Both the position numbers and the translations under genes were made by a program. 64,000 nt of DNA from Halorussus vallis (GTDB lineage Archaea; Halobacteriota; Halobacteria; Halobacteriales; Haladaptataceae): contig NZ_CP100001.1 in assembly GCF_024138165.1 (NCBI RefSeq), positions 310,001-374,000 on the forward strand, read 5' to 3'. The notes beneath the pieces were generated by a model, which was given only the letters and a program-made list of their open reading frames with translations, was not told the origin of the DNA and did no database searches. Positions 1 to 64,000 of this stretch are shown here, piece by piece. Positions within the stretch are counted from its first letter, which is position 1; the number at the start of each line of letters is the position of its first letter.

Positions 1-208
1 AGAATTCTGAAACGGGATATTCCGCCGAGGGAACTTCTTTCTGTGCACAACCGTAAAGCTTGGTCAAGACGACGAGAGAGTCAGATTTCTCTATTTTGAC
101 TCCTTGGGGTGTTCTTATGACGTACTCGATTTCGTCGGGGGCCATGCCACTCGTCACGCGAACCCAATCTGCGACTTCGAGTACTCTTTTTAGCTGGAAT
201 TCGACCAT
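1..208 (-). CDS. Unrecognised protein, runs off the left edge
   Basis: An open frame of about 69 codons starts at an ATG at 208 and continues past base 1 without a stop, so only the N-terminus is visible. It begins MVEFQLKRVLEVADWVRV and is charged with short hydrophobic stretches and no membrane segment. An in-frame GTG at 220 overlaps the stop of a tiny upstream frame (GTGA), so the real start could be 220 or 208. I do not recognise the family. The left end of the window is less GC-rich than the rest, which may mark an island boundary. Confidence 0.55.
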   Translation of the reverse strand, partial: MVEFQLKRVLEVADWVRVTSGMAPDEIEYVIRTPQGVKIEKSDSLVVLTKLYGCAQKEVPSAEYPVSEF

Positions 209-216
209 CGGTGTTC

Positions 217-279
217 TCACTTCGTTTCTCCCTCGTCTATTTCCTCGAGGACTTCATCAAACTCTATCGTTTTCTCCAT
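217..279 (-). CDS. Possible 20-residue coupled leader peptide
   Basis: ATG at 279 opens a 20-codon frame, MEKTIEFDEVLEEIDEGETK, whose TGA overlaps a GTG start candidate of the next frame (GTGA). The peptide is strongly acidic, as haloarchaeal proteins are, and an in-frame stop lies upstream at 310-312, so it is not the tail of a longer gene. It could be a coupled micro-ORF or chance. No function can be given. Confidence 0.3.
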   Translation of the reverse strand: MEKTIEFDEVLEEIDEGETK

Positions 280-293
280 ATCACTACTTAATT

Positions 294-311
294 GGCCTTG
301 TTGAAACCATC
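294..311. repeat. IS-end-like motif, copy 1
   Basis: GGCCTTGTTGAAACCATC resembles the GGCTTTGTTGAA-type termini of IS5-class elements. A near copy (GGGCTTCGTTGAACCCATC) lies at 831-849 in the same orientation. An intact element would have the two in inverted orientation, so these are more likely remnants of two insertions or an internally deleted composite. The truncated Nudix gene lies between them. Confidence 0.35.
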
Positions 312-426
312 AATAGGTGATAGGTTTTGGGAGTTCTACTGAGTACCCGGGCCCATTCGGCAGTTCTCGAGCATGAATTCCTAGAAATTAAGCATGGAGT
401 CCGATACGTCTACACGAGCAAATTAG

Positions 427-819
427 ATGACCAAACGAAAGCCGAGTTACTGCCCGTATTGTGGGGCAGTGCTCGTAACCAGATCGTTCGAAGAACGCGA
501 GCGACGATTCTGTCCGACGTGCCAGGAGTGTATCTTTCAGAATCCAGTTCCGGTCGCCCGCGTCGTCGCCCTCGACGGCGACAGGGCTCTGTTCGTCAAA
601 CGTGCCCAGTCTCCCTATCAGGAGGCATGGACGATACCGGGTGGCATCTTGGAAGTCGATGAGTCGGCGGCACTCGGAGCGTCGCGAGAACTCCAAGAGG
701 AAGCCCTCGTACGCACGTCCACTGGCTCGATCTCCGGTGTCTCGAAGCTGCATTTGAACGTATCCGGGGAGAAGAGCGCGAATTCACCCATCGGTCCTGA
801 CTACCCTACTTTTCAATAA
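427..819 (+). CDS. Zinc-ribbon Nudix hydrolase, C-terminally truncated
   Basis: The N-terminus carries a CxxC...CxxC zinc ribbon (Cys9, 12, 29, 32), followed by the first strands of a Nudix fold and a recognisable Nudix box at residues 72-94 (G-x5-E-x7-RELQEE). Nudix proteins hydrolyse nucleoside diphosphates linked to another moiety. Right after the box the sequence stops resembling the family and ends at 130 residues, where full-length relatives have roughly 40-50 more. The Gly normally found in the EExG end of the box is Leu. In another frame the same DNA encodes a coherent-looking unrelated tail ending at 798-800, so the 5' part of a Nudix gene was probably joined to other DNA. Likely inactive. 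Confidence 0.6.
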   Translation: MTKRKPSYCPYCGAVLVTRSFEERERRFCPTCQECIFQNPVPVARVVALDGDRALFVKRAQSPYQEAWTIPGGILEVDESAALGASRELQEEALVRTSTGSISGVSKLHLNVSGEKSANSPIGPDYPTFQ

Positions 820-830
820 CGGGTCGCATT

Positions 831-849
831 GGGCTTCGTTGAACCCATC
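831..849. repeat. IS-end-like motif, copy 2
   Basis: GGGCTTCGTTGAACCCATC is a direct-orientation near copy of the motif at 294-311, about 540 bases away, just after the truncated Nudix gene. No transposase is readable between or beside the two copies. Confidence 0.35.
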
Positions 850-981
850 CCGCATGTTTGTTCCCGTCCCTTGGCTTCGGTCAGCGGCGTGAACGACCTT
901 GTTTCTCCATGTTCGGAATGGGCACAGACGTATCGTCATCGATTCCACCAAGACCACTTATTCCGCACCGTTACTGATTAG

Positions 982-1413
982 TCAACTCGTCAGTTGCTCG
1001 TAGAGTACTCCGACATCGTACCCGATGCCCTTATCGTGGACTTGCTTTTCTGCGTATCGGATGGCGTCTTCCCGCTCGTCAGGGCCTTCTCTCACGTCTT
1101 TTGCTGCAAACACTTCTCTCAGCAGTTGTTTCAGATTTTCTCGCAGTTCTCCGAACGTCGTCTGGACACTCAGACGATTTGCTTCGAATATTACCCCTGA
1201 GTCATCCCCGATAATCCGGATGGTCGAACCGGTCCCGACGAGTAGTTCACCGGGTTCTTCGTGCAAGACGTATCCGTATAGTTCGAACAATCCCATCAGA
1301 GATGTCTCCAACACGTGCGATTCAGACGCAGTACGTATCTTTACGGTCAGGTCGTCAGGAATTCCAATTCCGCTCCAACCGTCCCATTCGTTTTCAAGGT
1401 CAAATTTGATCAT
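982..1413 (-). CDS. Unrecognised 143-residue acidic protein
   Basis: Starts with ATG at 1413 (MIKFDLENEWDGW) and reads 143 residues with an acidic, soluble composition. No membrane segment, signal peptide or known motif is visible. A coiled or helical C-terminal half (residues about 85-130) follows a beta-rich N-terminal half, which is inference from residue pattern only. Codon use is less GC-biased than in the main part of the window, as in the neighbouring genes at this edge. Confidence 0.6.
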   Translation of the reverse strand: MIKFDLENEWDGWSGIGIPDDLTVKIRTASESHVLETSLMGLFELYGYVLHEEPGELLVGTGSTIRIIGDDSGVIFEANRLSVQTTFGELRENLKQLLREVFAAKDVREGPDEREDAIRYAEKQVHDKGIGYDVGVLYEQLTS

Positions 1414-1598
1414 CGTCTGATATCACTGACCAGCATGACCGGTATGGCACCTGCGCCGGTCCACTTCTCCCGCGTTCCAATTTAACGAGTACCGCGTAGT
1501 GGCTTGCAGCCACGACGAACGATGCACACGGTTGAGGAACACCACCTGACGCATCAGTAGGGTACATAGAGGAATTTCAACGTTCGGTTGGATTGTGG

Positions 1599-2144
1599 TT
1601 ACGAATTAAATTCCGTCTGCAGAGCCTCAATCTTCGTTCGAACACGTTGTTCAAATTCTATCGTGTACTCGTTTGGATATTCGATTCCGTAATTCGATAG
1701 AAACTCCTTGAGAGCTCCATAGGCGTTGTCGAACTCCGGTTCCGCTCCCCAAAAGAGACGGTTCTGCAGGCTTATCTCCTGAAATATTTCTAGGGCTTGT
1801 TCGTAATGTTCGAATGCTGCATCATCTTCCAGCATAAAATAGGCGTCCCCGAGCCACTCAGATGCTAATCCCTGGATAGTCCGTTCGGAAGACGTTTCGA
1901 GAAGAAGATAGAAGACTGGCTCCGTCATCCGAAGATGAACCTGGGCCCGTTGAAAATTGCTGGTGCGAACATCAGAGCTGATAGACTCTAACATGTGAGT
2001 CAATCCGCGACGCATTTGCGGACAATCACGATAGTTAGATTCGGCTAACCCGCGAAACGAACAGAACGCGTAAAGCTTTGCTGCTGTCTCTAACTCTCCA
2101 TCCTGCTCGGCTGCCAACGCTTTCGAAGTGAGTTCAGCGATCAT
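1599..2144 (-). CDS. Helical (TPR-like) repeat protein, function unknown
   Basis: A 181-residue, almost entirely helical protein. It begins MIAELTSKALAAEQDGELE and contains an Ala/Leu/Tyr pattern typical of tetratricopeptide helices, for example around WLGDAYFMLEDDAAFEHYEQ (residues about 94-113), followed by ALEIF. TPR-like proteins mediate protein contacts and have no catalytic role of their own. No membrane segment or signal peptide is visible. The assignment to a repeat class rests on pattern, not on a recognised family member. Confidence 0.6.
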   Translation of the reverse strand: MIAELTSKALAAEQDGELETAAKLYAFCSFRGLAESNYRDCPQMRRGLTHMLESISSDVRTSNFQRAQVHLRMTEPVFYLLLETSSERTIQGLASEWLGDAYFMLEDDAAFEHYEQALEIFQEISLQNRLFWGAEPEFDNAYGALKEFLSNYGIEYPNEYTIEFEQRVRTKIEALQTEFNS

Positions 2145-2189
2145 TTTGGCCAGGTTCTCGTTCTCGTGAAGACCGAAAATATTCAGGGC

Positions 2190-2804
2190 TTAAATTTCGA
2201 CGTCCGATTTTCCTTCTAGCGAGTTCGGAAGTCCGATTCGATAGACGACGGAGCCACCGTCAGCGGTGGTGAATTTGAGCGCCACGGTCTGACCCGCTGT
2301 CAGCGGTCGACCTCGGATAGCAGTCGCATTGAGTTCGAGCCTAGATCGGTCCGAGTCTGCGTTCAACGTGGGGAACGAGTTGTCAGTGTCACGGCCGGGC
2401 GAGATGTAGAACTGTTGGCTCTCTCCGGTCTTGACCGAGGCACTCCGGGCGTTCATCTGTCGTTCCGTCCCGGAGACGAGCGTGGTCGATTCGTTCGGCC
2501 CGTTCCACGTTATGGACACCGCTGATAGGTCGACTCCTTTCCGCCCCTTCGAGAGAACGAGGTCGAGGTTGGCTACCGTCTCGTCTTCCGTCACGTTGGC
2601 TTGTCCGCCTTCGACGTTCAGAACCTGTTCCGGGGCTCGTTTTGGTGCGTGTCCGGTGTCCGGCGAATCGAGGATACCCGACGAGGCGATTCCGAATCCG
2701 ATTCCGGCACAAAGCACGGCGGTAGTTAGTAACGCACCGATTACAGTGACAGCGTTGGCCGACTCAGCCAGTCCTGTGAGACGCTGTTTCCATTTTTGAA
2801 TCAT
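2190..2804 (-). CDS. Archaellin/pilin-like membrane-anchored protein
   Basis: I take the ATG at 2804 (MIQKWKQRLTG), 204 residues, over an upstream in-frame ATG at 2945 whose extra sequence looks non-coding. Residues about 17-40 are one hydrophobic segment. The outside domain has the archaellin-like block NLDLVLSKGRKGVDLSAVSI followed by a W and a threonine-rich turn. Archaellins are filament subunits anchored by an N-terminal helix. The usual prepilin peptidase site (KGxxGI-type) is not evident, and no fla/arl genes are nearby. It may be a cell-surface adhesin using an archaellin fold rather than a true filament subunit. Confidence 0.6.
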   Translation of the reverse strand: MIQKWKQRLTGLAESANAVTVIGALLTTAVLCAGIGFGIASSGILDSPDTGHAPKRAPEQVLNVEGGQANVTEDETVANLDLVLSKGRKGVDLSAVSITWNGPNESTTLVSGTERQMNARSASVKTGESQQFYISPGRDTDNSFPTLNADSDRSRLELNATAIRGRPLTAGQTVALKFTTADGGSVVYRIGLPNSLEGKSDVEI

Positions 2805-2821
2805 GTGACTTCCCGTAATTC

Positions 2822-3097
2822 TCACGAGTGTAGTACGCCATCGGCGAGTCCATAACAGAGTCCGAGAACGCCGATAACGAATCCGAGATGGAATCCCGTC
2901 TCCGAAGTCCACGTCTGTCCCTCTATCAGGCCGATTCCGACCCAAAGGACGTAGAGGATCGCGAACAACTCGACGAGGAGGGCTTTCTGAACCGTCACCT
3001 CTGAAACTGACAAAAAGGCGGTTAATAATCCACCGATAAGTCGTCTCGATGAATTGTGTACAACCGGTTCGATTCTATCGGTAAGTGAGGGTTGCAA
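2822..3097 (-). CDS. Small membrane protein, 91 residues
   Basis: Two or three hydrophobic helices (about residues 20-33, 38-58 and 68-88) with short charged linkers predict an integral membrane protein. It ends 17 bases before the start of the archaellin-like gene on the same strand, so the two could be co-transcribed. No family recognised. Confidence 0.55.
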   Translation of the reverse strand: MQPSLTDRIEPVVHNSSRRLIGGLLTAFLSVSEVTVQKALLVELFAILYVLWVGIGLIEGQTWTSETGFHLGFVIGVLGLCYGLADGVLHS

Positions 3098-3247
3098 CAG
3101 GGCCCGGCGAGTAGGAGCGTTCGAGTCGCCCTAGTCTACGATCGGCGCATTGTACGAACCGACAACGAACAGCAGGATAGACACAGACGTACTGGCGTTC
3201 CACAGATTCCCAAGGACGAAAGCAGAGAGTCACGAACGCACGCACGG

Positions 3248-3973
3248 ATGCCCACCCGCGACCTCACCCACCCGCTCGACGAATCGACCGCGGTCTACCC
3301 CGGCGACCCGCCGGTCCGACTCTCGCCCGCGGCGACCCACGACGAAGACGGCTATCGGGTCACCGACCTCCACCTCGGCAGCCACTCGGGGACCCACGTC
3401 GACGCGCCGAGCCACACCGAACGCGACGGGAAGGACCTGGACGAGTTCGCGGTCGACCGCTTCGCGTTCGACGCGCGACTCGTCGACTGTTCGGGGATGG
3501 GCGCGCGCCAGCCGATTCGGCGCGATGAACTGGAATCGAAGGTCGACGACGGAGAACTGAACGACGGGGAAGCGGACGACGAGGAGGTCGGCACCGCCGA
3601 CCTCCTCGTCGTCCGGACCGGGTGGGACGCCCACTGGGGCACCGACCGCTACTTCGACCACCCGTATCTAGACAGGGAGGCGGCGGCGTGGTGCGCCGAC
3701 CGCGGCCTGAGCGTGGGACTCGACGCGCTGAGTCCCGACCCCACACCCTCGTCGGGCGGGAACGAAACGTCGGAAACGGAGAGAGCGGAAGCGAAATCGT
3801 CGGCGGAACCGGACGGGGTGCCGGCCCACCGCGAACTGCTCGGCGGGGGACAACTCGTCGTGGAGAATCTGTGCGACCTCGGCGGCCTGCCCGACCGCTT
3901 CGAGGTCCGAGCCTACCCGCTCGCGCTGTCGGGAGCGGACGGAGCGCCCGTCAGGGCCGTGGCGGTGTGGTAG
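3248..3973 (+). CDS. Cyclase/kynurenine-formamidase-family hydrolase
   Basis: The start is ATG 3248 (MPTRDLTHPLDEST). The frame is open further upstream, but that part is low-quality sequence. At 241 residues it has the metal-binding signature HSGTHVDAPSH at residues 46-56, which defines the cyclase family (arylformamidase, isatin hydrolase and polyketide cyclase relatives). These are metal-dependent hydrolases, usually of amides or cyclic imides. A charged insertion rich in D, E and G lies at about residues 95-120 and a second at 160-190, as often seen in haloarchaeal orthologues. Cytoplasmic. The substrate cannot be read from the sequence. Confidence 0.85.
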   Translation: MPTRDLTHPLDESTAVYPGDPPVRLSPAATHDEDGYRVTDLHLGSHSGTHVDAPSHTERDGKDLDEFAVDRFAFDARLVDCSGMGARQPIRRDELESKVDDGELNDGEADDEEVGTADLLVVRTGWDAHWGTDRYFDHPYLDREAAAWCADRGLSVGLDALSPDPTPSSGGNETSETERAEAKSSAEPDGVPAHRELLGGGQLVVENLCDLGGLPDRFEVRAYPLALSGADGAPVRAVAVW

Positions 3974-3998
3974 CCTCTGGTTGGTCGTCGGTTCGTCG

Positions 3999-4226
3999 TC
4001 AGTGTGTGGACGGAAGGACGTCTTTGACGGGGTAGAGGTCCTCGTGGATGCCTTCGCCGTCGCAGTCCTCGTTCGGACATCGATAGTACCAGCCGTCGTC
4101 GGTGGCCTCGGAGGACTGGAACCGTTCGCCGCACCGGCCGCAGAAGAGCCGCGAATCGAATCGTTCGGCCTCTCGCGAAAGGTCTACGTCCTTCCCCTTC
4201 TCCCGACTCTCGAGCAGTTGAGCCAT
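3999..4226 (-). CDS. Small zinc-ribbon protein
   Basis: ATG 4226 lies about 25 bases after a TATA-like stretch (4248-4258 on this strand), which favours this leaderless start over the in-frame ATG at 4262. The 75-residue product has CGRC and CPNEDC pairs, a four-cysteine zinc ribbon. It has no catalytic motif. Such proteins in haloarchaea are typically nucleic-acid or protein binding; no specific role can be assigned. Confidence 0.7.
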   Translation of the reverse strand: MAQLLESREKGKDVDLSREAERFDSRLFCGRCGERFQSSEATDDGWYYRCPNEDCDGEGIHEDLYPVKDVLPSTH

Positions 4227-4381
4227 ATCCGTATCTACCGCGTTCCAATATAAAATAGCCACTGTTTCCGGACGTACAGTGTGGTGTCACTCCACATATC
4301 CGAACCGGGAGAGGACGAACGTCGGGGAAACCGAAAGCGAGCGTCGGGTGGCGACCGGGAACGGGCGGCGACGAGGACGTG

Positions 4382-5281
4382 TCAGCGACCGCGGAGGTGG
4401 ATTCCGGCCGCGACCCCGACGAGCACGACCAGTCCGCCGAGGAAGAACACAAGCCCCGGCGGGAGCGACGACAGGGCCTCGGTTCCGCCGGCGTCGGCCA
4501 TCGCGGTGGTGGTTTCGCGCGCGGCGTCGGCGACCGTCGTCGCCTCCATCGAGCGCGTCGTCTCGGCCGCCGTCCGCGTCGCCTCCGCGGCCGTCTCCGT
4601 GGCCGCCTGTGTCGTCCGTGCCGCAGTTTCCGTCGCCGCGTCGCCGCCCCGCTCGGTGGTGGTCCGCGTCATATCGGTGACGGTGACCGACTGGTCGTCG
4701 AAACCGCCGCTCGCGCCGGTCGTCGCGTCGGCGGTCGCGTTCGCGCCCTTCGATAGCTGGTAGTCTCCGGCGTCCGCACCCGTCGTCACCTTCGCGGCGT
4801 CGCCGCTCGCGCCCGTGAAACCGACGTTCAGCCACTCGCCCGGCCGGCCGAACCGCCGCTGCACGAGGAGGCTCGACAGCCCCAGGATGCCGAGCGCGCC
4901 GAGCAGTCGCGAGAGCGCGGCTTCCAGGCCCGGCGCGTCGTCCTCGCCGCCCGCGAAGACGACCAGCGGTTTGGCCGCGGGTGCGTAGACGTTCATCTCA
5001 CGGCCCTTCTCGGAGTAGACGGTGTCGGCGACCGAGACGAGGTCGGCGTCCTCCAGCTTTTCGAGGTGGTACCGGACGTTCTGGATGGAGGTGTCGGCCG
5101 CCTCGGCGACGGCGGAGGGGGTCGCGGGTTCGTCGTACAGCGCCGCGAGGATGTCGCGGGCCGTGTCGGACTGGAGCGCCGACAGCAGGGCGTCGGCGTC
5201 GTCGCTATCGACGCCGATGACCCGCGGGTCGGTGTCCTCGCCGACGTCGGGGTCCGGGTTCGAGGGCAGGAGGTCGGCCAT
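4382..5281 (-). CDS. Membrane-tethered winged-helix transcription regulator
   Basis: 299 residues. Residues about 30-98 form an ArsR-type winged helix (DILAALYDEPATPSAVAEAA, then the recognition helix SIQNVRYHLEKLED and a wing). A first hydrophobic segment lies at about 121-141. A linker of about 130 residues, extremely rich in Ala and Thr, follows, and a second hydrophobic segment closes the protein (about 276-296). The layout suggests a cytoplasmic DNA-binding domain held at the membrane with an extracytoplasmic linker. It is transcribed divergently from coxM-coxG, and a TATA-like box at 5304-5315 sits at the right distance for a leaderless start at 5281. Its target is probably itself or the cox genes, which is inference. 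Confidence 0.85.
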   Translation of the reverse strand: MADLLPSNPDPDVGEDTDPRVIGVDSDDADALLSALQSDTARDILAALYDEPATPSAVAEAADTSIQNVRYHLEKLEDADLVSVADTVYSEKGREMNVYAPAAKPLVVFAGGEDDAPGLEAALSRLLGALGILGLSSLLVQRRFGRPGEWLNVGFTGASGDAAKVTTGADAGDYQLSKGANATADATTGASGGFDDQSVTVTDMTRTTTERGGDAATETAARTTQAATETAAEATRTAAETTRSMEATTVADAARETTTAMADAGGTEALSSLPPGLVFFLGGLVVLVGVAAGIHLRGR

Positions 5282-5544
5282 ACGGGGTCGTTTTCGCCAG
5301 GCGAGATATAATTTTGTCCCTCCGTCGCGGGCACGATTCTCCTTCGACCGGCTTTATACCGCATCCGGCTCGACGCGAGTCGGCAAAACCGACCCCCCGG
5401 GGGACGCCTCGGTACGTGAACTCACGCCAACATTTATTAGGACCCTACCTGATAGTCCGGTATCGTCTCGACGACGGCGTCTGCGACCGGACCGACGCTC
5501 CCGGTCGCACGCGAACCGCCAGCCGACTACCACCCGACACACCC
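5282..5544. promoter_or_regulatory. Divergent promoter region, regulator versus coxMG
   Basis: 263 bases without a gene. On the minus strand the TATA-like run at 5304-5315 is correctly placed for the winged-helix regulator. On the plus strand AT-rich boxes occur at 5352-5359 (CTTTATAC) and 5431-5440 (CATTTATTAG), both more than 100 bases before coxM, so a coxM transcript would carry a leader. No clear inverted repeat was found. Confidence 0.5.
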
Positions 5545-6459
5545 ATGAAACCGGCACCGTTCGAATACCACCGACCGACCACGGTCGCCGAAGCGACCGC
5601 CCTCCTCGCCGAGCACCGCGACGCCGAACTGATGGCGGGCAACCAGTCGCTCGGCATCGTGATGGCGAACCGACTGGCGACGCCCGACCACATCGTGGAC
5701 CTCGGCGGCGTCGAGGAACTCGACGGAATCGAGGAACGCGCCGACGGCGATATCGCCGTCGGCGCGATGACGACCCACCGGACCATCGAGCGCTCGGACC
5801 TGCTGGCCGAACGTCTGCCGATGCTGCCGGAGGCCGCAGCGCAGATCGCCGGCCCGAGCGTCCGCAACCGTGGGACGCTCGGCGGGAGCGTCGGCGAGGC
5901 CGACCCGGCGGGCAACTACCCCGCGGCGCTCCTCGCGCTCGACGCGACCCTCGAACTCGCGTCGGCCGAGGAGACGCGGAGCGTCCCCGTCGCCGACTAC
6001 TTCATCGCGTACATGTTCACCGACCTCGGCGAGGACGAGATCATCACGGCCGCGCGAGTGCCGACCGACCCCTTCCCGCCGGAACGGACCGGAATGGCGT
6101 TCCTCGAACTCAAGCCCGCCGCACAGACCTGGCCCACCGTGAGCGCGGCGTCGGTCGTCCGGGTCGACGACCCCGACGCCGACGACCCCGTAATCGAGGA
6201 AGTTCGGCTCGCGCTGGCGAACGCCGCCGACGTGCCGCTCCGTGTCGAGGCGGCCGAGGAGGCCCTCGAAGGAGAACCGCTCTCCGAGGAGACGCTCGAC
6301 GCGGCCGCCGCGGCCGCGACCGAGGCCGCCGACCCCGAAGCCGAGATGCACGCCGACCGCGAGTTCAAGGAGGAGGTCGCGGGCGAGTACGCGAAGCGCT
6401 CGCTCGAAACGTCCTACGAACGCGCGACGGACGGCGATTCGACCCGCAGCGACGCGTAA
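5545..6459 (+). CDS. coxM: CO-dehydrogenase-type medium subunit (FAD-binding)
   Basis: 304 residues, the usual length for the FAD subunit of molybdenum hydroxylases (CoxM, xanthine dehydrogenase FAD chain). The N-terminal FAD motif AGNQSLG is at residues 31-37 (CoxM AGGHSL equivalent) and RNRGTLGGSVGEADPAGN at 107-124 is the second FAD contact (TIGG-type). In the family this subunit passes electrons from the [2Fe-2S] small subunit to an acceptor. Only coxG follows, 15 bases downstream. The catalytic large subunit and the iron-sulfur small subunit are absent from the window. The substrate may be CO or another compound handled by a CoxL-like subunit encoded elsewhere. Confidence 0.9.
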   Translation: MKPAPFEYHRPTTVAEATALLAEHRDAELMAGNQSLGIVMANRLATPDHIVDLGGVEELDGIEERADGDIAVGAMTTHRTIERSDLLAERLPMLPEAAAQIAGPSVRNRGTLGGSVGEADPAGNYPAALLALDATLELASAEETRSVPVADYFIAYMFTDLGEDEIITAARVPTDPFPPERTGMAFLELKPAAQTWPTVSAASVVRVDDPDADDPVIEEVRLALANAADVPLRVEAAEEALEGEPLSEETLDAAAAAATEAADPEAEMHADREFKEEVAGEYAKRSLETSYERATDGDSTRSDA

Positions 6460-6474
6460 CGGAGACAGACAACG

Positions 6475-6975
6475 ATGATGGAATTCGACGGCGATTTCGA
6501 GTCAGACCTGCCCCGAGAGGAACTGTGGAAGTACTTCACCGACCCGGACGTGCTCGCAGAATGCGCGCCGGGGTGTGACAGCATCGAGATGCGGTCGCCC
6601 CACGAACTCACCGCGACCGTCGCGGTGGGCGTCGGGAGCGTCAAGCCCACCTTCGACGTCGACGCGGTGGTCACGAAGGCCGACCGGCCCGAACTACTGG
6701 AGATGCAGGCCGACGGCAACGCCTCGCGCAACGCCTTCGACCTCGTCGCCGAGATGGCGCTGGTCGAAACCGATTCGGGCGGCACTCGCGTCGACTGGGC
6801 CGCCAGGACCGAGGTTTCGGGCATGATCGCGAGCCTGGGTCAGCGCGCGCTCGGGAGCGTCACCCACAAACTCGTCAACGACTTCTTCGAGGACCTGGAG
6901 GAGAAAGCCCGCGAGGGCCAACCCGCCGAGTCGAAACTTGAAGCGAAACCGGACGCCGACGCGTCGCTGGAGTGA
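6475..6975 (+). CDS. coxG: CoxG-family SRPBCC protein
   Basis: 166 residues with the CoxG pattern: MEFDGDFESDLPREELWKYF at the start, then DPDVLAECAPGCDSIE (residues about 24-39), the family hallmark for recruiting the mature CO dehydrogenase to the membrane in bacteria. The C-terminal helix NDFFEDLEEKAREG is also typical of the SRPBCC fold. It follows coxM by 15 bases in an evident operon. ATG at 6475 or 6478 are both possible starts. Confidence 0.85.
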   Translation: MMEFDGDFESDLPREELWKYFTDPDVLAECAPGCDSIEMRSPHELTATVAVGVGSVKPTFDVDAVVTKADRPELLEMQADGNASRNAFDLVAEMALVETDSGGTRVDWAARTEVSGMIASLGQRALGSVTHKLVNDFFEDLEEKAREGQPAESKLEAKPDADASLE

Positions 6976-7035
6976 ACGGTCGGCGGTCGGGGATTCGGCG
7001 CGAGTGCGCCGGAATAGCCCGTCTTTGCCGGACGC

Positions 7036-7266
7036 CTACGACTTCGTCCGGTAGTACGGCCCGTAGAGCGCGAGCAGGAGCACCACCCACCCGACGAGCG
7101 CGGTGGCGGTACCCACGAACCCGAACCAGAGGTGGTTGCAACAGTAGTACCCCCCGCCGAACGCCCGGAGGAACTCCCGAAGTCCGTAGGCGACGAACAG
7201 ACTGCCGACGGTCGCGGCGGCCGCGTACCGGCCGAACATCGGTGTACCGGTCACGTTAACCCCCAT
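7036..7266 (-). CDS. Small membrane protein, 76 residues
   Basis: From ATG 7266 (alternative ATG 7239) the product has two hydrophobic helices (about residues 12-32 and 46-68) and a CC pair between them. It is a typical haloarchaeal small membrane protein. No family recognised; it is unlinked in strand to its neighbours. Confidence 0.55.
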   Translation of the reverse strand: MGVNVTGTPMFGRYAAAATVGSLFVAYGLREFLRAFGGGYYCCNHLWFGFVGTATALVGWVVLLLALYGPYYRTKS

Positions 7267-7333
7267 TCCCCCTAGAACATTAAAGCCATTCGGTCGAGAA
7301 CAGAACGTCGCGGGCGAGGAACGCGTCCTGAGG

Positions 7334-7525
7334 CTACTTCTGCTGTGAGAAGGCTGCGCCGAGCGCCACCCCGATACCGACCGCGAGCCACAGCCCCATA
7401 TCACCGGTCGCCGCCCCCAGCGCGACCCCGATACCCGCCCCGACCGCGATGCCGGCCCCGATTCCCGCGCCCGTGAGTCCGTCGTCCTCGTCGCCGTCCG
7501 GGGTTTCGTCGTCCACGTTCGACAT
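7334..7525 (-). CDS. Glycine-zipper small membrane protein
   Basis: The start ATG 7525 is chosen because a TTTAA box lies about 25 bases upstream, consistent with a leaderless transcript; the longer frame from 7582 would read through that promoter. The 63-residue product is an acidic head (MSNVDDETPDGDEDD) followed by two GxxxG-rich segments (GAGIGAGIAVGAGIGVALGA and a second). Glycine zippers pack helices in membranes. Function unknown. Confidence 0.6.
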   Translation of the reverse strand: MSNVDDETPDGDEDDGLTGAGIGAGIAVGAGIGVALGAATGDMGLWLAVGIGVALGAAFSQQK

Positions 7526-7716
7526 GACGGGACGGACGTCGGGCGACGGCTTAAATCGTTCGCGAAGTGACGCTTCCGACATCTTCCGCCACCGTCTTCG
7601 GCGAATCTCTGTTTGCGTTTACGTAAACGGAAACGGGAGCGGTGCCCGCCGAGAGTGCGCCGACCGGTCGACCGACGGTCGTCAGGAATTAATCGCCCTG
7701 GTCCGTTAGCACGACC

Positions 7717-8157
7717 GTGACCGACCGAACGCACCTGACGACCGTCGAAACGGTCCACGAGAATCGCTCGTGGCTGTTCACGATTCACGACGAGTACGAC
7801 GAACCCGACGAGGTCATCCTGTTGCCCTGCGGCGAGGACGACGTTGAGGCTTGGGTGAACCGCTGCACGCACGAGGCCCAGCGCCTCGACAGAGGGTTCG
7901 GCGCGGCGGTGCGCGACGGCGAGGTGGTCTGCCCGAAGCACGGGTCGATGTTCGACAACTGCTCGGGCCACTGCGACAACGGCGAGGCGGCCGGGACGAC
8001 GCTGGTTTCGGTCGACGTGACCGTCGAACTCGGGAACGTCTACCTGACCGACGACGACGTCGAGTTCGTCCACGAGGGCGGCATCGACGAGGGCGACGGC
8101 GACGGCGATGACCGGGACGACGACATGCCGGGGTCGACGTCGCACATCGGCTTTTGA
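7717..8157 (+). CDS. Rieske [2Fe-2S] ferredoxin-like protein
   Basis: The start codon is GTG at 7717. The 146-residue protein carries one Rieske site: Cys50-x-His52 and Cys72-x2-His75 (NRCTHEAQRL and VCPKHGSMFD), the spacing of soluble Rieske ferredoxins that feed electrons to oxygenases or reductases. No membrane segment is present, so it is not a cytochrome-bc1-type Rieske. The C-terminus ends in a very acidic tail (about residues 120-140). It could serve an oxygenase elsewhere in this window, such as the P450 or the diiron protein, but nothing here links them directly. Confidence 0.85.
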   Translation: MTDRTHLTTVETVHENRSWLFTIHDEYDEPDEVILLPCGEDDVEAWVNRCTHEAQRLDRGFGAAVRDGEVVCPKHGSMFDNCSGHCDNGEAAGTTLVSVDVTVELGNVYLTDDDVEFVHEGGIDEGDGDGDDRDDDMPGSTSHIGF

Positions 8158-8213
8158 AGACCGCTCTCCGGAAGCAATTCATCCGGAAGGTGAATTTGGG
8201 AGTCTGTGATGTC

Positions 8214-8444
8214 CTACTCGCCCTGTTCTCCGTTCGCCGAGGAACCAGTGGCAGAGGCACCGTAGAGAACTCCGAAAAGGCTGATGAGGAGGCCAGCCAT
8301 CATGCCGATTTGGGCGATTTCGGTGTTCGGCCCGTACTCCCGCCCGTACCGAATCAGGTCGTGGACGAGGGTGAATCCGCTGACGAGAATCACGGCGATG
8401 CTGAACAGCATCGGTCGCGTACCTGCCATACTCGGCGTCGTCAT
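8214..8444 (-). CDS. Small membrane protein, 76 residues
   Basis: I take ATG 8444 (MTTPSMAGTRPML); the open frame extends upstream to 8660 but with arginine-rich non-coding-like sequence. Two hydrophobic helices (about 12-30 and 43-62) flank a charged loop with HDLIRYGREYG. Unrecognised haloarchaeal membrane protein. Confidence 0.5.
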   Translation of the reverse strand: MTTPSMAGTRPMLFSIAVILVSGFTLVHDLIRYGREYGPNTEIAQIGMMAGLLISLFGVLYGASATGSSANGEQGE

Positions 8445-8675
8445 CGACCGTACTTCAGCGTTGTGAACCTGTAACGGAGCTAGGGTTTCGACGCACGGTT
8501 CGTCGCGCTCCGAAACTCGGAGCGCGGCGGTCAGGGGGTTCAGCATTCGGTTTCCGTCTCCTGAATCTGCACCGGTGTCGGAATCGACGCGAATGGACCG
8601 CGGTCCGGCCGAACCCCTAGCGGCGCCCGGGCGCCGAACCCAAGAGTTATCGGCTGTCAACTACCTGCGAGGAGT

Positions 8676-9467
8676 ATGGTCCCCCGAACGCGACGATGCG
8701 TCCTCCACGGAGCGGCCGCCCTGCTGGGAGGGTTGGCCGGATGCGGTCGGTCGATGCACGGCGAGACGACCGCCACGCGGTCGGTCCCGCCCGACCGCGA
8801 GGACGCCGAATCGGTCCCCGACCACCTCGTCCTCCGGAACACCGTCGAGCGACCGCCGGTGTGGTTCGCCCCCGAAACCACCGCCGCGTCTGCAGACGGT
8901 TCGTCGGCAGGCGCGGCGAGCGGAGGCGAGCGGGAGCGACGCGACGACCGCGGATTCGTCGCCGACGCCGAAACCGCGGCGCGGTTGCGGTTCGCCGACG
9001 TCGACGGAGCGGAGGAAGCCGAGCAGTTCGTGAACGAAACCGATTACCGAACCGAGACGGTGTACGTCGAGTCGCGGCCGGTTCGGGAGTGTTTCACGCT
9101 CGAACTCTGCAACGTCGAGTGGGCCAGCGACGACATCCACACCCAGTACGGAAGCTACTACCGGGCCGCCGACGTCTCCTGCCGCGCCGACGCGAAGGAC
9201 ACCGTCTCGACGCTGATTCGAATCCCCGAAGCGCTCGACCCCAGCAACGTGCGCAGTCACGGTTCGGGGTGGAGCAGCAACGGGTGTCAGTCGAGGCGTC
9301 CGGAGCGATCCGAGACGACCGCCGACGCGCCCCACTTCGGCCCGAAGTCGGCGGGGAACTCGACCGGAACGGCGAACGAGACGAAAGCGCCGAGCGGAAC
9401 GGTGAACGGAACCGCGCCCGCAAACGGAACTGCGACCACGACCGAGCCCACGGAGGACGGGCGATGA
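8676..9467 (+). CDS. Tat-exported lipoprotein, unknown function
   Basis: 263 residues. The N-terminus MVPRTRRCVLHGAAALLGGL followed by AGC has a twin-arginine motif, a hydrophobic stretch and a lipobox with Cys23, so the product is probably a lipid-anchored surface protein. The middle has several cysteines (about residues 140-205) that could form disulfides. The C-terminal 40 residues are rich in N-x-T/S sequons, which can be N-glycosylated in haloarchaea. Its TGA overlaps the ATG of the next gene (ATGA), so the two lipoproteins are translationally coupled. Confidence 0.7.
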   Translation: MVPRTRRCVLHGAAALLGGLAGCGRSMHGETTATRSVPPDREDAESVPDHLVLRNTVERPPVWFAPETTAASADGSSAGAASGGERERRDDRGFVADAETAARLRFADVDGAEEAEQFVNETDYRTETVYVESRPVRECFTLELCNVEWASDDIHTQYGSYYRAADVSCRADAKDTVSTLIRIPEALDPSNVRSHGSGWSSNGCQSRRPERSETTADAPHFGPKSAGNSTGTANETKAPSGTVNGTAPANGTATTTEPTEDGR

Positions 9468-10810
9468 CACGGAACCGCCCCGCTCCTACCCGGCGCGGAT
9501 TTCTCGCGCTCGCGGGGAGCGCCGCACTCGCGGGGTGCGGTGGATTCGGCGGGGGCTCCGGCGACGAAGGAGCGAGTATTGACGCTACGGCGCTACGGAA
9601 GGCGGTCTCGGGCGACGCGCCGACGGTACCCGAGCCCGCGCCGGTCGAGATCGAGCGTTCGTACCTCGACCGGACGACGGCCCGCGTCCGTGAGCAACTC
9701 TCCTCGGTGCCCGCGCCGTTCGACTCGCGGGAGGTACCCAACGGCGCGATACGGGCCGAGCTGACGAGAATGCACGAGGAGGCGACTGCCGAACTCCGGA
9801 CGGCGCTCGACGAGCAGACGCGGGTCGAGACGATGGAGCGACTCCGCCGCGCCCGCGAACGCGCCCGGGCGGTGGCGGCGGCGTGGGAGGCCATCGACGC
9901 CGGGCTCGCCGCGGCCGAGGTTCGGGCGACGATTCCGCGCGTCCGTGCCGACCTCGACGCCTTCCAGCGCCGGTGGCGCTACGTGGGCGACCGACCGGTT
10001 CGCGCGGTGGTCGCCCACGCGCAGGTCGAGGAGTTGGTGGCGTTCGCCAACCATCGCCTGCGGCGCGTGGACGAGCGAGCCTCGGGTCGGCGCGCCGGAG
10101 AGAACCCGGTCGCGGTCGGTAAGTTCGCCGGCGACGTCGAATCGGCCCGCGCCGCGCTGGCCGACGCCGAATACCTGTACGACCGGTACCTCGCGTCGCT
10201 CGCCGACCCGCGGCAGATCGGCTCGGGACTGGAGGCCGCCGGGGAGGCGCTGACTTCGACGCTCGCCGACCGCCGCGAGGGGCTCCCGAACGGCGATTCC
10301 GGAAACCTCCTCGCGTTGCTCGACCGGGCCGTCGTGGGAACCCCGGTCGCGTACGCCCTGGACGAACTCGGCGACGTGGACTACGCCGACGGACTCGAAG
10401 ACGAGCGGGCGACCGGGCGGCGCGCCAGCGTCGTCCTCTCGGTCCACGAGACGCTGGTGCGCATCCGGGCGTTCGAACGCCTCCGAGAGCGCGCGTCCAA
10501 CGGCGGGCGCCTCACGGTCGAGAGCGCCGACGACGTGCGCGCGGTTCGCCGGGCCGCGATAGCGGCGGTCGAGGAGGTCCGCGACTCGCGGTCCCACCCG
10601 TTGCTCGACCGCCGCACGCTCCAGGTCGCGGACGGTATCGGGTACGCCGACCGCGAAATCGCCAGAGCTGCCGAGAACAGGACGGACGGGGGAGTCCGCG
10701 TCGAGTGGCTGACTCGCGAGTTGAGCCGGTACTTCGAGATAGCGGCGCAAGCGCGGGCGACGCCCGAGACGAGTGCGGCGGTCGCCGAGGTAGTTCGGTC
10801 GCGCGTCTGA
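9464..10810 (+). CDS. Tat-exported helical lipoprotein, unknown function
   Basis: 448 residues starting at the ATG that overlaps the stop of the upstream lipoprotein gene. The signal is TRRGFLALAGSAALAGC with lipobox Cys25. The mature part is almost wholly alpha-helical and rich in Arg and Ala, unusual for a haloarchaeal surface protein, which is normally acidic. No known domain is recognised. With its coupled partner it probably forms a surface-exposed pair of lipoproteins. Confidence 0.7.
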   Translation: MTRNRPAPTRRGFLALAGSAALAGCGGFGGGSGDEGASIDATALRKAVSGDAPTVPEPAPVEIERSYLDRTTARVREQLSSVPAPFDSREVPNGAIRAELTRMHEEATAELRTALDEQTRVETMERLRRARERARAVAAAWEAIDAGLAAAEVRATIPRVRADLDAFQRRWRYVGDRPVRAVVAHAQVEELVAFANHRLRRVDERASGRRAGENPVAVGKFAGDVESARAALADAEYLYDRYLASLADPRQIGSGLEAAGEALTSTLADRREGLPNGDSGNLLALLDRAVVGTPVAYALDELGDVDYADGLEDERATGRRASVVLSVHETLVRIRAFERLRERASNGGRLTVESADDVRAVRRAAIAAVEEVRDSRSHPLLDRRTLQVADGIGYADREIARAAENRTDGGVRVEWLTRELSRYFEIAAQARATPETSAAVAEVVRSRV

Positions 10811-10882
10811 GTCCCGGCACGGCCACGCGTCCGCCCACCGCCCGTCAGAACACCTTTCAGCGTCCGGCGCCCACTCGAAGAC

Positions 10883-11557
10883 GTGATACTCGGCGCGCTG
10901 TTGGCCGCCGGAACCGGGTCGCGGTTCGAGGGTGACACCGACGTCCGGGTCGGGGCCGACAACAAGCTACTGGCGGACCTCGACGGCGAGCCGGTGGTGA
11001 CCCGCGCCGCCCGGACCCTCCTGAACGCTCGACTCGACGCGGTCGCGGCCGTCGTCGGCCACGACCGCGAGCGGGTCGCGGCCGCGCTTCCGTCCGGCGT
11101 CGAAATCGTCGCGAATCCGGATTACGAGCGCGGCCAGAGCGCGTCGGTCCGGCGGGCCGCCGCGCTCGCGCGCGAGCGCGGCGCCGACGCCGTCCTGTTC
11201 GCGCTCGGCGACATGCCCCTCGTGTCCGTCGAAACCGTCGACGCGCTCGCCGCGGCCTACCGCGAGGGGCGCGCGGCCGACGGCGAGGAGCCGGGAATCG
11301 TCGTCCCGCGCTACGAGGGCGAGCGCGGCAACCCGGTGCTGTTCGACGCCCGGTACTTCGACGCGCTGGCGGCGGTCGAGGGCGACCGCGGCGGCCGGCG
11401 GTTAGTCGAGTCCGAACCGGTGGCGCGGGTGGACGTCGACGACCCCGGCGTCCGGCGGGACGTCGACACCGTCTCGGACCTACGGGCGCTCGCCGAGTCG
11501 GCTTCCGGGGCGTCGGACTCGTCCGACGCCCCGGAAGCCGACCCTCACCGGGACTGA
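10883..11557 (+). CDS. MobA/MocA-like nucleotidyltransferase
   Basis: GTG start at 10883, 224 residues. The N-terminal LLAAGTGSRF (residues about 6-15) followed by the NK of DNKLL (Lys28) is the nucleotide-binding motif of the MobA/MocA family, and LGDMPL is the metal-binding aspartate loop. MocA transfers CMP to molybdopterin to make the cytosine dinucleotide cofactor used by CoxL-type enzymes. Its presence 4 kb from coxM-coxG supports that role, although coxL itself is not in the window. An F420-pathway or sugar nucleotidyltransferase role is less likely. The last 20 codons lie inside a long perfect hairpin. Confidence 0.8.
   Translation: MILGALLAAGTGSRFEGDTDVRVGADNKLLADLDGEPVVTRAARTLLNARLDAVAAVVGHDRERVAAALPSGVEIVANPDYERGQSASVRRAAALARERGADAVLFALGDMPLVSVETVDALAAAYREGRAADGEEPGIVVPRYEGERGNPVLFDARYFDALAAVEGDRGGRRLVESEPVARVDVDDPGVRRDVDTVSDLRALAESASGASDSSDAPEADPHRD
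11497..11542. repeat. Perfect inverted repeat inside a gene end
   Basis: Two 22-base arms (11497-11518 and 11521-11542) are perfectly complementary with a 2-base loop. The structure overlaps the last codons of the MobA/MocA-like gene, encoding the low-complexity tail ESASGASDSSDAPEAD. It probably acts as a terminator hairpin or is an inserted palindromic element. Confidence 0.8.
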
Positions 11558-11615
11558 ATCGGCTCCTCGCTCGCGGCGCGGGCGGCCGCCCGGGGCCGGT
11601 CGGCGTCGGCGACGT

Positions 11616-12278
11616 TCACCGCTCGGCCAGACACGCCAGCGTCCGGTCGACGACCTCGGTGCGGTTCTCGTTGAACGAGTGGTTCTCGCCCGGAATCTCG
11701 AACACGTCGCCGTCGGCGACGGCGTCGGCGATGCGCCGGCAGTCGTCGAGCGAGACGCCCCGGTCGTCTGTCCCGCACAGTATCCGCACCGGAACGTCGA
11801 CGCGGTCGAGGCTCGCGATGCCGACCCGGAGGCTGCCGCTCTCCTCGACCGTCTCGTCCGGGTCGTTGGCGTCCGCGGGGTCGACCGGGAACTTGACTGC
11901 GGGCGCCCACAGGATAAGCGACTCGACGGCGTCCGGGACGTGGGTCAGCGCGACGCCGCCGCCGAAGCTCTTGGCGAGGACGTGAACCGTCGAACACCCG
12001 TTCGACACCAACCACTCGACCGCGGCGTCCAGTTCGGCGTGCAGTTCCGCGAGGGTCTTGCGCTCCAGTTGCTCGTGGTTCTCCCAACTCTCGTACCGGA
12101 GGACTCGCCTGCCGGTGCCGGCGAGTTCGTACGCGACGACGTCGAAGATGTCGCCGAACGGCCCGTGTCCCGCCCCGGGGACGACGACGACGCCCTCCTC
12201 GGCGTCCCCGTCCCGGACGTTCAGCCGTCCGTCGTACGTCTCGTCGCCGACCGTCAGTTCGACAGGTTCGATGCTCAC
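11616..12278 (-). CDS. Alpha/beta hydrolase (dienelactone-hydrolase-like size)
   Basis: 220 residues with the alpha/beta-hydrolase triad readable in order: nucleophile Ser104 in LAKSFGGG, an acid at Asp171/172 in LCGTDDRG and His200 in PGENHSF. The oxyanion strand VVVPGAGHG is at residues 31-39. These enzymes hydrolyse esters, thioesters or peptides; the substrate is not indicated. No signal peptide, so cytoplasmic. It is the first gene of a minus-strand stretch and converges with the MobA/MocA-like gene. Confidence 0.85.
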   Translation of the reverse strand: MSIEPVELTVGDETYDGRLNVRDGDAEEGVVVVPGAGHGPFGDIFDVVAYELAGTGRRVLRYESWENHEQLERKTLAELHAELDAAVEWLVSNGCSTVHVLAKSFGGGVALTHVPDAVESLILWAPAVKFPVDPADANDPDETVEESGSLRVGIASLDRVDVPVRILCGTDDRGVSLDDCRRIADAVADGDVFEIPGENHSFNENRTEVVDRTLACLAER

Positions 12279-12328
12279 TTTTCCAACAATTGAGGCGGAG
12301 CTAATAAATCTCCGCCCGGGCGCACGAC

Positions 12329-12475
12329 TCAGTCGAACGCGAGTAGCGTCACGGAGACGACGAGGACGGCCAACCCGCCGAGCGGGCCCAAGACCTCGAC
12401 ACCGACGAGCGTGATGAGCACGACGAGGAGGAATCGGATGTGGCGCAGGAGCGTCAGGGTGGCGTCGTCTGCCAT
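12329..12475 (-). CDS. Tiny membrane protein, 48 residues
   Basis: From ATG 12475 (alternative 12514) the product is MADDATLTLLRHIRFLL followed by two short hydrophobic segments joined by a Gly-Pro turn. It looks like one of the very small membrane proteins common in haloarchaea. Function unknown. Confidence 0.5.
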   Translation of the reverse strand: MADDATLTLLRHIRFLLVVLITLVGVEVLGPLGGLAVLVVSVTLLAFD

Positions 12476-12548
12476 ACGAATCGCCGGACGTTCCGGCGAG
12501 AAAAAGGTAGCCATCGTCGCTCGGTCCGGCCGGTTCCCCGCGACCCCC

Positions 12549-14039
12549 TCAGAAGGGGTAGTCGCGCGCTTCGTGCTGGAGGGAGATCCACTTCATCTCG
12601 GTGATCTCCTCGAGGAACGCGTCGCTGTTGTAGGTACCCATCCCGGACGCCTTCATGCCGCTGAAGGGAACGTGGGCCTCGTCGTTGATGGGCTGGTCGT
12701 TGACGTGGACGTTCCCCGTCTCCATGCGCTTGGAGATCCGCTTTCCGGTTTCGAGGTCGCCAGCGTGGACGGCGCCCGACAGGCCGTACTCGGTGCCGTT
12801 AGCTATCTCGACCGCCTCGTCGACGTCCGAGAACGGGATGACCGGCGCGATGGGGCCGAAGTGCTCGTTGCACGCCGCCGCCATGTCGTTGGTTACGTCC
12901 GAGAGGACCGTCGGTTCGACGACGAGCGAATCGTCGACGCCGTCGAGCGCTAGCGTGTCGCCGCCGGTTTCGAGCGTGGCGCCGGCGTCGACCGTCTCCT
13001 CGACGTACTCCAGCATCTCGTCGCGCTGGGACTCGTCGACGATGGGACCGACGACGGTGTCCTCGTCGTGGGCGCTCCCGGTCGGCAGGCTCTCGGCGCG
13101 TTCGACGAGTTTCTCGATGTACTCGTCGTAGACGTCTTCGTGGACGATGTGACGGTTGATGGAGATACAGACCTGTCCCTGGTGGACGAACGACCCGAAC
13201 GTCGCGCCGTCTATCGCGCGGTCGAGGTCGGCGTCGGCGGTGACGACGAAGGCGTTGTTACCGCCCAGTTCCATCGCCGGGACGGCGAGGTTCTCGGCGG
13301 CGATGCCGGCGACGTGCTGACCGACCTCGGTCGACCCGGTGAACGAGACGACGTCGCTCTCGGGGTGGCCGGCCACGCGGTCGCCGATGTCGGAGCCGCG
13401 ACCGGTGACAACGTTCAGCACGCCGTCGGGGAGGCCCGCCTCCCCGAACAACTTTCCGAAGAGCAGGCCGCCCGTGATGGGCGTGTTGGTCGCGGGCTTG
13501 AGCACCACGGCGTTGCCGGCGGCCATGGCGGGCGCGACCGCCCGCATCGAGAGGTTGAGCGGGAAGTTCCACGGCGAGATGACGGTGACGACGCCCTTCG
13601 GTTCGCGCAGGACGAGGTTCTCCTTGCCGGGGATGTTCGAGTCGACGTGTTCGCCCCGCATCCGGCGCGGGAGCGTCGCCGCCTCGCTCGCGTGGTCGGA
13701 CGCGATCTGGATCGACGTCTCGCCCATGAGTCGCGAGCCGCCGGCCTCGTGGCCGAGGAGGTCGATTATCTCGTCATCATGGTCCTGCAACGCCTGCAGG
13801 AACTGCTGGACGACCTGCTGGCGGTGGGCGGGCGGCTGTTCGGCCCACTCCGTCTGGGCCGCCGCCGCGGCCTCGTACGCGGCGTCGACGTCGGCTTCGG
13901 TAGCCGCCGGGACGCGGGTGACCGTCTCGCGGGTGGACGGGTCCTCGACCTCGATGGCCTCGTCGCTTCGCGCGTCGGTCCACTCGCCGTCGACGTACAG
14001 CGCGTTCCAATCGGCGTCTATCGAGAGGTCAGTGGGCAT
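12549..14039 (-). CDS. Aldehyde dehydrogenase (NAD(P)-dependent), copy 1
   Basis: 496 residues from ATG 14039 (a GTG nine codons upstream at 14066 is also possible). The family signatures are complete: SPWNFPL (residues 155-161), FTGSTEVG (233-240), catalytic base Glu257 in ELGGNN and nucleophile Cys291 in GQVCISINR. The C-terminal VNDQPINDEAHVPFSGMKAS is typical of benzaldehyde/vanillin-dehydrogenase relatives. It oxidises an aldehyde to the acid. It is closely similar to the second copy at 32804-34285 and may act on an aromatic aldehyde, which is inference from that gene's context. Confidence 0.92.
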   Translation of the reverse strand: MPTDLSIDADWNALYVDGEWTDARSDEAIEVEDPSTRETVTRVPAATEADVDAAYEAAAAAQTEWAEQPPAHRQQVVQQFLQALQDHDDEIIDLLGHEAGGSRLMGETSIQIASDHASEAATLPRRMRGEHVDSNIPGKENLVLREPKGVVTVISPWNFPLNLSMRAVAPAMAAGNAVVLKPATNTPITGGLLFGKLFGEAGLPDGVLNVVTGRGSDIGDRVAGHPESDVVSFTGSTEVGQHVAGIAAENLAVPAMELGGNNAFVVTADADLDRAIDGATFGSFVHQGQVCISINRHIVHEDVYDEYIEKLVERAESLPTGSAHDEDTVVGPIVDESQRDEMLEYVEETVDAGATLETGGDTLALDGVDDSLVVEPTVLSDVTNDMAAACNEHFGPIAPVIPFSDVDEAVEIANGTEYGLSGAVHAGDLETGKRISKRMETGNVHVNDQPINDEAHVPFSGMKASGMGTYNSDAFLEEITEMKWISLQHEARDYPF

Positions 14040-14201
14040 CGGTGGTGGACTGTAGGTCGTCGACACACAAAGGGGAAATCAAACGGGAGAAACCGACCCT
14101 GAGCGACACACCCAAGGGCGTCACGGAGTAAGTCCTAGGTTCCGCAGTCGAGACGGGCGACCCTACCCGAAGTCGGCGAACCGGCGGAAGCGTCGGGCGG
14201 G

Positions 14202-14289
14202 CGAACGACGGGCGACCGGCGAGCGAACGACGGACGACCGGCGAGCGAACGACGGACGACCGGCGAGCGAACGACGGACGACCGGCGAG
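14202..14289. repeat. Four tandem copies of a 22-base unit
   Basis: Units at 14202-14223, 14224-14245, 14246-14267 and 14268-14289. Copies 2-4 are identical; copy 1 differs at one base (GGGCG for GGACG). The array lies in the 299-base gap between the divergent aldehyde dehydrogenase and methyltransferase genes and ends 50 bases before the methyltransferase start. Confidence 0.95.
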
Positions 14290-14338
14290 GGCCGACTCGG
14301 GGCAAGATTCAACAGCGGCGGTTCAGTACGTGTCACCG

Positions 14339-15034
14339 ATGGTCGAGAGAGACGCCGTCCGCCGGGCGTACGACGAGTTGGCCGAAACCTACGCCGCACA
14401 GCGGTCCGAGGGCGGTCGCGGGACGGAAGTTCTCGCGGAGTTCCTCGACTCGCTCCCCGAGTCGCCCCGCGTCCTCGACGCCGGATGCGGACAGGGGACG
14501 CCGGTCCTGCGCCGACTCGACGCCGTGGGACCCGCCGTCGGCGTCGACTTCTCGCGCGAGCAACTGCGGCTGGCGAGGACGAACGCCCCCGGCGCTTCGC
14601 TCGCCCGGGGCGACATGACGGCGCTCCCCTTCGACGACGACGCGTTCGACGCCGTCGTCGCGTACTGGTCGCTGATCCACGTCCCGCTAGCCGACCACCC
14701 GACGGTCGTCGAGGAGTTCGCGCGGGTCGTCCGGCCGGGCGGTCGCGTCCTGCTCTGCGAGGGGACCGAGGAGTGGGTCGGCGAGAACCCCGATTGGCTC
14801 GACGGCGGGGTCGAGATGCAGTGGGAGATTGCGGGCGCACGGGCGACCCGGAACCAGTTACGGAACGCCGGGTTCGACGTCGTCGAGGAGTGGGGCGTCC
14901 CTGAGCCGTTCGAATCGGACGACGAGGAGAGCGACGACCGCACAGAAGGAGACGACTCGGGGGGCGATGAGGACGCGTGGACGTTCTTCGCCGCGCGACT
15001 CGACCCGGAGGCGTCGACCGCTCCGAGCGGCTGA
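14339..15034 (+). CDS. Class I SAM-dependent methyltransferase
   Basis: 231 residues from ATG 14339. Motif I VLDAGCGQGTP (residues about 45-55) binds SAM, followed by VGVDFS (motif II), DMTALPFDDDAFDAVVA (motif III/IV region) and RVVRPGGRVLLCE (post-motif). The substrate is unknown; the fold is that of the UbiE/small-molecule type. A very acidic segment (about 188-215) interrupts the C-terminus. Immediately upstream is the tandem 22-base repeat. Confidence 0.88.
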   Translation: MVERDAVRRAYDELAETYAAQRSEGGRGTEVLAEFLDSLPESPRVLDAGCGQGTPVLRRLDAVGPAVGVDFSREQLRLARTNAPGASLARGDMTALPFDDDAFDAVVAYWSLIHVPLADHPTVVEEFARVVRPGGRVLLCEGTEEWVGENPDWLDGGVEMQWEIAGARATRNQLRNAGFDVVEEWGVPEPFESDDEESDDRTEGDDSGGDEDAWTFFAARLDPEASTAPSG

Positions 15035-15143
15035 GACACCTCCGGGAAGCGATAGACCAAAGTCGCCCGCCCGAGACGTTCAGGGAGACAACCATGCCCA
15101 CGCCACCGTCCGCGTTCGGAGCGCTCGCCCGGGAGGCCCGCCG

Positions 15144-16865
15144 ATGACCGAAACCAGCGAGGCCGTCGTCGACCAACTGGAGGAGTTGGGCGTCGAGTTC
15201 GTCTTCGGCTACCCCGGCGGCCGGGTCATCGAGTTGCTGGACGAACTGCCCGACTCCGAGGTTCGGGTCGTCCGCCCGCGCGACGAGCGCGAGGGGAGCG
15301 TGATGGCCGAGATGCACGGTCGGCTCACGCAGAACCCGGGCGTGCTCGCGGGACAGGGACCCTGGATAGGGAGTCTGGGAACCATCGGCCAGATGGAGGC
15401 CCGCCTGTCGTCGTCGCCGATGGTCGTGCTCACGGAGGCCAGCGAGCGCGGCGACTACTCGACGCTCGCGCCCTACCAGCAGGCCAGGGGCGACTACGGC
15501 GGCCTCGACCTGCCCAAGATTCTCGACGGGGTGACCAAGGAACACTGGTTCCCCCGCTCGCCGACCGAGACGCTCCGGAGCGTCCAGTTGGCGTTCAAGC
15601 ACGCCACCGCGGGCCGGCCCGGCCCGACCGCGGTCATCTTCGACGGCGACGCCATCACCGCGGAGGTGCCCGAGGACCCGATGCCGCCCGTGTGGGACGC
15701 CGACGAGCAGGTCCGCAACTGGGACTCGGCGCCGACCGAGCGGGACGTCGAGGCCGCCGCGGAAGCCTTCGCGGACGCCGACCGCCCCGTGATAATCGCG
15801 GGCAACGGCGTCCACGCCGCGCAGGCCTACGACGAACTCCGGGAGGTCGCCGAGGCCTACGACGCCGTCGTCGCCACCTCCTACCTCGGGAAGTCGACGA
15901 TTCCCGAAACCCACGACCTCGCGGCGGGCGTCATCGGCTCGTTCGGCCACGAGGGCGCGAACCAGGTGGTCAGCGAGGCTGACGTCCTGCTGGTCGTGGG
16001 CTGTCGGATGAACCCGATGGACACCAACTGGCAGGCGTCGTCGTTCATCCGCCCCGACGAGCAGACCATCCTCCACGCCGATATCGACACCCGGAACGCC
16101 GGATGGGTCTACCCCGCCGACGTGGGCCTCATCGGCGACGCCGAGGAGAGCCTGCGCGCGCTCTCGGCCGCGGCCGAGAGCGCGCGCGAGGCGGCGGGGA
16201 GTTCGGACGACGACTGGGCGCGCGACCGGGCCGCAGAGGCTCGCGAGTCGTTCCACGCGCCCGAGTGCGACTCCGACGCCGCGCCCATCAAGCCCCAGCG
16301 CGCGGTCAAGGAGATAGAGGCCGTCGTCGACGAGGACACCATCGTCACCGCCGACTCGGGGAACAACCGCTTTTGGCTGCTGAACTACCTCCAGACGCCG
16401 GGAATCCGGACCTACTTCGGGTCGGGTGGCGTCGGCGGAATGGGCTGGGCGACCCCGGCCGCCGTCTCGGCGGCGCTCACGACCGACAAAGACGTTATCG
16501 GCGTCGCGGGCGACGGCGGGTTCGCGATGACGATGACGAGCGTCGAGACGGCCGTCGAGCAGGGCGTCGCGCCCACCTTCGTCGTGCTCAACGACACCAG
16601 CCTCGGGATGGTCCGCCAGATGCAGGAGTCCGAGGGCGACATCGCGGGCGTGGAGTTCCACGACACCGACTTCGTGGCGGTCGCCGAGGGCTTCGGCGCG
16701 GAGGGCATCCGGGCGACGACGCCCGACGAACTCGCCGTCGCGCTCGCCGAGGGGAAGGACAACGACGCCCCGACCGTCATCGACGTGCGAATCGACCGTA
16801 AGGAGGACATGGCCGAGAAACTGCAGTCGTCGTTCTACGCGGAGGTCGGCGGACTCCACGAGTAA
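15144..16865 (+). CDS. Acetolactate-synthase-like TPP enzyme
   Basis: 573 residues, the length of acetolactate synthase/benzoylformate decarboxylase-type enzymes. The PYR domain has the cofactor-activating Glu50 (RPRDEREGSVMAEMHG), the central domain starts near residue 190, and the C-terminal PP domain has the TPP-Mg motif Gly456-Asp-Gly ... Asn483-Asp. I choose ATG 15144; upstream in-frame sequence is not family-like. No regulatory small subunit gene (ilvN) is next to it, so a catabolic 2-oxoacid decarboxylase or ligase role is as likely as valine biosynthesis. Substrate not determinable. Confidence 0.88.
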   Translation: MTETSEAVVDQLEELGVEFVFGYPGGRVIELLDELPDSEVRVVRPRDEREGSVMAEMHGRLTQNPGVLAGQGPWIGSLGTIGQMEARLSSSPMVVLTEASERGDYSTLAPYQQARGDYGGLDLPKILDGVTKEHWFPRSPTETLRSVQLAFKHATAGRPGPTAVIFDGDAITAEVPEDPMPPVWDADEQVRNWDSAPTERDVEAAAEAFADADRPVIIAGNGVHAAQAYDELREVAEAYDAVVATSYLGKSTIPETHDLAAGVIGSFGHEGANQVVSEADVLLVVGCRMNPMDTNWQASSFIRPDEQTILHADIDTRNAGWVYPADVGLIGDAEESLRALSAAAESAREAAGSSDDDWARDRAAEARESFHAPECDSDAAPIKPQRAVKEIEAVVDEDTIVTADSGNNRFWLLNYLQTPGIRTYFGSGGVGGMGWATPAAVSAALTTDKDVIGVAGDGGFAMTMTSVETAVEQGVAPTFVVLNDTSLGMVRQMQESEGDIAGVEFHDTDFVAVAEGFGAEGIRATTPDELAVALAEGKDNDAPTVIDVRIDRKEDMAEKLQSSFYAEVGGLHE

Positions 16866-16937
16866 GCGGGCGAGCGCGCCGTCCGAACGCCCGCATTCGT
16901 CCGAGGATATTTACCGCACACCGTGGTCCGGTATGTC

Positions 16938-19616
16938 ATGCCAAGGGACGGCGACGGTGAGCGAGACGGCGGCGAGGAGGAGCACGACGGCGGTGAGAGC
17001 GAACGATTCGAGGTGTCGAGGCGCGACGTGCTCCGGGCCGGCGCGGGGGTGGCCGGGACCGCGGCCGTGGCCGAGACGACGCTCGGATACGAGCGACGGG
17101 ACGGAGCGGAACCGGACACGGTCACCGTCAGGCGCGACGGGTACGGCGTCCCGCACGTCTACGCGAGGGGAGCCGACGACCGCGCGCCGACGTTCTTCGG
17201 CTACGGCTACGTCACCGCCGAGGACCGACTCTACCAGCTGGAACTGTACCGGCGGTACTACCACGGCACGGTGTCGGCAGTCCTCGGCGAGAAGTGGGTG
17301 GACTTCGACAAGGAGGCCCGTCGCAACACCGCCGCGGGCGAGCCGCTCGACGCGCAGTTCGAGGAGCAGTTGACCGGCGACCAGCGGGAGGTCCTCGGAG
17401 CGTTCCGGGACGGCATCAACCGGTACGTCGAGGAGGTCCGCGAATCCGAGGAGCTGGAGTTCCACAGGGGGTTCCGGGAGAACGGCTTCGAACCCGACCC
17501 GTTCAAGACGGAAGACGTCGCCGGGATGTTCGTCGCGAGCATGGCGTTCTTCAGCGGCTTCCAGCTCGAGACGCTCGGCGCGCAGGTCGTCGCCGCGCTG
17601 ACCGAGGAGAAGGGGAGTCGCGGGCGGGCGATGGAGCTGTTCGGCGACTTGAACTGGGGCAACGACCCCGGCGCGCCCACGTCCACCGTCCAACCCGAGG
17701 ACGTCTACCGCCCGCCGTACACCCCCGCCGGCGGCGCGAAATCGAAGCCGAGCGGGCGGGCGGCGAGTAGAGAGCACCCCGAACGCGGCGCGACCGGTCG
17801 CCAGAACGCGCCGACCAACCGGCTCACGGGCGGCGAATTCCGAGTTCCGGCCGACGCCGAGGGCGTCCATGAGGCCGAGATGGAGCGGATTCGGACGCTG
17901 GCGACCGGCCTCGACGACCTCGGCCTCCCCATCAAGTACGGGAGCAACGCGCTGGCGGTGCAGGGCGAGGTCACCGAGAGCGGCGACGCGCTCCTCTTCG
18001 GCGGGCCGCAGATGGGGTTCAACACGCCGTCGGTGATGTACGAGGTCGGGTTGCACGGGCCGGACTTCGACGTGGCCGGCAGCACCGTGGCGGGCTACCC
18101 GTTCGTGATGTTCGGTCGCAACCGCGACGGCGCGTTCACCTCGACCGCCGGCATCGACAACTGCATCCAGACGTTCGTCGAGTCGATAGACGCCTCGGGG
18201 TCCGGACCCGCCACTTACGAGTTCCGCGGCGAGAGCCACGAGGTCGAAACCCGCGAGCAGACGATTCCGGTGAAGGGCGCCGAGGACGTCCCCTTCGCGC
18301 TTCGGCTCACCAGACACGGCGTCGTGACTCAGTGGCAGCCAGAGAAAGGCGAAGCCGTCGCCCAGACTCAGTCGTACGCGGGTAGGCACATGAACTGCTG
18401 GCGGGCGTTCTACGAGGCCCAGTTCGCGTCTTCGGCCGAGGAGTTCGGGGACGCCGCCCGGCGGTGCGACTACGCGCTCAACTTCCTGTGGGCCGGCAAG
18501 AGCGGCGATATCGGCTACTTCCACCTCGGCCGGTATCCGGACGCCGAGGCGGTCGAGTGGGACACGCGGTTACCCGCCGACGGGACGAAGTACGAGTTGA
18601 CCGACGACGACTACCTCAGGGCGGCCGACGGGGAGGTTCCGTACAGCGTCAACCCGCCCGCGGGCTACGCCGCCCAGTGGAACAACAAGCCCGCGCCCGA
18701 CTGGAACAACGGCGACCTGAGCTACTCCTGGAGCACCGACCACCGCGTCCAGCGCATTATCAACCTCGTGGAGCGGCGCCTCGACGAGGAGGGGAGCCTG
18801 GACTACGAGTTCCTGAAGGACGTGGTGTACGACATCGCGTTCGTGGACCTCCGGTCCATCCGGTTCCGAGACGCCCTGCTGGCGGCGCTGGAGGGCGCCG
18901 ACCTAGACCGCATCGAGCGGCAGGCCAAGCGCCAACTCGAACGCTGGGACCACTACCGGCAGGGGTCGGGCCGCGACCACATGGGCGAGTACCCCGCGGG
19001 CTACACCGTCTGGAACGCGACGTTCCCCAAAGTGCTCGAGAACGTCTTCGCCGACACCCTCGGAACGGCGTGGAAGCCGGCTTCCTACTTCCTGAACTAC
19101 GACTACGGGCGGGGGACGCTCATGCGGGTGCTCCACCCCGAGGAGACGGCGCTCCCGCTGGGGGCCCACTACGTCGAGGGCGACCCCGGCGACGAGTTCG
19201 TCGCCGCGTTCCGGTCGGCGGTGGCGGAACTCGACGGGAAGTTCGACGGGCCGCCGCCGCTGTGGCGCGAACCTGCCCGCGTCGCGAAACTCGACAACCT
19301 CGCGCTGTTCGGGATGCCCATCGGCGTCGGCGACGCTGGCGACATGCCGTGGCTCAACCGCGGCACCGAGAACCACTTCGTCAAGTTGAGCGACGACCCG
19401 ACCGCGGAGAACGTCCTCCCGCCGGGCAACGACGGCTACGTCGCGCCCGACGGGACGACCGCCGACCACTACGACGACCAGATCGACCTGTTCGGCGACT
19501 TCGAGTACAAGCCGCTGCTGTTCGACGACGCCTTCGTGGAGATTGCCACGGAGTCCGAGCGGCGGCTCCAAACCGGCGGGACGGGCCAGTCGGACGGCGA
19601 GGACGGCGGGGACTGA
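16938..19616 (+). CDS. Penicillin-acylase-family N-terminal-nucleophile hydrolase, Tat-exported
   Basis: 892 residues. ATG 16938 is preceded at about 25 bases by an ATATTTA box, so it is probably a leaderless start. A twin-arginine signal (VSRRDVLRAGAGVAG, residues 26-40) follows an acidic N-terminus and lacks a lipobox Cys. The chain then follows the penicillin/cephalosporin acylase pattern: an alpha part with ARGADDRAPTFFGYGYVTAEDR, a spacer, and the self-cleavage site before Ser336 in YGSNALAV, which becomes the beta-chain nucleophile. Family members hydrolyse amides such as acylated lactones or phenylacetylated amines. The substrate here is unknown. A 42-base perfect palindrome follows the gene. 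Confidence 0.9.
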   Translation: MPRDGDGERDGGEEEHDGGESERFEVSRRDVLRAGAGVAGTAAVAETTLGYERRDGAEPDTVTVRRDGYGVPHVYARGADDRAPTFFGYGYVTAEDRLYQLELYRRYYHGTVSAVLGEKWVDFDKEARRNTAAGEPLDAQFEEQLTGDQREVLGAFRDGINRYVEEVRESEELEFHRGFRENGFEPDPFKTEDVAGMFVASMAFFSGFQLETLGAQVVAALTEEKGSRGRAMELFGDLNWGNDPGAPTSTVQPEDVYRPPYTPAGGAKSKPSGRAASREHPERGATGRQNAPTNRLTGGEFRVPADAEGVHEAEMERIRTLATGLDDLGLPIKYGSNALAVQGEVTESGDALLFGGPQMGFNTPSVMYEVGLHGPDFDVAGSTVAGYPFVMFGRNRDGAFTSTAGIDNCIQTFVESIDASGSGPATYEFRGESHEVETREQTIPVKGAEDVPFALRLTRHGVVTQWQPEKGEAVAQTQSYAGRHMNCWRAFYEAQFASSAEEFGDAARRCDYALNFLWAGKSGDIGYFHLGRYPDAEAVEWDTRLPADGTKYELTDDDYLRAADGEVPYSVNPPAGYAAQWNNKPAPDWNNGDLSYSWSTDHRVQRIINLVERRLDEEGSLDYEFLKDVVYDIAFVDLRSIRFRDALLAALEGADLDRIERQAKRQLERWDHYRQGSGRDHMGEYPAGYTVWNATFPKVLENVFADTLGTAWKPASYFLNYDYGRGTLMRVLHPEETALPLGAHYVEGDPGDEFVAAFRSAVAELDGKFDGPPPLWREPARVAKLDNLALFGMPIGVGDAGDMPWLNRGTENHFVKLSDDPTAENVLPPGNDGYVAPDGTTADHYDDQIDLFGDFEYKPLLFDDAFVEIATESERRLQTGGTGQSDGEDGGD

Positions 19617-19697
19617 CGGTCCGAACGAGGGACGACGGGATGCCACGGACGCGGTGACCGCAAGGTGCGGTGGCAGGAATGCGGTGACGGGAGTGCG

Positions 19698-19739
19698 GCG
19701 ACGGCGACGCCTCGCGCCGGCGCGAGGCGTCGCCGTCGC
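19698..19739. terminator. 42-base perfect palindrome after the acylase gene
   Basis: Every base from 19698 to 19718 pairs with 19739 to 19719 with no loop bases. It lies 82 bases after the stop of the acylase gene and 144 before the P450 start. A strong hairpin in RNA is expected, but there is no adjacent T-run, so termination is only one possible role. Confidence 0.7.
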
Positions 19740-19883
19740 GAACGGAGCCGACCCCGAGCGCGTCGAAGCGAGCCGCTCCGCGTTAAGGGCGACCACCGCC
19801 GAAGGGGAGGAAACCGCCAGGAGAACGCTCGGATTCCCGACCGATACGGACCGTTTTGCCCCGCGAGCGCGTAGGGCGTGCGC

Positions 19884-21125
19884 ATGAGTTCCGCCAATCC
19901 GCAGGGGCTTCAGGCGTTTCCCGAGGAACTTGAGGGCCGGGAATCCTGGCTCGAACCGTTCGAGTGGTACCGGGAGATGCGCGAGGACGACCCCGTCAGG
20001 TACGACCCCGAGCGCCGGTCGTGGGACGTGTTCCGGTACGACGACGTGAAGCGGATTCTGGACGACGACGAAACCTTCTCGGTGAATCCCCGACTCGCCA
20101 GCGACTTCGTGGAACCGGACAACCCCGGCGAGGGCCTCGTATTCGACACGATGCTGTTCCAGGACCCGCCGCGCCACGACGAACTCCGCGGCGTCGTCGA
20201 CGAGGAGTTCCAGCCCCGGGCGCTCCGCGAGCGCGAACCCCACTTCCGGGAACTGGCGGCCGACCTGCTGGACGACGCCGTCGAGCGCGGCGGCGACCGA
20301 CTGGAGGTCGTCGACGACCTCGCGTACCCGCTCCCGGTGACCATCATCGCCGAACTGCTCGGCGTTCCGGCCGACGAGCGCGACCGGTTCAAGGCGTGGT
20401 CGGACACCCTCGTCGAGGCGGCGAGCGACGAGGAGGGCGACGAGGAGTACGTCCAGCGCCAGCAGCAGGCGCAGATGGAGATGGCCCAATACTTCTTCGA
20501 GATGATCGCCGACCGTCGCGAGGACCCGCGGGACGACCTGATGTCCCGAATCGTCACCGCGGAGCTGAGCGACGGCGGCCGACTCTCCGAGCAGGAGGCG
20601 CTGGGCATGTGCATCCTGTTGCTCATCGCGGGCAACATCACGACGACGAACCTCATCACGAACGCAGTCCGGTGTTTCGCCGACGCGGACGCCGACCTGT
20701 TCGAGCGCCTCCGGGGCGACGAGCGCGGACCCACGAACGCGCTGGAGGAGGTAATCCGCTATCGGTCGCCGGTGCAGGCGATGACCCGCGTCGCGACAGA
20801 AGACGTGGAGATGCGCAGCGAAACCGTCGAGGAGGGCGACCGCGTCGTCGTCTGGCTAGGGTCGGCCAACCGCGACGAACGGCGGTTCGAGGACGCCGAC
20901 GCGTTCCGGCCGGACCGCTCGCCGAACCAGCACCTCGGGTTCGGCCACGGCACCCACTACTGTCTCGGCGCGCCGCTGGCGCGATTGGAGGCCAAGATCG
21001 GGCTCACGGAGCTACTGGACCGCGTCGAGGACGTTCGGCTCGACGCCGACGAACTCCGGCCGACGCGGAGTTCGTTCGTCTACGGCGTCGAGTCGCTCCC
21101 GATTCGGTACAGGAGACGGACCTAG
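19884..21125 (+). CDS. Cytochrome P450 monooxygenase
   Basis: 413 residues, soluble bacterial-type length. The heme ligand is Cys360 in LGFGHGTHYCLGAPLAR and the K-helix ExxR motif is Glu289-Val-Ile-Arg292. The I-helix oxygen-activation motif reads Ala249-Gly-Asn-Ile-Thr-Thr, so the acidic residue normally before the threonine is isoleucine. P450s of this class need a ferredoxin and reductase; the Rieske protein at 7717 is not a known partner. The gene converges with the MFS transporter gene with only three bases between stops. The substrate is unknown. Confidence 0.92.
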   Translation: MSSANPQGLQAFPEELEGRESWLEPFEWYREMREDDPVRYDPERRSWDVFRYDDVKRILDDDETFSVNPRLASDFVEPDNPGEGLVFDTMLFQDPPRHDELRGVVDEEFQPRALREREPHFRELAADLLDDAVERGGDRLEVVDDLAYPLPVTIIAELLGVPADERDRFKAWSDTLVEAASDEEGDEEYVQRQQQAQMEMAQYFFEMIADRREDPRDDLMSRIVTAELSDGGRLSEQEALGMCILLLIAGNITTTNLITNAVRCFADADADLFERLRGDERGPTNALEEVIRYRSPVQAMTRVATEDVEMRSETVEEGDRVVVWLGSANRDERRFEDADAFRPDRSPNQHLGFGHGTHYCLGAPLARLEAKIGLTELLDRVEDVRLDADELRPTRSSFVYGVESLPIRYRRRT

Positions 21126-21128
21126 GCG

Positions 21129-22523
21129 CTACTCCGCCTCGGTCGCTCCGGTCGCCCGCGCTCGGCCGCCCCCGTGCCGATACAGCACCCACAGCGTGAC
21201 GAGAACCGCCAGCGCGGTCATCGCCGCGATGGCGGCGAACGCCACCTGCAACCCCGGCCCCTCGATGAGCGCGCCGAACAGCGGCGGCGCGAGCGCGCTC
21301 CCGGTCATGGTGCCGACCGTGATGACCGCGAAGTTGCGGCCGAGGTCGGCGCGGGCCGACACCGCGTCGGCGAGTTTCGACCGGGCGGGACCCGCGAGCG
21401 CGCGGGTCCCGCCGACGACGAGGAGACACGCCACCGCCGCGAGCGCCGGAATCGCCATCGTCGCCAGCGCGCCGACGAAGAGGACGACAACGGCGTAGCT
21501 ACCGACGATGAGCGGGCCGGGCGAAAAGCGGTCCGAGAGGTCGCCGCCGACCAGCACCATCACCGCGCCGACGACGAACATCGCCGAGAGGGTGAGGTTC
21601 GCCGCGTCGAGGCCGAGTCCGTAGCCGTCACGGAGCAACACCACCGCGTAGGAGGTGACGGCCCAGCTCGCGGTGGAGGCGACGAGCGCGAGCGCCGCGA
21701 GCGCGAGGACGGCCGGGGACGCCAGGACGGCGCGGAGTTCGCGCCGCGCGCCGGAGTAGCCGCGGCGGGCCGCCGCGCGGAGTTTCGAGGCGGGTTTCGG
21801 CGACCGCGACGGCGCAGCCGCGCCGTCGCGGTCGCCGGGTCCGGGTTCCCCGAATCCAGGAGCGTCGGGGTCGGAGCAGTCGGCTTCGACTTCGGGCGCC
21901 GTCACGTCCCGACTCACGTACCGCTGGAAGGTGGCGAGCGTGACCGCGGCGTAGATCAGTCCGAAGGCGCCGACCGCCCCGACCGCGTGACGCCACGTCA
22001 GGCCGGAGACGCCGACCATCGCCGTGACGAGCACCGGTGGCGCGCCGAAGCCCAGACTCCCCAGGAAGCCCCGGACGCTGAACGCCCGCGCGCGGAGGTG
22101 TTCGGGCGTCGCATCGGCGAGTATCGGGAAGTGGGCTGGGTGGTGGCCGGCGACACCGATACCGAGGAGGGCCTGGCCCGCGACGAGCACCGCGAAGGTG
22201 GGCGCGAGCGCGACGACGAAGACGCCCGCGGTGCCGAGGGCGAGCGAGAGGCCGAACGCGAGTCGCCGGTCGTAGTTGTCCGAGAGGTAGCCGAAGGGCA
22301 ACTGGAACGCGGCGTTGGCCGCGCCCTGGACGCCCATCGCCACGCCGAGCGCGGCGAGCGAGACGTGGAACTCGTCGGCGAGGATGGTGAGGATGGGCGG
22401 GAACAGCACGAGGTAGGTGTGGTTGACGAACTCCGCGCCGCCGACCAGCGCCACGACGAGCAGCGTCTCGCGGGTCACGCCCTCGTCGGCGAGCGCGCGT
22501 CCGGGAGTGTCGAGGATCCCCAC
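21129..22523 (-). CDS. Major facilitator superfamily transporter
   Basis: 464 residues with about 12 hydrophobic helices in two halves, and the MFS loop signature GYLSDNYDRRLAF between helices 2 and 3 (residues about 78-90), repeated in weaker form as GGDLSDRF in the second half. The central cytoplasmic loop (about residues 210-260) is long and polar; it is encoded over an 18-base-arm inverted repeat (21798-21837). Substrate unknown. Confidence 0.9.
   Translation of the reverse strand: MGILDTPGRALADEGVTRETLLVVALVGGAEFVNHTYLVLFPPILTILADEFHVSLAALGVAMGVQGAANAAFQLPFGYLSDNYDRRLAFGLSLALGTAGVFVVALAPTFAVLVAGQALLGIGVAGHHPAHFPILADATPEHLRARAFSVRGFLGSLGFGAPPVLVTAMVGVSGLTWRHAVGAVGAFGLIYAAVTLATFQRYVSRDVTAPEVEADCSDPDAPGFGEPGPGDRDGAAAPSRSPKPASKLRAAARRGYSGARRELRAVLASPAVLALAALALVASTASWAVTSYAVVLLRDGYGLGLDAANLTLSAMFVVGAVMVLVGGDLSDRFSPGPLIVGSYAVVVLFVGALATMAIPALAAVACLLVVGGTRALAGPARSKLADAVSARADLGRNFAVITVGTMTGSALAPPLFGALIEGPGLQVAFAAIAAMTALAVLVTLWVLYRHGGGRARATGATEAE
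21798..21837. repeat. Inverted repeat inside the MFS linker
   Basis: Two 18-base arms (21798-21815 and 21820-21837) are perfectly complementary with a 4-base loop. They encode part of the hydrophilic central loop of the transporter (GPGDRDGAAAPSRSPKP). This matches the palindrome within the MobA/MocA-like gene end in style but not in sequence. Confidence 0.8.
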
Positions 22524-22688
22524 GGTGTTTCGTCTCGAAGTGCCGGAGGTGACGACAAGTAGGCTTCGCTCCCGGAAAAACGGGTGACACCGACCGGCCC
22601 GCCCGTCGACGGCGGCGAGACGTCAGCGACCGGTGAGTGCGGGCGGGCTACCAGAAAGCACTTACCGGTCTTGTGAATCGGTTGAGAT

Positions 22689-24050
22689 ATGTGTCCCCGC
22701 ACGCCCTCCCGCCGAGCAGTCATCGCTACCGCCGGAAGCGCGCTCTTCGCCGGATGCGTCGGCTCCCTCCCCGGCGGCCGGACGACGGCCACCGAAACCG
22801 CGCGGCGCTCGGAGACGACCGCGGCGCGACCGCGCGACCCCGCCAGCGGTCCGCGGGCGTCCGAATCCTCGTGGGCCCAACCCGGCCGGACGGCCGGCCA
22901 CGCGGGGTACAACCGGACGATGGACGCGCCGGCGGCCGAACCCTCAGAGGAGTGGCGGAAGCGACTCGAAGGGCCGCTGACGACGCCGACCGTGGTCGCC
23001 GACACCGTCTACGTCACCCGCGGCGACCTCACGGACGGAGCGCCGGTCGCGACCGTCGAGGCGTACGACCTCGCGTCGGGGTCGCGTCGGTGGTCGACCT
23101 CGCTGGAGACGACGTACGAGTTCAGCGCCCCGTTCGACAACCTCCGGCCGGTCTACCACCGCGGAACGCTGTACCTGGCCACCGGGGAGAGCGCGACCGC
23201 GGTCGACGCGCGGTCCGGTGCGGTCCTCTGGAACACGGCCGTCGAGACGTCCGTGAACGACCCGCCGATAGTCGGCGACCACGGGGTCTACGTCTGCGGC
23301 GTCGTCGACGGCGTCATCGTCGCGCTCGACCACGACGGCACCGAGCGGTGGCGATACCCGGAACAGAAGGCGACGACCGAACGCAGCGTCGACCTCGGTT
23401 CGGGCGGGATTAGCCAGCCGGCGCTCGCCGACGGGACGCTGTACGCGTCGTTCTCCGGAGCGGGGCGACTCGTCGCGCTCGACGCGGCGAGCGGAGAGGA
23501 GCAGTGGCGACACGAACCGGACGACGGGGCGGGCGTCAGTAGCGGCGTGGTCGTCGCCACGGCCGACGAACTCGTCCGGGCGTCGTTCGGCGGCGTCGAG
23601 GTCTTCGAGCGCGACGGGACGCACCGGTGGCAATACGGCAGCATCGACGAGGCGGTCATCCGGCCGGCGGTCGCCCACGGCACCGTCTTCGTCGCCGGCC
23701 TCGAAGGCCGGGTCCTCGCGCTCGACCTCGCCGACGGGACCGAGACGTGGCGGACGCGCCTCGCCCCCCGGAAGTTCGTCCAGGGGACGATTCCGGTCGT
23801 CGCGAACGGCGCGGTCCACGCGCTCCGGACGACTCCCTCGGAGCAGACCGTCGCGGTCCACGCCCTCGACTGGGAGTCCGGCGACGAGAAGTGGACGCTC
23901 ACCCGGACGGGGACCCGGGGCCGCGGGCCGGTTCCGGCGGAGGACCGATACGTGCTCGCCACCCAGACGACGCCGCGGGAACAGCGGGAGGAGAAGACGG
24001 TTTCTGAAGGCCTCGATACGGAATCCTCGCTGCGGGCGTTCTCGCCGTAA
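22689..24050 (+). CDS. PQQ-repeat (BamB-like) Tat lipoprotein
   Basis: 453 residues. The signal SRRAVIATAGSALFAGC (lipobox Cys23) marks a Tat lipoprotein. The mature part has at least six repeats with the PQQ-like blade pattern, for example ASGSRRWSTSL, RSGAVLWNTAV, HDGTERWRYPE, ASGEEQWRHEP and ADGTETWRTRL, which form a beta propeller. Haloarchaea have many such surface propellers; most have no PQQ and no known catalysis. A 31-base hairpin follows. Confidence 0.88.
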   Translation: MCPRTPSRRAVIATAGSALFAGCVGSLPGGRTTATETARRSETTAARPRDPASGPRASESSWAQPGRTAGHAGYNRTMDAPAAEPSEEWRKRLEGPLTTPTVVADTVYVTRGDLTDGAPVATVEAYDLASGSRRWSTSLETTYEFSAPFDNLRPVYHRGTLYLATGESATAVDARSGAVLWNTAVETSVNDPPIVGDHGVYVCGVVDGVIVALDHDGTERWRYPEQKATTERSVDLGSGGISQPALADGTLYASFSGAGRLVALDAASGEEQWRHEPDDGAGVSSGVVVATADELVRASFGGVEVFERDGTHRWQYGSIDEAVIRPAVAHGTVFVAGLEGRVLALDLADGTETWRTRLAPRKFVQGTIPVVANGAVHALRTTPSEQTVAVHALDWESGDEKWTLTRTGTRGRGPVPAEDRYVLATQTTPREQREEKTVSEGLDTESSLRAFSP

Positions 24051-24083
24051 CTGTCGTGAGGAGCCGCATCGCGGCGGTTTCGC

Positions 24084-24114
24084 GGGGCGCGGCCGCCGAC
24101 GGCGGCCGCGCCCC
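24084..24114. terminator. GC-rich hairpin after the PQQ-repeat gene
   Basis: Two perfect 14-base arms (24084-24097 and 24101-24114) around a 3-base loop. It is 34 bases after the stop codon, and a T-run occurs at 24142-24148, which doubles as an AT-rich promoter element of the epimerase gene. Confidence 0.7.
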
Positions 24115-24173
24115 ACGCGGCGGCGGTCGAGGGTACTGCACTTTTTTTACGATGCCGGACACATTTGCGAGCG

Positions 24174-25142
24174 ATGACCGACAGCGAGACGGTACTCGTC
24201 ACCGGCGGAACAGGCTTCATCGGGTCGTACGTCGCCCAGGACCTCGCCGAGGCGGGCCACGACGTGGTCGCCTTCGACCTCTCGACCGACACGCACATCC
24301 TGGAGAAACTCGGCGTCGCCGACGACGTCGAGGCCGTCCGGGGCGACCTCACCGACCCGACGAGCGTCTTCCGCGCCGTCGAGGAGAGCGGGGCGACCCG
24401 CATCGTCCACCTCGCGGCGCTGTTGACCTCGCTCGCCCGCGAGAACCCCCGGGGCGCGGCGGAGGTCAACATCCTCGGGACGAACAACGTCTTCGAGGCC
24501 GCCCGGACCTTCGACGACCAGGTCGAGCGGGTGGCGTGGGCCTCCTCGGCCGCGGTCTACGCCCCGCCGTCGAACTACGACCACGACTGGGTCGACGAGG
24601 AGGACCTCGTCTACCCCGACACGCTCTACGGCGCGACCAAGGAGTACAACGAGCACCAGGCGAAGGTGTACTTCGAGGATCACGACCTGAGCCACGTCGG
24701 CCTGCGGCCGACGGTGGCCTACGGCCCGTACCGCGAAACCGGCGGGTCGGCGTTCCTCGCGAACATCGTCGAGAAACCGGCGCTCGGCGAGTCGTTCTCG
24801 GTGGAGTACGGCGACCAGGTCATCGACTGGCAGCACGTCGAGGACATCGCCCAGGCGTTCCGGAAGGCGGCGTTCGCGCCCGAGTCCGACCTCGGCCAGC
24901 GCATCTACAACGTCCGCGGCGAGACGGCGACCATCCGGGAGGCCGCCGAAACCGTCCAGAAGATACTGCCCGACGCCGACATCGAGGTCAGCGACGAGGG
25001 CGAACTCCCCTGGACCCAGAAACTCGACATGACCGACGCCCAGGAGGACCTGGGCTACGACCCCGAGTTGGACCTCGAAGCCGGCTTCCGCAAGTACATC
25101 GACGTCCTGCGGGAGGAGAACGGACTGGACCCCGTGGAGTGA
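24174..25142 (+). CDS. NAD-dependent epimerase/dehydratase
   Basis: 322 residues from ATG 24174, which is about 27 bases after a T-rich TATA-like stretch. The N-terminal TGGTGFIGSYVAQ (residues about 9-21) is the Rossmann NAD(P) motif of extended short-chain dehydrogenases. The catalytic set is present: SSAAVY serine region and YGATKEYNE (Tyr-x3-Lys). Family members are UDP-sugar epimerases or nucleoside-diphosphate-sugar dehydratases. No sugar-biosynthesis neighbours are present, so the substrate is unresolved. Confidence 0.9.
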   Translation: MTDSETVLVTGGTGFIGSYVAQDLAEAGHDVVAFDLSTDTHILEKLGVADDVEAVRGDLTDPTSVFRAVEESGATRIVHLAALLTSLARENPRGAAEVNILGTNNVFEAARTFDDQVERVAWASSAAVYAPPSNYDHDWVDEEDLVYPDTLYGATKEYNEHQAKVYFEDHDLSHVGLRPTVAYGPYRETGGSAFLANIVEKPALGESFSVEYGDQVIDWQHVEDIAQAFRKAAFAPESDLGQRIYNVRGETATIREAAETVQKILPDADIEVSDEGELPWTQKLDMTDAQEDLGYDPELDLEAGFRKYIDVLREENGLDPVE

Positions 25143-25480
25143 TTGGCAGCGAGGCGAGCGAGTTTCCGCTGACGGCACTCCTTCTGCGAGAGTAGTGGAG
25201 CGAGGTCCGAACGGGACGACGGAGAAACGACGGACCCGAAAGTGGCGACGCGTTTCAGGTCGACGGCTCCCCCGTAGTTTTATATTCTTTGCCGTATTTT
25301 ACTTCTTCGGAGTTGCATCTTTAGCTTTCTGATTGGAGTTCTGCGTCACGTGCGACGCCGCAATTCCGCAACGATGGTCGGACGGTAGACCGCCGTGACG
25401 TCGGTACCGGTAGCCACCGATTCCGCCTCGGCGAGGACCGGTTGCTTCGAGCGCCGACGCTGGACGATTACCCGCGAAGG

Positions 25481-25499
25481 CGTTCGGTGTCACCGAACG
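25481..25499. promoter_or_regulatory. Palindromic operator candidate, copy 1
   Basis: CGTTCGGTGTCACCGAACG is a perfect 19-base palindrome around a central T. An identical copy lies 124 bases downstream. I found no further copy in the window. The size suits a dimeric winged-helix regulator such as IclR. Confidence 0.65.
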
Positions 25500-25566
25500 G
25501 GGCGACCGCCGCGACTGCATGATTATTCGTCGTAGTTTCGGAGTTTATCCCTATCATCGATTTCTA

Positions 25567-25586
25567 TAACAACATTAGGATTGTTA
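25567..25586. promoter_or_regulatory. TAACAA-N8-TTGTTA dyad
   Basis: An AT-rich inverted repeat between the two copies of the 19-base palindrome. It may be a second protein site. No transcription start is evident beside it. Confidence 0.4.
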
Positions 25587-25604
25587 TGGTAGCGGGGGAA
25601 AATC

Positions 25605-25623
25605 CGTTCGGTGTCACCGAACG
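25605..25623. promoter_or_regulatory. Palindromic operator candidate, copy 2
   Basis: Identical to the palindrome at 25481-25499. Its centre is about 137 bases before the IclR start codon and about 110 before the TATA-like box. Confidence 0.65.
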
Positions 25624-25750
25624 TTCTGCGAGAGTGACCGGCGTCGTGCGATTCGTCCCAGGTTCGGATTCGCTAGTCGGGCGCGACAGGGACTCGGTCG
25701 ACTCCGCGATTCCCGACAATTTTAGTAGCCGTCCCGCACCAGTTCGTGGT

Positions 25751-26518
25751 ATGGGTGAACAACACGGTGGCGGGCGCACGGTGAAATCGGACGGGACTCT
25801 GTTCTCCATCGTCGAACAGCTCCGCGCGTCGGACGGGGCGGGCGTCACCGAACTCGCGAACCGACTCGACGTCGCGAAGAGCACGGTCCACGACCACCTC
25901 TCGACGATACGCGACCGCGGATTCGTCGTCAAGCGCGGGAACGAGTACCACCTCGGTCTGGAGTTCTTCAACTACGGACAGTACGTTCGAAACCAGTTCG
26001 AACTCTACGAGGCCGCCAAACCCATCATCGACGAACTCGCGGAGACGACCGGCGAGATGGTGTGGCTGGTCGTCCACGAGAACGGCCAGGTGATGTACCT
26101 CTACGGCTGTGCCGGCCAGACCGACATCGACGAGAACACCCTCATCGGTTCGTGGGCGTACATGCACAGCAACTCCGCGGGCAAGGCCATCCTGGCACAC
26201 CTCCCCGACGCCGAACTCGAGTACGTCCTCGAACGCCACGGACTCCCCCAGCGGACGCCGAATACCATCACCGACCGCGACGAACTCGAAGCGGAACTCG
26301 AAGCGGTCCGCGAGCGGGGGTACGCGCTCAACCTGGGCGAGGACCTGAAGGGGATCCACGCGGTGAGCGTCCCGCTGTTGTTCGAAGACCGGATTCGCGG
26401 CGCCATCGCGATCGCCGGCCCCGCCCACCGGATGACCCGCGAACGCTGCGAGACGGAACTCATCGAACAACTGTCGGCGCTGACGAACGACATCGAACTG
26501 AGCCTGGCGTACGGGTAA
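25751..26518 (+). CDS. IclR-family transcription regulator
   Basis: 255 residues. ATG 25751 is preceded at about 27 bases by an ATTTTAG box, indicating a leaderless start; an ATG at 25586 in frame would read through the operator and is rejected. The N-terminal winged helix (residues about 15-75, with TELANRLDVAKSTVHDHLST) is followed by the IclR effector domain (about 90-250, with the GSWAYMHSNSAGKAILAHL block). IclR proteins bind small aromatic or organic acids and control catabolic operons, often autoregulated. Here it heads the aromatic island and has two identical palindromes upstream. Confidence 0.93.
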   Translation: MGEQHGGGRTVKSDGTLFSIVEQLRASDGAGVTELANRLDVAKSTVHDHLSTIRDRGFVVKRGNEYHLGLEFFNYGQYVRNQFELYEAAKPIIDELAETTGEMVWLVVHENGQVMYLYGCAGQTDIDENTLIGSWAYMHSNSAGKAILAHLPDAELEYVLERHGLPQRTPNTITDRDELEAELEAVRERGYALNLGEDLKGIHAVSVPLLFEDRIRGAIAIAGPAHRMTRERCETELIEQLSALTNDIELSLAYG

Positions 26519-26632
26519 CGTATCGCACACCCGTTCGTCGAGGCCGAACGACCGGTCCGAACGCGCGTCGGAGCCGGAACGCACCGTCGGTTCGAAAAAC
26601 GCTTTGGCGCTCGCGGACGCAGTCACGCGACG

Positions 26633-27262
26633 ATGATCGAAGAGATCGCACCCGGCGTCTACGACCTGAGCATCGCGAACCACAACGGCGGTCGCTACCG
26701 CACGTTCCTGTTCGACGGCGACGTCCCGACGCTCGTCGACGCGGCGTTCGACGACACGACCGACGTCGTCGCCGAGCGACTCGACGAACTCGGCGTCGCG
26801 CCGGAGCGACTCGTCGTGACGCACGGCGACCCAGACCACGTCGGCGGCCTCGCCGGCCTGGCCGACCGGTACGACCTCGAAACCTGGGTCCCCGAAGGGA
26901 CCGAGGTCGGCGGCGAGTACGCCCCCGACCGCCGGTACGGAGACGGCGACGAGGTCGGCCGGTTCGTCGCGGTCCACACGCCCGGGCACACGTCCGACCA
27001 CCACGTGCTCGTCGACGAGGCGGCCGGCGTCGCGGTGCTCGGCGACGCGGTGTTCGGCGCCGACGCCCGCGGGCTACCCGAGGGGTACTTCGTCCTCCCG
27101 CCCGGCTTCTTCTCCGAGGACGTGAACGAGGCCGACGCGAACCTCAAGCGACTGCTCGACTACGAGTTCGACGTCGGCCTCGTCTACCACGGGTCGAGCG
27201 TCGCGTCGGATGCGAGCGAGAAACTCGAACGATTCGTGGAGTTCGCCGGGAAGCCGAACTGA
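26633..27262 (+). CDS. Metallo-beta-lactamase-fold hydrolase
   Basis: 209 residues with the MBL metal motif in the form THGDPDH (residues 63-69; the second His of HxHxDH is Asp), HTPGH (115-119), GDAVFG (Asp138) and a C-terminal YHG. This variant set is common in archaeal MBL hydrolases that act on thioesters or esters. It lies between the IclR gene and the acyl-CoA synthetase operon, so an acyl-CoA or lactone hydrolase role in the aromatic pathway is plausible but unproved. Confidence 0.88.
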   Translation: MIEEIAPGVYDLSIANHNGGRYRTFLFDGDVPTLVDAAFDDTTDVVAERLDELGVAPERLVVTHGDPDHVGGLAGLADRYDLETWVPEGTEVGGEYAPDRRYGDGDEVGRFVAVHTPGHTSDHHVLVDEAAGVAVLGDAVFGADARGLPEGYFVLPPGFFSEDVNEADANLKRLLDYEFDVGLVYHGSSVASDASEKLERFVEFAGKPN

Positions 27263-27350
27263 CGCCGGTTGCGGAGGGCCGGCCGCGGTCACCCCCGGAA
27301 TAGGCCGACTCGGGGGAAACGTTATGGTCGCGTTCCGAATACCGTGAAGC

Positions 27351-28727
27351 GTGAACGTTGAGCGTCTCTTCAGGCCCGAGAGTATCGCGGTGATCGGGGC
27401 CTCCCAGACAGAAGGGAAGATCGGCTACGAGGCCATGGCCAACGCCGTCGAGTTCGGCGGGCGAGTCTACCCCGTCAACCCGTCGGGGTCGGGGACCGTC
27501 TTCGGAGAAGCGTTCGTCGAATCCGTCGCCGACGTCGACGACCGCGTCGACCTCGCGCTGCTGTGCGTGCCCGCACCGGTCGTCCCGGACGTGCTCGAAG
27601 AGTGCGGCCGGGCCGACGTCGGCGGGGCGGTCATCTACGCCGGCGGGTTCGCCGAGGCCGACGAGGACGGCGAGCGGTTGCAGGCCGAGATAACCGACAT
27701 CGCCGCCCGCCACGACCTCGCCCTCCTGGGGCCGAACACGAGCGGGTTCGTCGTCCCGAGTCGCGACCTGTTCGCCTCCTTCGCTGGCGGCGTCGAGCGG
27801 ATGCCGCCGGGCGACGTCGCCATCGTCGCCCAGAGCGGCGGCGTCGCCCACACCCTCGCCTTCCAGGCGATGCGCGAGGGCCGCGGCGTCTCGGCGATGG
27901 TCGGCCTCGGCAACCGCGCGAACGTCGGCTTCGAGGAGGCCGTCTCGTTCTTCGACGGCGACGAGGAGACGGGAGCCATCGTCCTCCACGTTGAGGGGAC
28001 CGACAGGGGCCGCCAGCTAATGGAGACGTGCCGCGAAGCGACGACCCCGGTCGCGGCATACAAGGTCGGGCAGTCGGACGTCGGCGACTTCGCCGAATCC
28101 CACACCGGCGCGCTGACCGGCGACCACGAACTCTACGAGGCCGGATTCGCCCAGTACGGCGTCCCGACCGTCGACTCGACGCTGGCGCTGTTCGACGCGG
28201 GCGAGGCGCTCGCGAAGTCGCCACCGCCCGCCGGCGGGAACGTCGGCGTCGTCACCGCGCAGGCTGGTCCGGGCATCATCGTCGCCGACCGCGTCCAGCG
28301 CGGCGGCGGAACGCTCCCGGACCTCGGCGAGGAAACCCGCGAGCGGGTCGGCGATATCCTGCCGGGCATCACCTACGCCGGCAACCCCGTCGACACCGGC
28401 CGGCCGATGCCCGAGTTCGGGGAGGTCGTGACGGCGGTCGCCGAGGACGACGCGGTCGACGTGGTGCTTGTCTTCGAACTGTTCGAGGAGGCGCTCGGCT
28501 TCCCGGTCGAGACGCTCGACGGCCTCGCCGACCGGGTCGGCAAGCCGGTGCTGTTCGCCACCGAGGGGCCGGTCGACGCCACCGAGGACGAACTCCGGGC
28601 GCTCAGGGACGCGGGCGTGCCGACGTTCACGTCGCCCGAGCGCGCCGCCGACGCCGCGGCGCTGCTGGCGAGGTTCGCCGACTTCGCTTCGACCGACGGG
28701 AGCGAGGAGGTGAGCGCCGATGTCTGA
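27351..28727 (+). CDS. ADP-forming acyl-CoA synthetase, alpha subunit
   Basis: GTG start, 458 residues. The CoA-binding domain begins FRPESIAVIGAS (residues about 7-18), and the phosphate-carrying His is His251 in AESHTGALTGD, as in archaeal acetyl/aryl-CoA synthetases (ACD). Together with the beta subunit it interconverts acyl-CoA + ADP + Pi and acid + CoA + ATP. The beta gene overlaps its end by eight bases. Set between an MBL hydrolase and a thioesterase in an aromatic island, its substrate is more likely an aryl or dicarboxylic acid than acetate; this is inference. Confidence 0.93.
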   Translation: MNVERLFRPESIAVIGASQTEGKIGYEAMANAVEFGGRVYPVNPSGSGTVFGEAFVESVADVDDRVDLALLCVPAPVVPDVLEECGRADVGGAVIYAGGFAEADEDGERLQAEITDIAARHDLALLGPNTSGFVVPSRDLFASFAGGVERMPPGDVAIVAQSGGVAHTLAFQAMREGRGVSAMVGLGNRANVGFEEAVSFFDGDEETGAIVLHVEGTDRGRQLMETCREATTPVAAYKVGQSDVGDFAESHTGALTGDHELYEAGFAQYGVPTVDSTLALFDAGEALAKSPPPAGGNVGVVTAQAGPGIIVADRVQRGGGTLPDLGEETRERVGDILPGITYAGNPVDTGRPMPEFGEVVTAVAEDDAVDVVLVFELFEEALGFPVETLDGLADRVGKPVLFATEGPVDATEDELRALRDAGVPTFTSPERAADAAALLARFADFASTDGSEEVSADV

Positions 28728-29427
28728 GTCCGACCCTATCGCGGCCGCCCGCGAGGACGGTCGGACGACGCTGACCGAGGCGGAGGCCAAGACGTTGCTA
28801 GCCGACGCGGGCGTCCGAACGCCCGAGTTCGCGGTCGCCGGCGACGCCGAGGCGGCGGCCGACGCCGCCGCCGACCTCGGTTTCCCGGTCGTCGTCAAGG
28901 TTTCCTCGCCCGCGGTCACCCACAAGAGCGAGTGGGCCGACGGCGCGGGCGTCGCCGTCGGCCTCGACTCCCGGGACGCGGTCAGGGAGGCTGCCGAGCG
29001 CATCTTCGAGGCGGCCGCCGACGCGGACATCGACGCCGACGTGCTGGTCGAGGCGGCGCTCGACACCGACGCGGGGACCGAGGTCATCGTCGGCGGACTG
29101 CGGGACGCCTCGTTCGGGCCGGTCGTGCTGGCCGGCCTCGGCGGGGTGTTCACCGAACTGTTCGAGGACACCAGCCATAGACTCGCGCCGGTCGACGAAA
29201 CCGAGGCCCGAGAGGCCATCGAGGAACTGACCGCGGCGCGGCTACTCCGCGGCTACCGCGGGACGCCGCCGGCCGACGTTTCGGCGCTGGCTGGCGTCGT
29301 CGCGACCGTCGGCGACCTCGTCGTCGAGAACGAGGCCGTGGCCGAAATCGACGTGAATCCGGTGCTGGCCACCGCAGAGGGCGCGGTCGCGCTCGACGCG
29401 CTCGTGGTGCTGGAGGAGGAGGCCTGA
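28720..29427 (+). CDS. ADP-forming acyl-CoA synthetase, beta subunit (ATP-grasp)
   Basis: 235 residues with the ATP-grasp pattern of ACD beta chains: LTEAEAKTLLADAGVRTPEF at the start, FPVVVKVSSPAVTHKSEW (residues about 49-66), VEAALDTDAGTEVIVGGLRD and a C-terminal DVNPVLAT nucleotide loop. It carries out phosphotransfer between ADP/ATP and the phospho-His of the alpha subunit. It overlaps the alpha gene and is followed one base later by the thioesterase gene, so all three are one operon. Confidence 0.92.
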   Translation: MSESDPIAAAREDGRTTLTEAEAKTLLADAGVRTPEFAVAGDAEAAADAAADLGFPVVVKVSSPAVTHKSEWADGAGVAVGLDSRDAVREAAERIFEAAADADIDADVLVEAALDTDAGTEVIVGGLRDASFGPVVLAGLGGVFTELFEDTSHRLAPVDETEAREAIEELTAARLLRGYRGTPPADVSALAGVVATVGDLVVENEAVAEIDVNPVLATAEGAVALDALVVLEEEA

Positions 29428-29428
29428 G

Positions 29429-29830
29429 ATGTACGACCGCGTCTGGACCGTCCGGTTCTCGGACACCGACCCGTTCGGCATCGCCCACTACCCGCGCATC
29501 GTCGACGCCCTCCACGAAACCTCGGACATGTTCATGGAGGAGATCGGCTTTCCCTTCTGGGAGCTCTCGGGCGAGCGGGAGTTCGGCCTGCCGCTCGTGG
29601 AGATGAACTTCGAGTTCGAGAAGCCCGTAGAGGCCGGCGACCGCGTCACCGTCGAACTCACGCCGACGCTCGGCGACCGGAGCGTCAGGTTCGACTACGT
29701 CGCCCGCCGCGACGGCGAGGTGGCGTTTTCGGGGTACGAACAGCGGGTCTGCGCCCGGACGGGCGGCGGGGGGTCGATGGAGCTACCCGACGACCTCCGG
29801 ACCGCGATGGCGGCGTACGCCGACGACTAA
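29429..29830 (+). CDS. 4-hydroxybenzoyl-CoA-thioesterase-family hotdog protein
   Basis: 133 residues, single hotdog domain. The signature FSDTDPFGIAHYPR (residues 10-23) carries the catalytic aspartate (Asp14, equivalent to Asp17 of the Pseudomonas 4HBT enzyme). The stop of the synthetase beta gene and this start are one base apart. A thioesterase immediately before gentisate 1,2-dioxygenase is what is expected of a gentisyl-CoA thioesterase in the CoA-dependent 4-hydroxybenzoate route known from Brevibacillus (phgC role). That assignment is inference from context. Confidence 0.88.
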   Translation: MYDRVWTVRFSDTDPFGIAHYPRIVDALHETSDMFMEEIGFPFWELSGEREFGLPLVEMNFEFEKPVEAGDRVTVELTPTLGDRSVRFDYVARRDGEVAFSGYEQRVCARTGGGGSMELPDDLRTAMAAYADD

Positions 29831-29887
29831 CGGCGGAACGCTGACGCGGACGACACGTTTTTGGGACTTCCGGCGCCACGTACGTAC

Positions 29888-30058
29888 ATGGCCGAATTCG
29901 ACAACATCTACGCCGAGGAGAACCCGTTCGTCCGAGCCCACTTCGACTGTCTGAGCTGCGGCGGGAAGCTCTGGGAGTACGCCATCCAGGGCCAGATGGT
30001 GTGCGAGGACTGCCGGGCGGTGTTCCCCTCCGGCGAAGTGTTCGACGCCCAGACGTAG
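29888..30058 (+). CDS. 56-residue zinc-ribbon protein in the gentisate cluster
   Basis: MAEFDNIYAEENPFVRAHFD followed by CLSCGG and CEDCRA: four cysteines in two CxxC knuckles, 15-20 residues apart. The product has no other domain. It sits between the thioesterase and the dioxygenase genes on the same strand, so it is probably part of the pathway as an accessory or regulatory protein. Similar free-standing ribbons are not part of the known gentisate enzymes. Confidence 0.8.
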   Translation: MAEFDNIYAEENPFVRAHFDCLSCGGKLWEYAIQGQMVCEDCRAVFPSGEVFDAQT

Positions 30059-30153
30059 CCGCGGGGACGCCTCCGCAGCGCGACGGTCAGATCGGGTCGA
30101 AGTCGGGGGTTCGAACGGCCGGCACGACGCTTCCGTCGGCGGGTGTCCACTAC

Positions 30154-30160
30154 ACTTATG
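30154..30160 (+). promoter_or_regulatory. TATA-like box before gentisate dioxygenase
   Basis: ACTTATG lies 25-31 bases before the ATG at 30185, the usual distance for an archaeal leaderless transcript. The gene therefore has a promoter of its own inside the cluster. Confidence 0.6.
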
Positions 30161-30184
30161 TTGAACGTGTGCAAACTATTCACT

Positions 30185-31267
30185 ATGGCCCAGCAAGACC
30201 CAGAGGAGCTCTTGGAGTTGAGTTCCGGAACCCGGAGCATCCTCGAGGACCACGGCCTCCGCCCGCTGTGGGAGGTCGAGGACGACTTCGGGAACGTCAT
30301 CGACGACCTCGAACCCGACATCTGGAAGTGGGACGACATCCAGACCGCCATCGACAGCATCGAGGAGGACGTCCCCATCGCCGACCTGCCGCCGGGCTTC
30401 CAGCGCCGAGTGGCGGTCCCCATCAACACCGCCATCGGCAACGCCATCTCGAACACCATCTACGTCGGCGTCCAGACGGTTTCGCCCGGCGAGACGGCGC
30501 CCTCTCACCGACACTCCGCGAACGCCCTCCGGTTTACCATCGACGGCGCCGAGGAGATGAAGACGGTCGTCGCAGGGGAGGAGTTCCCGATGCGGGACAA
30601 CGACCTCATCACGACGCCCCAGTGGGAGTGGCACGACCACGTCAACGACTCGGACAAGACGGCCGCGTGGCTCGACGTGCTCGACCTGCCGCTGTTCCTG
30701 GACTCGCTCAACAAGCGCCAGGCGTTCGAGAATCACGAACTCGAACGCCAGCCGGTCACGAAGACCCAGGGCTACTGGGACTCGCAGTACGGCCGCGGCC
30801 GACCCGCGAACGAGAAGGACGACGGCTCGATTCCGGGGCCGTTCGAGGGCATCCGCGAGGCGACGCCGCCGTACCGCTTCGGCTGGGACGAGATGCTGGA
30901 GTCGCTCCGCCAGCGCGCCGACAACGACGAACCCGACCCCCACGACGGCTACAGTCTGGCGTACGTCAACCCCGCAACGGGCGAAGAACCGCTGTTCCCG
31001 ACGATGTCGTTCCGGGCCCAGTTGCTCCAGGAGGCGACCGACCCGCATTTCCACAACGCGACCGAGGTGTACTTCGTCATCGAGGGCGAGGGCGCGACTC
31101 ACGTCGGCGACGAGGCCCTGGAGTGGGGCAAGTGGGACATCTTCGTGGTGCCGCCGGACGAGGTCCACCACCACGAACCCGACGGCGAGGCCATCCTGCT
31201 CGGCATGACCGACCGCCCCGTGTTCGAGGCGTTCAACTTCTACGCCGAAGCCCAGCCGTCGTCGTAA
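30185..31267 (+). CDS. Gentisate 1,2-dioxygenase
   Basis: 360 residues, the family's length, with a bicupin fold. The N-terminal cupin has the iron-binding pair His108-x-His110 in PSHRHSANALRF, with a further His in WEWHDH. The C-terminal cupin has DPHFHNATEVYFVIEGEG and VPPDEVHHHEP. The enzyme opens gentisate between C1 and C2 to maleylpyruvate using Fe(II) and O2. ATG 30185 is chosen because of the correctly spaced TATA-like box; the frame is open to 30143. It is followed by a palindromic hairpin and a T6 run and converges with the flavin monooxygenase gene. Confidence 0.95.
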   Translation: MAQQDPEELLELSSGTRSILEDHGLRPLWEVEDDFGNVIDDLEPDIWKWDDIQTAIDSIEEDVPIADLPPGFQRRVAVPINTAIGNAISNTIYVGVQTVSPGETAPSHRHSANALRFTIDGAEEMKTVVAGEEFPMRDNDLITTPQWEWHDHVNDSDKTAAWLDVLDLPLFLDSLNKRQAFENHELERQPVTKTQGYWDSQYGRGRPANEKDDGSIPGPFEGIREATPPYRFGWDEMLESLRQRADNDEPDPHDGYSLAYVNPATGEEPLFPTMSFRAQLLQEATDPHFHNATEVYFVIEGEGATHVGDEALEWGKWDIFVVPPDEVHHHEPDGEAILLGMTDRPVFEAFNFYAEAQPSS

Positions 31268-31269
31268 CC

Positions 31270-31316
31270 GGACCGCCCGCGGGCGGTCCTCACGGTCGCG
31301 GCACTCGTCGTTTTTT
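31270..31316 (+). terminator. Hairpin plus T-run after gentisate dioxygenase
   Basis: A perfect 20-base palindrome at 31270-31289 starts two bases after the stop codon, and TTTTTT follows at 31311-31316. In haloarchaea T-runs support termination, so this is the best terminator candidate in the window. Confidence 0.75.
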
Positions 31317-31410
31317 GGCCGGTTCCGCCATTTCTCACGCGAGACGGGTGCAGAAGAAGGAGAGAACGGAAAACGGAGAACGAGAGGGAGTCAGCACCGA
31401 AGCGAAGCGG

Positions 31411-32643
31411 TCAGTACTGACCCACCGACGTCGGCGGACTGCCGTGGGGACCGTAGGGCGCGTCGTCGAGCCACTCGCCGGCGCGTTCGATGTAGTCGGA
31501 CAGTTCGGCGGCGGCGCGCTTTTTCGCCTTGGTCACCGGGCTGTCGCCCTGAAGGTACTCGAGGGCCTGGCCGGCGGCGTCCTTGTTCCACTCGGCCGCC
31601 TGTTCGCGCCGGGCGGCGTACTCCTCGACTTCGGCGCGGGCGACGGAATCGACCCGGGCCTGCCGGGCGACCGTGATGGCCGACGCCGCCGCGACGGCGT
31701 CGGCGATGCCCGAGTTCATTCCGCGTGCGCCGAACGGGGCGAACAGGTGGCCGGCCTCGCCGGCGAGCAGGACCCGCCGGTGGTCGTCGACGAAGGTGTC
31801 GGCGGTGACCTGGAGGAACTGGTAGGTCGACACCCACGTGACGCGGTCGCGGTAGCGCTCGCCGAGCGTGGTGGCGACGAGGTCGGCGACGTTCTCCTCG
31901 CTGGCCATCGCCTCGGGGTCGTCGGACTCCTTGCACTGGATGTCGACGCGCCAACCGCCCTGAAACGGCACGAGCAGCACGTTCCGCCCGTCGACCGCCG
32001 GGTGGTCGTAGTGGAACACCCGCTCCTGGTCGCGGGGGTCGTCGGGGTCCTCCTCGACGTCGGCGATGATGAAGGAGTTCTTCGACTCCTCGCCGTCGAA
32101 CTCCGCGCCGATCTGTTTGCGGACCGTCGACCCCGCGCCGTCGGCGCCGACGACGTGGGAGGCTTCCCACTCCTCGCCGTCCTCGGTCACGACCCGGACG
32201 CCGTCGGCCGACGACTCGACGGTCTCGACCGGCGAGTCCCAGTGGACGTCGACGCCCACGTCCTCCAACGCTTCGAGCATGAAGTCCTCGGTCCACACCT
32301 GCGGGAGGCTGGTGAAGTGGGGGAGGTCGCCGGAGCCGCCGGGGTTGGAGTAGGTCCGGGAGAAGACCTCCTTACCCCGCCAGAGCGTCCGGCGCGTCGA
32401 CCAGATGATACCCTCGTCGGCGAGCCGCTTGCCCAGTCCGGGGTGGTTCTGCTCCAGAGTCTGGAGCGTCGCCCCGTGGACGAAGATGGCGCGACTGCCG
32501 GGGCGTTCTCGGTCCTGGGGGTCGGCTTCGAGGATGGTGACCGGGACGCCGCGAGCCTGCAGGGCGAGCGCGGCGGTCATTCCCGTCGGGCCTGCGCCGG
32601 CGACGATGACAGGAGCCTCGCTGCTACCGTTATCAGAACTCAT
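31411..32643 (-). CDS. Group A flavin monooxygenase (aromatic hydroxylase)
   Basis: 410 residues. The N-terminal FAD motif is VAGAGPTGMTAALALQARG (residues about 14-32), the second contact is GADGAGSTVRK (about 165-175), and the third is GEAGHLFAPFGARGMNSGIA (about 295-314): the three marks of NADH-dependent flavoprotein hydroxylases such as 3-hydroxybenzoate 6-hydroxylase and 4-hydroxybenzoyl-CoA 1-hydroxylase. It converges with the gentisate dioxygenase gene and diverges from an aldehyde dehydrogenase gene. With a CoA ligase and thioesterase in the same cluster, it is a strong candidate for the hydroxylase that forms gentisate or gentisyl-CoA. Confidence 0.93.
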   Translation of the reverse strand: MSSDNGSSEAPVIVAGAGPTGMTAALALQARGVPVTILEADPQDRERPGSRAIFVHGATLQTLEQNHPGLGKRLADEGIIWSTRRTLWRGKEVFSRTYSNPGGSGDLPHFTSLPQVWTEDFMLEALEDVGVDVHWDSPVETVESSADGVRVVTEDGEEWEASHVVGADGAGSTVRKQIGAEFDGEESKNSFIIADVEEDPDDPRDQERVFHYDHPAVDGRNVLLVPFQGGWRVDIQCKESDDPEAMASEENVADLVATTLGERYRDRVTWVSTYQFLQVTADTFVDDHRRVLLAGEAGHLFAPFGARGMNSGIADAVAAASAITVARQARVDSVARAEVEEYAARREQAAEWNKDAAGQALEYLQGDSPVTKAKKRAAAELSDYIERAGEWLDDAPYGPHGSPPTSVGQY

Positions 32644-32803
32644 TCTACTCTGAACGACGAGTTCGGGGTATTAGTTATTTTCCTTGCGAGGACCACGCAC
32701 GCGCCACACCGAATCGGCCCGGCGTCGGGGATGTCGGGCGGAGCGCGGCGACTTCACCTAAGAAACGCTAGGTTTGATAAGGTATACCACCCATCGTGAC
32801 GCT
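32644..32803. promoter_or_regulatory. Divergent promoter region, hydroxylase versus ALDH
   Basis: A minus-strand TATA-like run (32669-32680) is correctly placed for the monooxygenase start at 32643, and a plus-strand TTTGATAAGG (32773-32782) for the aldehyde dehydrogenase at 32804. Both look leaderless. No long inverted repeat is present. Confidence 0.6.
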
Positions 32804-34285
32804 ATGGCGCAAGAAGCGAGCGCACGATTCGACACGGACGGCGACTGGGAGCGACTCTTCGTCGGCGGCGAGTGGCGGCGAGCACCCGACAACGACCGAA
32901 TTCACGTCGAGAACCCCGCGACGAGGGAGCGAATCGCGTCGGTGCCGAAGGCGTCGGCCGCCGACGTCGACGAGGCCTACGCGGCCGCCCGCGAGGCCCA
33001 ACCCGAGTGGGCGGCCCAGCCGCCGCAGGTGCGGGCGGAAGTCGTCCAGAAGGCGATGGGCGTCGTCGAGGAGCACCAGGAGGACCTCGAAGGCGTCCTG
33101 GTTGCCGAGGGCGGGAGCACCCTGACGAAGGCCCACGTCGAACTCGACCTGCTCGCGCCCGGGATGATGGCCGAGGCCGCGACCTTCCCGACACGGGCGC
33201 AGGGCACTCACGCCAACTCGACCATCCCGGGCCGCGAGAACGAGATTCACCGCGAACCGGTCGGCGTAGTCGGGGTCATCTCGCCGTGGAACGTCCCGTT
33301 CCACCTCTCGATGCGGGCGGTCGCGCCCGCCGTCGCGCTCGGCAACGCCGTGGTGCTCAAACCCGCACCCGAGACGCCCATCGCCGGCGGTCTGGCGCTC
33401 GCCCGGGTGTTCGAGGCGGCCGGCCTTCCCCCGGGCGTCCTCAACGTCGTCCCGGGCAACGGCGCCGAAACCGGCGAGGCGGTCGCCTCCCATCCCGACG
33501 CGAACGTCGTCTCGTTCACCGGGTCGACGGAGGTGGGCAAGCGCGTGGCGCAGAACGCGGTCGAGAACCTCGCGCTACCGGCGCTGGAACTCGGGGGCAA
33601 CAACCCGCAACTCGTCCTGGCGGACGCCGACCTCGACCTCGCGGTCGACGCGGGCGTCTTCGGGTCGTTCTTCCACCAGGGCCAGATCTGCATCTCCATC
33701 AACCGCCACCTGGTCCACGAGTCGCTGTACGACGAGTACGTCGAGCGCCTCGCCGACCGCGCCGAGGCGCTGACGGTCGGCGACCCCGCGAAAGGCTCCG
33801 ACGTTGGCCCCGTCATCAACGAGTCTCAGCGCGACGAGATGCTCCGGTTCGTCGAAGAGAGCGTCGAGGCGGGCGCTCGCGTCGTCGCGGGCGGCGACAG
33901 CGACGACCTGTTCGTCGAGCCGACGGTGCTCGCCGACGCGACCAACGACATGCCCGTCGCGCGCAACGAGCACTTCGGCCACATCGCGCCGGTCATCCCG
34001 TTCTCGGACGACGAGGAGGCGGTCGAACTCGCCAACGACACCGACTACGGCCTCACCGCGTCGGTCATCTCCGCCGACCTCGACCGGGCGAAGCGAGTCG
34101 CCGGCCGCGTCGAGGCCGGAATGGTCCACGTCAACGACCAGCCCATCAACGACGAACCTCACGTCCCGTTCGGCGGCGTGAAGGGGTCGGGGCTGGGCCG
34201 CTACAACGGCGAGGCCATCATGCGGGAGTTCACCGAGGAGCGGTGGGTGTCGCTCCAGCACGACCGCCGGGAGTATCCGCTCTGA
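32804..34285 (+). CDS. Aldehyde dehydrogenase, copy 2
   Basis: 493 residues with SPWNVPFHLSMRAVAPAVAL (residues 160-179), FTGSTEVGKR (238-247), Glu262 in ELGGNN and Cys296 in GQICISINRHLVHE. Extensive similarity to the copy at 12549-14039 shows they are paralogues. The relatives oxidise benzaldehyde- or vanillin-type aldehydes. It is divergent from the hydroxylase and followed 110 bases later by the FAH gene, so it likely supplies an aromatic acid to the pathway. Confidence 0.94.
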   Translation: MAQEASARFDTDGDWERLFVGGEWRRAPDNDRIHVENPATRERIASVPKASAADVDEAYAAAREAQPEWAAQPPQVRAEVVQKAMGVVEEHQEDLEGVLVAEGGSTLTKAHVELDLLAPGMMAEAATFPTRAQGTHANSTIPGRENEIHREPVGVVGVISPWNVPFHLSMRAVAPAVALGNAVVLKPAPETPIAGGLALARVFEAAGLPPGVLNVVPGNGAETGEAVASHPDANVVSFTGSTEVGKRVAQNAVENLALPALELGGNNPQLVLADADLDLAVDAGVFGSFFHQGQICISINRHLVHESLYDEYVERLADRAEALTVGDPAKGSDVGPVINESQRDEMLRFVEESVEAGARVVAGGDSDDLFVEPTVLADATNDMPVARNEHFGHIAPVIPFSDDEEAVELANDTDYGLTASVISADLDRAKRVAGRVEAGMVHVNDQPINDEPHVPFGGVKGSGLGRYNGEAIMREFTEERWVSLQHDRREYPL

Positions 34286-34395
34286 GGGGCCGACTCGACG
34301 GGAAGGGCCGGGGCGTCGAACCGCGGAACCCGGCCCGGACCGCCGCCGTCGCCCGAACGCCATCCTTTATGTGTGCGCTGTGCGCATATGTCGGT

Positions 34396-35274
34396 ATGCG
34401 ATTCGTCCACTACGACGAGGACCGCCTGGGACTGCTGACCGACGACGGGACGGGCGTCGTCGACCTGACCGACCGCCTCGGCATCGACTCCTCGGACCCG
34501 CTGCGCGAGTACATCCGCGGCGACTACGACGCCAGCGAGTACGAGGACGCCGAACCCGACCACGACCGCGGCGACGTCGAACTCAAATCGCCGGTCCAGC
34601 GGCCGGGGAAGGTCATCGCCGCGCCGCTCAACTACGAGAACCACATCGAGGAGGCGCTGTCGGACCGCGACATCACCACCGAGGAGTGGTTCACCATCGA
34701 GGACAAGGGCTACTTCCTCAAGGCGCCGTCGAGCGTCGTCGGGCCGGACCACGGCATCGAACTGCCGTTCTCGGACCGCCGGACCGACCACGAGATCGAA
34801 CTAGCGTTCGTGATGGGCGACGACGTGAAGGACGTCTCCGCCGAGGAGGCCTGGGACCACATCTTCGGCTACACCGTCCTGCTCGACATCTCGGTCCGGG
34901 GCGACCAGGACCGCTCGAACCGCAAGTCCTACGACACGTTCACGGTCATCGGCCCGTGCGTGGCGACTCCCGACGAGGTCGGCGACCCCCAGGACCTCGA
35001 GATGGAACTCCAGTTGAACGGCGAAACCCGCCAGCAGGAGAACACCGGCGACATGGTGTACACCTGCGCCGACGTCGTCCAGTACGCCTCCATCGGCGCG
35101 ACGCTCGAAGCCGGCGACGTCATCACCACCGGGACGCCCGAGGGCGTGAGCGCGCTCTCCGACGGCGACACCGTCGACGCAGCGATCGAGAACGTCGGCT
35201 CGATGACCGTCGACGTCCGAGAGCGCGACGTCCGGTTCGAGGACGTCGACGTCCAGAAGGGCGGCCAGGACTGA
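34396..35274 (+). CDS. FAH-family hydrolase (fumaryl- or maleylpyruvate hydrolase candidate)
   Basis: 292 residues, with the FAH metal ligands Glu133-x-Glu135 in DHEIELAF and an Asp near 164 in VLLDISVRGDQD. A TTTATG box about 30 bases before ATG 34396 supports this start; in-frame ATGs lie upstream at 34369 and 34387. In gentisate pathways this family cleaves fumarylpyruvate to fumarate and pyruvate after isomerisation of maleylpyruvate. No maleylpyruvate isomerase is visible in the window, so it may cleave maleylpyruvate directly. It is convergent with the E1 genes. Confidence 0.92.
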   Translation: MRFVHYDEDRLGLLTDDGTGVVDLTDRLGIDSSDPLREYIRGDYDASEYEDAEPDHDRGDVELKSPVQRPGKVIAAPLNYENHIEEALSDRDITTEEWFTIEDKGYFLKAPSSVVGPDHGIELPFSDRRTDHEIELAFVMGDDVKDVSAEEAWDHIFGYTVLLDISVRGDQDRSNRKSYDTFTVIGPCVATPDEVGDPQDLEMELQLNGETRQQENTGDMVYTCADVVQYASIGATLEAGDVITTGTPEGVSALSDGDTVDAAIENVGSMTVDVRERDVRFEDVDVQKGGQD

Positions 35275-35378
35275 GCCCCGGCGGTCGGCCGTCGATTCGA
35301 ACCGCTCGGAACTCCGCTTTCTCGACCGACCCGAAACGTCCGCGAGAAGTAGAGACGGCGCGGTCCGGGCTTCGCGTC

Positions 35379-36350
35379 TCACGCCGAGAGCGCGCGCTCG
35401 ATGCCGTCGGCGATCCGCGGCGGGTGCGGGAAGTAGTAGTCCTCCATCGACAGCAGCGGCACCGGCGTGTCGAAGCCGGTCACCCGCTCGACCGGCGCTT
35501 CGAGGTAGTACAGCGCCTCGTCGTTGATGCGGGCGACGACATCCCCGCCGACGCCGGCGCTCCGCGGTCCCTCGTGGACGACCACGGCCCGGCCGGTCTT
35601 CTTCACCGACTCGACCACGGTTTCCGCGTCCATCGGCGATATCGTCCGGAGGTCTATCACTTCGGCGTCGACGCCCAACTCGTCGACCGCCTCCAGCGTC
35701 GGGGGCATCATCGACCCCCACGAGACGACCGTCACGTCGGTCCCCTCGCGGCGGACCGCCGCCTCGCCGATGGGCACCTCGTAGTCGTCCTCGGGGACCG
35801 CCTCGCGGAACGACCGGTAGATGCGCTTGGGTTCCATGAACAGCACCGGGTCGGGGTCGCGGACGGCGCTCGCGAGCAGCCCCTTGGTGTCGTAGGGCGT
35901 GCTGGGGACGACCACATGGAGGCCCGGGATGTGGGCGTAGGCCCCTTCGAGGCTCTCGGAGTGGTGTTCGAGCGCCCGGACGCCGGCGCCGTAGGGGGTC
36001 CGGACCACCATCGGCGCGGTGAGTTCGCCCCGAGTCCGCCATCGGATGCGCGAGGCGTTGGTCACCAGCTGGTCGAACGCCGGCGGCAGGAATCCGGAGA
36101 ACTGTATCTCGGCGACCGGCCGGTAGCCGTACATGGCGAGCCCGGTCGCACCCCCGACGATGGCGATCTCCGACAGCGGCGTGTCGACCACCCGTTCGCG
36201 GCCGAACGACTCCTGGAGTCCGTCGGTGGCCCGGAACACGCCGCCGCTCTCGGCGACGTCCTCGCCGAAGACGAGGACCCGGTCGTCGGCCTCCATCGTG
36301 GTGTGCAGTGCGTCGTTGACGGCTTCGACGATAGTTGCCTGCATGGTCAT
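35379..36350 (-). CDS. 2-oxoacid dehydrogenase E1, beta subunit
   Basis: 323 residues. ATG 36350 overlaps the stop of the alpha gene (ATGA). Features are the transketolase-type pyrimidine domain (VFGEDVAESGGVFRATDGLQ, residues about 27-46, and IVGGATGLAMYGYRP, about 64-78) and the C-terminal domain (VVVHEGPRSAGVGGDV, about 259-274). With E1 alpha it decarboxylates a 2-oxoacid with TPP and passes the acyl group to E2 lipoate. The usual E2 and E3 genes do not follow; the FAH gene does, on the other strand. Confidence 0.93.
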   Translation of the reverse strand: MTMQATIVEAVNDALHTTMEADDRVLVFGEDVAESGGVFRATDGLQESFGRERVVDTPLSEIAIVGGATGLAMYGYRPVAEIQFSGFLPPAFDQLVTNASRIRWRTRGELTAPMVVRTPYGAGVRALEHHSESLEGAYAHIPGLHVVVPSTPYDTKGLLASAVRDPDPVLFMEPKRIYRSFREAVPEDDYEVPIGEAAVRREGTDVTVVSWGSMMPPTLEAVDELGVDAEVIDLRTISPMDAETVVESVKKTGRAVVVHEGPRSAGVGGDVVARINDEALYYLEAPVERVTGFDTPVPLLSMEDYYFPHPPRIADGIERALSA

Positions 36351-37513
36351 CCCTTGGGTCGCTGTTCGACGTGGTCGTACATCTCGGGGCGGCGCTCGAG
36401 GAGGTCGACGAACTCCTCGAACTGCCGACGCAACTCCGGCGGCAGTTCGTCGTAGACGTGCGCGAACATCTCCTCGACGTCGCGCTCCTCGAACGCGTTC
36501 GCGGCCTCCAGCGCCGCGTCGAACTCGGCCTCGATCTCGTCGACGACGGCGTCGTGGTCGATCTCTTCCCACAGGCCCTCGGCCCGCAGGAACGACCGGT
36601 AGCGCTCGATCGGGTCGTGGTCCTCCCACTGCTCGACCTCCTCGTCCTCGCGGTAGCGCGTGGGGTCGTCGCTGGTCGTGTGAGCGTCGAGCCGGTAGGT
36701 CACCGACTCGACGAACGCCGGCTCGCCCTGCTGGACCCGCTCTCGCGCGGTCGAAACCGCGTCGTAGACCGCGAGCACGTCCTGACCGTCGACCCGGATG
36801 GCGTCGATGCCGTAGGCCAGCGCCTTCTGGGCGACGGTGTTCGCGCCGGTCTGCCGGTCGAACGGCGTCGAGATGGCGTACTGATTGTTCTGGCAGAAGA
36901 ACAGCGCCGGCACGCCGAGCGCCCCCGCGAAGTTGATTGCCTCGTGGGTCGCCCCGGTGCTGGTCGCGCCGTCGCCGAGGAACGCCGTCGTGACGGCGTC
37001 GGCGCCGTCGAGCCGCATCCCCCACGCGATGCCCGACGCGAGCGGGAGGTGCGAGCCGATGGAGATGGCGACCTGGCAGTTGTGCTTCGCGAACGCCTTC
37101 TGGCTCTCCTCGATGCCGCGCCAGAACTTGATCATGTCCTCCATCTCGGCCCCGCGCATGAACGTGGGCGTCCACGCCCGGCCGACCAGCAGCCAGTCGT
37201 CCGGTTCGAGGGTGTAGGCGCTGCCGACGATGCTGCCCTCCTGTCCCCTGGTCGAGCCGAACGTCCCGAGTTCCCCGCGGCGCTGGATGCTCACCATCCG
37301 GCGGCTGAACACCCGGTCGGTCACCATCCAGCGGTAGAGGTCGCGGAACTGTTCGTCGTCCAGGTCGGGGACCGCCGATTCGTCGTACGAGCCGTCCGGC
37401 GCGACGATTCGGTGGGTGGGGACTTCCAGGTCGTCCTGGCTGAGGTAACTCGCCCCGCCACCCTGCGAAACCGACGCGAGCGGCGTCTCCGCGTTCGTCT
37501 GTCTGTCGCTCAT
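36347..37513 (-). CDS. 2-oxoacid dehydrogenase E1, alpha subunit
   Basis: 388 residues with the TPP motif GDGATSTGATHEAINFAG ... NNQYAIST and the phosphorylation-loop-like YRLDAHTTSDDPTRYRE typical of branched-chain or pyruvate E1 alpha chains. It is transcribed as the first gene of the E1 pair; TATA (37540-37549 on this strand) and an inverted repeat (37518-37544) precede it. The substrate may be pyruvate, branched 2-oxoacids or an aromatic-pathway 2-oxoacid; pyruvate formed by the FAH enzyme next door would fit. Confidence 0.93.
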   Translation of the reverse strand: MSDRQTNAETPLASVSQGGGASYLSQDDLEVPTHRIVAPDGSYDESAVPDLDDEQFRDLYRWMVTDRVFSRRMVSIQRRGELGTFGSTRGQEGSIVGSAYTLEPDDWLLVGRAWTPTFMRGAEMEDMIKFWRGIEESQKAFAKHNCQVAISIGSHLPLASGIAWGMRLDGADAVTTAFLGDGATSTGATHEAINFAGALGVPALFFCQNNQYAISTPFDRQTGANTVAQKALAYGIDAIRVDGQDVLAVYDAVSTARERVQQGEPAFVESVTYRLDAHTTSDDPTRYREDEEVEQWEDHDPIERYRSFLRAEGLWEEIDHDAVVDEIEAEFDAALEAANAFEERDVEEMFAHVYDELPPELRRQFEEFVDLLERRPEMYDHVEQRPKG

Positions 37514-37517
37514 CCGT

Positions 37518-37544
37518 TATCGAGAGTTCCCCGCACTCGATAAT
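37518..37544. promoter_or_regulatory. Inverted repeat over the E1 promoter
   Basis: TTATCGAG (37518-37525) and CTCGATAA (37537-37544) form an 8-base-arm inverted repeat with 11 bases between. It overlaps the TATA box of the E1 alpha gene and lies within the 149-base region shared with the divergent YjiH-type gene. A repressor site is likely. Confidence 0.65.
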
Positions 37545-37662
37545 AAAACCGGGGGTGGGCGTCGATGAGAGTCGCCGTAGGGGCCCGCGCTCGCGCCACG
37601 CGGTTCGTCGCCTTCCTCGAACGGGGCCAAAATTTTTACTCCGGTACGTAGACGGTGCGAGT

Positions 37663-39129
37663 ATGTTCGATAAACAATTATGGCAGTCTCCGGACCAGGA
37701 AACCTGGACGCCGGGCGAAGAGCTCGAAGACGTGACGACCATCAACGACGTCGACCCGACCGAGTTCGAACTGTTGCCGGGGATACGGTTCCTCATCGCG
37801 TTCGGGCTCGGGGTGTTCTTCTTCCTCGTGCCGGTCACGTGGAACGGACAGGTCACCGTCCCGTTCGACGTCGTCGCCAGCGCCATCACGGCCGCCTTCC
37901 CGACGCTGGTCGGGGTGGTCGGCCTGCTCATGATAACTGCGGGCGCCGGGCTGTCTATCGTGACGGAGCTCCACCGTCGCGACCTGCTGTCGCTCGACGA
38001 GGAGACGGCCGAACGGCTCGACGTGGGGTACTGGGAGACGTCGCCGCTGTTCCTGCTGTTGCGGGTGGCGGCGATTCCGATAGGCGTGGTGCTGTTCCTC
38101 GAACTCGGGCCGAGCGTCCTCCACCAGCCCACCGTCGGCGGGCTAGTCTGGGGGACCATCCTGCTGAGCGTCGTCGTCATCATCCCGCTCGGGGCGGTCT
38201 TCGTCAACCTGCTGGTCGAACTCGGCGGCCTGGAGTTCATCGGCACGCTGGCCCGGCCGTTCATGCGGCCGCTCTTCCGACTGCCCGGCCGGGCGGCGCT
38301 CGACTCTATCGCCTCCTGGATCGGGGCGTTCACCGTCGGCTACTACGTCACGTACAACGTCTTCCACCGCGGCGGCTACCACAAGCGCGACGTGTTCGTC
38401 ATCGCCACCTGCTTCGCCCCCGTCAGCATCGGGTTCGTCGGCGTCATCGTCTCGACGCTCGGCCTGCTCGAAATCTTCCCGATCATCCTGTTGGGGTGGC
38501 TGATCGCCATCGTCGTCACGGGCGCCGTCCTCGTCCGGATTCCGCCGCTCAGTAACGTCCCGACCGAGTACGTCACCGAGCCCTCGCCGGAGGCGGCGTT
38601 CTCCGGGTCGCCGGTCGACTACCTCCAGTTCGCGATCAGCGAGGCGATGGAGGAGGCCAAGGACGGCCGGATTCTCCCGACGGCGGCCCAGGGGCTGGTC
38701 GACGGCTTCAAGGTCACCGCGGTCATCCTCGGCACGGTGCTCACGATCAGCACGGCCACCCTCCTGCTCATCGCGACCACCGACGTGTTCCAGGTGATCG
38801 CGACGCCGATCGCGCCGGTCATCGCCGCGTTCGGCATCCCCGACGCCCAGCTCGTCGCGTCGGCCATCCTCATCAGCGGCATCGAGCAGGTTTCGGCGGC
38901 CGCGGTCGTCGCCAACGCCGACGCGACCGCGCGGCTGTTCGTCGCCATCGTGGCCATCTCCCAGATCATCTTCTTCGCCGCCTCGGCGCCGATGATGATG
39001 GACATGTTCAACGACGTCCCCATCCGGTTCCGGGACACCGTCGTGCTCTTCCTCCTGCGGACGGCGATCCTCGTCCCAATCGCTGCGGCGTTCGTCCACG
39101 CCGTCAACTGGCTGGGCTACCTCCCCTAA
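37663..39129 (+). CDS. YjiH/nucleoside-recognition-family membrane protein
   Basis: 488 residues with about 10 hydrophobic helices. The gate-domain-like stretch LARPFMRPLFRLPGRAALDS (residues about 202-221) followed by a helix that begins IASWIGAFTVGYYV is the hallmark of YjiH-type proteins with a nucleoside-recognition (Gate) domain. The transported substrate is unknown. ATG 37663 has an AATTTTTACT box about 27 bases upstream. It is divergent from the E1 operon. Confidence 0.85.
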   Translation: MFDKQLWQSPDQETWTPGEELEDVTTINDVDPTEFELLPGIRFLIAFGLGVFFFLVPVTWNGQVTVPFDVVASAITAAFPTLVGVVGLLMITAGAGLSIVTELHRRDLLSLDEETAERLDVGYWETSPLFLLLRVAAIPIGVVLFLELGPSVLHQPTVGGLVWGTILLSVVVIIPLGAVFVNLLVELGGLEFIGTLARPFMRPLFRLPGRAALDSIASWIGAFTVGYYVTYNVFHRGGYHKRDVFVIATCFAPVSIGFVGVIVSTLGLLEIFPIILLGWLIAIVVTGAVLVRIPPLSNVPTEYVTEPSPEAAFSGSPVDYLQFAISEAMEEAKDGRILPTAAQGLVDGFKVTAVILGTVLTISTATLLLIATTDVFQVIATPIAPVIAAFGIPDAQLVASAILISGIEQVSAAAVVANADATARLFVAIVAISQIIFFAASAPMMMDMFNDVPIRFRDTVVLFLLRTAILVPIAAAFVHAVNWLGYLP

Positions 39130-39154
39130 TTCGACGGCAAGCCGTTCGCCGTCG

Positions 39155-39301
39155 CTACTCCTCGTCCGCAGCGCGGTCGCGCCGGTCGTCGCCGCTCACC
39201 AGCGCGTCGCGCGTTACGGTCCACCGCCGAATCTCGGCTTCGACGAGGTCACCGTCTTTTCGCTCGGCGGGGACGTCCGACGCATCGTAGACGGCGACCA
39301 G
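39155..39301 (-). CDS. Possible small or remnant frame after the transducer gene
   Basis: After the transducer's stop at 39332 the same frame stays open to a TAG at 39155-39157. Its 3' part encodes protein-like acidic sequence (VAVYDASDVPAERKDGDLVE then AEIRRWTVTRDALVSGDD) of about 48 residues. No ATG or GTG start is present; 39301 marks the first credible codon (CTG). It is either a remnant of a gene truncated at its 5' end or an unannotated small gene with an unusual start. Confidence 0.3.
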   Translation of the reverse strand: MVAVYDASDVPAERKDGDLVEAEIRRWTVTRDALVSGDDRRDRAADEE

Positions 39302-39331
39302 ACGAGAACAAGAACGAGAACGAGCGCAGTC

Positions 39332-40684
39332 CTACTCGAAGGTTTCGTCGAGGTCGGCTTCGACCTCCCGAACCCGGTCGCGGACGTCCCGGACCCGGTC
39401 GGCTTGCGCTTCGTTCGCCGCGGCGAGTTCGCCGATTTCGTCGACGACCTCCCGGATGTCGGCCAGCACGTCGCCGAGCATGGCGGTGACTTCCTCGGCG
39501 CTGGCCGCCTGCTCGTCGGTCGCCTCCACGATTTCGGTCATCCCGCGGGCGGTGTCCCGGGCCGACACGAGGATGTCGTCCTGGTGGTCCCGGACGTCCG
39601 CGACGTTGTCGGTCGCCGAGTCGATGCGCTCGGTGGTCGTCTCGATGCTGTCGGCGGTCCGCTCGACGATCTCGGCCACCTCCCGGAGCGTGCGGTCGAT
39701 GGCGTCGACCTCCTCCTGGGACTGGTTGGCGAGTTCCTTGATCTCGTCGGCGACGACCGCGAAGCCGTCGGAGTTGCCGCTGCTCCGGGCGGCCTCGATG
39801 TTGGCGTTGAGCGCCAGGATGTTGATCTGGGAGACGATATCGCCGATGACCGCGGCCACGTCGTCGATTTCGTCGACCTGGTCTTCGAGTTCGCGGCTGT
39901 TGCCCTGCAGTTCGTCGGCCGCGCCCGCCACGTCGTCCATCAGTTCGAGCGCGTCGTCGGTGGCGTCGATGGAGGCCTCGGCGTGGTCGGTCATCTCGTC
40001 GCTCCGCTCGCTGACCTCGTGGGCCTGGGAGGCGACCTCCTCGACGGTCGCGCTCAGCGACTCGACCTCGTCGCGGACCGACGCGAGCGTCTCGACCTGC
40101 TCGCCGGCGGTCGACTCGATGTACTGACTGCTGTCGGAAACCTCCTCCGAGGAGCCGAGCAGCCCCTCGACCGCGGTTTCGACCTCCTCGCTGATGCGCT
40201 GCTGGGTCTCCTGGACGGTGCGGCGGCGCTCGACGAGTTCCGTCACGCGGGTGACGAACTCGAAGGCGCCGACCGAGTTGCCCTCCTGGTCGTGGAGCGG
40301 CACGCCGGCGGCCCGGACGTGCCAGCGCTCGCCGTCGGGATTGGTCCCCGAGCGGATCCGTTCCTCGCGGACTACCCGGTCGGTGCGGGCTATCTCCTCG
40401 GCCAGCGTCTCCTCGACGTCCTCCGTGCCGATGACCTCGTTGGCGGCCTTCCCGACCGCCGCCGACCGCGGGAGGCTCATGATCTCGGCCTGCTCGTCGT
40501 TCCAGTGGGTGATGCGCCCCTCGCCGTCGACGACGACGATGGGTTCGGGAAACTGGGCGGCCAGGTCGTCGAACAGGCCGCGCCAGAAGTCCCGCTCGTG
40601 GCGGAGCCGCTCCGTCTCGTCGTCGACGTCCGGCGGTTCGTACAGCGACCCGGCGGTCCCGTCGGTAAATCGACCGGTTGCCAT
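39332..40684 (-). CDS. Soluble PAS-containing methyl-accepting transducer (Htr type)
   Basis: 450 residues with no transmembrane segment. ATG 40684 follows a TTATTTAA box by about 27 bases. Residues about 30-150 form a PAS domain (FDDLAAQFPEPIVVVDGEGR followed by ITHWN), and the rest is a long coiled coil with the conserved hairpin tip INILALNANIEAARSSGNSD followed by GFAVVADEIKELA. Such cytoplasmic transducers feed CheA to bias the archaellum motor. Its place beside CoA ligase and transporter genes suggests sensing of aromatic substrate or the cell's energy state; this is inference. Confidence 0.93.
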   Translation of the reverse strand: MATGRFTDGTAGSLYEPPDVDDETERLRHERDFWRGLFDDLAAQFPEPIVVVDGEGRITHWNDEQAEIMSLPRSAAVGKAANEVIGTEDVEETLAEEIARTDRVVREERIRSGTNPDGERWHVRAAGVPLHDQEGNSVGAFEFVTRVTELVERRRTVQETQQRISEEVETAVEGLLGSSEEVSDSSQYIESTAGEQVETLASVRDEVESLSATVEEVASQAHEVSERSDEMTDHAEASIDATDDALELMDDVAGAADELQGNSRELEDQVDEIDDVAAVIGDIVSQINILALNANIEAARSSGNSDGFAVVADEIKELANQSQEEVDAIDRTLREVAEIVERTADSIETTTERIDSATDNVADVRDHQDDILVSARDTARGMTEIVEATDEQAASAEEVTAMLGDVLADIREVVDEIGELAAANEAQADRVRDVRDRVREVEADLDETFE

Positions 40685-40787
40685 GTTTCCCCAATCCCGG
40701 ACCGGGGTTAAATAAGTTGACGTGCGGGAGAATCGACGCGCCGACGAACCCAGCACTTTATGTGACACGTGTTCTCTGTACCCACGT

Positions 40788-42314
40788 ATGCTCTTTCCGC
40801 AACTGTTCAGGCAGTCGGCGGCCCGGACGCCGGAGAAGGCGGCGGTCGTGGACCTCGGCTCGGAGCGGGAGTTCACCTACCGCGAACTCGCCGAGCGGGT
40901 GTACGCGCTCGCGAACGGCCTGCGCGAACACGGCGTCGAACGCGGGGACCGGGTCGCCGTCTGCATGGGCAACCGGCCCGAGAACGTGATGACGTTCCTG
41001 GCGACCCAGTTCGTCGGCGTCGTCGCCGTCCCGTTCAACTTCCGAGTGGCGGCCGACGGGGTGACCTACCACGTCCGGGACTCCGGCGCCGACCTCCTGC
41101 TCTACGACGCCCTCTCGAGGGACGCGGTGGAGGCGGCGGCCGACTCGCTCGACTGCGACCTGTGTTACGTCGGCGACGACACGTCGGCCGAGGCGATTCC
41201 GTTCGACGCGCTGCTCGACGCGCCCGCCGACGAACCGGAGATCGACGCGACCAGCGAGGACGCGAGCGTCGTCCTCTACAGTTCGGGGACCACCGGCGAC
41301 CCGAAGGGCATTCCGCTCGACCACCGCGCGACCACCGCGCGAGCGCTCATCAACGCCATGGGCCAGCGCTACTACCTCGGCGAGACGATAATCGGCGTCA
41401 TGCCGCTGTACCACACCGTGGGGCTCCACGGCGTCCTCTGCGACGCCCTCGGCGTCTCGGGCACCTACCTCTGTATGCCGGATTTCGACCCCGAGACGTG
41501 CGTCCGCGCCATTCCCGAGTGGGGCGTCACCGCGCTCCACGAGGCGCCGACGATATTCAGCCAGTACCTCGGCACCGACGCCATCGACGAGGTCGACGTG
41601 AGCAGCGTCCGGGCGGTGGGCTACTCGGGCGCGCCGATGAGTTCGGACCTCTTCGACCGGGTGGTCGAGACGTTCGACCCCGACCACATCGCGAACCTCT
41701 ACGGCACCACGGAGGCGTACGGCACGACTGCGTACGTGGGCCTGGGGCCGGACGACGACCCGTCGACGACCGGCCCCGCCAACGTCTTCTACGAGACCCG
41801 AATCGTCGACGTCGACGGCGACCCTGACGACGAGGTCGAAGCGGGCCAAGAGGGCGAACTCATCGTCAACACCGACTCGCCGGTCGCGTTCGACGGCTAC
41901 CTCAACAAGCCCGAGCGGACCGCCGAGGTCATCCGCGACGGCTGGTTCTTCACCGGCGACGCGGCCTACGAGAACGACGACGGCAACATCGTCATCACGG
42001 GGCGGGCCGACGACATGCTCATCAGCGGCGGCGAGAACATCCACCCGGCCAACGTCGAGGACGTCCTGGCCTCGCACCCGAAGATTCGAGACGTGGGCGT
42101 CGTCGGCGTCGCGGACGAGGAGTGGGGCGAAATCGTGAAGGCGTTCGTCGTCGCCGACGACGGACTGACGGTCGAGGAACTCGAGGAGTGGTGTCTCGAC
42201 AACGACGGTCTCGCGAACTTCAAGCGCCCCCGCGAGTACGAGTTCCTGGAGGAACTCCCGCGCAACCCCAGCGGGAAGATAATGCGCTACAAGCTACGGA
42301 GCGAAGAGGAGTAG
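40788..42314 (+). CDS. AMP-forming acyl-CoA ligase with canonical motifs
   Basis: 508 residues of the ANL superfamily. A3 is YSSGTTGDPKGI, A5 is LYGTTEAYG, A7/A8 is DGWFFTGDAAYENDDGN with RADDMLISGGENIHP, and A10 is PRNPSGKIMR with the catalytic Lys. It activates a carboxylic acid with ATP and CoA. It is divergent from the transducer gene and convergent with the diiron-protein operon. Aromatic acids such as 4-hydroxybenzoate or benzoate are plausible substrates from context. ATG 40788 has a CTTTATG box about 30 bases upstream. Confidence 0.94.
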   Translation: MLFPQLFRQSAARTPEKAAVVDLGSEREFTYRELAERVYALANGLREHGVERGDRVAVCMGNRPENVMTFLATQFVGVVAVPFNFRVAADGVTYHVRDSGADLLLYDALSRDAVEAAADSLDCDLCYVGDDTSAEAIPFDALLDAPADEPEIDATSEDASVVLYSSGTTGDPKGIPLDHRATTARALINAMGQRYYLGETIIGVMPLYHTVGLHGVLCDALGVSGTYLCMPDFDPETCVRAIPEWGVTALHEAPTIFSQYLGTDAIDEVDVSSVRAVGYSGAPMSSDLFDRVVETFDPDHIANLYGTTEAYGTTAYVGLGPDDDPSTTGPANVFYETRIVDVDGDPDDEVEAGQEGELIVNTDSPVAFDGYLNKPERTAEVIRDGWFFTGDAAYENDDGNIVITGRADDMLISGGENIHPANVEDVLASHPKIRDVGVVGVADEEWGEIVKAFVVADDGLTVEELEEWCLDNDGLANFKRPREYEFLEELPRNPSGKIMRYKLRSEEE

Positions 42315-42348
42315 TTCCGAAGCGAAGACGAGCAGTCGGCGGAGGAGT

Positions 42349-42368
42349 CCGGCGGGCGGTCCCGCCGG
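42349..42368. terminator. Hairpin between convergent ligase and 95-residue gene
   Basis: CCGGCGGG and CCCGCCGG arms with a CGGT loop, in the 72-base gap between two converging stops. It could serve both directions. Confidence 0.55.
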
Positions 42369-42386
42369 GTGCGATTCGGGCGGAAC

Positions 42387-42674
42387 TCAGTCGAGGACGC
42401 GAATCTCGGGGTCCCAGCTTCCCAGTTCCCAGCGGTCGCCGTAGCGTCGCTCGACCACGTGGAACTCGGTCGCCATCGTCGAGAGGTACCGGACGTTGAT
42501 TCGGCAGTCCGTGATGACCTCCTCGCCGTCGCGGGTCTCGGTGTCGAACTCGACGACGCCGAGGTCGGCGAGTTTCGCCAGGCCGAGCGCCGACTGCTCG
42601 TCGATGCCGGTGAGTTCGACCGCGGGCGGATTCTCGGGGTCGACGTAGACGTACTCCGACGGGTCGTCGGCCAT
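42387..42674 (-). CDS. 95-residue partner of the diiron protein
   Basis: MADDPSEYVYVDPENPPAVE then a short acidic alpha/beta domain ending DRWELGSWDPEIRVLD. The start ATG lies one base after the stop of the diiron gene, so translation is almost certainly coupled. No family is recognised. Its size resembles accessory subunits of multicomponent diiron oxygenases (PaaB is about 95 residues), but I see no sequence resemblance to PaaB. Function unknown. Confidence 0.85.
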   Translation of the reverse strand: MADDPSEYVYVDPENPPAVELTGIDEQSALGLAKLADLGVVEFDTETRDGEEVITDCRINVRYLSTMATEFHVVERRYGDRWELGSWDPEIRVLD

Positions 42675-42675
42675 G

Positions 42676-43353
42676 TCAGTGGACCACCTCGGGGTCGTAC
42701 TCCAGCCCGTAGATGTCGTACATCGCCTCGATGGCCGCGCTGTTGGCCTCGTCGGCCCGGCGCTGGACCTCCTCGTCGTCCGCGAACCGCAGGATTATCT
42801 TCCGCCCGACGTTGAGGTGGTTTGGCTCGTCCAGGTCGGCGGAGTGGAGCACCTCCTTGGTCCGGTCGTCGACGACGTCGTGGTCGACGAGCGCCTGGAA
42901 GATGATCGGGACGAATCGCTCGATGCCCATCTGCTGGCAGGCCGCCAGGCTCACCAGGTCGTCGTGGTCGTACACCCGGTGGAACATCTCGACCTGGGCT
43001 TCGGTGGGCGTGTAGTCGCGGATGTCGGGGTTGCCGCCCAGTTCCTCGATGCGGTTCGAGAACAGCTTTGCGTGCTTGAGTTCGTCGCGGGCCATGTTCG
43101 CGAGTTCGATGACGATGTCGATGTCCCGACTCACGTCCCGGTCGTTGCGCTCGTACACCTCGTTCATCTGCTTGGCCGGCGGGTAGGTGCCGAAGTAAAA
43201 CTCGTTCCACATGAACGACCTGAGCATCCCCACGAGTTGCTCGCCCTCGACCCGCGAGTCGTCGTCGTACATCCGGTCGACGAGGTGTTTGGCCGCCCGT
43301 TCGGACTTTCGGCCCAGCCGCTTCGCGAACTGGTCGCTATCTAGTGCCGCCAT
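42676..43353 (-). CDS. Ferritin-like diiron protein, oxygenase candidate
   Basis: 225 residues, all-helical. The complete carboxylate-bridged diiron set is visible: Glu51 (MWNEFYFG), Glu91-x2-His94 (DELKHAK), Glu145 (MGIERF) and Glu176-x2-His179 (DEPNHLNVG). This spacing is that of the R2-like/PaaA/PaaC/MiaE group rather than of storage ferritin. At 225 residues it is shorter than PaaA or BoxB. ATG 43353 lies 27 bases after an ATATATG box (43378-43385), so it is leaderless. Gene order (diiron protein, 95-residue partner, convergent CoA ligase) suggests an oxygenase acting on an aryl-CoA or free aromatic acid; the reaction is not known. Confidence 0.88.
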   Translation of the reverse strand: MAALDSDQFAKRLGRKSERAAKHLVDRMYDDDSRVEGEQLVGMLRSFMWNEFYFGTYPPAKQMNEVYERNDRDVSRDIDIVIELANMARDELKHAKLFSNRIEELGGNPDIRDYTPTEAQVEMFHRVYDHDDLVSLAACQQMGIERFVPIIFQALVDHDVVDDRTKEVLHSADLDEPNHLNVGRKIILRFADDEEVQRRADEANSAAIEAMYDIYGLEYDPEVVH

Positions 43354-43397
43354 GAACTATCGTGTGGTTGCTGTTCACATATATCTTCCCCACGGGT

Positions 43398-43446
43398 CGA
43401 GCGAAATTCGGCCGACGCGGCGACCGCGTCGGCCGAATTTCGCTCG
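43398..43446. terminator. 49-base near-perfect palindrome
   Basis: Two perfect 23-base arms (43398-43420 and 43424-43446) around a CGA loop. It follows the stop of the SLC13-type permease gene by 29 bases and precedes the diiron promoter. It is the longest-armed hairpin seen in the window. Confidence 0.75.
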
Positions 43447-43474
43447 GGCCAGGACGGGACGGAACGAGCCGCGG

Positions 43475-44884
43475 TCAGAACGCGGCGGCGAACGCCAGAA
43501 TCTGGATCGGCAACAGGACGAGTAGCGTCGCCAGCGAGCAGGCGGCGGCCATCTTCACCAGTTCCCGGGCGTCGACCATGCCGAGTCCGAGGATGCCGAC
43601 GAGCACCGCCGACTGGTAGGGGAAGAAGTAGGTGTTGAGCGCGATGGCCTCGGTCATCGCCACCGGGACCAGCGGGACGCCCGCGCTCGCGGTGAACGAG
43701 ACGAGCACCGGGGTCAGCACGCTCGCGACCGCCAACCCCTCCATCAGGAACGTCAGCGCGATGGCCGTGACGACGACGAACGCGAGCACGACGACCAGCG
43801 AGGCGTCCCGGGGGAGGGACGAGAGGACGGCCCGGGCCGCGAGGTCGGTGAACCCCGTCTGCCGGAGGCCCTCGGCCACCGCGAAGATGGCCCCGAGGAA
43901 GAAGATGATGGAGAAGTTGGCGTCCGAAACCGCGTCCGGCCCGACGACGCCGATGCGGGGAGCGAACGCCAGCAGCGTCACCGCGAGCGCGCCGTACAGC
44001 GGGTGGAGTCCGTGTACCGAGTCGGTCGCCCAGATTGCCACGCCGACCAGGAGAAACGCCAGCATGCGCCGCGCGTCGGTCGATACGGTCCGGTCGGCGT
44101 CGACGTCGGTCGTGCCGAGCGCGGTCGCATTGCGCGGTCGGTAGAGCGCGTACGCGATGGCGACGACGGCGATCGCCCGGCCGATCCACATCACGGGAGC
44201 CAGCCAGACGAACCACTGGACCCAGCCGATGGAGACGCCGGCGTTCGATTCGACCAGCCCGGTGATGATGATGTTGCCGAGCGAACCGGTGAGGACGCCG
44301 GAACCGGCGTAGTAGGTGACGAACAGCGGCCCGAGGAACAGTCCGACGCGGGGCCGCCGCTCGTCGAACACCTCGCCGACCGAGATGAGGATGGGACCAA
44401 GGATGAGCACCCGAACGAGCGAGGAGGGGACCAGCACGACCATGACCAACCCGGCCAGCGAGAGCGCCAGGAGCATGTACCGGTACACCGCCACGGCGTC
44501 GCCCGTGACGCGGGCGGGCGTGGCGCGGAGCACCCGTCGTTCGACCAGTTTCGCGAGTCCGCTCCGGCGGGTCGCCTCGCCCAGCAGGATGCCGAAGACG
44601 ACGAGCCAGGTCGCCGGCGAGCGGAAGCCGACGAGCGCGAGGTCGGTCGAGAACGTCGCGCCGACCAGGCCGAGACAGACCACGCCGGTGAACCACGGCG
44701 CGACGGGCGCGCCGACCCAGAGGCTGATGCACAGCACGGTTATGGCGAGCATCGTCGCGGCGTCGCCCGAAAGTGGCGCGTAGAGCAACACCGCGCCCAT
44801 CGCGAGGAGGCCGACGGGCACCGAGAGCCACGACGGGTCGACGTCGAGCGCGAAGCGGTCGAGGAAACCCTGTAGGTTCGTCAT
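43475..44884 (-). CDS. SLC13/DASS-type anion permease
   Basis: 469 residues with about 11-12 hydrophobic helices. The SNT-like block TGSLGNIIITGLVESN (residues about 202-217) and the C-terminal MTEAIALNTYFFPYQSAVLV (about 417-436) are typical of divalent-anion:sodium symporters and related ArsB/NhaD-fold carriers. Likely substrates are dicarboxylates or aromatic acids given the context. Sodium coupling is a family expectation, not visible here. Confidence 0.87.
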   Translation of the reverse strand: MTNLQGFLDRFALDVDPSWLSVPVGLLAMGAVLLYAPLSGDAATMLAITVLCISLWVGAPVAPWFTGVVCLGLVGATFSTDLALVGFRSPATWLVVFGILLGEATRRSGLAKLVERRVLRATPARVTGDAVAVYRYMLLALSLAGLVMVVLVPSSLVRVLILGPILISVGEVFDERRPRVGLFLGPLFVTYYAGSGVLTGSLGNIIITGLVESNAGVSIGWVQWFVWLAPVMWIGRAIAVVAIAYALYRPRNATALGTTDVDADRTVSTDARRMLAFLLVGVAIWATDSVHGLHPLYGALAVTLLAFAPRIGVVGPDAVSDANFSIIFFLGAIFAVAEGLRQTGFTDLAARAVLSSLPRDASLVVVLAFVVVTAIALTFLMEGLAVASVLTPVLVSFTASAGVPLVPVAMTEAIALNTYFFPYQSAVLVGILGLGMVDARELVKMAAACSLATLLVLLPIQILAFAAAF

Positions 44885-45049
44885 GGTGAGTCGGCGTTAC
44901 GTTGAGGCACCGACGGAGGCGTCTTGTAGTTTCGGGAATGGGAAGATGCTTCGAACCGGACGATACCGCCCGCGGGACGAGACGAAACGAGGAAGGGACG
45001 ATGGACAACCGCGGCCGCTGGCGCGACCGCGACGCGTGTTCCTCGGGGG

Positions 45050-45805
45050 TCAGTCCCCCGCCGCGGCGCCGGGGTCCGCGGCGTCGTCGCGTGCACTCTC
45101 GCCAAGGTACGCCTCGATGACGCGCTCGTCGTTCTGAATCTCCTCGGGGGTACCCTTCGCGATGAGTTGACCGTTGTCCAGGACGAACACCCGGTCGCTG
45201 ACCGACATGAGCGCGCGCATCACGTGGTCGATGAGGAAGACGGTCTTGCCCTGGTCTCTGATGTCGCGGACGAGTTCGACGATGTCCTCGGTCTCCTCGG
45301 GGTCGAGACCGCCGGCGACCTCGTCGAACAGCAGGACGTCCGGGTCGGTCGCCAGCACGCGGGCGATCTCCAGTCGCTTGAGCGCGCCGACGCTGAGTTC
45401 GTCTGGCTCGTCGTGGGCCATCGCTTCGAGGCCGACGAACTCCAGCGACTCGTACGCCCGCTCCTCGGGGTCGTCGTGTTCGCGGCCGCCGAACTCCGCA
45501 CCTACGCGCACGTTCTCGAGGAGGGACATGTTCTCGAACGGTCGGACGATCTGGTGGGTCTTGACCAGCCCGCGGTGACAGATCTCGTAGGGCGCCAACC
45601 CGGTGATCTCCTCGCCGTCGAGGGTCACCCGTCCCTCGGTGGGTTCGTGGACCCCGGTGATGAGCCTGAAGAGCGTCGACTTGCCGGCGCCGTTCGGCCC
45701 GATGAGCCCGACCGCCTCGTTACGGTCGACGGAGAACGAGACGTCTTCGACGGCGACGATACCGCCGAAGCGCTTGGTAAGGTGCTCGCCTTCGAGTAGT
45801 GCCAT
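45050..45805 (-). CDS. livG: Branched-chain-type ABC importer ATPase LivG
   Basis: 251 residues with Walker A GPNGAGKST (residues about 36-44), the LivG-style signature LSVGALKRLEIAR, Walker B VLLFDEVAGGLDP and the long LivG insert. It energises the importer whose permeases are LivH and LivM and whose binding protein is LivK. A TAAGTTTATG box about 30 bases upstream gives it its own promoter, 139 bases after the LivK stop on the same strand. Confidence 0.92.
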   Translation of the reverse strand: MALLEGEHLTKRFGGIVAVEDVSFSVDRNEAVGLIGPNGAGKSTLFRLITGVHEPTEGRVTLDGEEITGLAPYEICHRGLVKTHQIVRPFENMSLLENVRVGAEFGGREHDDPEERAYESLEFVGLEAMAHDEPDELSVGALKRLEIARVLATDPDVLLFDEVAGGLDPEETEDIVELVRDIRDQGKTVFLIDHVMRALMSVSDRVFVLDNGQLIAKGTPEEIQNDERVIEAYLGESARDDAADPGAAAGD

Positions 45806-45944
45806 CTTGGCGGCAATTGACCACCCACTCGCATAAACTTACCCCGTACGGGCCGACGACGGGGCGCACCGGTCGCCTGCGGGCCGGCCGACGTCGCGCC
45901 GGGGCGCGGGAACGACGGGAGTCTGCCTTGGAGAAAGAGTGCGG

Positions 45945-47186
45945 TTACCGCTCGCCCCAGGGGGTGAACGGGTACTTGAAGTCGCCCGCGGCCTCGCTGT
46001 CGACGTCCGGGTGGACCAACCGGAGGTCGCCGTCGAGCCACTGGCCCGTCGGCGGCGCGAGGTCGCCCTCGACCGGCATCCCGTTCTCGTCGAACGAGAA
46101 GTCCCCGATAACGGTGTGGAACTTGTTGTTCCGGAGCGCGTCGCGGACGTCGGACTTCTTCGTCGACCCGGCGGCCTCGTAGGCCTGTTTCGCGGTCTGG
46201 GTGACGTTGTACGAACAGCCGACCGTCGGCGAGGGGTACGCGCCCGAGTCGACGTTTTTCTGCTCGCGGTACGCCGACAGCATCTCCTTGTTCCCGTTGC
46301 CGGTCAGTCCGCGGACCCAGCCGGGACCGCAGACGACTTCTCGGCCGGCCTTGCCCGTGGCGTCGAGCCAACTCGACGTCGTCGCCGCTCGTTCGAGGAT
46401 GGCGATCTTCGGGAGGAAACCGTTCGAGCGCATCTGTTTGATGGCCGTGATTCCGCCCGGCGGAATCGGGTTGCTGAGCAGGAACTCGACGTTGGCGCTC
46501 TTGGACTTGGTGATGAGCGAGGAGAAGTCGTTCGACCCGGGCTGGTACTTCTCGTTGAGGACGACCTTGTAGCCGTTGTTCTCGAGTTTCTTGGTCCAGA
46601 CCTCGCCGAGTTCGGCACCCCAGCCGGTGTTGGTCTGCCAGATGCCGACCCGTTTCGGACGCTGGCCCTTCGGCGCCTTGTTGCCGATGGCGAGCGCGCT
46701 GTTGGCCATGTCCCGGCTCTTGGAGAACGGCGCGAACGTCCAGTCGTAACCCTCCTTCAGGTGGGGCTTCATGTACGCGAAGTTGGCGCTCAGCATCGGA
46801 ATCTCCTGGCTCTCCGCGTAGGCGGCCGCCGACGAAACCAGGAGGCTCCCGAACGTGCCCCAGATCATGTCGACGTCGTTGTTCGAGACGATCTTCTGGA
46901 GGCCCTTCCGGACGCCTTCGGGGGTACTCTCGTCGTCCTCGATGTGGAGTTCGACGTCCTTGTCGAGGATGCCTCCGTTGTCGTTGATCACCTTCTCACC
47001 CAGTTTGTAGGCCTCCTCGACGTCCGTGCCCGCCGAGGAGAACGACCCGGACTTCGAAACCGTCGCCGCTATCGTGATCTTGTTACTGCCACCACCGCTG
47101 CCGCCGAACGACGTACAACCGGCCGTGTAGGTGATGCCGCCAGCACCCATCGCTGCCAGAAACCTGCGCCTGCTATGAGATGTCAT
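45945..47186 (-). CDS. livK: Branched-chain-type ABC substrate-binding lipoprotein LivK
   Basis: 413 residues from ATG 47186 (an ATG two codons upstream at 47192 is also possible). The Tat lipobox signal SRRRFLAAMGAGGITYTAGC has Cys24. The mature protein follows the periplasmic-binding type I (LivK) layout beginning KITIAATVSKSGSFSSAGTD. In many catabolic clusters such proteins bind aromatic acids rather than amino acids. A TATAATA box (47211-47217) and a 14-base palindrome precede it. Its genomic company supports an aromatic ligand. Confidence 0.92.
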   Translation of the reverse strand: MTSHSRRRFLAAMGAGGITYTAGCTSFGGSGGGSNKITIAATVSKSGSFSSAGTDVEEAYKLGEKVINDNGGILDKDVELHIEDDESTPEGVRKGLQKIVSNNDVDMIWGTFGSLLVSSAAAYAESQEIPMLSANFAYMKPHLKEGYDWTFAPFSKSRDMANSALAIGNKAPKGQRPKRVGIWQTNTGWGAELGEVWTKKLENNGYKVVLNEKYQPGSNDFSSLITKSKSANVEFLLSNPIPPGGITAIKQMRSNGFLPKIAILERAATTSSWLDATGKAGREVVCGPGWVRGLTGNGNKEMLSAYREQKNVDSGAYPSPTVGCSYNVTQTAKQAYEAAGSTKKSDVRDALRNNKFHTVIGDFSFDENGMPVEGDLAPPTGQWLDGDLRLVHPDVDSEAAGDFKYPFTPWGER

Positions 47187-47193
47187 ACCCATC

Positions 47194-47207
47194 CGAGAGT
47201 ACTCTCG
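47194..47207. promoter_or_regulatory. Palindromic operator candidate at livK
   Basis: CGAGAGTACTCTCG is a perfect 14-base palindrome between the TATA box (47211-47217) and the start codon, covering the likely transcription start. Binding here would block transcription. It shares the ACTCTCG half-site with the repeat before the E1 alpha gene. Confidence 0.65.
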
Positions 47208-47319
47208 CCGTATAATAAGAATTTCGCCTTCCTACCCATTCTTTCGTGTAAGTGCGTCGCGAACCCGGTCGAACGGCCGACCGCCGGTCATCGCGACCGT
47301 TTCTTCGGCGGCCGGTCGG

Positions 47320-48870
47320 TCACGGGTCGCCGAAGAAACGGTCGCGTATCTCGGTTCGCTTCAGGGTCCCGGTGTCGGTGCGGGGCAGGTCGTCCGACGT
47401 GACCGCGTACGAGCGGGGACGTTTGAAGTTCGCCACGTCGTCGTGGTCCTTGCAGTGGCGGTCGAGCACCTCCGCGGTGAGTCCCTCGCCGACGACCACG
47501 GCGGCCACGCGTTCGCCCCAGTCGTCGTCCGGAACGCCCACGACCGCGGCGGCCCGCACGTCGGGGTGGTCTTCGAGGGCGAGTTCGACCTCCTGGGGGT
47601 AGACGTTCTCGCCGCCGCTGAGCAGCATGTTGTCGACCCGGTCGACGATGTGGAGGCCGCCGTCCTCGTCGACCCGCGCGACGTCCATCGTCCGCAACCA
47701 TTCGCCGTCGCCTACGAACAGTTTCGCCTCGGCCTCCGGGCTATCGAGGTAGCCGTCGACGCAGGGACCCCGTCCCAGGAGTTCGCCGCTCTCGCCGCGG
47801 TCGACCGTCGCGGACGGGTCGGGCGTCTCGTCGGGACCGACCGCCTCGACCACCCGCAGTTCCCAGTTGAACGAGGCGTGGCCGACGGTTCCCGGATTGT
47901 CGAGTTGCTGGTCGGGGTAGGCGTGAGCGAGGTTGGCGATGCCTTCGGTCAGGCCGTAGGTGTTGTACACGCCCTCCGTCAAGTGCTCGCGCGTCCGTTC
48001 GACCAGCGACGGAGAGACGACGGCCCCGCCGGTTCGGATGTACGAGAGCGCCGAAAGGTCGGAGGACCCACCGTTCTTGGCCTCGATGAGCGCGTCGAGT
48101 TGTGCGGGCACCGCCAGCAGCCCGGTCACCTCACGTTCGTCGAGCAGCGCGAGCGTCTCCGGCGGGTCGAACGACGACTGCAGAACGAGGGTGGCGCCGA
48201 CCTGGAGGTGCGGGTATATCCACGCCACCGTCGTGACGTCGTGGTACCAGGGGGTGGTTACGAGCGCGACGTCATTCGGTTCGAGCCCGTGTTCCATCAC
48301 CACCTGCGAGGCCCCCAGCCAGGCGCGCCGCTGGTCCTGGAGCGTGGCCTTCGGCCTGCGCGTCGTCCCGCTCGTGTAGAGAATCGCGGTTTCGGCGTCG
48401 GGGTCCTCGGTCGCGTCGTAGTCGACGTCGCGCTCGACGACCCGCCCGTACCGGTCGACGGCCGGCCGTTCGGGGGCGGAGTCGGCCGCGCCGACGGACA
48501 GCGCCGCCTCGAGGTCCGACTCGTCGAGGACCGCCCGCGCCATCTCGGCGTGGGCCGCGTCGAAGACCAGCGCCTCGGCCTCCGCCGACTCGATCATCCG
48601 GCGGAGTTCGCCGGCCGACCCCCGGAAGCTCAGTTGAGCGTTGGCCTGGCCTCGCTTTTGGGCGGCGAGCATCATCTCCACCGCCGCCGGCCCGTTGTGT
48701 AGCAGCGACGCGGTGCGAGCGCCGCCGACGCGCTCGTCGAGCGCGCTCGCGAGCGCGTCGGTCCGTCGGTCGAGTTCCGCGTAGCTGTACGTCGTCCCGT
48801 CCTCCGCGACGATGGCGGTCCGGTCGCCGTGGCGGGTCACCGCCCGGTCGAACGCTCGCAGGTCCTGCAT
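47320..48870 (-). CDS. ANL-superfamily ligase with altered A3 and A10 motifs, copy A
   Basis: 516 residues with an ANL-type N-terminal domain, A5 YNTYGLTE, A8-like RVDNMLLSGGENVYP, but two changed catalytic motifs. A3 reads YTSGTTRRPKAT (residues 165-176; canonical GTTGxPKG), and A10 reads PRTDTGTLKR where the Lys that follows Gly in GK is Thr, with a Lys two positions later. It is clearly paralogous to the enzyme at 53247-54794. Whether it is an active acyl-CoA ligase is open; if active the displaced Lys may substitute. It lies upstream of LivK in the same strand. Confidence 0.87.
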   Translation of the reverse strand: MQDLRAFDRAVTRHGDRTAIVAEDGTTYSYAELDRRTDALASALDERVGGARTASLLHNGPAAVEMMLAAQKRGQANAQLSFRGSAGELRRMIESAEAEALVFDAAHAEMARAVLDESDLEAALSVGAADSAPERPAVDRYGRVVERDVDYDATEDPDAETAILYTSGTTRRPKATLQDQRRAWLGASQVVMEHGLEPNDVALVTTPWYHDVTTVAWIYPHLQVGATLVLQSSFDPPETLALLDEREVTGLLAVPAQLDALIEAKNGGSSDLSALSYIRTGGAVVSPSLVERTREHLTEGVYNTYGLTEGIANLAHAYPDQQLDNPGTVGHASFNWELRVVEAVGPDETPDPSATVDRGESGELLGRGPCVDGYLDSPEAEAKLFVGDGEWLRTMDVARVDEDGGLHIVDRVDNMLLSGGENVYPQEVELALEDHPDVRAAAVVGVPDDDWGERVAAVVVGEGLTAEVLDRHCKDHDDVANFKRPRSYAVTSDDLPRTDTGTLKRTEIRDRFFGDP

Positions 48871-49036
48871 ACCGTTACGTCTGCGAGGTGAACCTTAACG
48901 GTTGTGTGAAGGGCTAACAGTCGACAGCCGAAGGACGGACCGCTCTCCAGGGGTCGCGGAAGCCGACGAAGCGGTCGGTGCGAATGCCCAGGTGTGCGAG
49001 TACACGGGTCACCCCGACGCCCGGTGGGCGTCGAGG

Positions 49037-50185
49037 TCAGAAGAGTCGCTCGGAGGCGACGGCGGCACCCTCGACCAGCGATTCGAGCTTCGTCCACGCG
49101 ATTTCGCGGTCGACGGTCCGCCAGCCGACCAGGGTGCCGAATCCGCAGTCGGCCGCGGCCATCACCCGCGCGGGGTCGCCCACCGCGTCGGCCGCCCGCT
49201 CGATTCGCTCGGCGACGAGTTCGGGGTGTTCGACCACGTTCGTCTTGACGTCGACGACCCCCGGAATCAGGACGGTGTCGTCGGGCAGCGGGTGCTCCTC
49301 GAACGCCCGGTACTCGTGGTTGTGTCGGGGGTTGGCGAGTTCGAGCGAGAGCGCGCCCACGTCGGCCTCGTAGAGCAGCGGGAGGATCTCCTCGAGTTCG
49401 ACGTCGAGGTGGTGGGGTCCCTCGTAGTTGCCCCAGCAGGCGTGGAGTCGGACGTTCTCCGCGGGGACGTTCGCCAGTCCGCGGTTGATGGCCTCGACGC
49501 CGGTCCGGACCGTCTCCTTGAACTCCGCGAGCGACTGGTCCTGGTAACTGCGGTGGCGCTCGCCCAGCAGGTCGGGGGCGTCGACCTGGAGCGTCGCCTC
49601 GGACTCGCCGATCAGTTCGTACTCGGTGGCCATGGCCTCCGCGACGTCGAAGACGTACGCCTCGTGGGAGTCGTAGTGGTCGTTCGGGAACGTCGCGGCG
49701 AGTTGACCCGGCGAGACGGAGGTCGCGAACGTCCCCTCGAAGTCGAGGTCCTCGGCCTCGACGAACCGCGACAGGACGTCGAGTTCCTCCCGAATCGGGC
49801 CGTCGTCGACGTAGCGGACCGGTTCGACCGCCTTGGGGAGTCGCCTGACGTCGGCCTTGACGCCCTCGAACGCCTTCCGCGCGTAGTCGGGGAACTCCTG
49901 GAGGTCGGCCCATCGGGGCGCGGTTCCCTCCTCGCCGAACCCCGCCATCCGCCGCTCGGCGTAGATGTTGAACCCGGGGCGGCGCTGCTCGCCGTCGTTG
50001 GCGACGTCGAGACCGACCGCGGCCTGTCGACGGAGCACGTCGCGGGTGGCCTCCTCGACGGCCTCGTCGAACTCGTCGGCGTCGACCGTCTCGCCGGCGT
50101 CCCGGCGCTGTAACAGTTCCATCAGTCGGTCGGTTCGCGGAAGACTCCCGATGTGAGTCGTGAGGATACGCGCTGGCGTTCCCAT
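49037..50185 (-). CDS. MetE-like (cobalamin-independent methionine synthase fold) protein
   Basis: 382 residues covering the C-terminal catalytic half of MetE only. The start THIGSLPRTDRL and the zinc ligands HAC (RLHACWGNY) and Cys in AADCGFGT are present. Archaeal short MetE-type proteins transfer a methyl group to homocysteine from a corrinoid protein or another donor, and distant relatives handle alkyl-CoM chemistry. Here it sits alone between an ANL ligase and livH rather than in methionine genes, so a catabolic methyl- or alkyl-transfer role is possible. Not proven. Confidence 0.85.
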   Translation of the reverse strand: MGTPARILTTHIGSLPRTDRLMELLQRRDAGETVDADEFDEAVEEATRDVLRRQAAVGLDVANDGEQRRPGFNIYAERRMAGFGEEGTAPRWADLQEFPDYARKAFEGVKADVRRLPKAVEPVRYVDDGPIREELDVLSRFVEAEDLDFEGTFATSVSPGQLAATFPNDHYDSHEAYVFDVAEAMATEYELIGESEATLQVDAPDLLGERHRSYQDQSLAEFKETVRTGVEAINRGLANVPAENVRLHACWGNYEGPHHLDVELEEILPLLYEADVGALSLELANPRHNHEYRAFEEHPLPDDTVLIPGVVDVKTNVVEHPELVAERIERAADAVGDPARVMAAADCGFGTLVGWRTVDREIAWTKLESLVEGAAVASERLF

Positions 50186-50331
50186 GCGAAGGACCTACAC
50201 GGGTTCCGGCTTAGAGGCTTTCGGTGACCGGAACGCGTCGCCGCGGGCGCGTCCGTTCGTCGCCGCGGAGGCCGACCGTACCTCAACTGTTTTAACGTAT
50301 GAGTCAGTACATGGCCAGTAGACGATGAGAT

Positions 50332-51213
50332 ATGATTGCAGGTGACTTACTCACACAGACGGTGGTAAACGGGCTTCTCCTCGGCGGTATCTACGCCGTC
50401 GCCGCGCTCGGGCTCTCGCTCGTCTTCGGTATCATGGACATCGTGAACCTCGCCCACGGTCACATGCTAATGGTCGGCGGGTACGTCGCGGTCATTCTCT
50501 TTTCGTCGGTCGGGCTCACCCCGCTCGTCGGGATGTTCGTGGCCATGGTCGTCCTGTTCGCGCTCGGGGTGGCGCTCCAGGAGGTGCTGCTCGACCGGGT
50601 GGTCGACGAAGGGATGGAACAGCCCATCCTCGTCCTCTTCGGATTCGCACTGGTGCTGCAGAACCTGGGCCAATTCTTCCTCAGCAGCGACGCCCAGTCG
50701 ACCGACATCGGCATCGCGGGCTCGGGCTTCACCGTCGCCGGGGCGTTCTTCTCGTTTCCCCGGACGGTCACCTTCGTCGTGTCGGTGGTGCTCATCCTCC
50801 TCACGTGGCTGTTCCTCCGGTACACCCGAACCGGCCAGGCCATCCGTGCGACCGCCCAGAACAAGACGGCCGCCCGCTACATGGGCATCGACACCGACCG
50901 AATCTACCTGATAACGCTCGGCGTCGGGACCGCGCTCGCCGGCGCGGCCGGCGCGTTGCTATCGATGTTGTTCCCCGTTGACCCGTACGTCGGGTGGTCG
51001 TACCTGCTGAAGGCGTTCGCGGTCGTGGTGCTCGGCGGCGTCGGTAGCGTCATCGGGACGCTGGTCGGCGGACTCTTCCTCGGCGTCTCGGAGAACGTCG
51101 GCGCGCTGTACCTCGGCGGGAGCTACCGCGACATCATCACCTTCTCCATCTTCCTGCTCGTGTTGCTCGTCAGGCCCCAGGGGCTGTTCGGCACCGGCGG
51201 TGGTTCCGAATGA
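50332..51213 (+). CDS. livH: Branched-chain-type ABC importer permease LivH
   Basis: 293 residues with about 8 hydrophobic helices. The motif GIMDIVNLAHGHMLMVGGYV (residues about 30-49) and ATAQNKTAARYMGIDTDRIY near residue 180 are typical of LivH. It forms the membrane channel with LivM. Its end overlaps the livM start by four bases (ATGA). It is on the opposite strand from livG, livK and livF. Confidence 0.93.
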   Translation: MIAGDLLTQTVVNGLLLGGIYAVAALGLSLVFGIMDIVNLAHGHMLMVGGYVAVILFSSVGLTPLVGMFVAMVVLFALGVALQEVLLDRVVDEGMEQPILVLFGFALVLQNLGQFFLSSDAQSTDIGIAGSGFTVAGAFFSFPRTVTFVVSVVLILLTWLFLRYTRTGQAIRATAQNKTAARYMGIDTDRIYLITLGVGTALAGAAGALLSMLFPVDPYVGWSYLLKAFAVVVLGGVGSVIGTLVGGLFLGVSENVGALYLGGSYRDIITFSIFLLVLLVRPQGLFGTGGGSE

Positions 51214-52229
51214 TGGACCCGGTCGCCGACCGATGGGCGGCGGCGGGCCGGCGCGGCAAGGTCGGAGCCGCCCTGGTGGTCCTGCTGCTTGCGGCCGTGC
51301 CGCTCGTGACCACGCCCTACATCACCGAAATCGTGCTCACCGGGCTGGTGTTGGTGATGCTCGGCGTCTCGTGGAACATGCTGGCAGGCTACGCGGGTCA
51401 GATATCGCTGGGGCACGCCGCCTTCTTCGGACTCGGGGCGTTCGTCACCGCCTGGCTGGTCTCGCCCAGCGGCGCGGGGTTGCCCGAGAGCATCGCCCAG
51501 CCGGCGCTGGTCGCGATATTCGTCGGCGCGCTCGTCGCCGCGCTGCTCGCGCTGCTGGTCGGCCCGATCATGTTCCGGCTCCGCGGCCACTACTTCGCCA
51601 TCGGAACGCTCGCGCTCGCGACCATCATCCAGCTCATCCTGGTCGACCAGCGCCAGTACACCGGCGGGTCGACGGGCTACTTCATCACCGGCGGTCCCGA
51701 CGACCTCGTGATGTACCTGGTGGCGCTGGCGCTCACGCTGGTGACCGTCGTGGTCACGTACGCGGTGGTCGAGAGCCGACCCGGCCTGGGGATGAAGGCC
51801 ATCCACGACGACGAGAGCGCCGCGAGCAGTCTCGGGGTCAACCCGCTGAAGTACAAGATGTTCGCGTTCGTGCTCTCGTCGTTCTTCGCCGGCCTCGCCG
51901 GCGGGCTCTACGCCCAGTACACCGCGTTCATCAGTCCCGACTCCACGCTCGGCGTCGTCTGGACCATCGACACGCTGGTCGTCGTCATCCTCGGCGGGAT
52001 GGGGACGATGGCCGGCCCGCTCCTCGGGGCGGCGCTGTTCATCGTCCTCGACAACTTCCTCAGCTCCATCGTCGGCGGACTCGCCACGAGCGTCGAGGGC
52101 GCGCTCATCATCCTGTTCGTCATCTTCCTCCCCGGTGGGCTCTACGGGTTCGTCCGCGACCGGACGTCTGACGAGCGGCCGCCGGCCTCCGGCGAACCGT
52201 CGGTCGACGGTCGCTCGTCGGACGACTGA
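51210..52229 (+). CDS. livM: Branched-chain-type ABC importer permease LivM
   Basis: 339 residues with about 9 hydrophobic helices and the LivM block GYAGQISLGHAAFFGLGAFV (residues about 61-80), plus AIHDDESAASSLGVNPLKYK, the EAA-like loop contacting the ATPases. The C-terminus ends in a polar acidic tail. Converges with livF. Confidence 0.93.
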   Translation: MMDPVADRWAAAGRRGKVGAALVVLLLAAVPLVTTPYITEIVLTGLVLVMLGVSWNMLAGYAGQISLGHAAFFGLGAFVTAWLVSPSGAGLPESIAQPALVAIFVGALVAALLALLVGPIMFRLRGHYFAIGTLALATIIQLILVDQRQYTGGSTGYFITGGPDDLVMYLVALALTLVTVVVTYAVVESRPGLGMKAIHDDESAASSLGVNPLKYKMFAFVLSSFFAGLAGGLYAQYTAFISPDSTLGVVWTIDTLVVVILGGMGTMAGPLLGAALFIVLDNFLSSIVGGLATSVEGALIILFVIFLPGGLYGFVRDRTSDERPPASGEPSVDGRSSDD

Positions 52230-52352
52230 GCCGCGCTCTCCCTCGCGTTCGCTCTCTCCGCGGTTGGATTTTTGCGAAGTCGACTCGGTTTCGAGAGAAT
52301 GCGGTCGTTTCTCCGTTTCGCGCCTCGCCTCGAATCTCGACGCCGGCCGAAA

Positions 52353-53057
52353 CTATGCGCCCAGGTAGGAGGCTCTGACCCGCTCGTCGTCGGATAGCTC
52401 CGCGGCCGGGCCGGTCAGCGAGATGCGACCCGACTCCAGGACGTACCCCCGGTCGGCGATGCGGAGGGCGTTCTCGAGGTCCTGTTCGACCAGCAGGACG
52501 GTCGTCCCGGTCTCGTTGATGCGCTCGATGGCGTCGAACACGTCGTCGACGAGCACCGGCGCGAGGCCGAGGCTCGCCTCGTCGAGCAGGATGAGGTCGG
52601 GGTCGCTCATCAGGCCGCGGCCGATGGCGAGCATCTGCTGTTCGCCGCCCGAGAGGGTGCCCGCGCGCTGTTTCATCCGCTCTTGCAACCGCGGGAAGAT
52701 GTCGTACACGTCTTCGAGTCGGTCGTCCATCCCCCGGCGCTTGGCGTAGGCGCCGAGTTTGAGGTTCTCGCGGACCGTGCTGTCGGGGAAGATCTCCCGG
52801 CCTTCCGGGATGTGGGTGATGCCCTTCGGGACGACCTCGTCCTGGGGAAGGTCGGCGATCGACTCGCCGTTGAATCGGATGTCGCCGGCCGTCGGCGCCA
52901 GCGGTCCGCAGATGGTCTTCAACACCGTGGTCTTGCCCGCGCCGTTCGCCCCGAGGAGCGCGACCGTCTCGCCCTCCGTGACGTCGAAGCTCACGTCCCA
53001 GATGACCTGCACGTTTCCGTACGCGACGTCGATCCCGTCGACTTCGAGGAGTGTCAT
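52353..53057 (-). CDS. livF: Branched-chain-type ABC importer ATPase LivF
   Basis: 234 residues with Walker A GANGAGKTT, signature LSGGEQQML, Walker B LILLDEASLGLAP and the LivF feature PEGREIFP. ATG 53057 lies about 30 bases after a TTATACC box; the upstream ATG-like start at 53081 overlaps the promoter and is rejected. It completes the importer with LivG. Confidence 0.93.
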   Translation of the reverse strand: MTLLEVDGIDVAYGNVQVIWDVSFDVTEGETVALLGANGAGKTTVLKTICGPLAPTAGDIRFNGESIADLPQDEVVPKGITHIPEGREIFPDSTVRENLKLGAYAKRRGMDDRLEDVYDIFPRLQERMKQRAGTLSGGEQQMLAIGRGLMSDPDLILLDEASLGLAPVLVDDVFDAIERINETGTTVLLVEQDLENALRIADRGYVLESGRISLTGPAAELSDDERVRASYLGA

Positions 53058-53246
53058 CGTCTGGCACGTAGTATTCGGCACGGCGGTATAAGCCTACCTC
53101 AAGCGGAGCCGCGCCGCATCGCCGAGGTCCGCGGTGTCTGCGTGCGTCGAGGGAGGAACGGAACGGTGACGCGAAAACGGGTGACGTGAAAACGGGAAGC
53201 CAAAAGGAGTGCGAGCACGGAAGCGGAACACGCGCCCGGAGGTGGA

Positions 53247-54794
53247 TTACTCGAAGTGCTCGCTGCGGATTCGTTCGCGCTTGATGGTCCCCGTGTCGGT
53301 TCGGGGGAGCGGTTCGTCGGTGATGGCGTACTCGCGCGGGCGCTTGAAGTCGGCCAGCGAGTCGTTGGCCAGGCAGAACTCCTCGAAGTCGTCCGCGGTG
53401 GCCGACCCGTCGCAGACGACGACCGCGCTGACGACGTTGCCCCAGTGGTCGTCGGCGACGCCCACCACGCACGCCTCCTCGACGGTGTCGTGGTCCTCCA
53501 GCGCCCGCTCGACCTCGGCGGGGTAGACGTTCTCGCCGCCGCTGGTGAACATGTTGTCGACCCGGTCGACGACGTAGAGGTAGCCGTCCTCGTCGACCCG
53601 CGCGACGTCCCGCGTCCGGAGCCAGCCGTCGAAGAAGCTCTTGCGCTCGGCCTCGTCGTTGTCGATGTACCCCTCGGCCATCCCCGGCCCGCGGGCGATG
53701 ATCTCGCCCCGCTCGCCGGGGTCGACCGTCGCGGTCGGGTCGGGGTGTTCGGTGATGGGCGCCGCTTCGACGACCCGAATCTCCCAGGAGAACGATTCCT
53801 TGCCGATGGTGCCGGGGTGGTCGTCCTGAGCCGACGGATGGGCGAACGCCAGGTCCGGACCGGCCTCGGTCATGCCGTAGGTGTTGTAGACGCCCTCGGT
53901 GAGCAGCCGCTTCGTCCGTTCGACGAGTTCAGGGGTGACGATGGCGCCGCCCGTCCGGATGTACGTCAGCGAGTCGACGTCGTAGCCCGCCTCGGCCTGG
54001 ACGTCGTTGAGCGCGGTCAACTGGGTCGGCACCGCGAGCAGTCCGGTCACGGCGTGGTCCTCGATAAGTTCGAGCGCCTCCGTCGGGTCGAAACTGGAGT
54101 GGAGGACGACGGTCGCCCCCGCGAGGAAGTGGGGGTAGAGCCACGCGTCGGAGGTCACCATGTGGTACCAGGGCGTCGTCACGAGCGCGACGTCGGTCTC
54201 GTCGATACCGTGCTCCATCACCACCTGCATCGCGCCGAGCCACATCTGGCGCTGGTCGAACGAGATGGCCTTGGGCACGCTCGTCGTCCCGCTGGTGTAG
54301 AAGACCGCACAATCGTCGGCGACCGGGAGTTCGTCGGCCAGGTCGTCGGCCGCGTCGGCGAGCGCCGCCTCGTAGGAGACGACGTCGTCGCGCTCGACGG
54401 TCGCCTCCCCGGCGTGAAGGCCCACGTCGAACTCGCCGCGGTCGAGCATCTCGACGGCGGTGTCGGCGTTGGCGTCGTCGAACACCAGGCCGCGGGCGCC
54501 CGCCGTCTCCGCCATGGTCACCAGTTCGCCGGCGCGACCCCGGAAGGGGAGTTGGACCGTCTCGACGCCGCGCTTGATGCCGGCGAGCATCGACTCGACC
54601 GCCGGCGGTCCGTTGAGCGCGAGGACGGCGCACGGCACCGAGCCGAGTCGCTCCTGGAGCACGTTCGCCAACCGGGTGGTTCGGCGGTCGAACTCCCGAT
54701 AGGTGAACTCGCGGCCGTCGTCCGTGACGACCGCGGTGTCGCTCCCGTGATTCCGGACCGTCCGCTCGAAGACCCGCCTGTAATCCATGCGCAT
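53247..54794 (-). CDS. ANL-superfamily ligase with altered A3 and A10 motifs, copy B
   Basis: 515 residues, the paralogue of the enzyme at 47320-48870: shared PWYHxVT, SSFDPxE, LLAVPxQL and GVYNTYGxTE blocks. A3 is YTSGTTSVPKAI (residues 166-177) and A10 is PRTDTGTIKR, again without the Lys following Gly. The remaining motifs, including RVDNMFTSGGENVYPAEVE, are normal. A TTTAATAT box about 30 bases upstream supports ATG 54794 or 54788. Activation of an aromatic acid is the contextual guess. Confidence 0.87.
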   Translation of the reverse strand: MRMDYRRVFERTVRNHGSDTAVVTDDGREFTYREFDRRTTRLANVLQERLGSVPCAVLALNGPPAVESMLAGIKRGVETVQLPFRGRAGELVTMAETAGARGLVFDDANADTAVEMLDRGEFDVGLHAGEATVERDDVVSYEAALADAADDLADELPVADDCAVFYTSGTTSVPKAISFDQRQMWLGAMQVVMEHGIDETDVALVTTPWYHMVTSDAWLYPHFLAGATVVLHSSFDPTEALELIEDHAVTGLLAVPTQLTALNDVQAEAGYDVDSLTYIRTGGAIVTPELVERTKRLLTEGVYNTYGMTEAGPDLAFAHPSAQDDHPGTIGKESFSWEIRVVEAAPITEHPDPTATVDPGERGEIIARGPGMAEGYIDNDEAERKSFFDGWLRTRDVARVDEDGYLYVVDRVDNMFTSGGENVYPAEVERALEDHDTVEEACVVGVADDHWGNVVSAVVVCDGSATADDFEEFCLANDSLADFKRPREYAITDEPLPRTDTGTIKRERIRSEHFE

Positions 54795-54918
54795 TGCCAG
54801 TACGTCACAGTTCCTTCAATCGATATTAAAGGTTTTGTCGACCGAAGTCCGGCGGAGGACGGGCGGGTCGCGCGAGCGAGAGCAGGCTTTTTGTCGGTGG
54901 GATTCGAGCGGGTTCACG

Positions 54919-55794
54919 ATGAGCGCGAGTCCGTCACGTCGAACGCTCCGCGGGTTGGCGGCGTACGTTCGGCCCGCGTTCATGCTCCCGGCGGTCGGGA
55001 TGTCGGCTGTCGGCGGGCTGTTGGCCCCGACCTTCGAACCCCTGCCGGCCGCGCTCCACGCGGCGGCGGTCGGCCTCGCGCTGTACGCGGCGCATCTGAA
55101 CGACGGGTACGTCGACGCCCACGTGCGGGGTGAAGAGGAACCGAAGCTGAGTCGCCGGGGGAACCGGTCGGCCGTCGCCGCGACCACCCTCGTTCTCCTG
55201 GTCACGCTCGGCGGACTCGCGGCGACGGCGGGACCCGCCTCCGCGGTCGTCACCGCGCCGCTGTGGCTGCTGGCCGCGTTTCACGCGCCGTACCTCGACG
55301 TTCACCCGCTCACGGTCACGACCGACTACCCCCTCGGAATCGGACTCGTCCTGGTCGGCGGATATCTCGCCCAGGCGACGACGCTCTCGGCGCTCGTCGC
55401 CGCCGTCGCGGTCGTGTTCGTCGTGTTGCTCTCGGGCGTCAAGATCTCGGTCGACCGCCTCGACTACGCCTTCGACCGCTCCATCGGCAAGCGGACGGTG
55501 CCGGTCGCGGTCGGCGAGGAAACCGCGGCCGTCGCCTCTGCCGCCGTCCTGACGTTCGCGTCGGTGCTGGTGGGCGGGTTCGTCACCGTCGGCGTCTTTC
55601 CGCCCGCCGCCGCGACCGCCGCGGCGTTTCCGGCGCTGGCCGGCGTCGCCGGCCTCGCCGTGTCGACGGAACGGGCGGTTCGGTTCCAGATGTTGCTAAC
55701 CTACCCGTTCACCGCGATTCTGGTCGCCGCCTGCTGTACGGCGAGGACCTGCGCGCTCGGCGCGGCGCTCCTCGGCCCGTCGGGTATCGTCTGA
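54919..55794 (+). CDS. UbiA-family prenyltransferase
   Basis: 291 residues with about 8 hydrophobic helices. I choose ATG 54919; the frame is open to 54787 but without protein-like sequence. The two acidic motifs of the family are LNDGYVDAHVRGEE (residues about 58-71) and DRLDYAFDRSIGKRT (about 178-192), which bind Mg-pyrophosphate of the prenyl donor. Acceptors include aromatic rings (quinones) and glycerol phosphates (archaeal lipids); the acceptor cannot be read here. Confidence 0.85.
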   Translation: MSASPSRRTLRGLAAYVRPAFMLPAVGMSAVGGLLAPTFEPLPAALHAAAVGLALYAAHLNDGYVDAHVRGEEEPKLSRRGNRSAVAATTLVLLVTLGGLAATAGPASAVVTAPLWLLAAFHAPYLDVHPLTVTTDYPLGIGLVLVGGYLAQATTLSALVAAVAVVFVVLLSGVKISVDRLDYAFDRSIGKRTVPVAVGEETAAVASAAVLTFASVLVGGFVTVGVFPPAAATAAAFPALAGVAGLAVSTERAVRFQMLLTYPFTAILVAACCTARTCALGAALLGPSGIV

Positions 55795-56021
55795 CCGACG
55801 GCAGAGGGTCGAGTCGCCACGGCACGCCGAGCACGTCGGGCGTCCGCGTTTGTGCCGTCCGGCCGCCTCGTCCTGAGTCGAGTCGTGAAATCGAAGGATT
55901 GACAAGCGATTCGATTGATAGTGAGCGTAGAGTGGCTATGCTAGTTCTGTCGTAATTGGTCGAGCGCTTCAATCGGCGTCCGGCGTCGTTCCGGAAACCG
56001 GAGATTCGGACTGCGAAACAT

Positions 56022-56053
56022 CGGGCGCACGGCCCGGCCGGGCCGTGCGCCCG
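56022..56053. terminator. 32-base perfect palindrome
   Basis: Positions 56022-56037 pair perfectly with 56053-56038. It lies 32 bases downstream of the stop of the gamma-carbonic-anhydrase-like gene on the minus strand. Confidence 0.65.
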
Positions 56054-56084
56054 CGTCTCCGAACTGAGGTTGCGGCGGTGTGGT

Positions 56085-56585
56085 TCAGTCGAGACGTTCG
56101 GACGTCGCTTCGTACCGTTTCGCCAGTTCCGCGTAGTGTGCCGCGGTCGCGGTCGTATCGAGGTCGTCGAGTTCGGCCTTCGGTTCGGCCGGAACCCCCG
56201 TCACGAGCGTCGTGGGCGGCACCTCGGTGCCCTCGGTCACGACCGCTCCGGCCCCGACGACGGCCCCTTCGCCGACCCGGGCGCCGTCGAGGACGACCGC
56301 GTTCATGCCGACGAGCGCGCCCTCGGCGACCGTCGCGTCGTGGACGATGGCGCTGTGTCCGACCGTCGCGTCGGGTTCGAGCGCGGCCGCCTCGTGGAGC
56401 ACGGCGTTGTCCTGGACGTTCGCCCGCGTTCCCACGACGATGCGACCGCTGTCTCCCCGGAGCGTCGCGTTCGGCCAGACGCTGGCGTCGTCCGCCACGA
56501 CGACGTCGCCGATGACGACCGCCGCCTCGTCGACGTAGGCGGAGTCCGCGATTTCCGGAGTCGTACCGTCGAACGACCGTATCAC
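56085..56585 (-). CDS. Gamma-carbonic-anhydrase-family hexapeptide protein
   Basis: 166 residues from the GTG at 56585, which gives the family's usual start (IRSFDGTTPEIADSAYVDE); the frame runs further upstream without homology-like sequence. A left-handed beta-helix of hexapeptide repeats carries all catalytic residues of Cam-type enzymes: Arg43, Asp45, Gln58 and zinc ligands His64, His77 and His82. Carbonic anhydrase activity is therefore plausible, though many YrdA/PaaY-like relatives have other roles. PaaY, a thioesterase of phenylacetate clusters, is a relative, so an aromatic link cannot be excluded. Confidence 0.9.
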   Translation of the reverse strand: MIRSFDGTTPEIADSAYVDEAAVVIGDVVVADDASVWPNATLRGDSGRIVVGTRANVQDNAVLHEAAALEPDATVGHSAIVHDATVAEGALVGMNAVVLDGARVGEGAVVGAGAVVTEGTEVPPTTLVTGVPAEPKAELDDLDTTATAAHYAELAKRYEATSERLD

Positions 56586-56960
56586 GTCTCGGTACTGGCA
56601 GGGGAACCGCCTTGAATCTGTCTCCGCTCGTCGACTCACCGTCGTAGTGCGGTTTCGGTTTCGCCGCGAGAGATTTCGACGCGGCAGTCGTCGAAGAGGA
56701 CCGCGAATTCGGCCGACCCGGACGTCCACCCGCTTTCGGACTCGCTCCTCCGTGACGTCGTCCGTGACGTTCGGAGCGCCGAGCGAAGCGAGGCACGAGA
56801 CTATCCCGCTGAAGCGTTCGCTGAACGTGAGCGTGCAGGGTTTCGAGAACGAGTTAGCAGGGAGCGAACGAGATGGTAGTTGCGTCGTCTAACAGTGTCG
56901 AGAACCTCAACCGTCCCTTCGACCCAAATCACTTACATTCACAGTCTCGAAATCGCGGCC
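56586..56960. other. 375-base region without an intact gene
   Basis: No intact gene is visible. On the minus strand one frame contains GAPNVTDDVTEE-like sequence (about 56740-56790) resembling the C-terminus of the cupin at 57640-58008 (GAPNAKDDAVTEE). Another frame ends in protein-like sequence (EFAVLFDDCRVEISRGETET) near 56640-56710. It looks like decayed gene remnants. The promoter of the broken cupin gene must also lie here. Confidence 0.5.
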
Positions 56961-57436
56961 ATGGAGAAAGTCGCCGTCGAGGAGGTCGACAACGAGCGCA
57001 ACCCGATGAAGATCCACAGCGTCCGGAAACCCGTCTCGCGGGCGCTCGGCACCGACGACTTCGCGATGAACTACTTCAGTTGGAGGCGGGCGAGTCATTC
57101 TCGGGCGGCCTGCACACCCACCACGACTAGGAGGAGGTGTTCTACGTCGAGGAGGGCACTGCGACGTTCGAGGTCGGCCTCGACCGCGAGACGGTGACGG
57201 TCGAATCTGGCGGGTTAATCCGGTTCCCGCCGGGCGAGTTCCAGAAGGGGTACAACGACGCCGAGGAAACCGTCGTCGGATGGGCGCTCGGCGCTCCGGG
57301 CGCGAGCCACGATTGGGACGAACTCCAGTCGCGAGCCTACTGCCCCGACTGCGAGGCCGAGACGACCCAGGACGTCGCGATGGGAGACGGCAGGTTCGAA
57401 CTCACCTGCACCGACTGTGGGACGACCCAGGGCTGA
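56961..57436 (+). pseudogene. Cupin plus zinc-ribbon gene, broken by frameshift and amber codon
   Basis: The first frame from ATG 56961 gives MEKVAVEEVDNERNPMKIHS ... LGTDDFAMNYF, then loses sense near 57078. Deleting the need for one base there restores LEAGESFSGGLHTHHD, followed by an in-frame TAG at 57128-57130 where relatives have Gln (HTHHDQEEVFYVEEG), then the rest: a cupin barrel and a CPDC ... CTDC zinc ribbon at the end. Thus a one-base loss and a C-to-T change separate it from a normal gene. It is either a young pseudogene or, less likely, carries two sequencing errors. Confidence 0.8.
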
Positions 57437-57639
57437 GTCGCAGACGTAAACGAGACGCCTTCCCAGCCGATTCGCTCACTCGCTTCGCTCCCGAAGACGC
57501 CGGTTCGCGCCTACACCCGAGGACGAAGTGTCGAAATGCACCTCGGACGTGGCGCGCTCAGTGGCGGTACGGTTTCATCGGGTTCGTGGCGTAGAAGCGG
57601 AGTCCGGACCCGAACAGAGACGTTCACCGACTCCGGGAT

Positions 57640-58008
57640 TCACTCCTCCGTGACGGCGTCGTCCTTCGCGTTCGGTGCGCCGACCACCAGCACGGTCCCG
57701 GCTTCCTTCGCCTCCAGTTGGCGCCACGATTCGGGCGGAACGACCACGACGTCCCCCGCGTCGAGGTCGAAGGTATCCCGGTCGCCCGCCTCGGACTCGA
57801 CGGTCATCGAGAACTCGCCGTCGACGACGTAGTAGAGTTCCTCCTGTTCGCGCTGGCGGTGTCGGTTGTTGGATTCGCCCGCCTCGAACTCCCAGACGCT
57901 CGGGCGCATCTTCTCCGGGCGGAGTTCGTAGCCCACCGCCTTGAGTCGGGGTTCGACGTCCTCGACCTCGCGCGTTTCGAGGTCCGAGAGGCTGGTCTTC
58001 TCGTACAT
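57640..58008 (-). CDS. Single-domain cupin protein
   Basis: 122 residues. The cupin motif is RHRQREQEELYYVVDGEFSM (residues about 53-72) with VVVPPESWRQ as the second motif; the usual first His pair is RHRQRE, so metal binding may be partial. ATG 58008 overlaps the stop of the upstream dUTPase-fold gene by one base (TGATG), so they are translationally coupled. Function unknown. Confidence 0.8.
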   Translation of the reverse strand: MYEKTSLSDLETREVEDVEPRLKAVGYELRPEKMRPSVWEFEAGESNNRHRQREQEELYYVVDGEFSMTVESEAGDRDTFDLDAGDVVVVPPESWRQLEAKEAGTVLVVGAPNAKDDAVTEE

Positions 58009-58445
58009 CACTCGGCCCCCTCTTCGGGCGACAGCAGCGTCGAGACGCGGGCGTTCTCCTTGATGCGAAGACCTCCGGCGGCGACCGAGAGCGGCACCCG
58101 CCGCAGTTCCTGCACCTCCAGCGTGGGGTGGAACGCGCCGCGCTCGCGGAGTTCGTCGCGGGTCTGGACCGTCAGCCGTCGGTCGGTCGCGAACGACTCG
58201 TTGTACTCTAAGAGGTACTGGCCGCCGTCGAGGTGCCACCATCGGTAGTCGTCGTCCTCGTCGCGCCACTCCTTGTCGTGGGGTTCGAGCCTCGCGTCTT
58301 CGAGTTCGCCGCCGCCGAAGTCGACCCGGCCGGGTTCCGCGATCTCGTAGATTTCGGCCGCCGTCAGGTCGAGGCCGCGCTCGGTCACCTGGGTTTCCTC
58401 GTGGAGCAGGCCCTCCACGAACGTCGTGAGTTCGCTGGGTCGCAT
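58008..58445 (-). CDS. dCTP-deaminase/dUTPase-fold protein
   Basis: 145 residues. The region LDGGQYLLEYNESFATDRRL followed by TVQTRDELRERG resembles the conserved core of dCTP deaminase-like trimers (product-binding beta strands and the R-x-S/L loop), but the second conserved block with the catalytic Glu (GFIDPGFEG-type) is not evident. It could be an inactive or divergent member. It is the first gene of a coupled pair with the cupin gene. Confidence 0.65.
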   Translation of the reverse strand: MRPSELTTFVEGLLHEETQVTERGLDLTAAEIYEIAEPGRVDFGGGELEDARLEPHDKEWRDEDDDYRWWHLDGGQYLLEYNESFATDRRLTVQTRDELRERGAFHPTLEVQELRRVPLSVAAGGLRIKENARVSTLLSPEEGAE

Positions 58446-58503
58446 GGTCCGTGCGGGCTACGAGCGCCACGTCCAAAAGTGTCGTCGCGAACGCGCCCTT
58501 CGT

Positions 58504-58541
58504 CGGCGGCGAGGACCGCCGCGCGGCGGTCCTCGCCGCCG
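58504..58541. terminator. 38-base perfect palindrome
   Basis: Positions 58504-58522 pair perfectly with 58541-58523. It lies 41 bases beyond the stop of the HD-domain gene on the minus strand and about 60 before the dUTPase-fold gene start. A second, weaker GC hairpin follows at about 58540-58575. Confidence 0.7.
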
Positions 58542-58581
58542 GCCCCCACCGCCGGCCGATTCGGGGGCCGGCCCCGAACGT

Positions 58582-59181
58582 CTACTGGGTCTGGCTGTAC
58601 TGCTCGACCCACTCCTGGAGGGTGATGCCCATCGCCGACTGCGTGATGGCGTTCGAAGACGCCGAGTTCGCGCTCTTGACCAGTTCGGCCTCCAGCGTGC
58701 GCTCGGGGACCTCGCCGAGGAAGTGCGGAATCGCGCGCTGGACCGCGAGCGGACAGCCGACCTCGTGGGCCAGCGCGTACCCCGACAGCGAGTGGGGAAT
58801 CGTCTCGGCGGCGTAGGTCGGGTCCGGTTCGAGCAGTTTCTCGTCGTCGACGTGGTCGACGTACTCGTAGCACTTGCCCACGTCGTGGAGCAGGCAGGCC
58901 GCCAGTATCACGTCCTCGTCGGGGTCGGCGCCGTGGAACTCCCGCTGTTCCTCCGCGGATTTCGCCGCGATTCGGGTCACCCCGCGAACGTGCTCGACGT
59001 TGCTCACGTCGTGGATGTTCCAGGCGTAGGGAACGTCGTGGACGTCCCGCCAACCGCCGCGTTCGAGCGCCAGCACCCACGCCTCGACGATCCGCTCGCG
59101 GAGCGACTCGCTCTCGACGTCCTCGATCTCGGGAAACGCCTCGCGCACCTGGGTTTCGTAGTCGGGCCGGTCGCCAGTCAT
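58582..59181 (-). CDS. HD-domain phosphohydrolase
   Basis: 199 residues from ATG 59181. The HD motif is LLHDVGK (His99-Asp100), preceded by metal ligand His64 in VEHVRG and followed by HSLSGYAL and HFLGEVPERT. Such enzymes hydrolyse phosphate from nucleotides or act in signalling. Cytoplasmic. Substrate not known. Confidence 0.87.
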   Translation of the reverse strand: MTGDRPDYETQVREAFPEIEDVESESLRERIVEAWVLALERGGWRDVHDVPYAWNIHDVSNVEHVRGVTRIAAKSAEEQREFHGADPDEDVILAACLLHDVGKCYEYVDHVDDEKLLEPDPTYAAETIPHSLSGYALAHEVGCPLAVQRAIPHFLGEVPERTLEAELVKSANSASSNAITQSAMGITLQEWVEQYSQTQ

Positions 59182-59432
59182 GGGTCGAACGTCTCGGCCG
59201 CGGCACGTAATGGTTCGCGTTTCGGGGGTCGTTCGCGGTCCGAGCGGTCGCGTCTCCGAACGTGGTCGGTGGGCGAGTGAACGGTGGCGAGGTTTTGACG
59301 AGGCGCGCCGGGGCCGACCGCAGCGTTCCGACTCCGTTCGTTCGGCCACTCCACGGGGACGAAACGGACCGGACGACCGAATAACGAGACGGACGACAGA
59401 ACAGCTATATCGTCAAAAGTCCTACAATCAGT

Positions 59433-59803
59433 ATGGTTTCCCGACGAACGTGGGCGCGAATCGTCTTCTTAGGCGAGATTCTGGCGCTTCCGTTCCAACT
59501 GTCCCGTTGCGACGTACCACCGACGAAGACGGCGAACCGGTTCCGCTCTCCCCGCGGTGGCTGGTCGCGGGGATGGGACTGCAGGTCGCCTACACCTGGG
59601 CGTACGACCGCGACATCGGCGACATCCGAACGAAGCGCTTGCGCAGCGTGATAATCGCCGTGTTGTGGGGAATCGTCAGCCTTCGAGTGTTCCCGCGATC
59701 TGAAAGCGTGAGTCGCAACCTCTCGATCGGCGGGAGTTTCGGGGAAGTCGCCTACCGTCTCTGGTACGGGGTACTCCGCCCGCTTCCCGGCGACGACGAC
59801 TGA
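59433..59803 (+). pseudogene. Frameshifted small membrane protein
   Basis: A correct promoter (CTATATC box about 27 bases before ATG 59433) supports the start MVSRRTWARIVFLGEILALP. After about 25 codons the good sequence continues in another frame (DEDGEPVPLSPRWLVAGMGL, then a hydrophobic helix) to 59803. The switch lies somewhere between about 59490 and 59520. The restored protein would be about 120 residues with two hydrophobic segments. Either a recent frameshift or a sequencing error. Confidence 0.6.
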
Positions 59804-59839
59804 GACGCCCCGGCACTCACTCGCCGGTTCCCGCGCTTC

Positions 59840-60562
59840 TCACTCGCTCGTCTCGTCTTTCACCAGTCGCTCCCGACCGATGAACCGCGGACGCTCGTCG
59901 ATGGCCAGGAAGTTGTTCACGTCCTCGCGGGCCTCCTTCGCTTTGCCCTTCTCGGGGTCGTAGTCCCGACTCCCCTCGCTTCCCAGCGCGTCGTACAGTT
60001 TATCGAGGTCCTCGAAGTAGAGTTCGGCGATACCGTCGAACTCGGCGTTCTCGGGGTCGGTGGGGAGGACCGTGGCGTACCGGACCACGCCCTCTATCTC
60101 CCGGGCGATGGGGGTGTGGTTGTTCTGCCAGTAGTCGACGAACTCCTCGTGGCTCATCCCGTCCTGACGGACGAGGAACGCCGAGTGCTTGTAGAGGCCG
60201 TCGGTGTCGCCGTCGACCTCGTCCTTCTGGATGACCTCCTCACCGATGAACCGCGGGCGGCGGTCGATGTCGAGGAAGTTGTTCACGTCCTCGCGGGCCT
60301 CCTTCGCCTTCCCCTTCTCGGGGTCGTAGTCCCGACTTCCCTCGCTCCCCAGCGCGTCGTGGAGCGCGTCGAGGTCCTCGAAGTAGAGTTCGGCGAGGCC
60401 GTCGAACTCGGCGTTCTCGGGGTCGGTCGGCAGGACGGTCTGATAGCGCACGACGCCCTCTATCTCCCTGGCGATTGGGGTGTGTTCGTTCTGCCAGTGG
60501 TCCACGAACTCCTCGTGGGACATCCCTTCTTGGCGGACGAGCAGGGCCACGTGCTTGTACAT
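59840..60562 (-). CDS. Tandem EthD-family protein (two copies of one domain)
   Basis: 240 residues from ATG 60562. Two nearly identical EthD-like alpha/beta-barrel domains, each about 110 residues, carry YKHVALLVRQEGMSHEEFVD and YKHSAFLVRQDGMSHEEFVD, both followed by [HY]WQN[EN]HTPIAREIEGV, then DPENAEFDG[LI]AELYFEDLD. The family binds small hydrophobic molecules or acts in ether or aromatic metabolism. The link between domains is a short acidic stretch. The DNA of the two halves is also nearly identical. Confidence 0.9.
   Translation of the reverse strand: MYKHVALLVRQEGMSHEEFVDHWQNEHTPIAREIEGVVRYQTVLPTDPENAEFDGLAELYFEDLDALHDALGSEGSRDYDPEKGKAKEAREDVNNFLDIDRRPRFIGEEVIQKDEVDGDTDGLYKHSAFLVRQDGMSHEEFVDYWQNNHTPIAREIEGVVRYATVLPTDPENAEFDGIAELYFEDLDKLYDALGSEGSRDYDPEKGKAKEAREDVNNFLAIDERPRFIGRERLVKDETSE
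59881..60198. repeat. Internal duplication, copy 1 of the EthD domain
   Basis: Aligned with 60247-60562 (offset 366 bases), most codons are identical and differences are scattered, largely silent. This is a within-gene duplication; its sequence similarity is high enough to suggest it is recent or under gene conversion. Confidence 0.85.
60247..60562. repeat. Internal duplication, copy 2 of the EthD domain
   Basis: The second unit of the duplication described at 59881-60198; it encodes the N-terminal domain because the gene is on the minus strand. Confidence 0.85.
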
Positions 60563-60718
60563 GGTACGTGTTGCGTCGAGCGGTACGTTCATAAAACGTC
60601 CGGAGGACCCGTCACCGGAGTGAACCGCTCGCCGACCGAAAACTTATGACGTTCCCCTCGGAAATCCAACCGTATTCCCTCCACCTACGGTAGACGCTCG
60701 CGGTCGCGACCGCTCGGC

Positions 60719-61015
60719 GTGACGATTCTGTGCGTCATCGGGTTCCTCGGCGCGACCGTCTCGCTGTTCGAGGCGCTCGGCGTGATGGGCGGCGGGCCGT
60801 TCGCCGGCGTCGGCCTGCTCATGCTCGCGCTGGTCGTCGCCAAGATACTCGTCCTCTACGGCCTCTGGACGCTCCAGTACTGGGGGTACAAGTGGGCGCT
60901 CGTCTCCTACGGCCTCAGCGCGTTCCTCAGCCTCGTCACGTTCAAACCCCTGGCGCTGATACTCGACGTGATACTCGTGGTGTACCTCCTGAGCGTCGCC
61001 GACCACTTCCGGTAA
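60719..61015 (+). CDS. Small integral membrane protein, 98 residues
   Basis: GTG start. Three hydrophobic helices cover most of the sequence (about residues 3-20, 28-50 and 58-92), with only a few charged residues. A TTATGAC box lies about 75 bases upstream, so the transcript has a leader. Family not recognised. Confidence 0.65.
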   Translation: MTILCVIGFLGATVSLFEALGVMGGGPFAGVGLLMLALVVAKILVLYGLWTLQYWGYKWALVSYGLSAFLSLVTFKPLALILDVILVVYLLSVADHFR

Positions 61016-61096
61016 CCCCAGTCCGGCCGAACGTCCCGGTCCGTCGCCCGCCGTCTTTCACCTACTTTCATTATCGCTCTCGAAGTAACCGAGTGC

Positions 61097-62371
61097 ATGG
61101 GTTTCTATCAGCGCGACTTCATGGAAGGTACCCGCGGGACGATGGGCGTCGACTGGGAGGAGCGCATCGACTTCCAGCGGATGCGCGCCGAGCGCAAGGA
61201 ACGCGCCGTCGAACGGATGCGCGAGGCCGGCCTCGGCAGCATGCTCCTGATAAACGACCCGAACGTCAGGTACGTGACCGGCCTCGCCATGACCGGCGGG
61301 AGCGGCGCCGACCACTACACCCTCCTCACGGAGGACGGCGACGTGGTCCACTGGGACACCGCCGACCACGCGAGCAACCAGCGGTTCAACTGTCCGTGGC
61401 TCGACGACATTCGGTACGCCGCGCCGGGCCTGGGCAACGTCCCCCGCGCTTCCGGGCGAGATTCGGCCCGCGATTGGCTCAAGGGCAAGATGGCCGACCT
61501 GATCGTCGAAGCGATGGACGAGTACGGCGTGAAGAAGGAGCCGATGGGCATCGACGTGGGCAATCAGGCCCTGATTTCGAAGTTCGAGGACCGGGACGTC
61601 GACGTCCGTCCCGGCGAGTGCGCGCAGGTGATGGAGGACGCCCGGAAGGTCAAGACCCGCGACGAGATCGAGTGCCTGCGGATGGTTGCGGCGCTCTGCG
61701 AGGCCGGCTTCCAGCGCATCACCGAAACCGCCAAGCCCGGCATGCGCGAGTCGGAGGTCTGGGGCGAGGCGACCAAGGAACTCTGGCGTCTCGGCGCGAT
61801 GGTCCAGGGCGGCTACGTCACCTCGGGGCCGAACACCTGGCCCAAACACCAGGCCAACACGACCGACCGCGTCATCCGGCCCGGCGACCTGGTCTACGCC
61901 GACTTCTACAACATCGGGTTCATGGGCTACCGGTCGTGTTACTACCGCACCTTCAGCGTCGGCGAACCCACCGCGGCCCAGCGGGAGGCCTACGAGAAGG
62001 CCCGCGACGACCTCTACGACGTGCTCGAACGCATCGAACCCGGCGCGACCACCGACGACATCTGCGAGGGGTTCCCCGACGAGGAGGGCGAGCACATGGA
62101 CTGGTACGGCGCCGAGGACTTCTGGGAGATGACGACGAACCACTGGGCCCACGGACTGGGCCTCCAACTGTACGAAGTGCCGCTCATCTGGCGGGGCATC
62201 TCGCCCGACCACCCCATCGAGATCGAGGAGGGGATGACGATGGCCGTCGAGACGATGCGACCGGCCGACCGCCAGGGGGTCCGGGTCGAGGAGATGGTCG
62301 TCGTCCGCGAGAACGGCGTCGAGATACTGAGCCAGTGGCCCGTCGAGGAGATCACGACCATCGAGCACTGA
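61097..62371 (+). CDS. M24 (Xaa-Pro peptidase/creatinase fold) protein with altered metal site
   Basis: 424 residues with the N-terminal creatinase-like domain and a C-terminal pita-bread fold. Of the five expected metal ligands, Asp269 (VYADFYN), His352 (WAHGLG), Glu385 (TMAVETM) and Glu398/399 are present. The second Asp (GYRSD in peptidases) is Cys281 (GYRSCYYRTF). The enzyme may be a creatinase-, DddP- or ectoine-hydrolase-type lyase/hydrolase rather than a dipeptidase. Leaderless promoter TTCATTATC lies about 30 bases upstream. Confidence 0.88.
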   Translation: MGFYQRDFMEGTRGTMGVDWEERIDFQRMRAERKERAVERMREAGLGSMLLINDPNVRYVTGLAMTGGSGADHYTLLTEDGDVVHWDTADHASNQRFNCPWLDDIRYAAPGLGNVPRASGRDSARDWLKGKMADLIVEAMDEYGVKKEPMGIDVGNQALISKFEDRDVDVRPGECAQVMEDARKVKTRDEIECLRMVAALCEAGFQRITETAKPGMRESEVWGEATKELWRLGAMVQGGYVTSGPNTWPKHQANTTDRVIRPGDLVYADFYNIGFMGYRSCYYRTFSVGEPTAAQREAYEKARDDLYDVLERIEPGATTDDICEGFPDEEGEHMDWYGAEDFWEMTTNHWAHGLGLQLYEVPLIWRGISPDHPIEIEEGMTMAVETMRPADRQGVRVEEMVVVRENGVEILSQWPVEEITTIEH

Positions 62372-62529
62372 CGGCGCTGTCGGCCCCGGTGGGCCGTCTG
62401 ACGTCGGCGATACCTCGCGGCGAAAAAGGGGTTCTTGCCCGGGCAACCGCGCGGAAACGAAAGCCGCCCAAACTGTCAGAAGACGGCCGAAAAGACTAAT
62501 CGAAGCTCTATAGCAGAACGTCGGGAGAG

Positions 62530-63384
62530 ATGGGGGAAGACGGCCGGCGAACGCCTGCGCCTTATTTCGAGCAGTTGGAGGAGCAGGTCAAGACTGCGCT
62601 GCTCGGGGGGTTCCTCTGGTACTACGGGACCGTCACGGTCGTCCCGTTGATCTTCGTCTGGGGGTACCTGATCGGCGTTCTCCGTCGTTCGACGCGAGCG
62701 GAGAAGGGGTACCCGTCGTTCTCGGAGTGGCGTGTGATGTTCTGGGACGGAGTGAAGGCGTACGGCATTTGGTCGGTGTACCTCTCTATTCCGATAATAA
62801 GCATCACGCTCGAAGAGCGGGGAACGGTAGAAAGCGGGAAGATCATGGCCGCGTTCTTGGTGCTGCTCGCGGGTGGAGGTATACTGGCGATTCTGGTCCC
62901 GTACGGAGGTGAAGCGCTGGGCATCATCGGTCAGAAACGCGACGAAATTCCGGGACCCATTTTCGACCAAATCGCAGTTCAGTGGGACCGCTTCCTGTTA
63001 CTGTTGTTGGTCTGGTACGTCACTCCGGCGGCGTTGATGAAACTGTCCACCCGTAGTAACTTCTTCGACGGTTTCGACTTCACCTCGCTCCGTACCATCC
63101 TCACGGACAGACGGTACGTACTCGCGTGGCCGTTCTTTCTCCTCAGTTGGCTAGTCGGATACCTGTTCCTTCCGCTGACGGCGAACACCCTCTCGAATGC
63201 CGTCTGGAGTACGGGCCGAAGATACGGGTTTCTCGGACTGGGCAACGTGTTTGCCGAAGCTATCGTCACCATCTTCTCTATCTTCTCGTTCTGCTTCCTG
63301 GTCGCATCTTTCACCATAATCGGACGAGTGTGGGCCACCATCCAGACCGAAAGCGAGTCCGACGCGGTCGGAGACGAAGGATGA
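62530..63384 (+). CDS. DUF4013-like membrane protein, copy 1
   Basis: 284 residues, with a charged N-terminus and about six to seven hydrophobic helices. The layout (GYLIGVLRRSTRAEKGYPSF, residues about 45-64, followed by SEWRVMFWDGVKAYG) matches DUF4013 proteins of haloarchaea. Its stop overlaps the start of a paralogue (ATGA). Function unknown; the base composition is less GC-rich than the rest. Confidence 0.75.
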   Translation: MGEDGRRTPAPYFEQLEEQVKTALLGGFLWYYGTVTVVPLIFVWGYLIGVLRRSTRAEKGYPSFSEWRVMFWDGVKAYGIWSVYLSIPIISITLEERGTVESGKIMAAFLVLLAGGGILAILVPYGGEALGIIGQKRDEIPGPIFDQIAVQWDRFLLLLLVWYVTPAALMKLSTRSNFFDGFDFTSLRTILTDRRYVLAWPFFLLSWLVGYLFLPLTANTLSNAVWSTGRRYGFLGLGNVFAEAIVTIFSIFSFCFLVASFTIIGRVWATIQTESESDAVGDEG

Positions 63385-64000
63385 GCCGACGGCTGATTTC
63401 GGAGTCTGCCGAGTTTTCTGCGAAAGCGAGAACGCTACTCCTCGGCGGATTTCTCGTCACGACCGGGAACGTCCTCTTCGTCTTCTTCGTCGTCGGATAC
63501 CTGGTCAAGGTCGTAGAGGTGAACGCGAATCGCCGAACGTCCGTCCCCGAAATCGGGGGGTTGAAAGAGTTGACAGTCGACGGACTCGCGGGCCTCGCGA
63601 TATGGACGACGTGTCACCTACCGGCGTTGCTCACCCTGTTTTACATGGGTGAAGTGTTCTTCATCACGACTGACGGCTTCCGAGAGTCGGCTTCGGACAG
63701 TTACCTCGTTTCGCTGTTCGACCTCTTCGGAATCGACGCGCTTTCGGAGGATTACTTCACCGCTCTCGTGGACTGGTTGGGAATCGGAATCGGCGGAGCG
63801 GGCGGTGTCTCCCGGGACCTCCTCCGAATCCTGCAGGACGTCGCCGTCGCAACGAACACGGTTCCGTCCGCGTACCTAGCCGGCGACCCACACGGCATCG
63901 AAGGGGGACTGCGGTTGGCGTACGTCGCTTCGCTACTGTTCGGACTGTATCTCACGCCCGCGATGATGGCTTACTACGCCGACCGCGGGACCGCAGTCTC
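63381..64000 (+). CDS. DUF4013-like membrane protein, copy 2, runs off the right edge
   Basis: At least 206 residues from ATG 63381, open to the window end. It shares the layout of copy 1: GFLVTTGNVLFVFFVVGYLV, then VPEIGGLKELTVDGLAG (DG-loop), followed by further hydrophobic helices. A tandem pair of paralogues in one operon, with the second gene incomplete here. Confidence 0.7.
   Translation, partial: MSRRLISESAEFSAKARTLLLGGFLVTTGNVLFVFFVVGYLVKVVEVNANRRTSVPEIGGLKELTVDGLAGLAIWTTCHLPALLTLFYMGEVFFITTDGFRESASDSYLVSLFDLFGIDALSEDYFTALVDWLGIGIGGAGGVSRDLLRILQDVAVATNTVPSAYLAGDPHGIEGGLRLAYVASLLFGLYLTPAMMAYYADRGTAV

Follow-up and report, generated by a model that had tools for sequence, protein, structure and literature searches.

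Diiron oxygenases that are known to require a separate small protein, among them the multicomponent monooxygenases and the phenylacetyl-CoA epoxidase, are large complexes equipped with electron-transfer chains of their own. In the bacterial multicomponent monooxygenases, the effector protein is required for catalysis (PMC4200526). Our analysis concerns a much plainer arrangement, two adjoining genes of Halorussus vallis whose products comprise 225 and 95 residues. They lie in a stretch of 64,000 nucleotides (assembly GCF_024138165.1, contig NZ_CP100001.1, positions 310,001-374,000 of the forward strand), called the window in the following and providing all coordinates that carry no other label. 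An earlier note on this DNA had read the pair as a possible minimal two-component diiron oxygenase of a kind not yet described. Both open reading frames are found where that note had placed them, and the features of the locus are as follows.

42676 to 43353, minus strand: gene of the diiron protein, 225 residues; open reading frame with invariant ligands, an AlphaFold2 model and fold matches
42387 to 42674, minus strand: gene of the small partner protein, 95 residues; open reading frame adjoining the stop codon of the diiron gene, with conserved pairing and co-occurrence
43378 to 43384, minus strand: TATA-like box ATATATG; read from the sequence and proposed from known haloarchaeal promoter spacing
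40788 to 42314, plus strand: AMP-binding acyl-CoA synthetase; PF00501 at E = 1e-71, and synteny
43399 to 43445, no strand assigned: perfect inverted repeat with 22-base arms and a 3-base loop; read from the sequence

A single base separates the stop codon of the diiron gene from the start codon of the small gene (TGA-C-ATG). The centre of the ATATATG box is situated about 27 bases upstream of the ATG of the diiron gene, a position that would fit a leaderless haloarchaeal transcript of both genes; hence, the two genes probably possess a short transcript of their own. The acyl-CoA synthetase gene, for which an alternative start exists at 40722, is convergent with the pair. The inverted repeat, whose arm occurs only once within the window, sits between the end of a DASS-type transporter gene, just after its stop codon, and the promoter of the pair, and the transcript of this upstream transporter probably has its 3' end there.

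The larger protein displays the ligand set Glu51, Glu91/His94, Glu145 and Glu176/His179 at exactly the positions read from the single sequence, and these six residues are invariant in an alignment of all 14 diiron-protein sequences, although identity between clades falls to 20-25%. Further invariant positions include W49, G55, P59, D79, L84, D90 and K93 and, in the C-terminal half, D175, G183, R189 and E202. Two DExxH motifs can thereby be recognized, D90-E91-x-K93-H94 (DExKH) and D175-E176-x-x-H179; this is the form present in O2-activating diiron hydroxylases. AlphaFold2, supplied with the 14 sequences, predicts with high confidence a helical bundle (pLDDT 93.3, pTM 0.88) in which the six ligands are distributed over four helices (37-69, 78-104, 133-157 and 176-190). 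Their order along these predicted helices, Glu, ExxH, Glu, ExxH, is the pattern of the ferritin-like diiron-carboxylate superfamily. Sequence and model together thus support the presence of a diiron-type site in the 225-residue protein. Sites of the ferritin-like kind also occur in peroxidases and Mn/Fe proteins.

Neither protein reaches the cut-off of any Pfam or NCBIfam model, so that the statement in the earlier note that the 95-residue protein belongs to no recognized family was right at these thresholds. The profile of the diiron family retrieves R2-like/R2lox-type proteins from the PDB at E-values of 3e-5 to 3e-4. In comparisons of the predicted fold, the best match is CADD (Z 18.9, rmsd 2.8 over 197 residues), and TenA proteins, MiaE, aldehyde deformylating oxygenase and N-oxygenases (HrmI) fall within Z 15-19. 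CADD and TenA are the top matches and ferritin-like proteins follow at a Z of about 16; since helical bundles score high in general, we take these matches only as a sign of membership in the diiron bundle superfamily. PaaA and MmoH were not among the best 50 fold matches, an observation to which we give no weight.

At each of the 14 loci, in all 13 genomes concerned, the diiron gene has a relative of the small gene as its neighbour, and the 95-residue gene is hence an obligate companion of the diiron gene. The earlier note had named a small gene not conserved in this position as a refutation of its reading, and these loci and genomes do not refute it. At 10 loci the small gene lies downstream on the same strand with a spacing of -4 to +3 bases, and at the other four (L016, L017, L018 and L025), which form one clade, it is inverted, tail to tail, at a distance of 23-127 bases. 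That the pairing has outlived this inversion argues against a mere transcriptional accident and against shared transcription as its only basis. A profile of the small family, applied to the same 392 genomes in which the diiron gene was sought, recovered clear members (E below 1e-20) in these 13 genomes and in no others; four weak matches (E 0.005-0.009) are at chance level for this number of genomes. Because most of the sequences that it finds, at E 1e-20 to 1e-33, had themselves gone into the profile, co-location and co-occurrence constitute the independent evidence. The open reading frame itself is real, as the earlier note had assumed: the ortholog that accompanies the diiron gene of the nearest relative (71% identity) shows about 60% identity to it. 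Distances within the one family closely parallel those within the other (matrix comparison, r = 0.94; 0 of 5000 permutations), which, together with the co-occurrence, speaks for co-inheritance as a unit and is not evidence of binding.

Within the small protein, E75 and W82 are invariant and C57 is nearly so. Structure prediction gives, with modest confidence (pLDDT 71), a core of helix-strand-strand-helix, for which the search against solved structures returned nothing but short, unpersuasive matches to parts of winged-helix regulators (best E 0.5), which we did not use. It is thus by analogy that we regard this protein as a candidate effector or second subunit of the diiron protein. The description of the diiron protein as standing alone without reductase or effector held for recognized proteins of these kinds, and has to be amended in that the small protein itself is the best candidate for such an effector or subunit.

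The 392 genomes represent the order Halobacteriales sensu lato, with the Marine Group IV archaea included, and the diiron gene is present in 13 of them. Its 14 loci are spread over several haloarchaeal families, with Natrarchaeobius chitinivorans and Salinigranum salinum among the hosts, and over Marine Group IV archaea. The closest relative is 71% identical (L006/L015), and identity is 20-40% for the others. Salinigranum salinum possesses two separate pairs; these diverged copies (L026:7977-8915 and L025:7995-9063), one of them directly followed by a Liv-type ABC ATPase gene, suggest two substrates in one organism. A single-sequence search of 17 other genomes of the genus to which the window belongs detected no relative of the diiron protein.

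In a wider range of organisms, a pattern scan of genome contigs based on a single sequence returned nothing, since peptide patterns derived from one sequence are too strict, and an alignment-based pattern scan that covered about 85,000 species genomes detected eight loci, all of them archaeal. As its hits were confirmed with the window protein, bacterial members of great divergence could have been lost at this step. Plasmids, searched with three divergent queries, and IMG/VR yielded no match. Matches outside the window in a phylum-wide profile search were partial (about 20-29 bits) and were treated as other ferritin-like proteins. That the pair is restricted to archaea is thus a provisional statement, bacteria having been covered by plasmids and this one pattern-based scan of species genomes.

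The earlier note had called the neighbouring gene an aromatic-type CoA ligase. It turns out to encode a generic AMP-binding acyl-CoA synthetase whose score does not reach the cut-off for any of the NCBIfam models listed. Its 73% ortholog is found beside the pair in L015, the locus of the nearest relative; as the ligase has been retained there while the remaining neighbourhood differs, ligase and pair form a conserved unit of this clade. Across the family, CoA ligases adjoin the pair at four of the 14 loci, and the other ten have none nearby. The window also encodes two more ligases and a branched-chain-type ABC transporter. Aromatic genes of the gentisate type are located 8-17 kb from the pair. 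This latter cluster (25751-35274) comprises an IclR-type regulator (by eye), parts of acyl-CoA synthetases, a 4HBT thioesterase, a gentisate-dioxygenase-like double cupin, an FAD hydroxylase and an FAA hydrolase, and has the look of an archaeal gentisate pathway that proceeds through CoA-linked steps. Elsewhere in the window, amid transporter and ligase genes, a methionine-synthase-like protein (PF01717; 49037-50122) is encoded whose score remains far under all equivalog cut-offs.

In the window, the pair has neither a reductase nor a ferredoxin gene linked to it. L021 and L022 are the only loci with a linked 2Fe-2S ferredoxin and a Rieske-like gene (the latter recognized by eye). There, a CoA ligase gene follows the small gene by 63 bases on the same strand, its product being closest to 2,3-dihydroxybenzoate-AMP ligase at a score below the cut-off; a divergent SDR gene adjoins the pair, and a UbiD-type decarboxylase is encoded nearby. 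The same SDR (about 50% identical) stands beside the pair at the Marine Group IV loci, accompanied by an ornithine-cyclodeaminase-like gene. The neighbours in L016 and L025 are an M29-like protein, a Liv-type transporter and an acyl-CoA dehydrogenase, with a Mo-hydroxylase in addition in L016; those in L017 and L018 are Mo-hydroxylases, an SDR and VOC genes. Amidases are found in L020, and nitrilases and an arylmalonate decarboxylase-like gene in L019. Judged from their gene content, the neighbourhoods are catabolic at most loci, and a single substrate or reaction would not fit them all.

Two features of these neighbourhoods deserve mention in their own right. At L025:4876-5865 and L016:3848-4840, M29-peptidase-like proteins are encoded adjacent to both the diiron pair and Liv transporters; their Pfam family also holds 2,5-dihydroxypyridine dioxygenases, which makes an N-heterocycle pathway conceivable at these two loci. 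Furthermore, only the clade with the inverted small gene encodes, directly upstream of the diiron protein, a protein of 139-140 residues without a Pfam family (L025:7504-7923, L016:1779-2201 and L017:8955-9377). Three specific pathways were considered and dropped because none reached a family cut-off: a nicotinate-like one (M29-like and Mo-hydroxylase genes of L016 and L025), an ectoine-like one (the EutA/arylmalonate decarboxylase-like gene of L019) and a vitamin B6-like one (the SDR of L021 and L023).

We consider it probable that the pair constitutes a compact two-protein diiron oxygenase in which the small protein is an obligatory subunit or effector, the substrate differs by clade and electrons are drawn from a general ferredoxin. 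The 225-residue helical bundle would hold two metal ions, probably iron, through four glutamates and two histidines. Two electrons from a general cellular ferredoxin might reduce the diiron protein, which would then activate O2 and oxidize a small catabolic substrate. The 95-residue protein would bind to the bundle and complete or gate its active site, acting like the effector of a multicomponent monooxygenase or like PaaB, although it is unrelated to either. For the window, the substrate would probably be an organic acid or its CoA thioester furnished by the adjacent ligase, and the other clades of the family would use other substrates. Given the nature of the site, the relatives in fold, hosts that are aerobic and a catabolic context, we hold oxygenase activity to be the most plausible function. 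Of the proposal that this is an undescribed minimal two-component diiron oxygenase, the diiron-type site, the position of the family outside recognized ones and the obligate partner gene have stood; the oxygenase activity and the complex of the two proteins are what we infer.

The earlier note had named aryl-CoA esters as compounds to try with the pair, and an oxygenase specific for such compounds, an analogue of PaaA/BoxB, could explain why an AMP-ligase gene has been kept beside the pair in the window and in L015, why a gene resembling 2,3-dihydroxybenzoate-AMP ligase lies downstream of it in L021 and L022, and why gentisate-type genes are found at some distance in the window. However, the ligase is generic, and the ten loci lacking one nearby carry amidase, nitrilase, Mo-hydroxylase and M29-like genes, which suggest N-containing or hydroxylated substrates, or SDR and ornithine-cyclodeaminase-like genes. 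Comparison by hhalign with single sequences from E. coli, moreover, yields a probability of 0.2% for the diiron protein against PaaA and 0.1% for the small protein against PaaB. With CoA ligases at so few loci, we view an aryl-CoA substrate as possible for the window's own clade and as unlikely to be common to the whole family, and we likewise hold a pair specific for aryl-CoA esters to be an unlikely explanation.

A ferritin-like protein without oxygenase activity, serving in rubrerythrin-like peroxide scavenging, iron storage or metal sensing and modulated by its small companion, is an improbable alternative. Several members of the family obtain weak rubrerythrin and ferritin scores (best values 0.003 and 0.001), and most loci have no dedicated electron donor, as would befit such a protein. 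Yet the window protein remains below all family cut-offs (rubrerythrin, PF02915, 18.0 bits against 22.8) and contains no match to a rubredoxin domain, its fold is highly similar to that of oxygenases, and a presence in so few genomes, amid shifting catabolic neighbourhoods, is unlike that of a general stress or storage protein. Still farther from our expectation, and in our judgement very improbable, is a MiaE-like hydroxylase that modifies RNA or protein. The fold of MiaE is matched at a Z of about 16, but the weak MiaE_2 score (PF13794) of 15.1 bits lies under the cut-off of 25.2, and the sporadically distributed genes are linked to transporters and catabolic genes, not to tRNA or modification genes. 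A role as a storage or tRNA-modifying protein, named in the earlier note as what would overturn its reading, is thus disfavoured by context and by family scores.

We found no description of such a pair in the literature, in a search that reached few subscription papers. It is a tentative possibility, for which the chances seem to us somewhat less than even, that the pair represents an undescribed class of two-component diiron oxygenases, in which a hydroxylase of about 25 kDa and an effector of about 10 kDa from a new family would operate without a dedicated reductase on catabolic substrates specific to each clade, exclusively in halophilic and Marine Group IV archaea. If this is true, hydroxylase and partner, together about 320 residues, would offer a minimal model for the control of O2 activation by a small protein, and gene clusters of haloarchaea and of Marine Group IV would gain an enzymatic step that they lack at present. 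Since the pairing is obligate, two genes would suffice for a direct test of the need for such a small protein.

Among the known systems, cyanobacterial aldehyde deformylating oxygenase is the best single-sequence family match of the diiron protein (residues 83-212); the fold is similar (Z of about 16 over 170-186 residues) and so is the spacing of the later ligands. The scores, however, fall short of the cut-offs (TIGR04059, 19.7 bits against 222.65; PF11266, 18.8 against 28), the genomic context differs, and we know of no small partner for this family. The heme-oxygenase-like diiron oxidases (CADD, UndA, BesC and HrmI) are of similar size and provide, with CADD, the highest fold similarity, at only 14% identity. 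Their ligand set contains HxxxDxxH-type ligands on the third helix and three histidines in all. Position 172, seven residues before His179 and aligned to that third-helix histidine, is never a histidine in the 14 members, and these oxidases are therefore not the home family of the diiron protein. For AurF-type N-oxygenases (PF11583), the window protein gives no match, and three of 10 relatives give weak ones (best E 6e-4).

PaaA/PaaB resembles the pair in combining a diiron subunit with a small subunit of 95 residues and, at some loci, in the CoA ligase nearby; it differs in that PaaC and PaaE have no counterpart beside the pair. In E. coli PaaA, the sequence QDEAGH is locally aligned to a DExxH motif at the site (a weak local alignment only), and no Pfam match to PaaA, PaaC or PaaB was obtained at E<=1. 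The bacterial multicomponent monooxygenases likewise carry twin DExxH motifs, and the diiron protein has less than half the size of their hydroxylase alpha subunit. Their beta subunit, ferredoxin and reductase are without counterpart beside the pair, and no member of the small family matched the MmoB/DmpM effector family (PF02406) in Pfam at E<=1. Given this lack of homology to PaaA, PaaB and MmoB/DmpM, the likeness to both systems is a functional one only; with the multicomponent monooxygenases, the pair would share, in outline, an obligatory small protein encoded separately from the diiron subunit.
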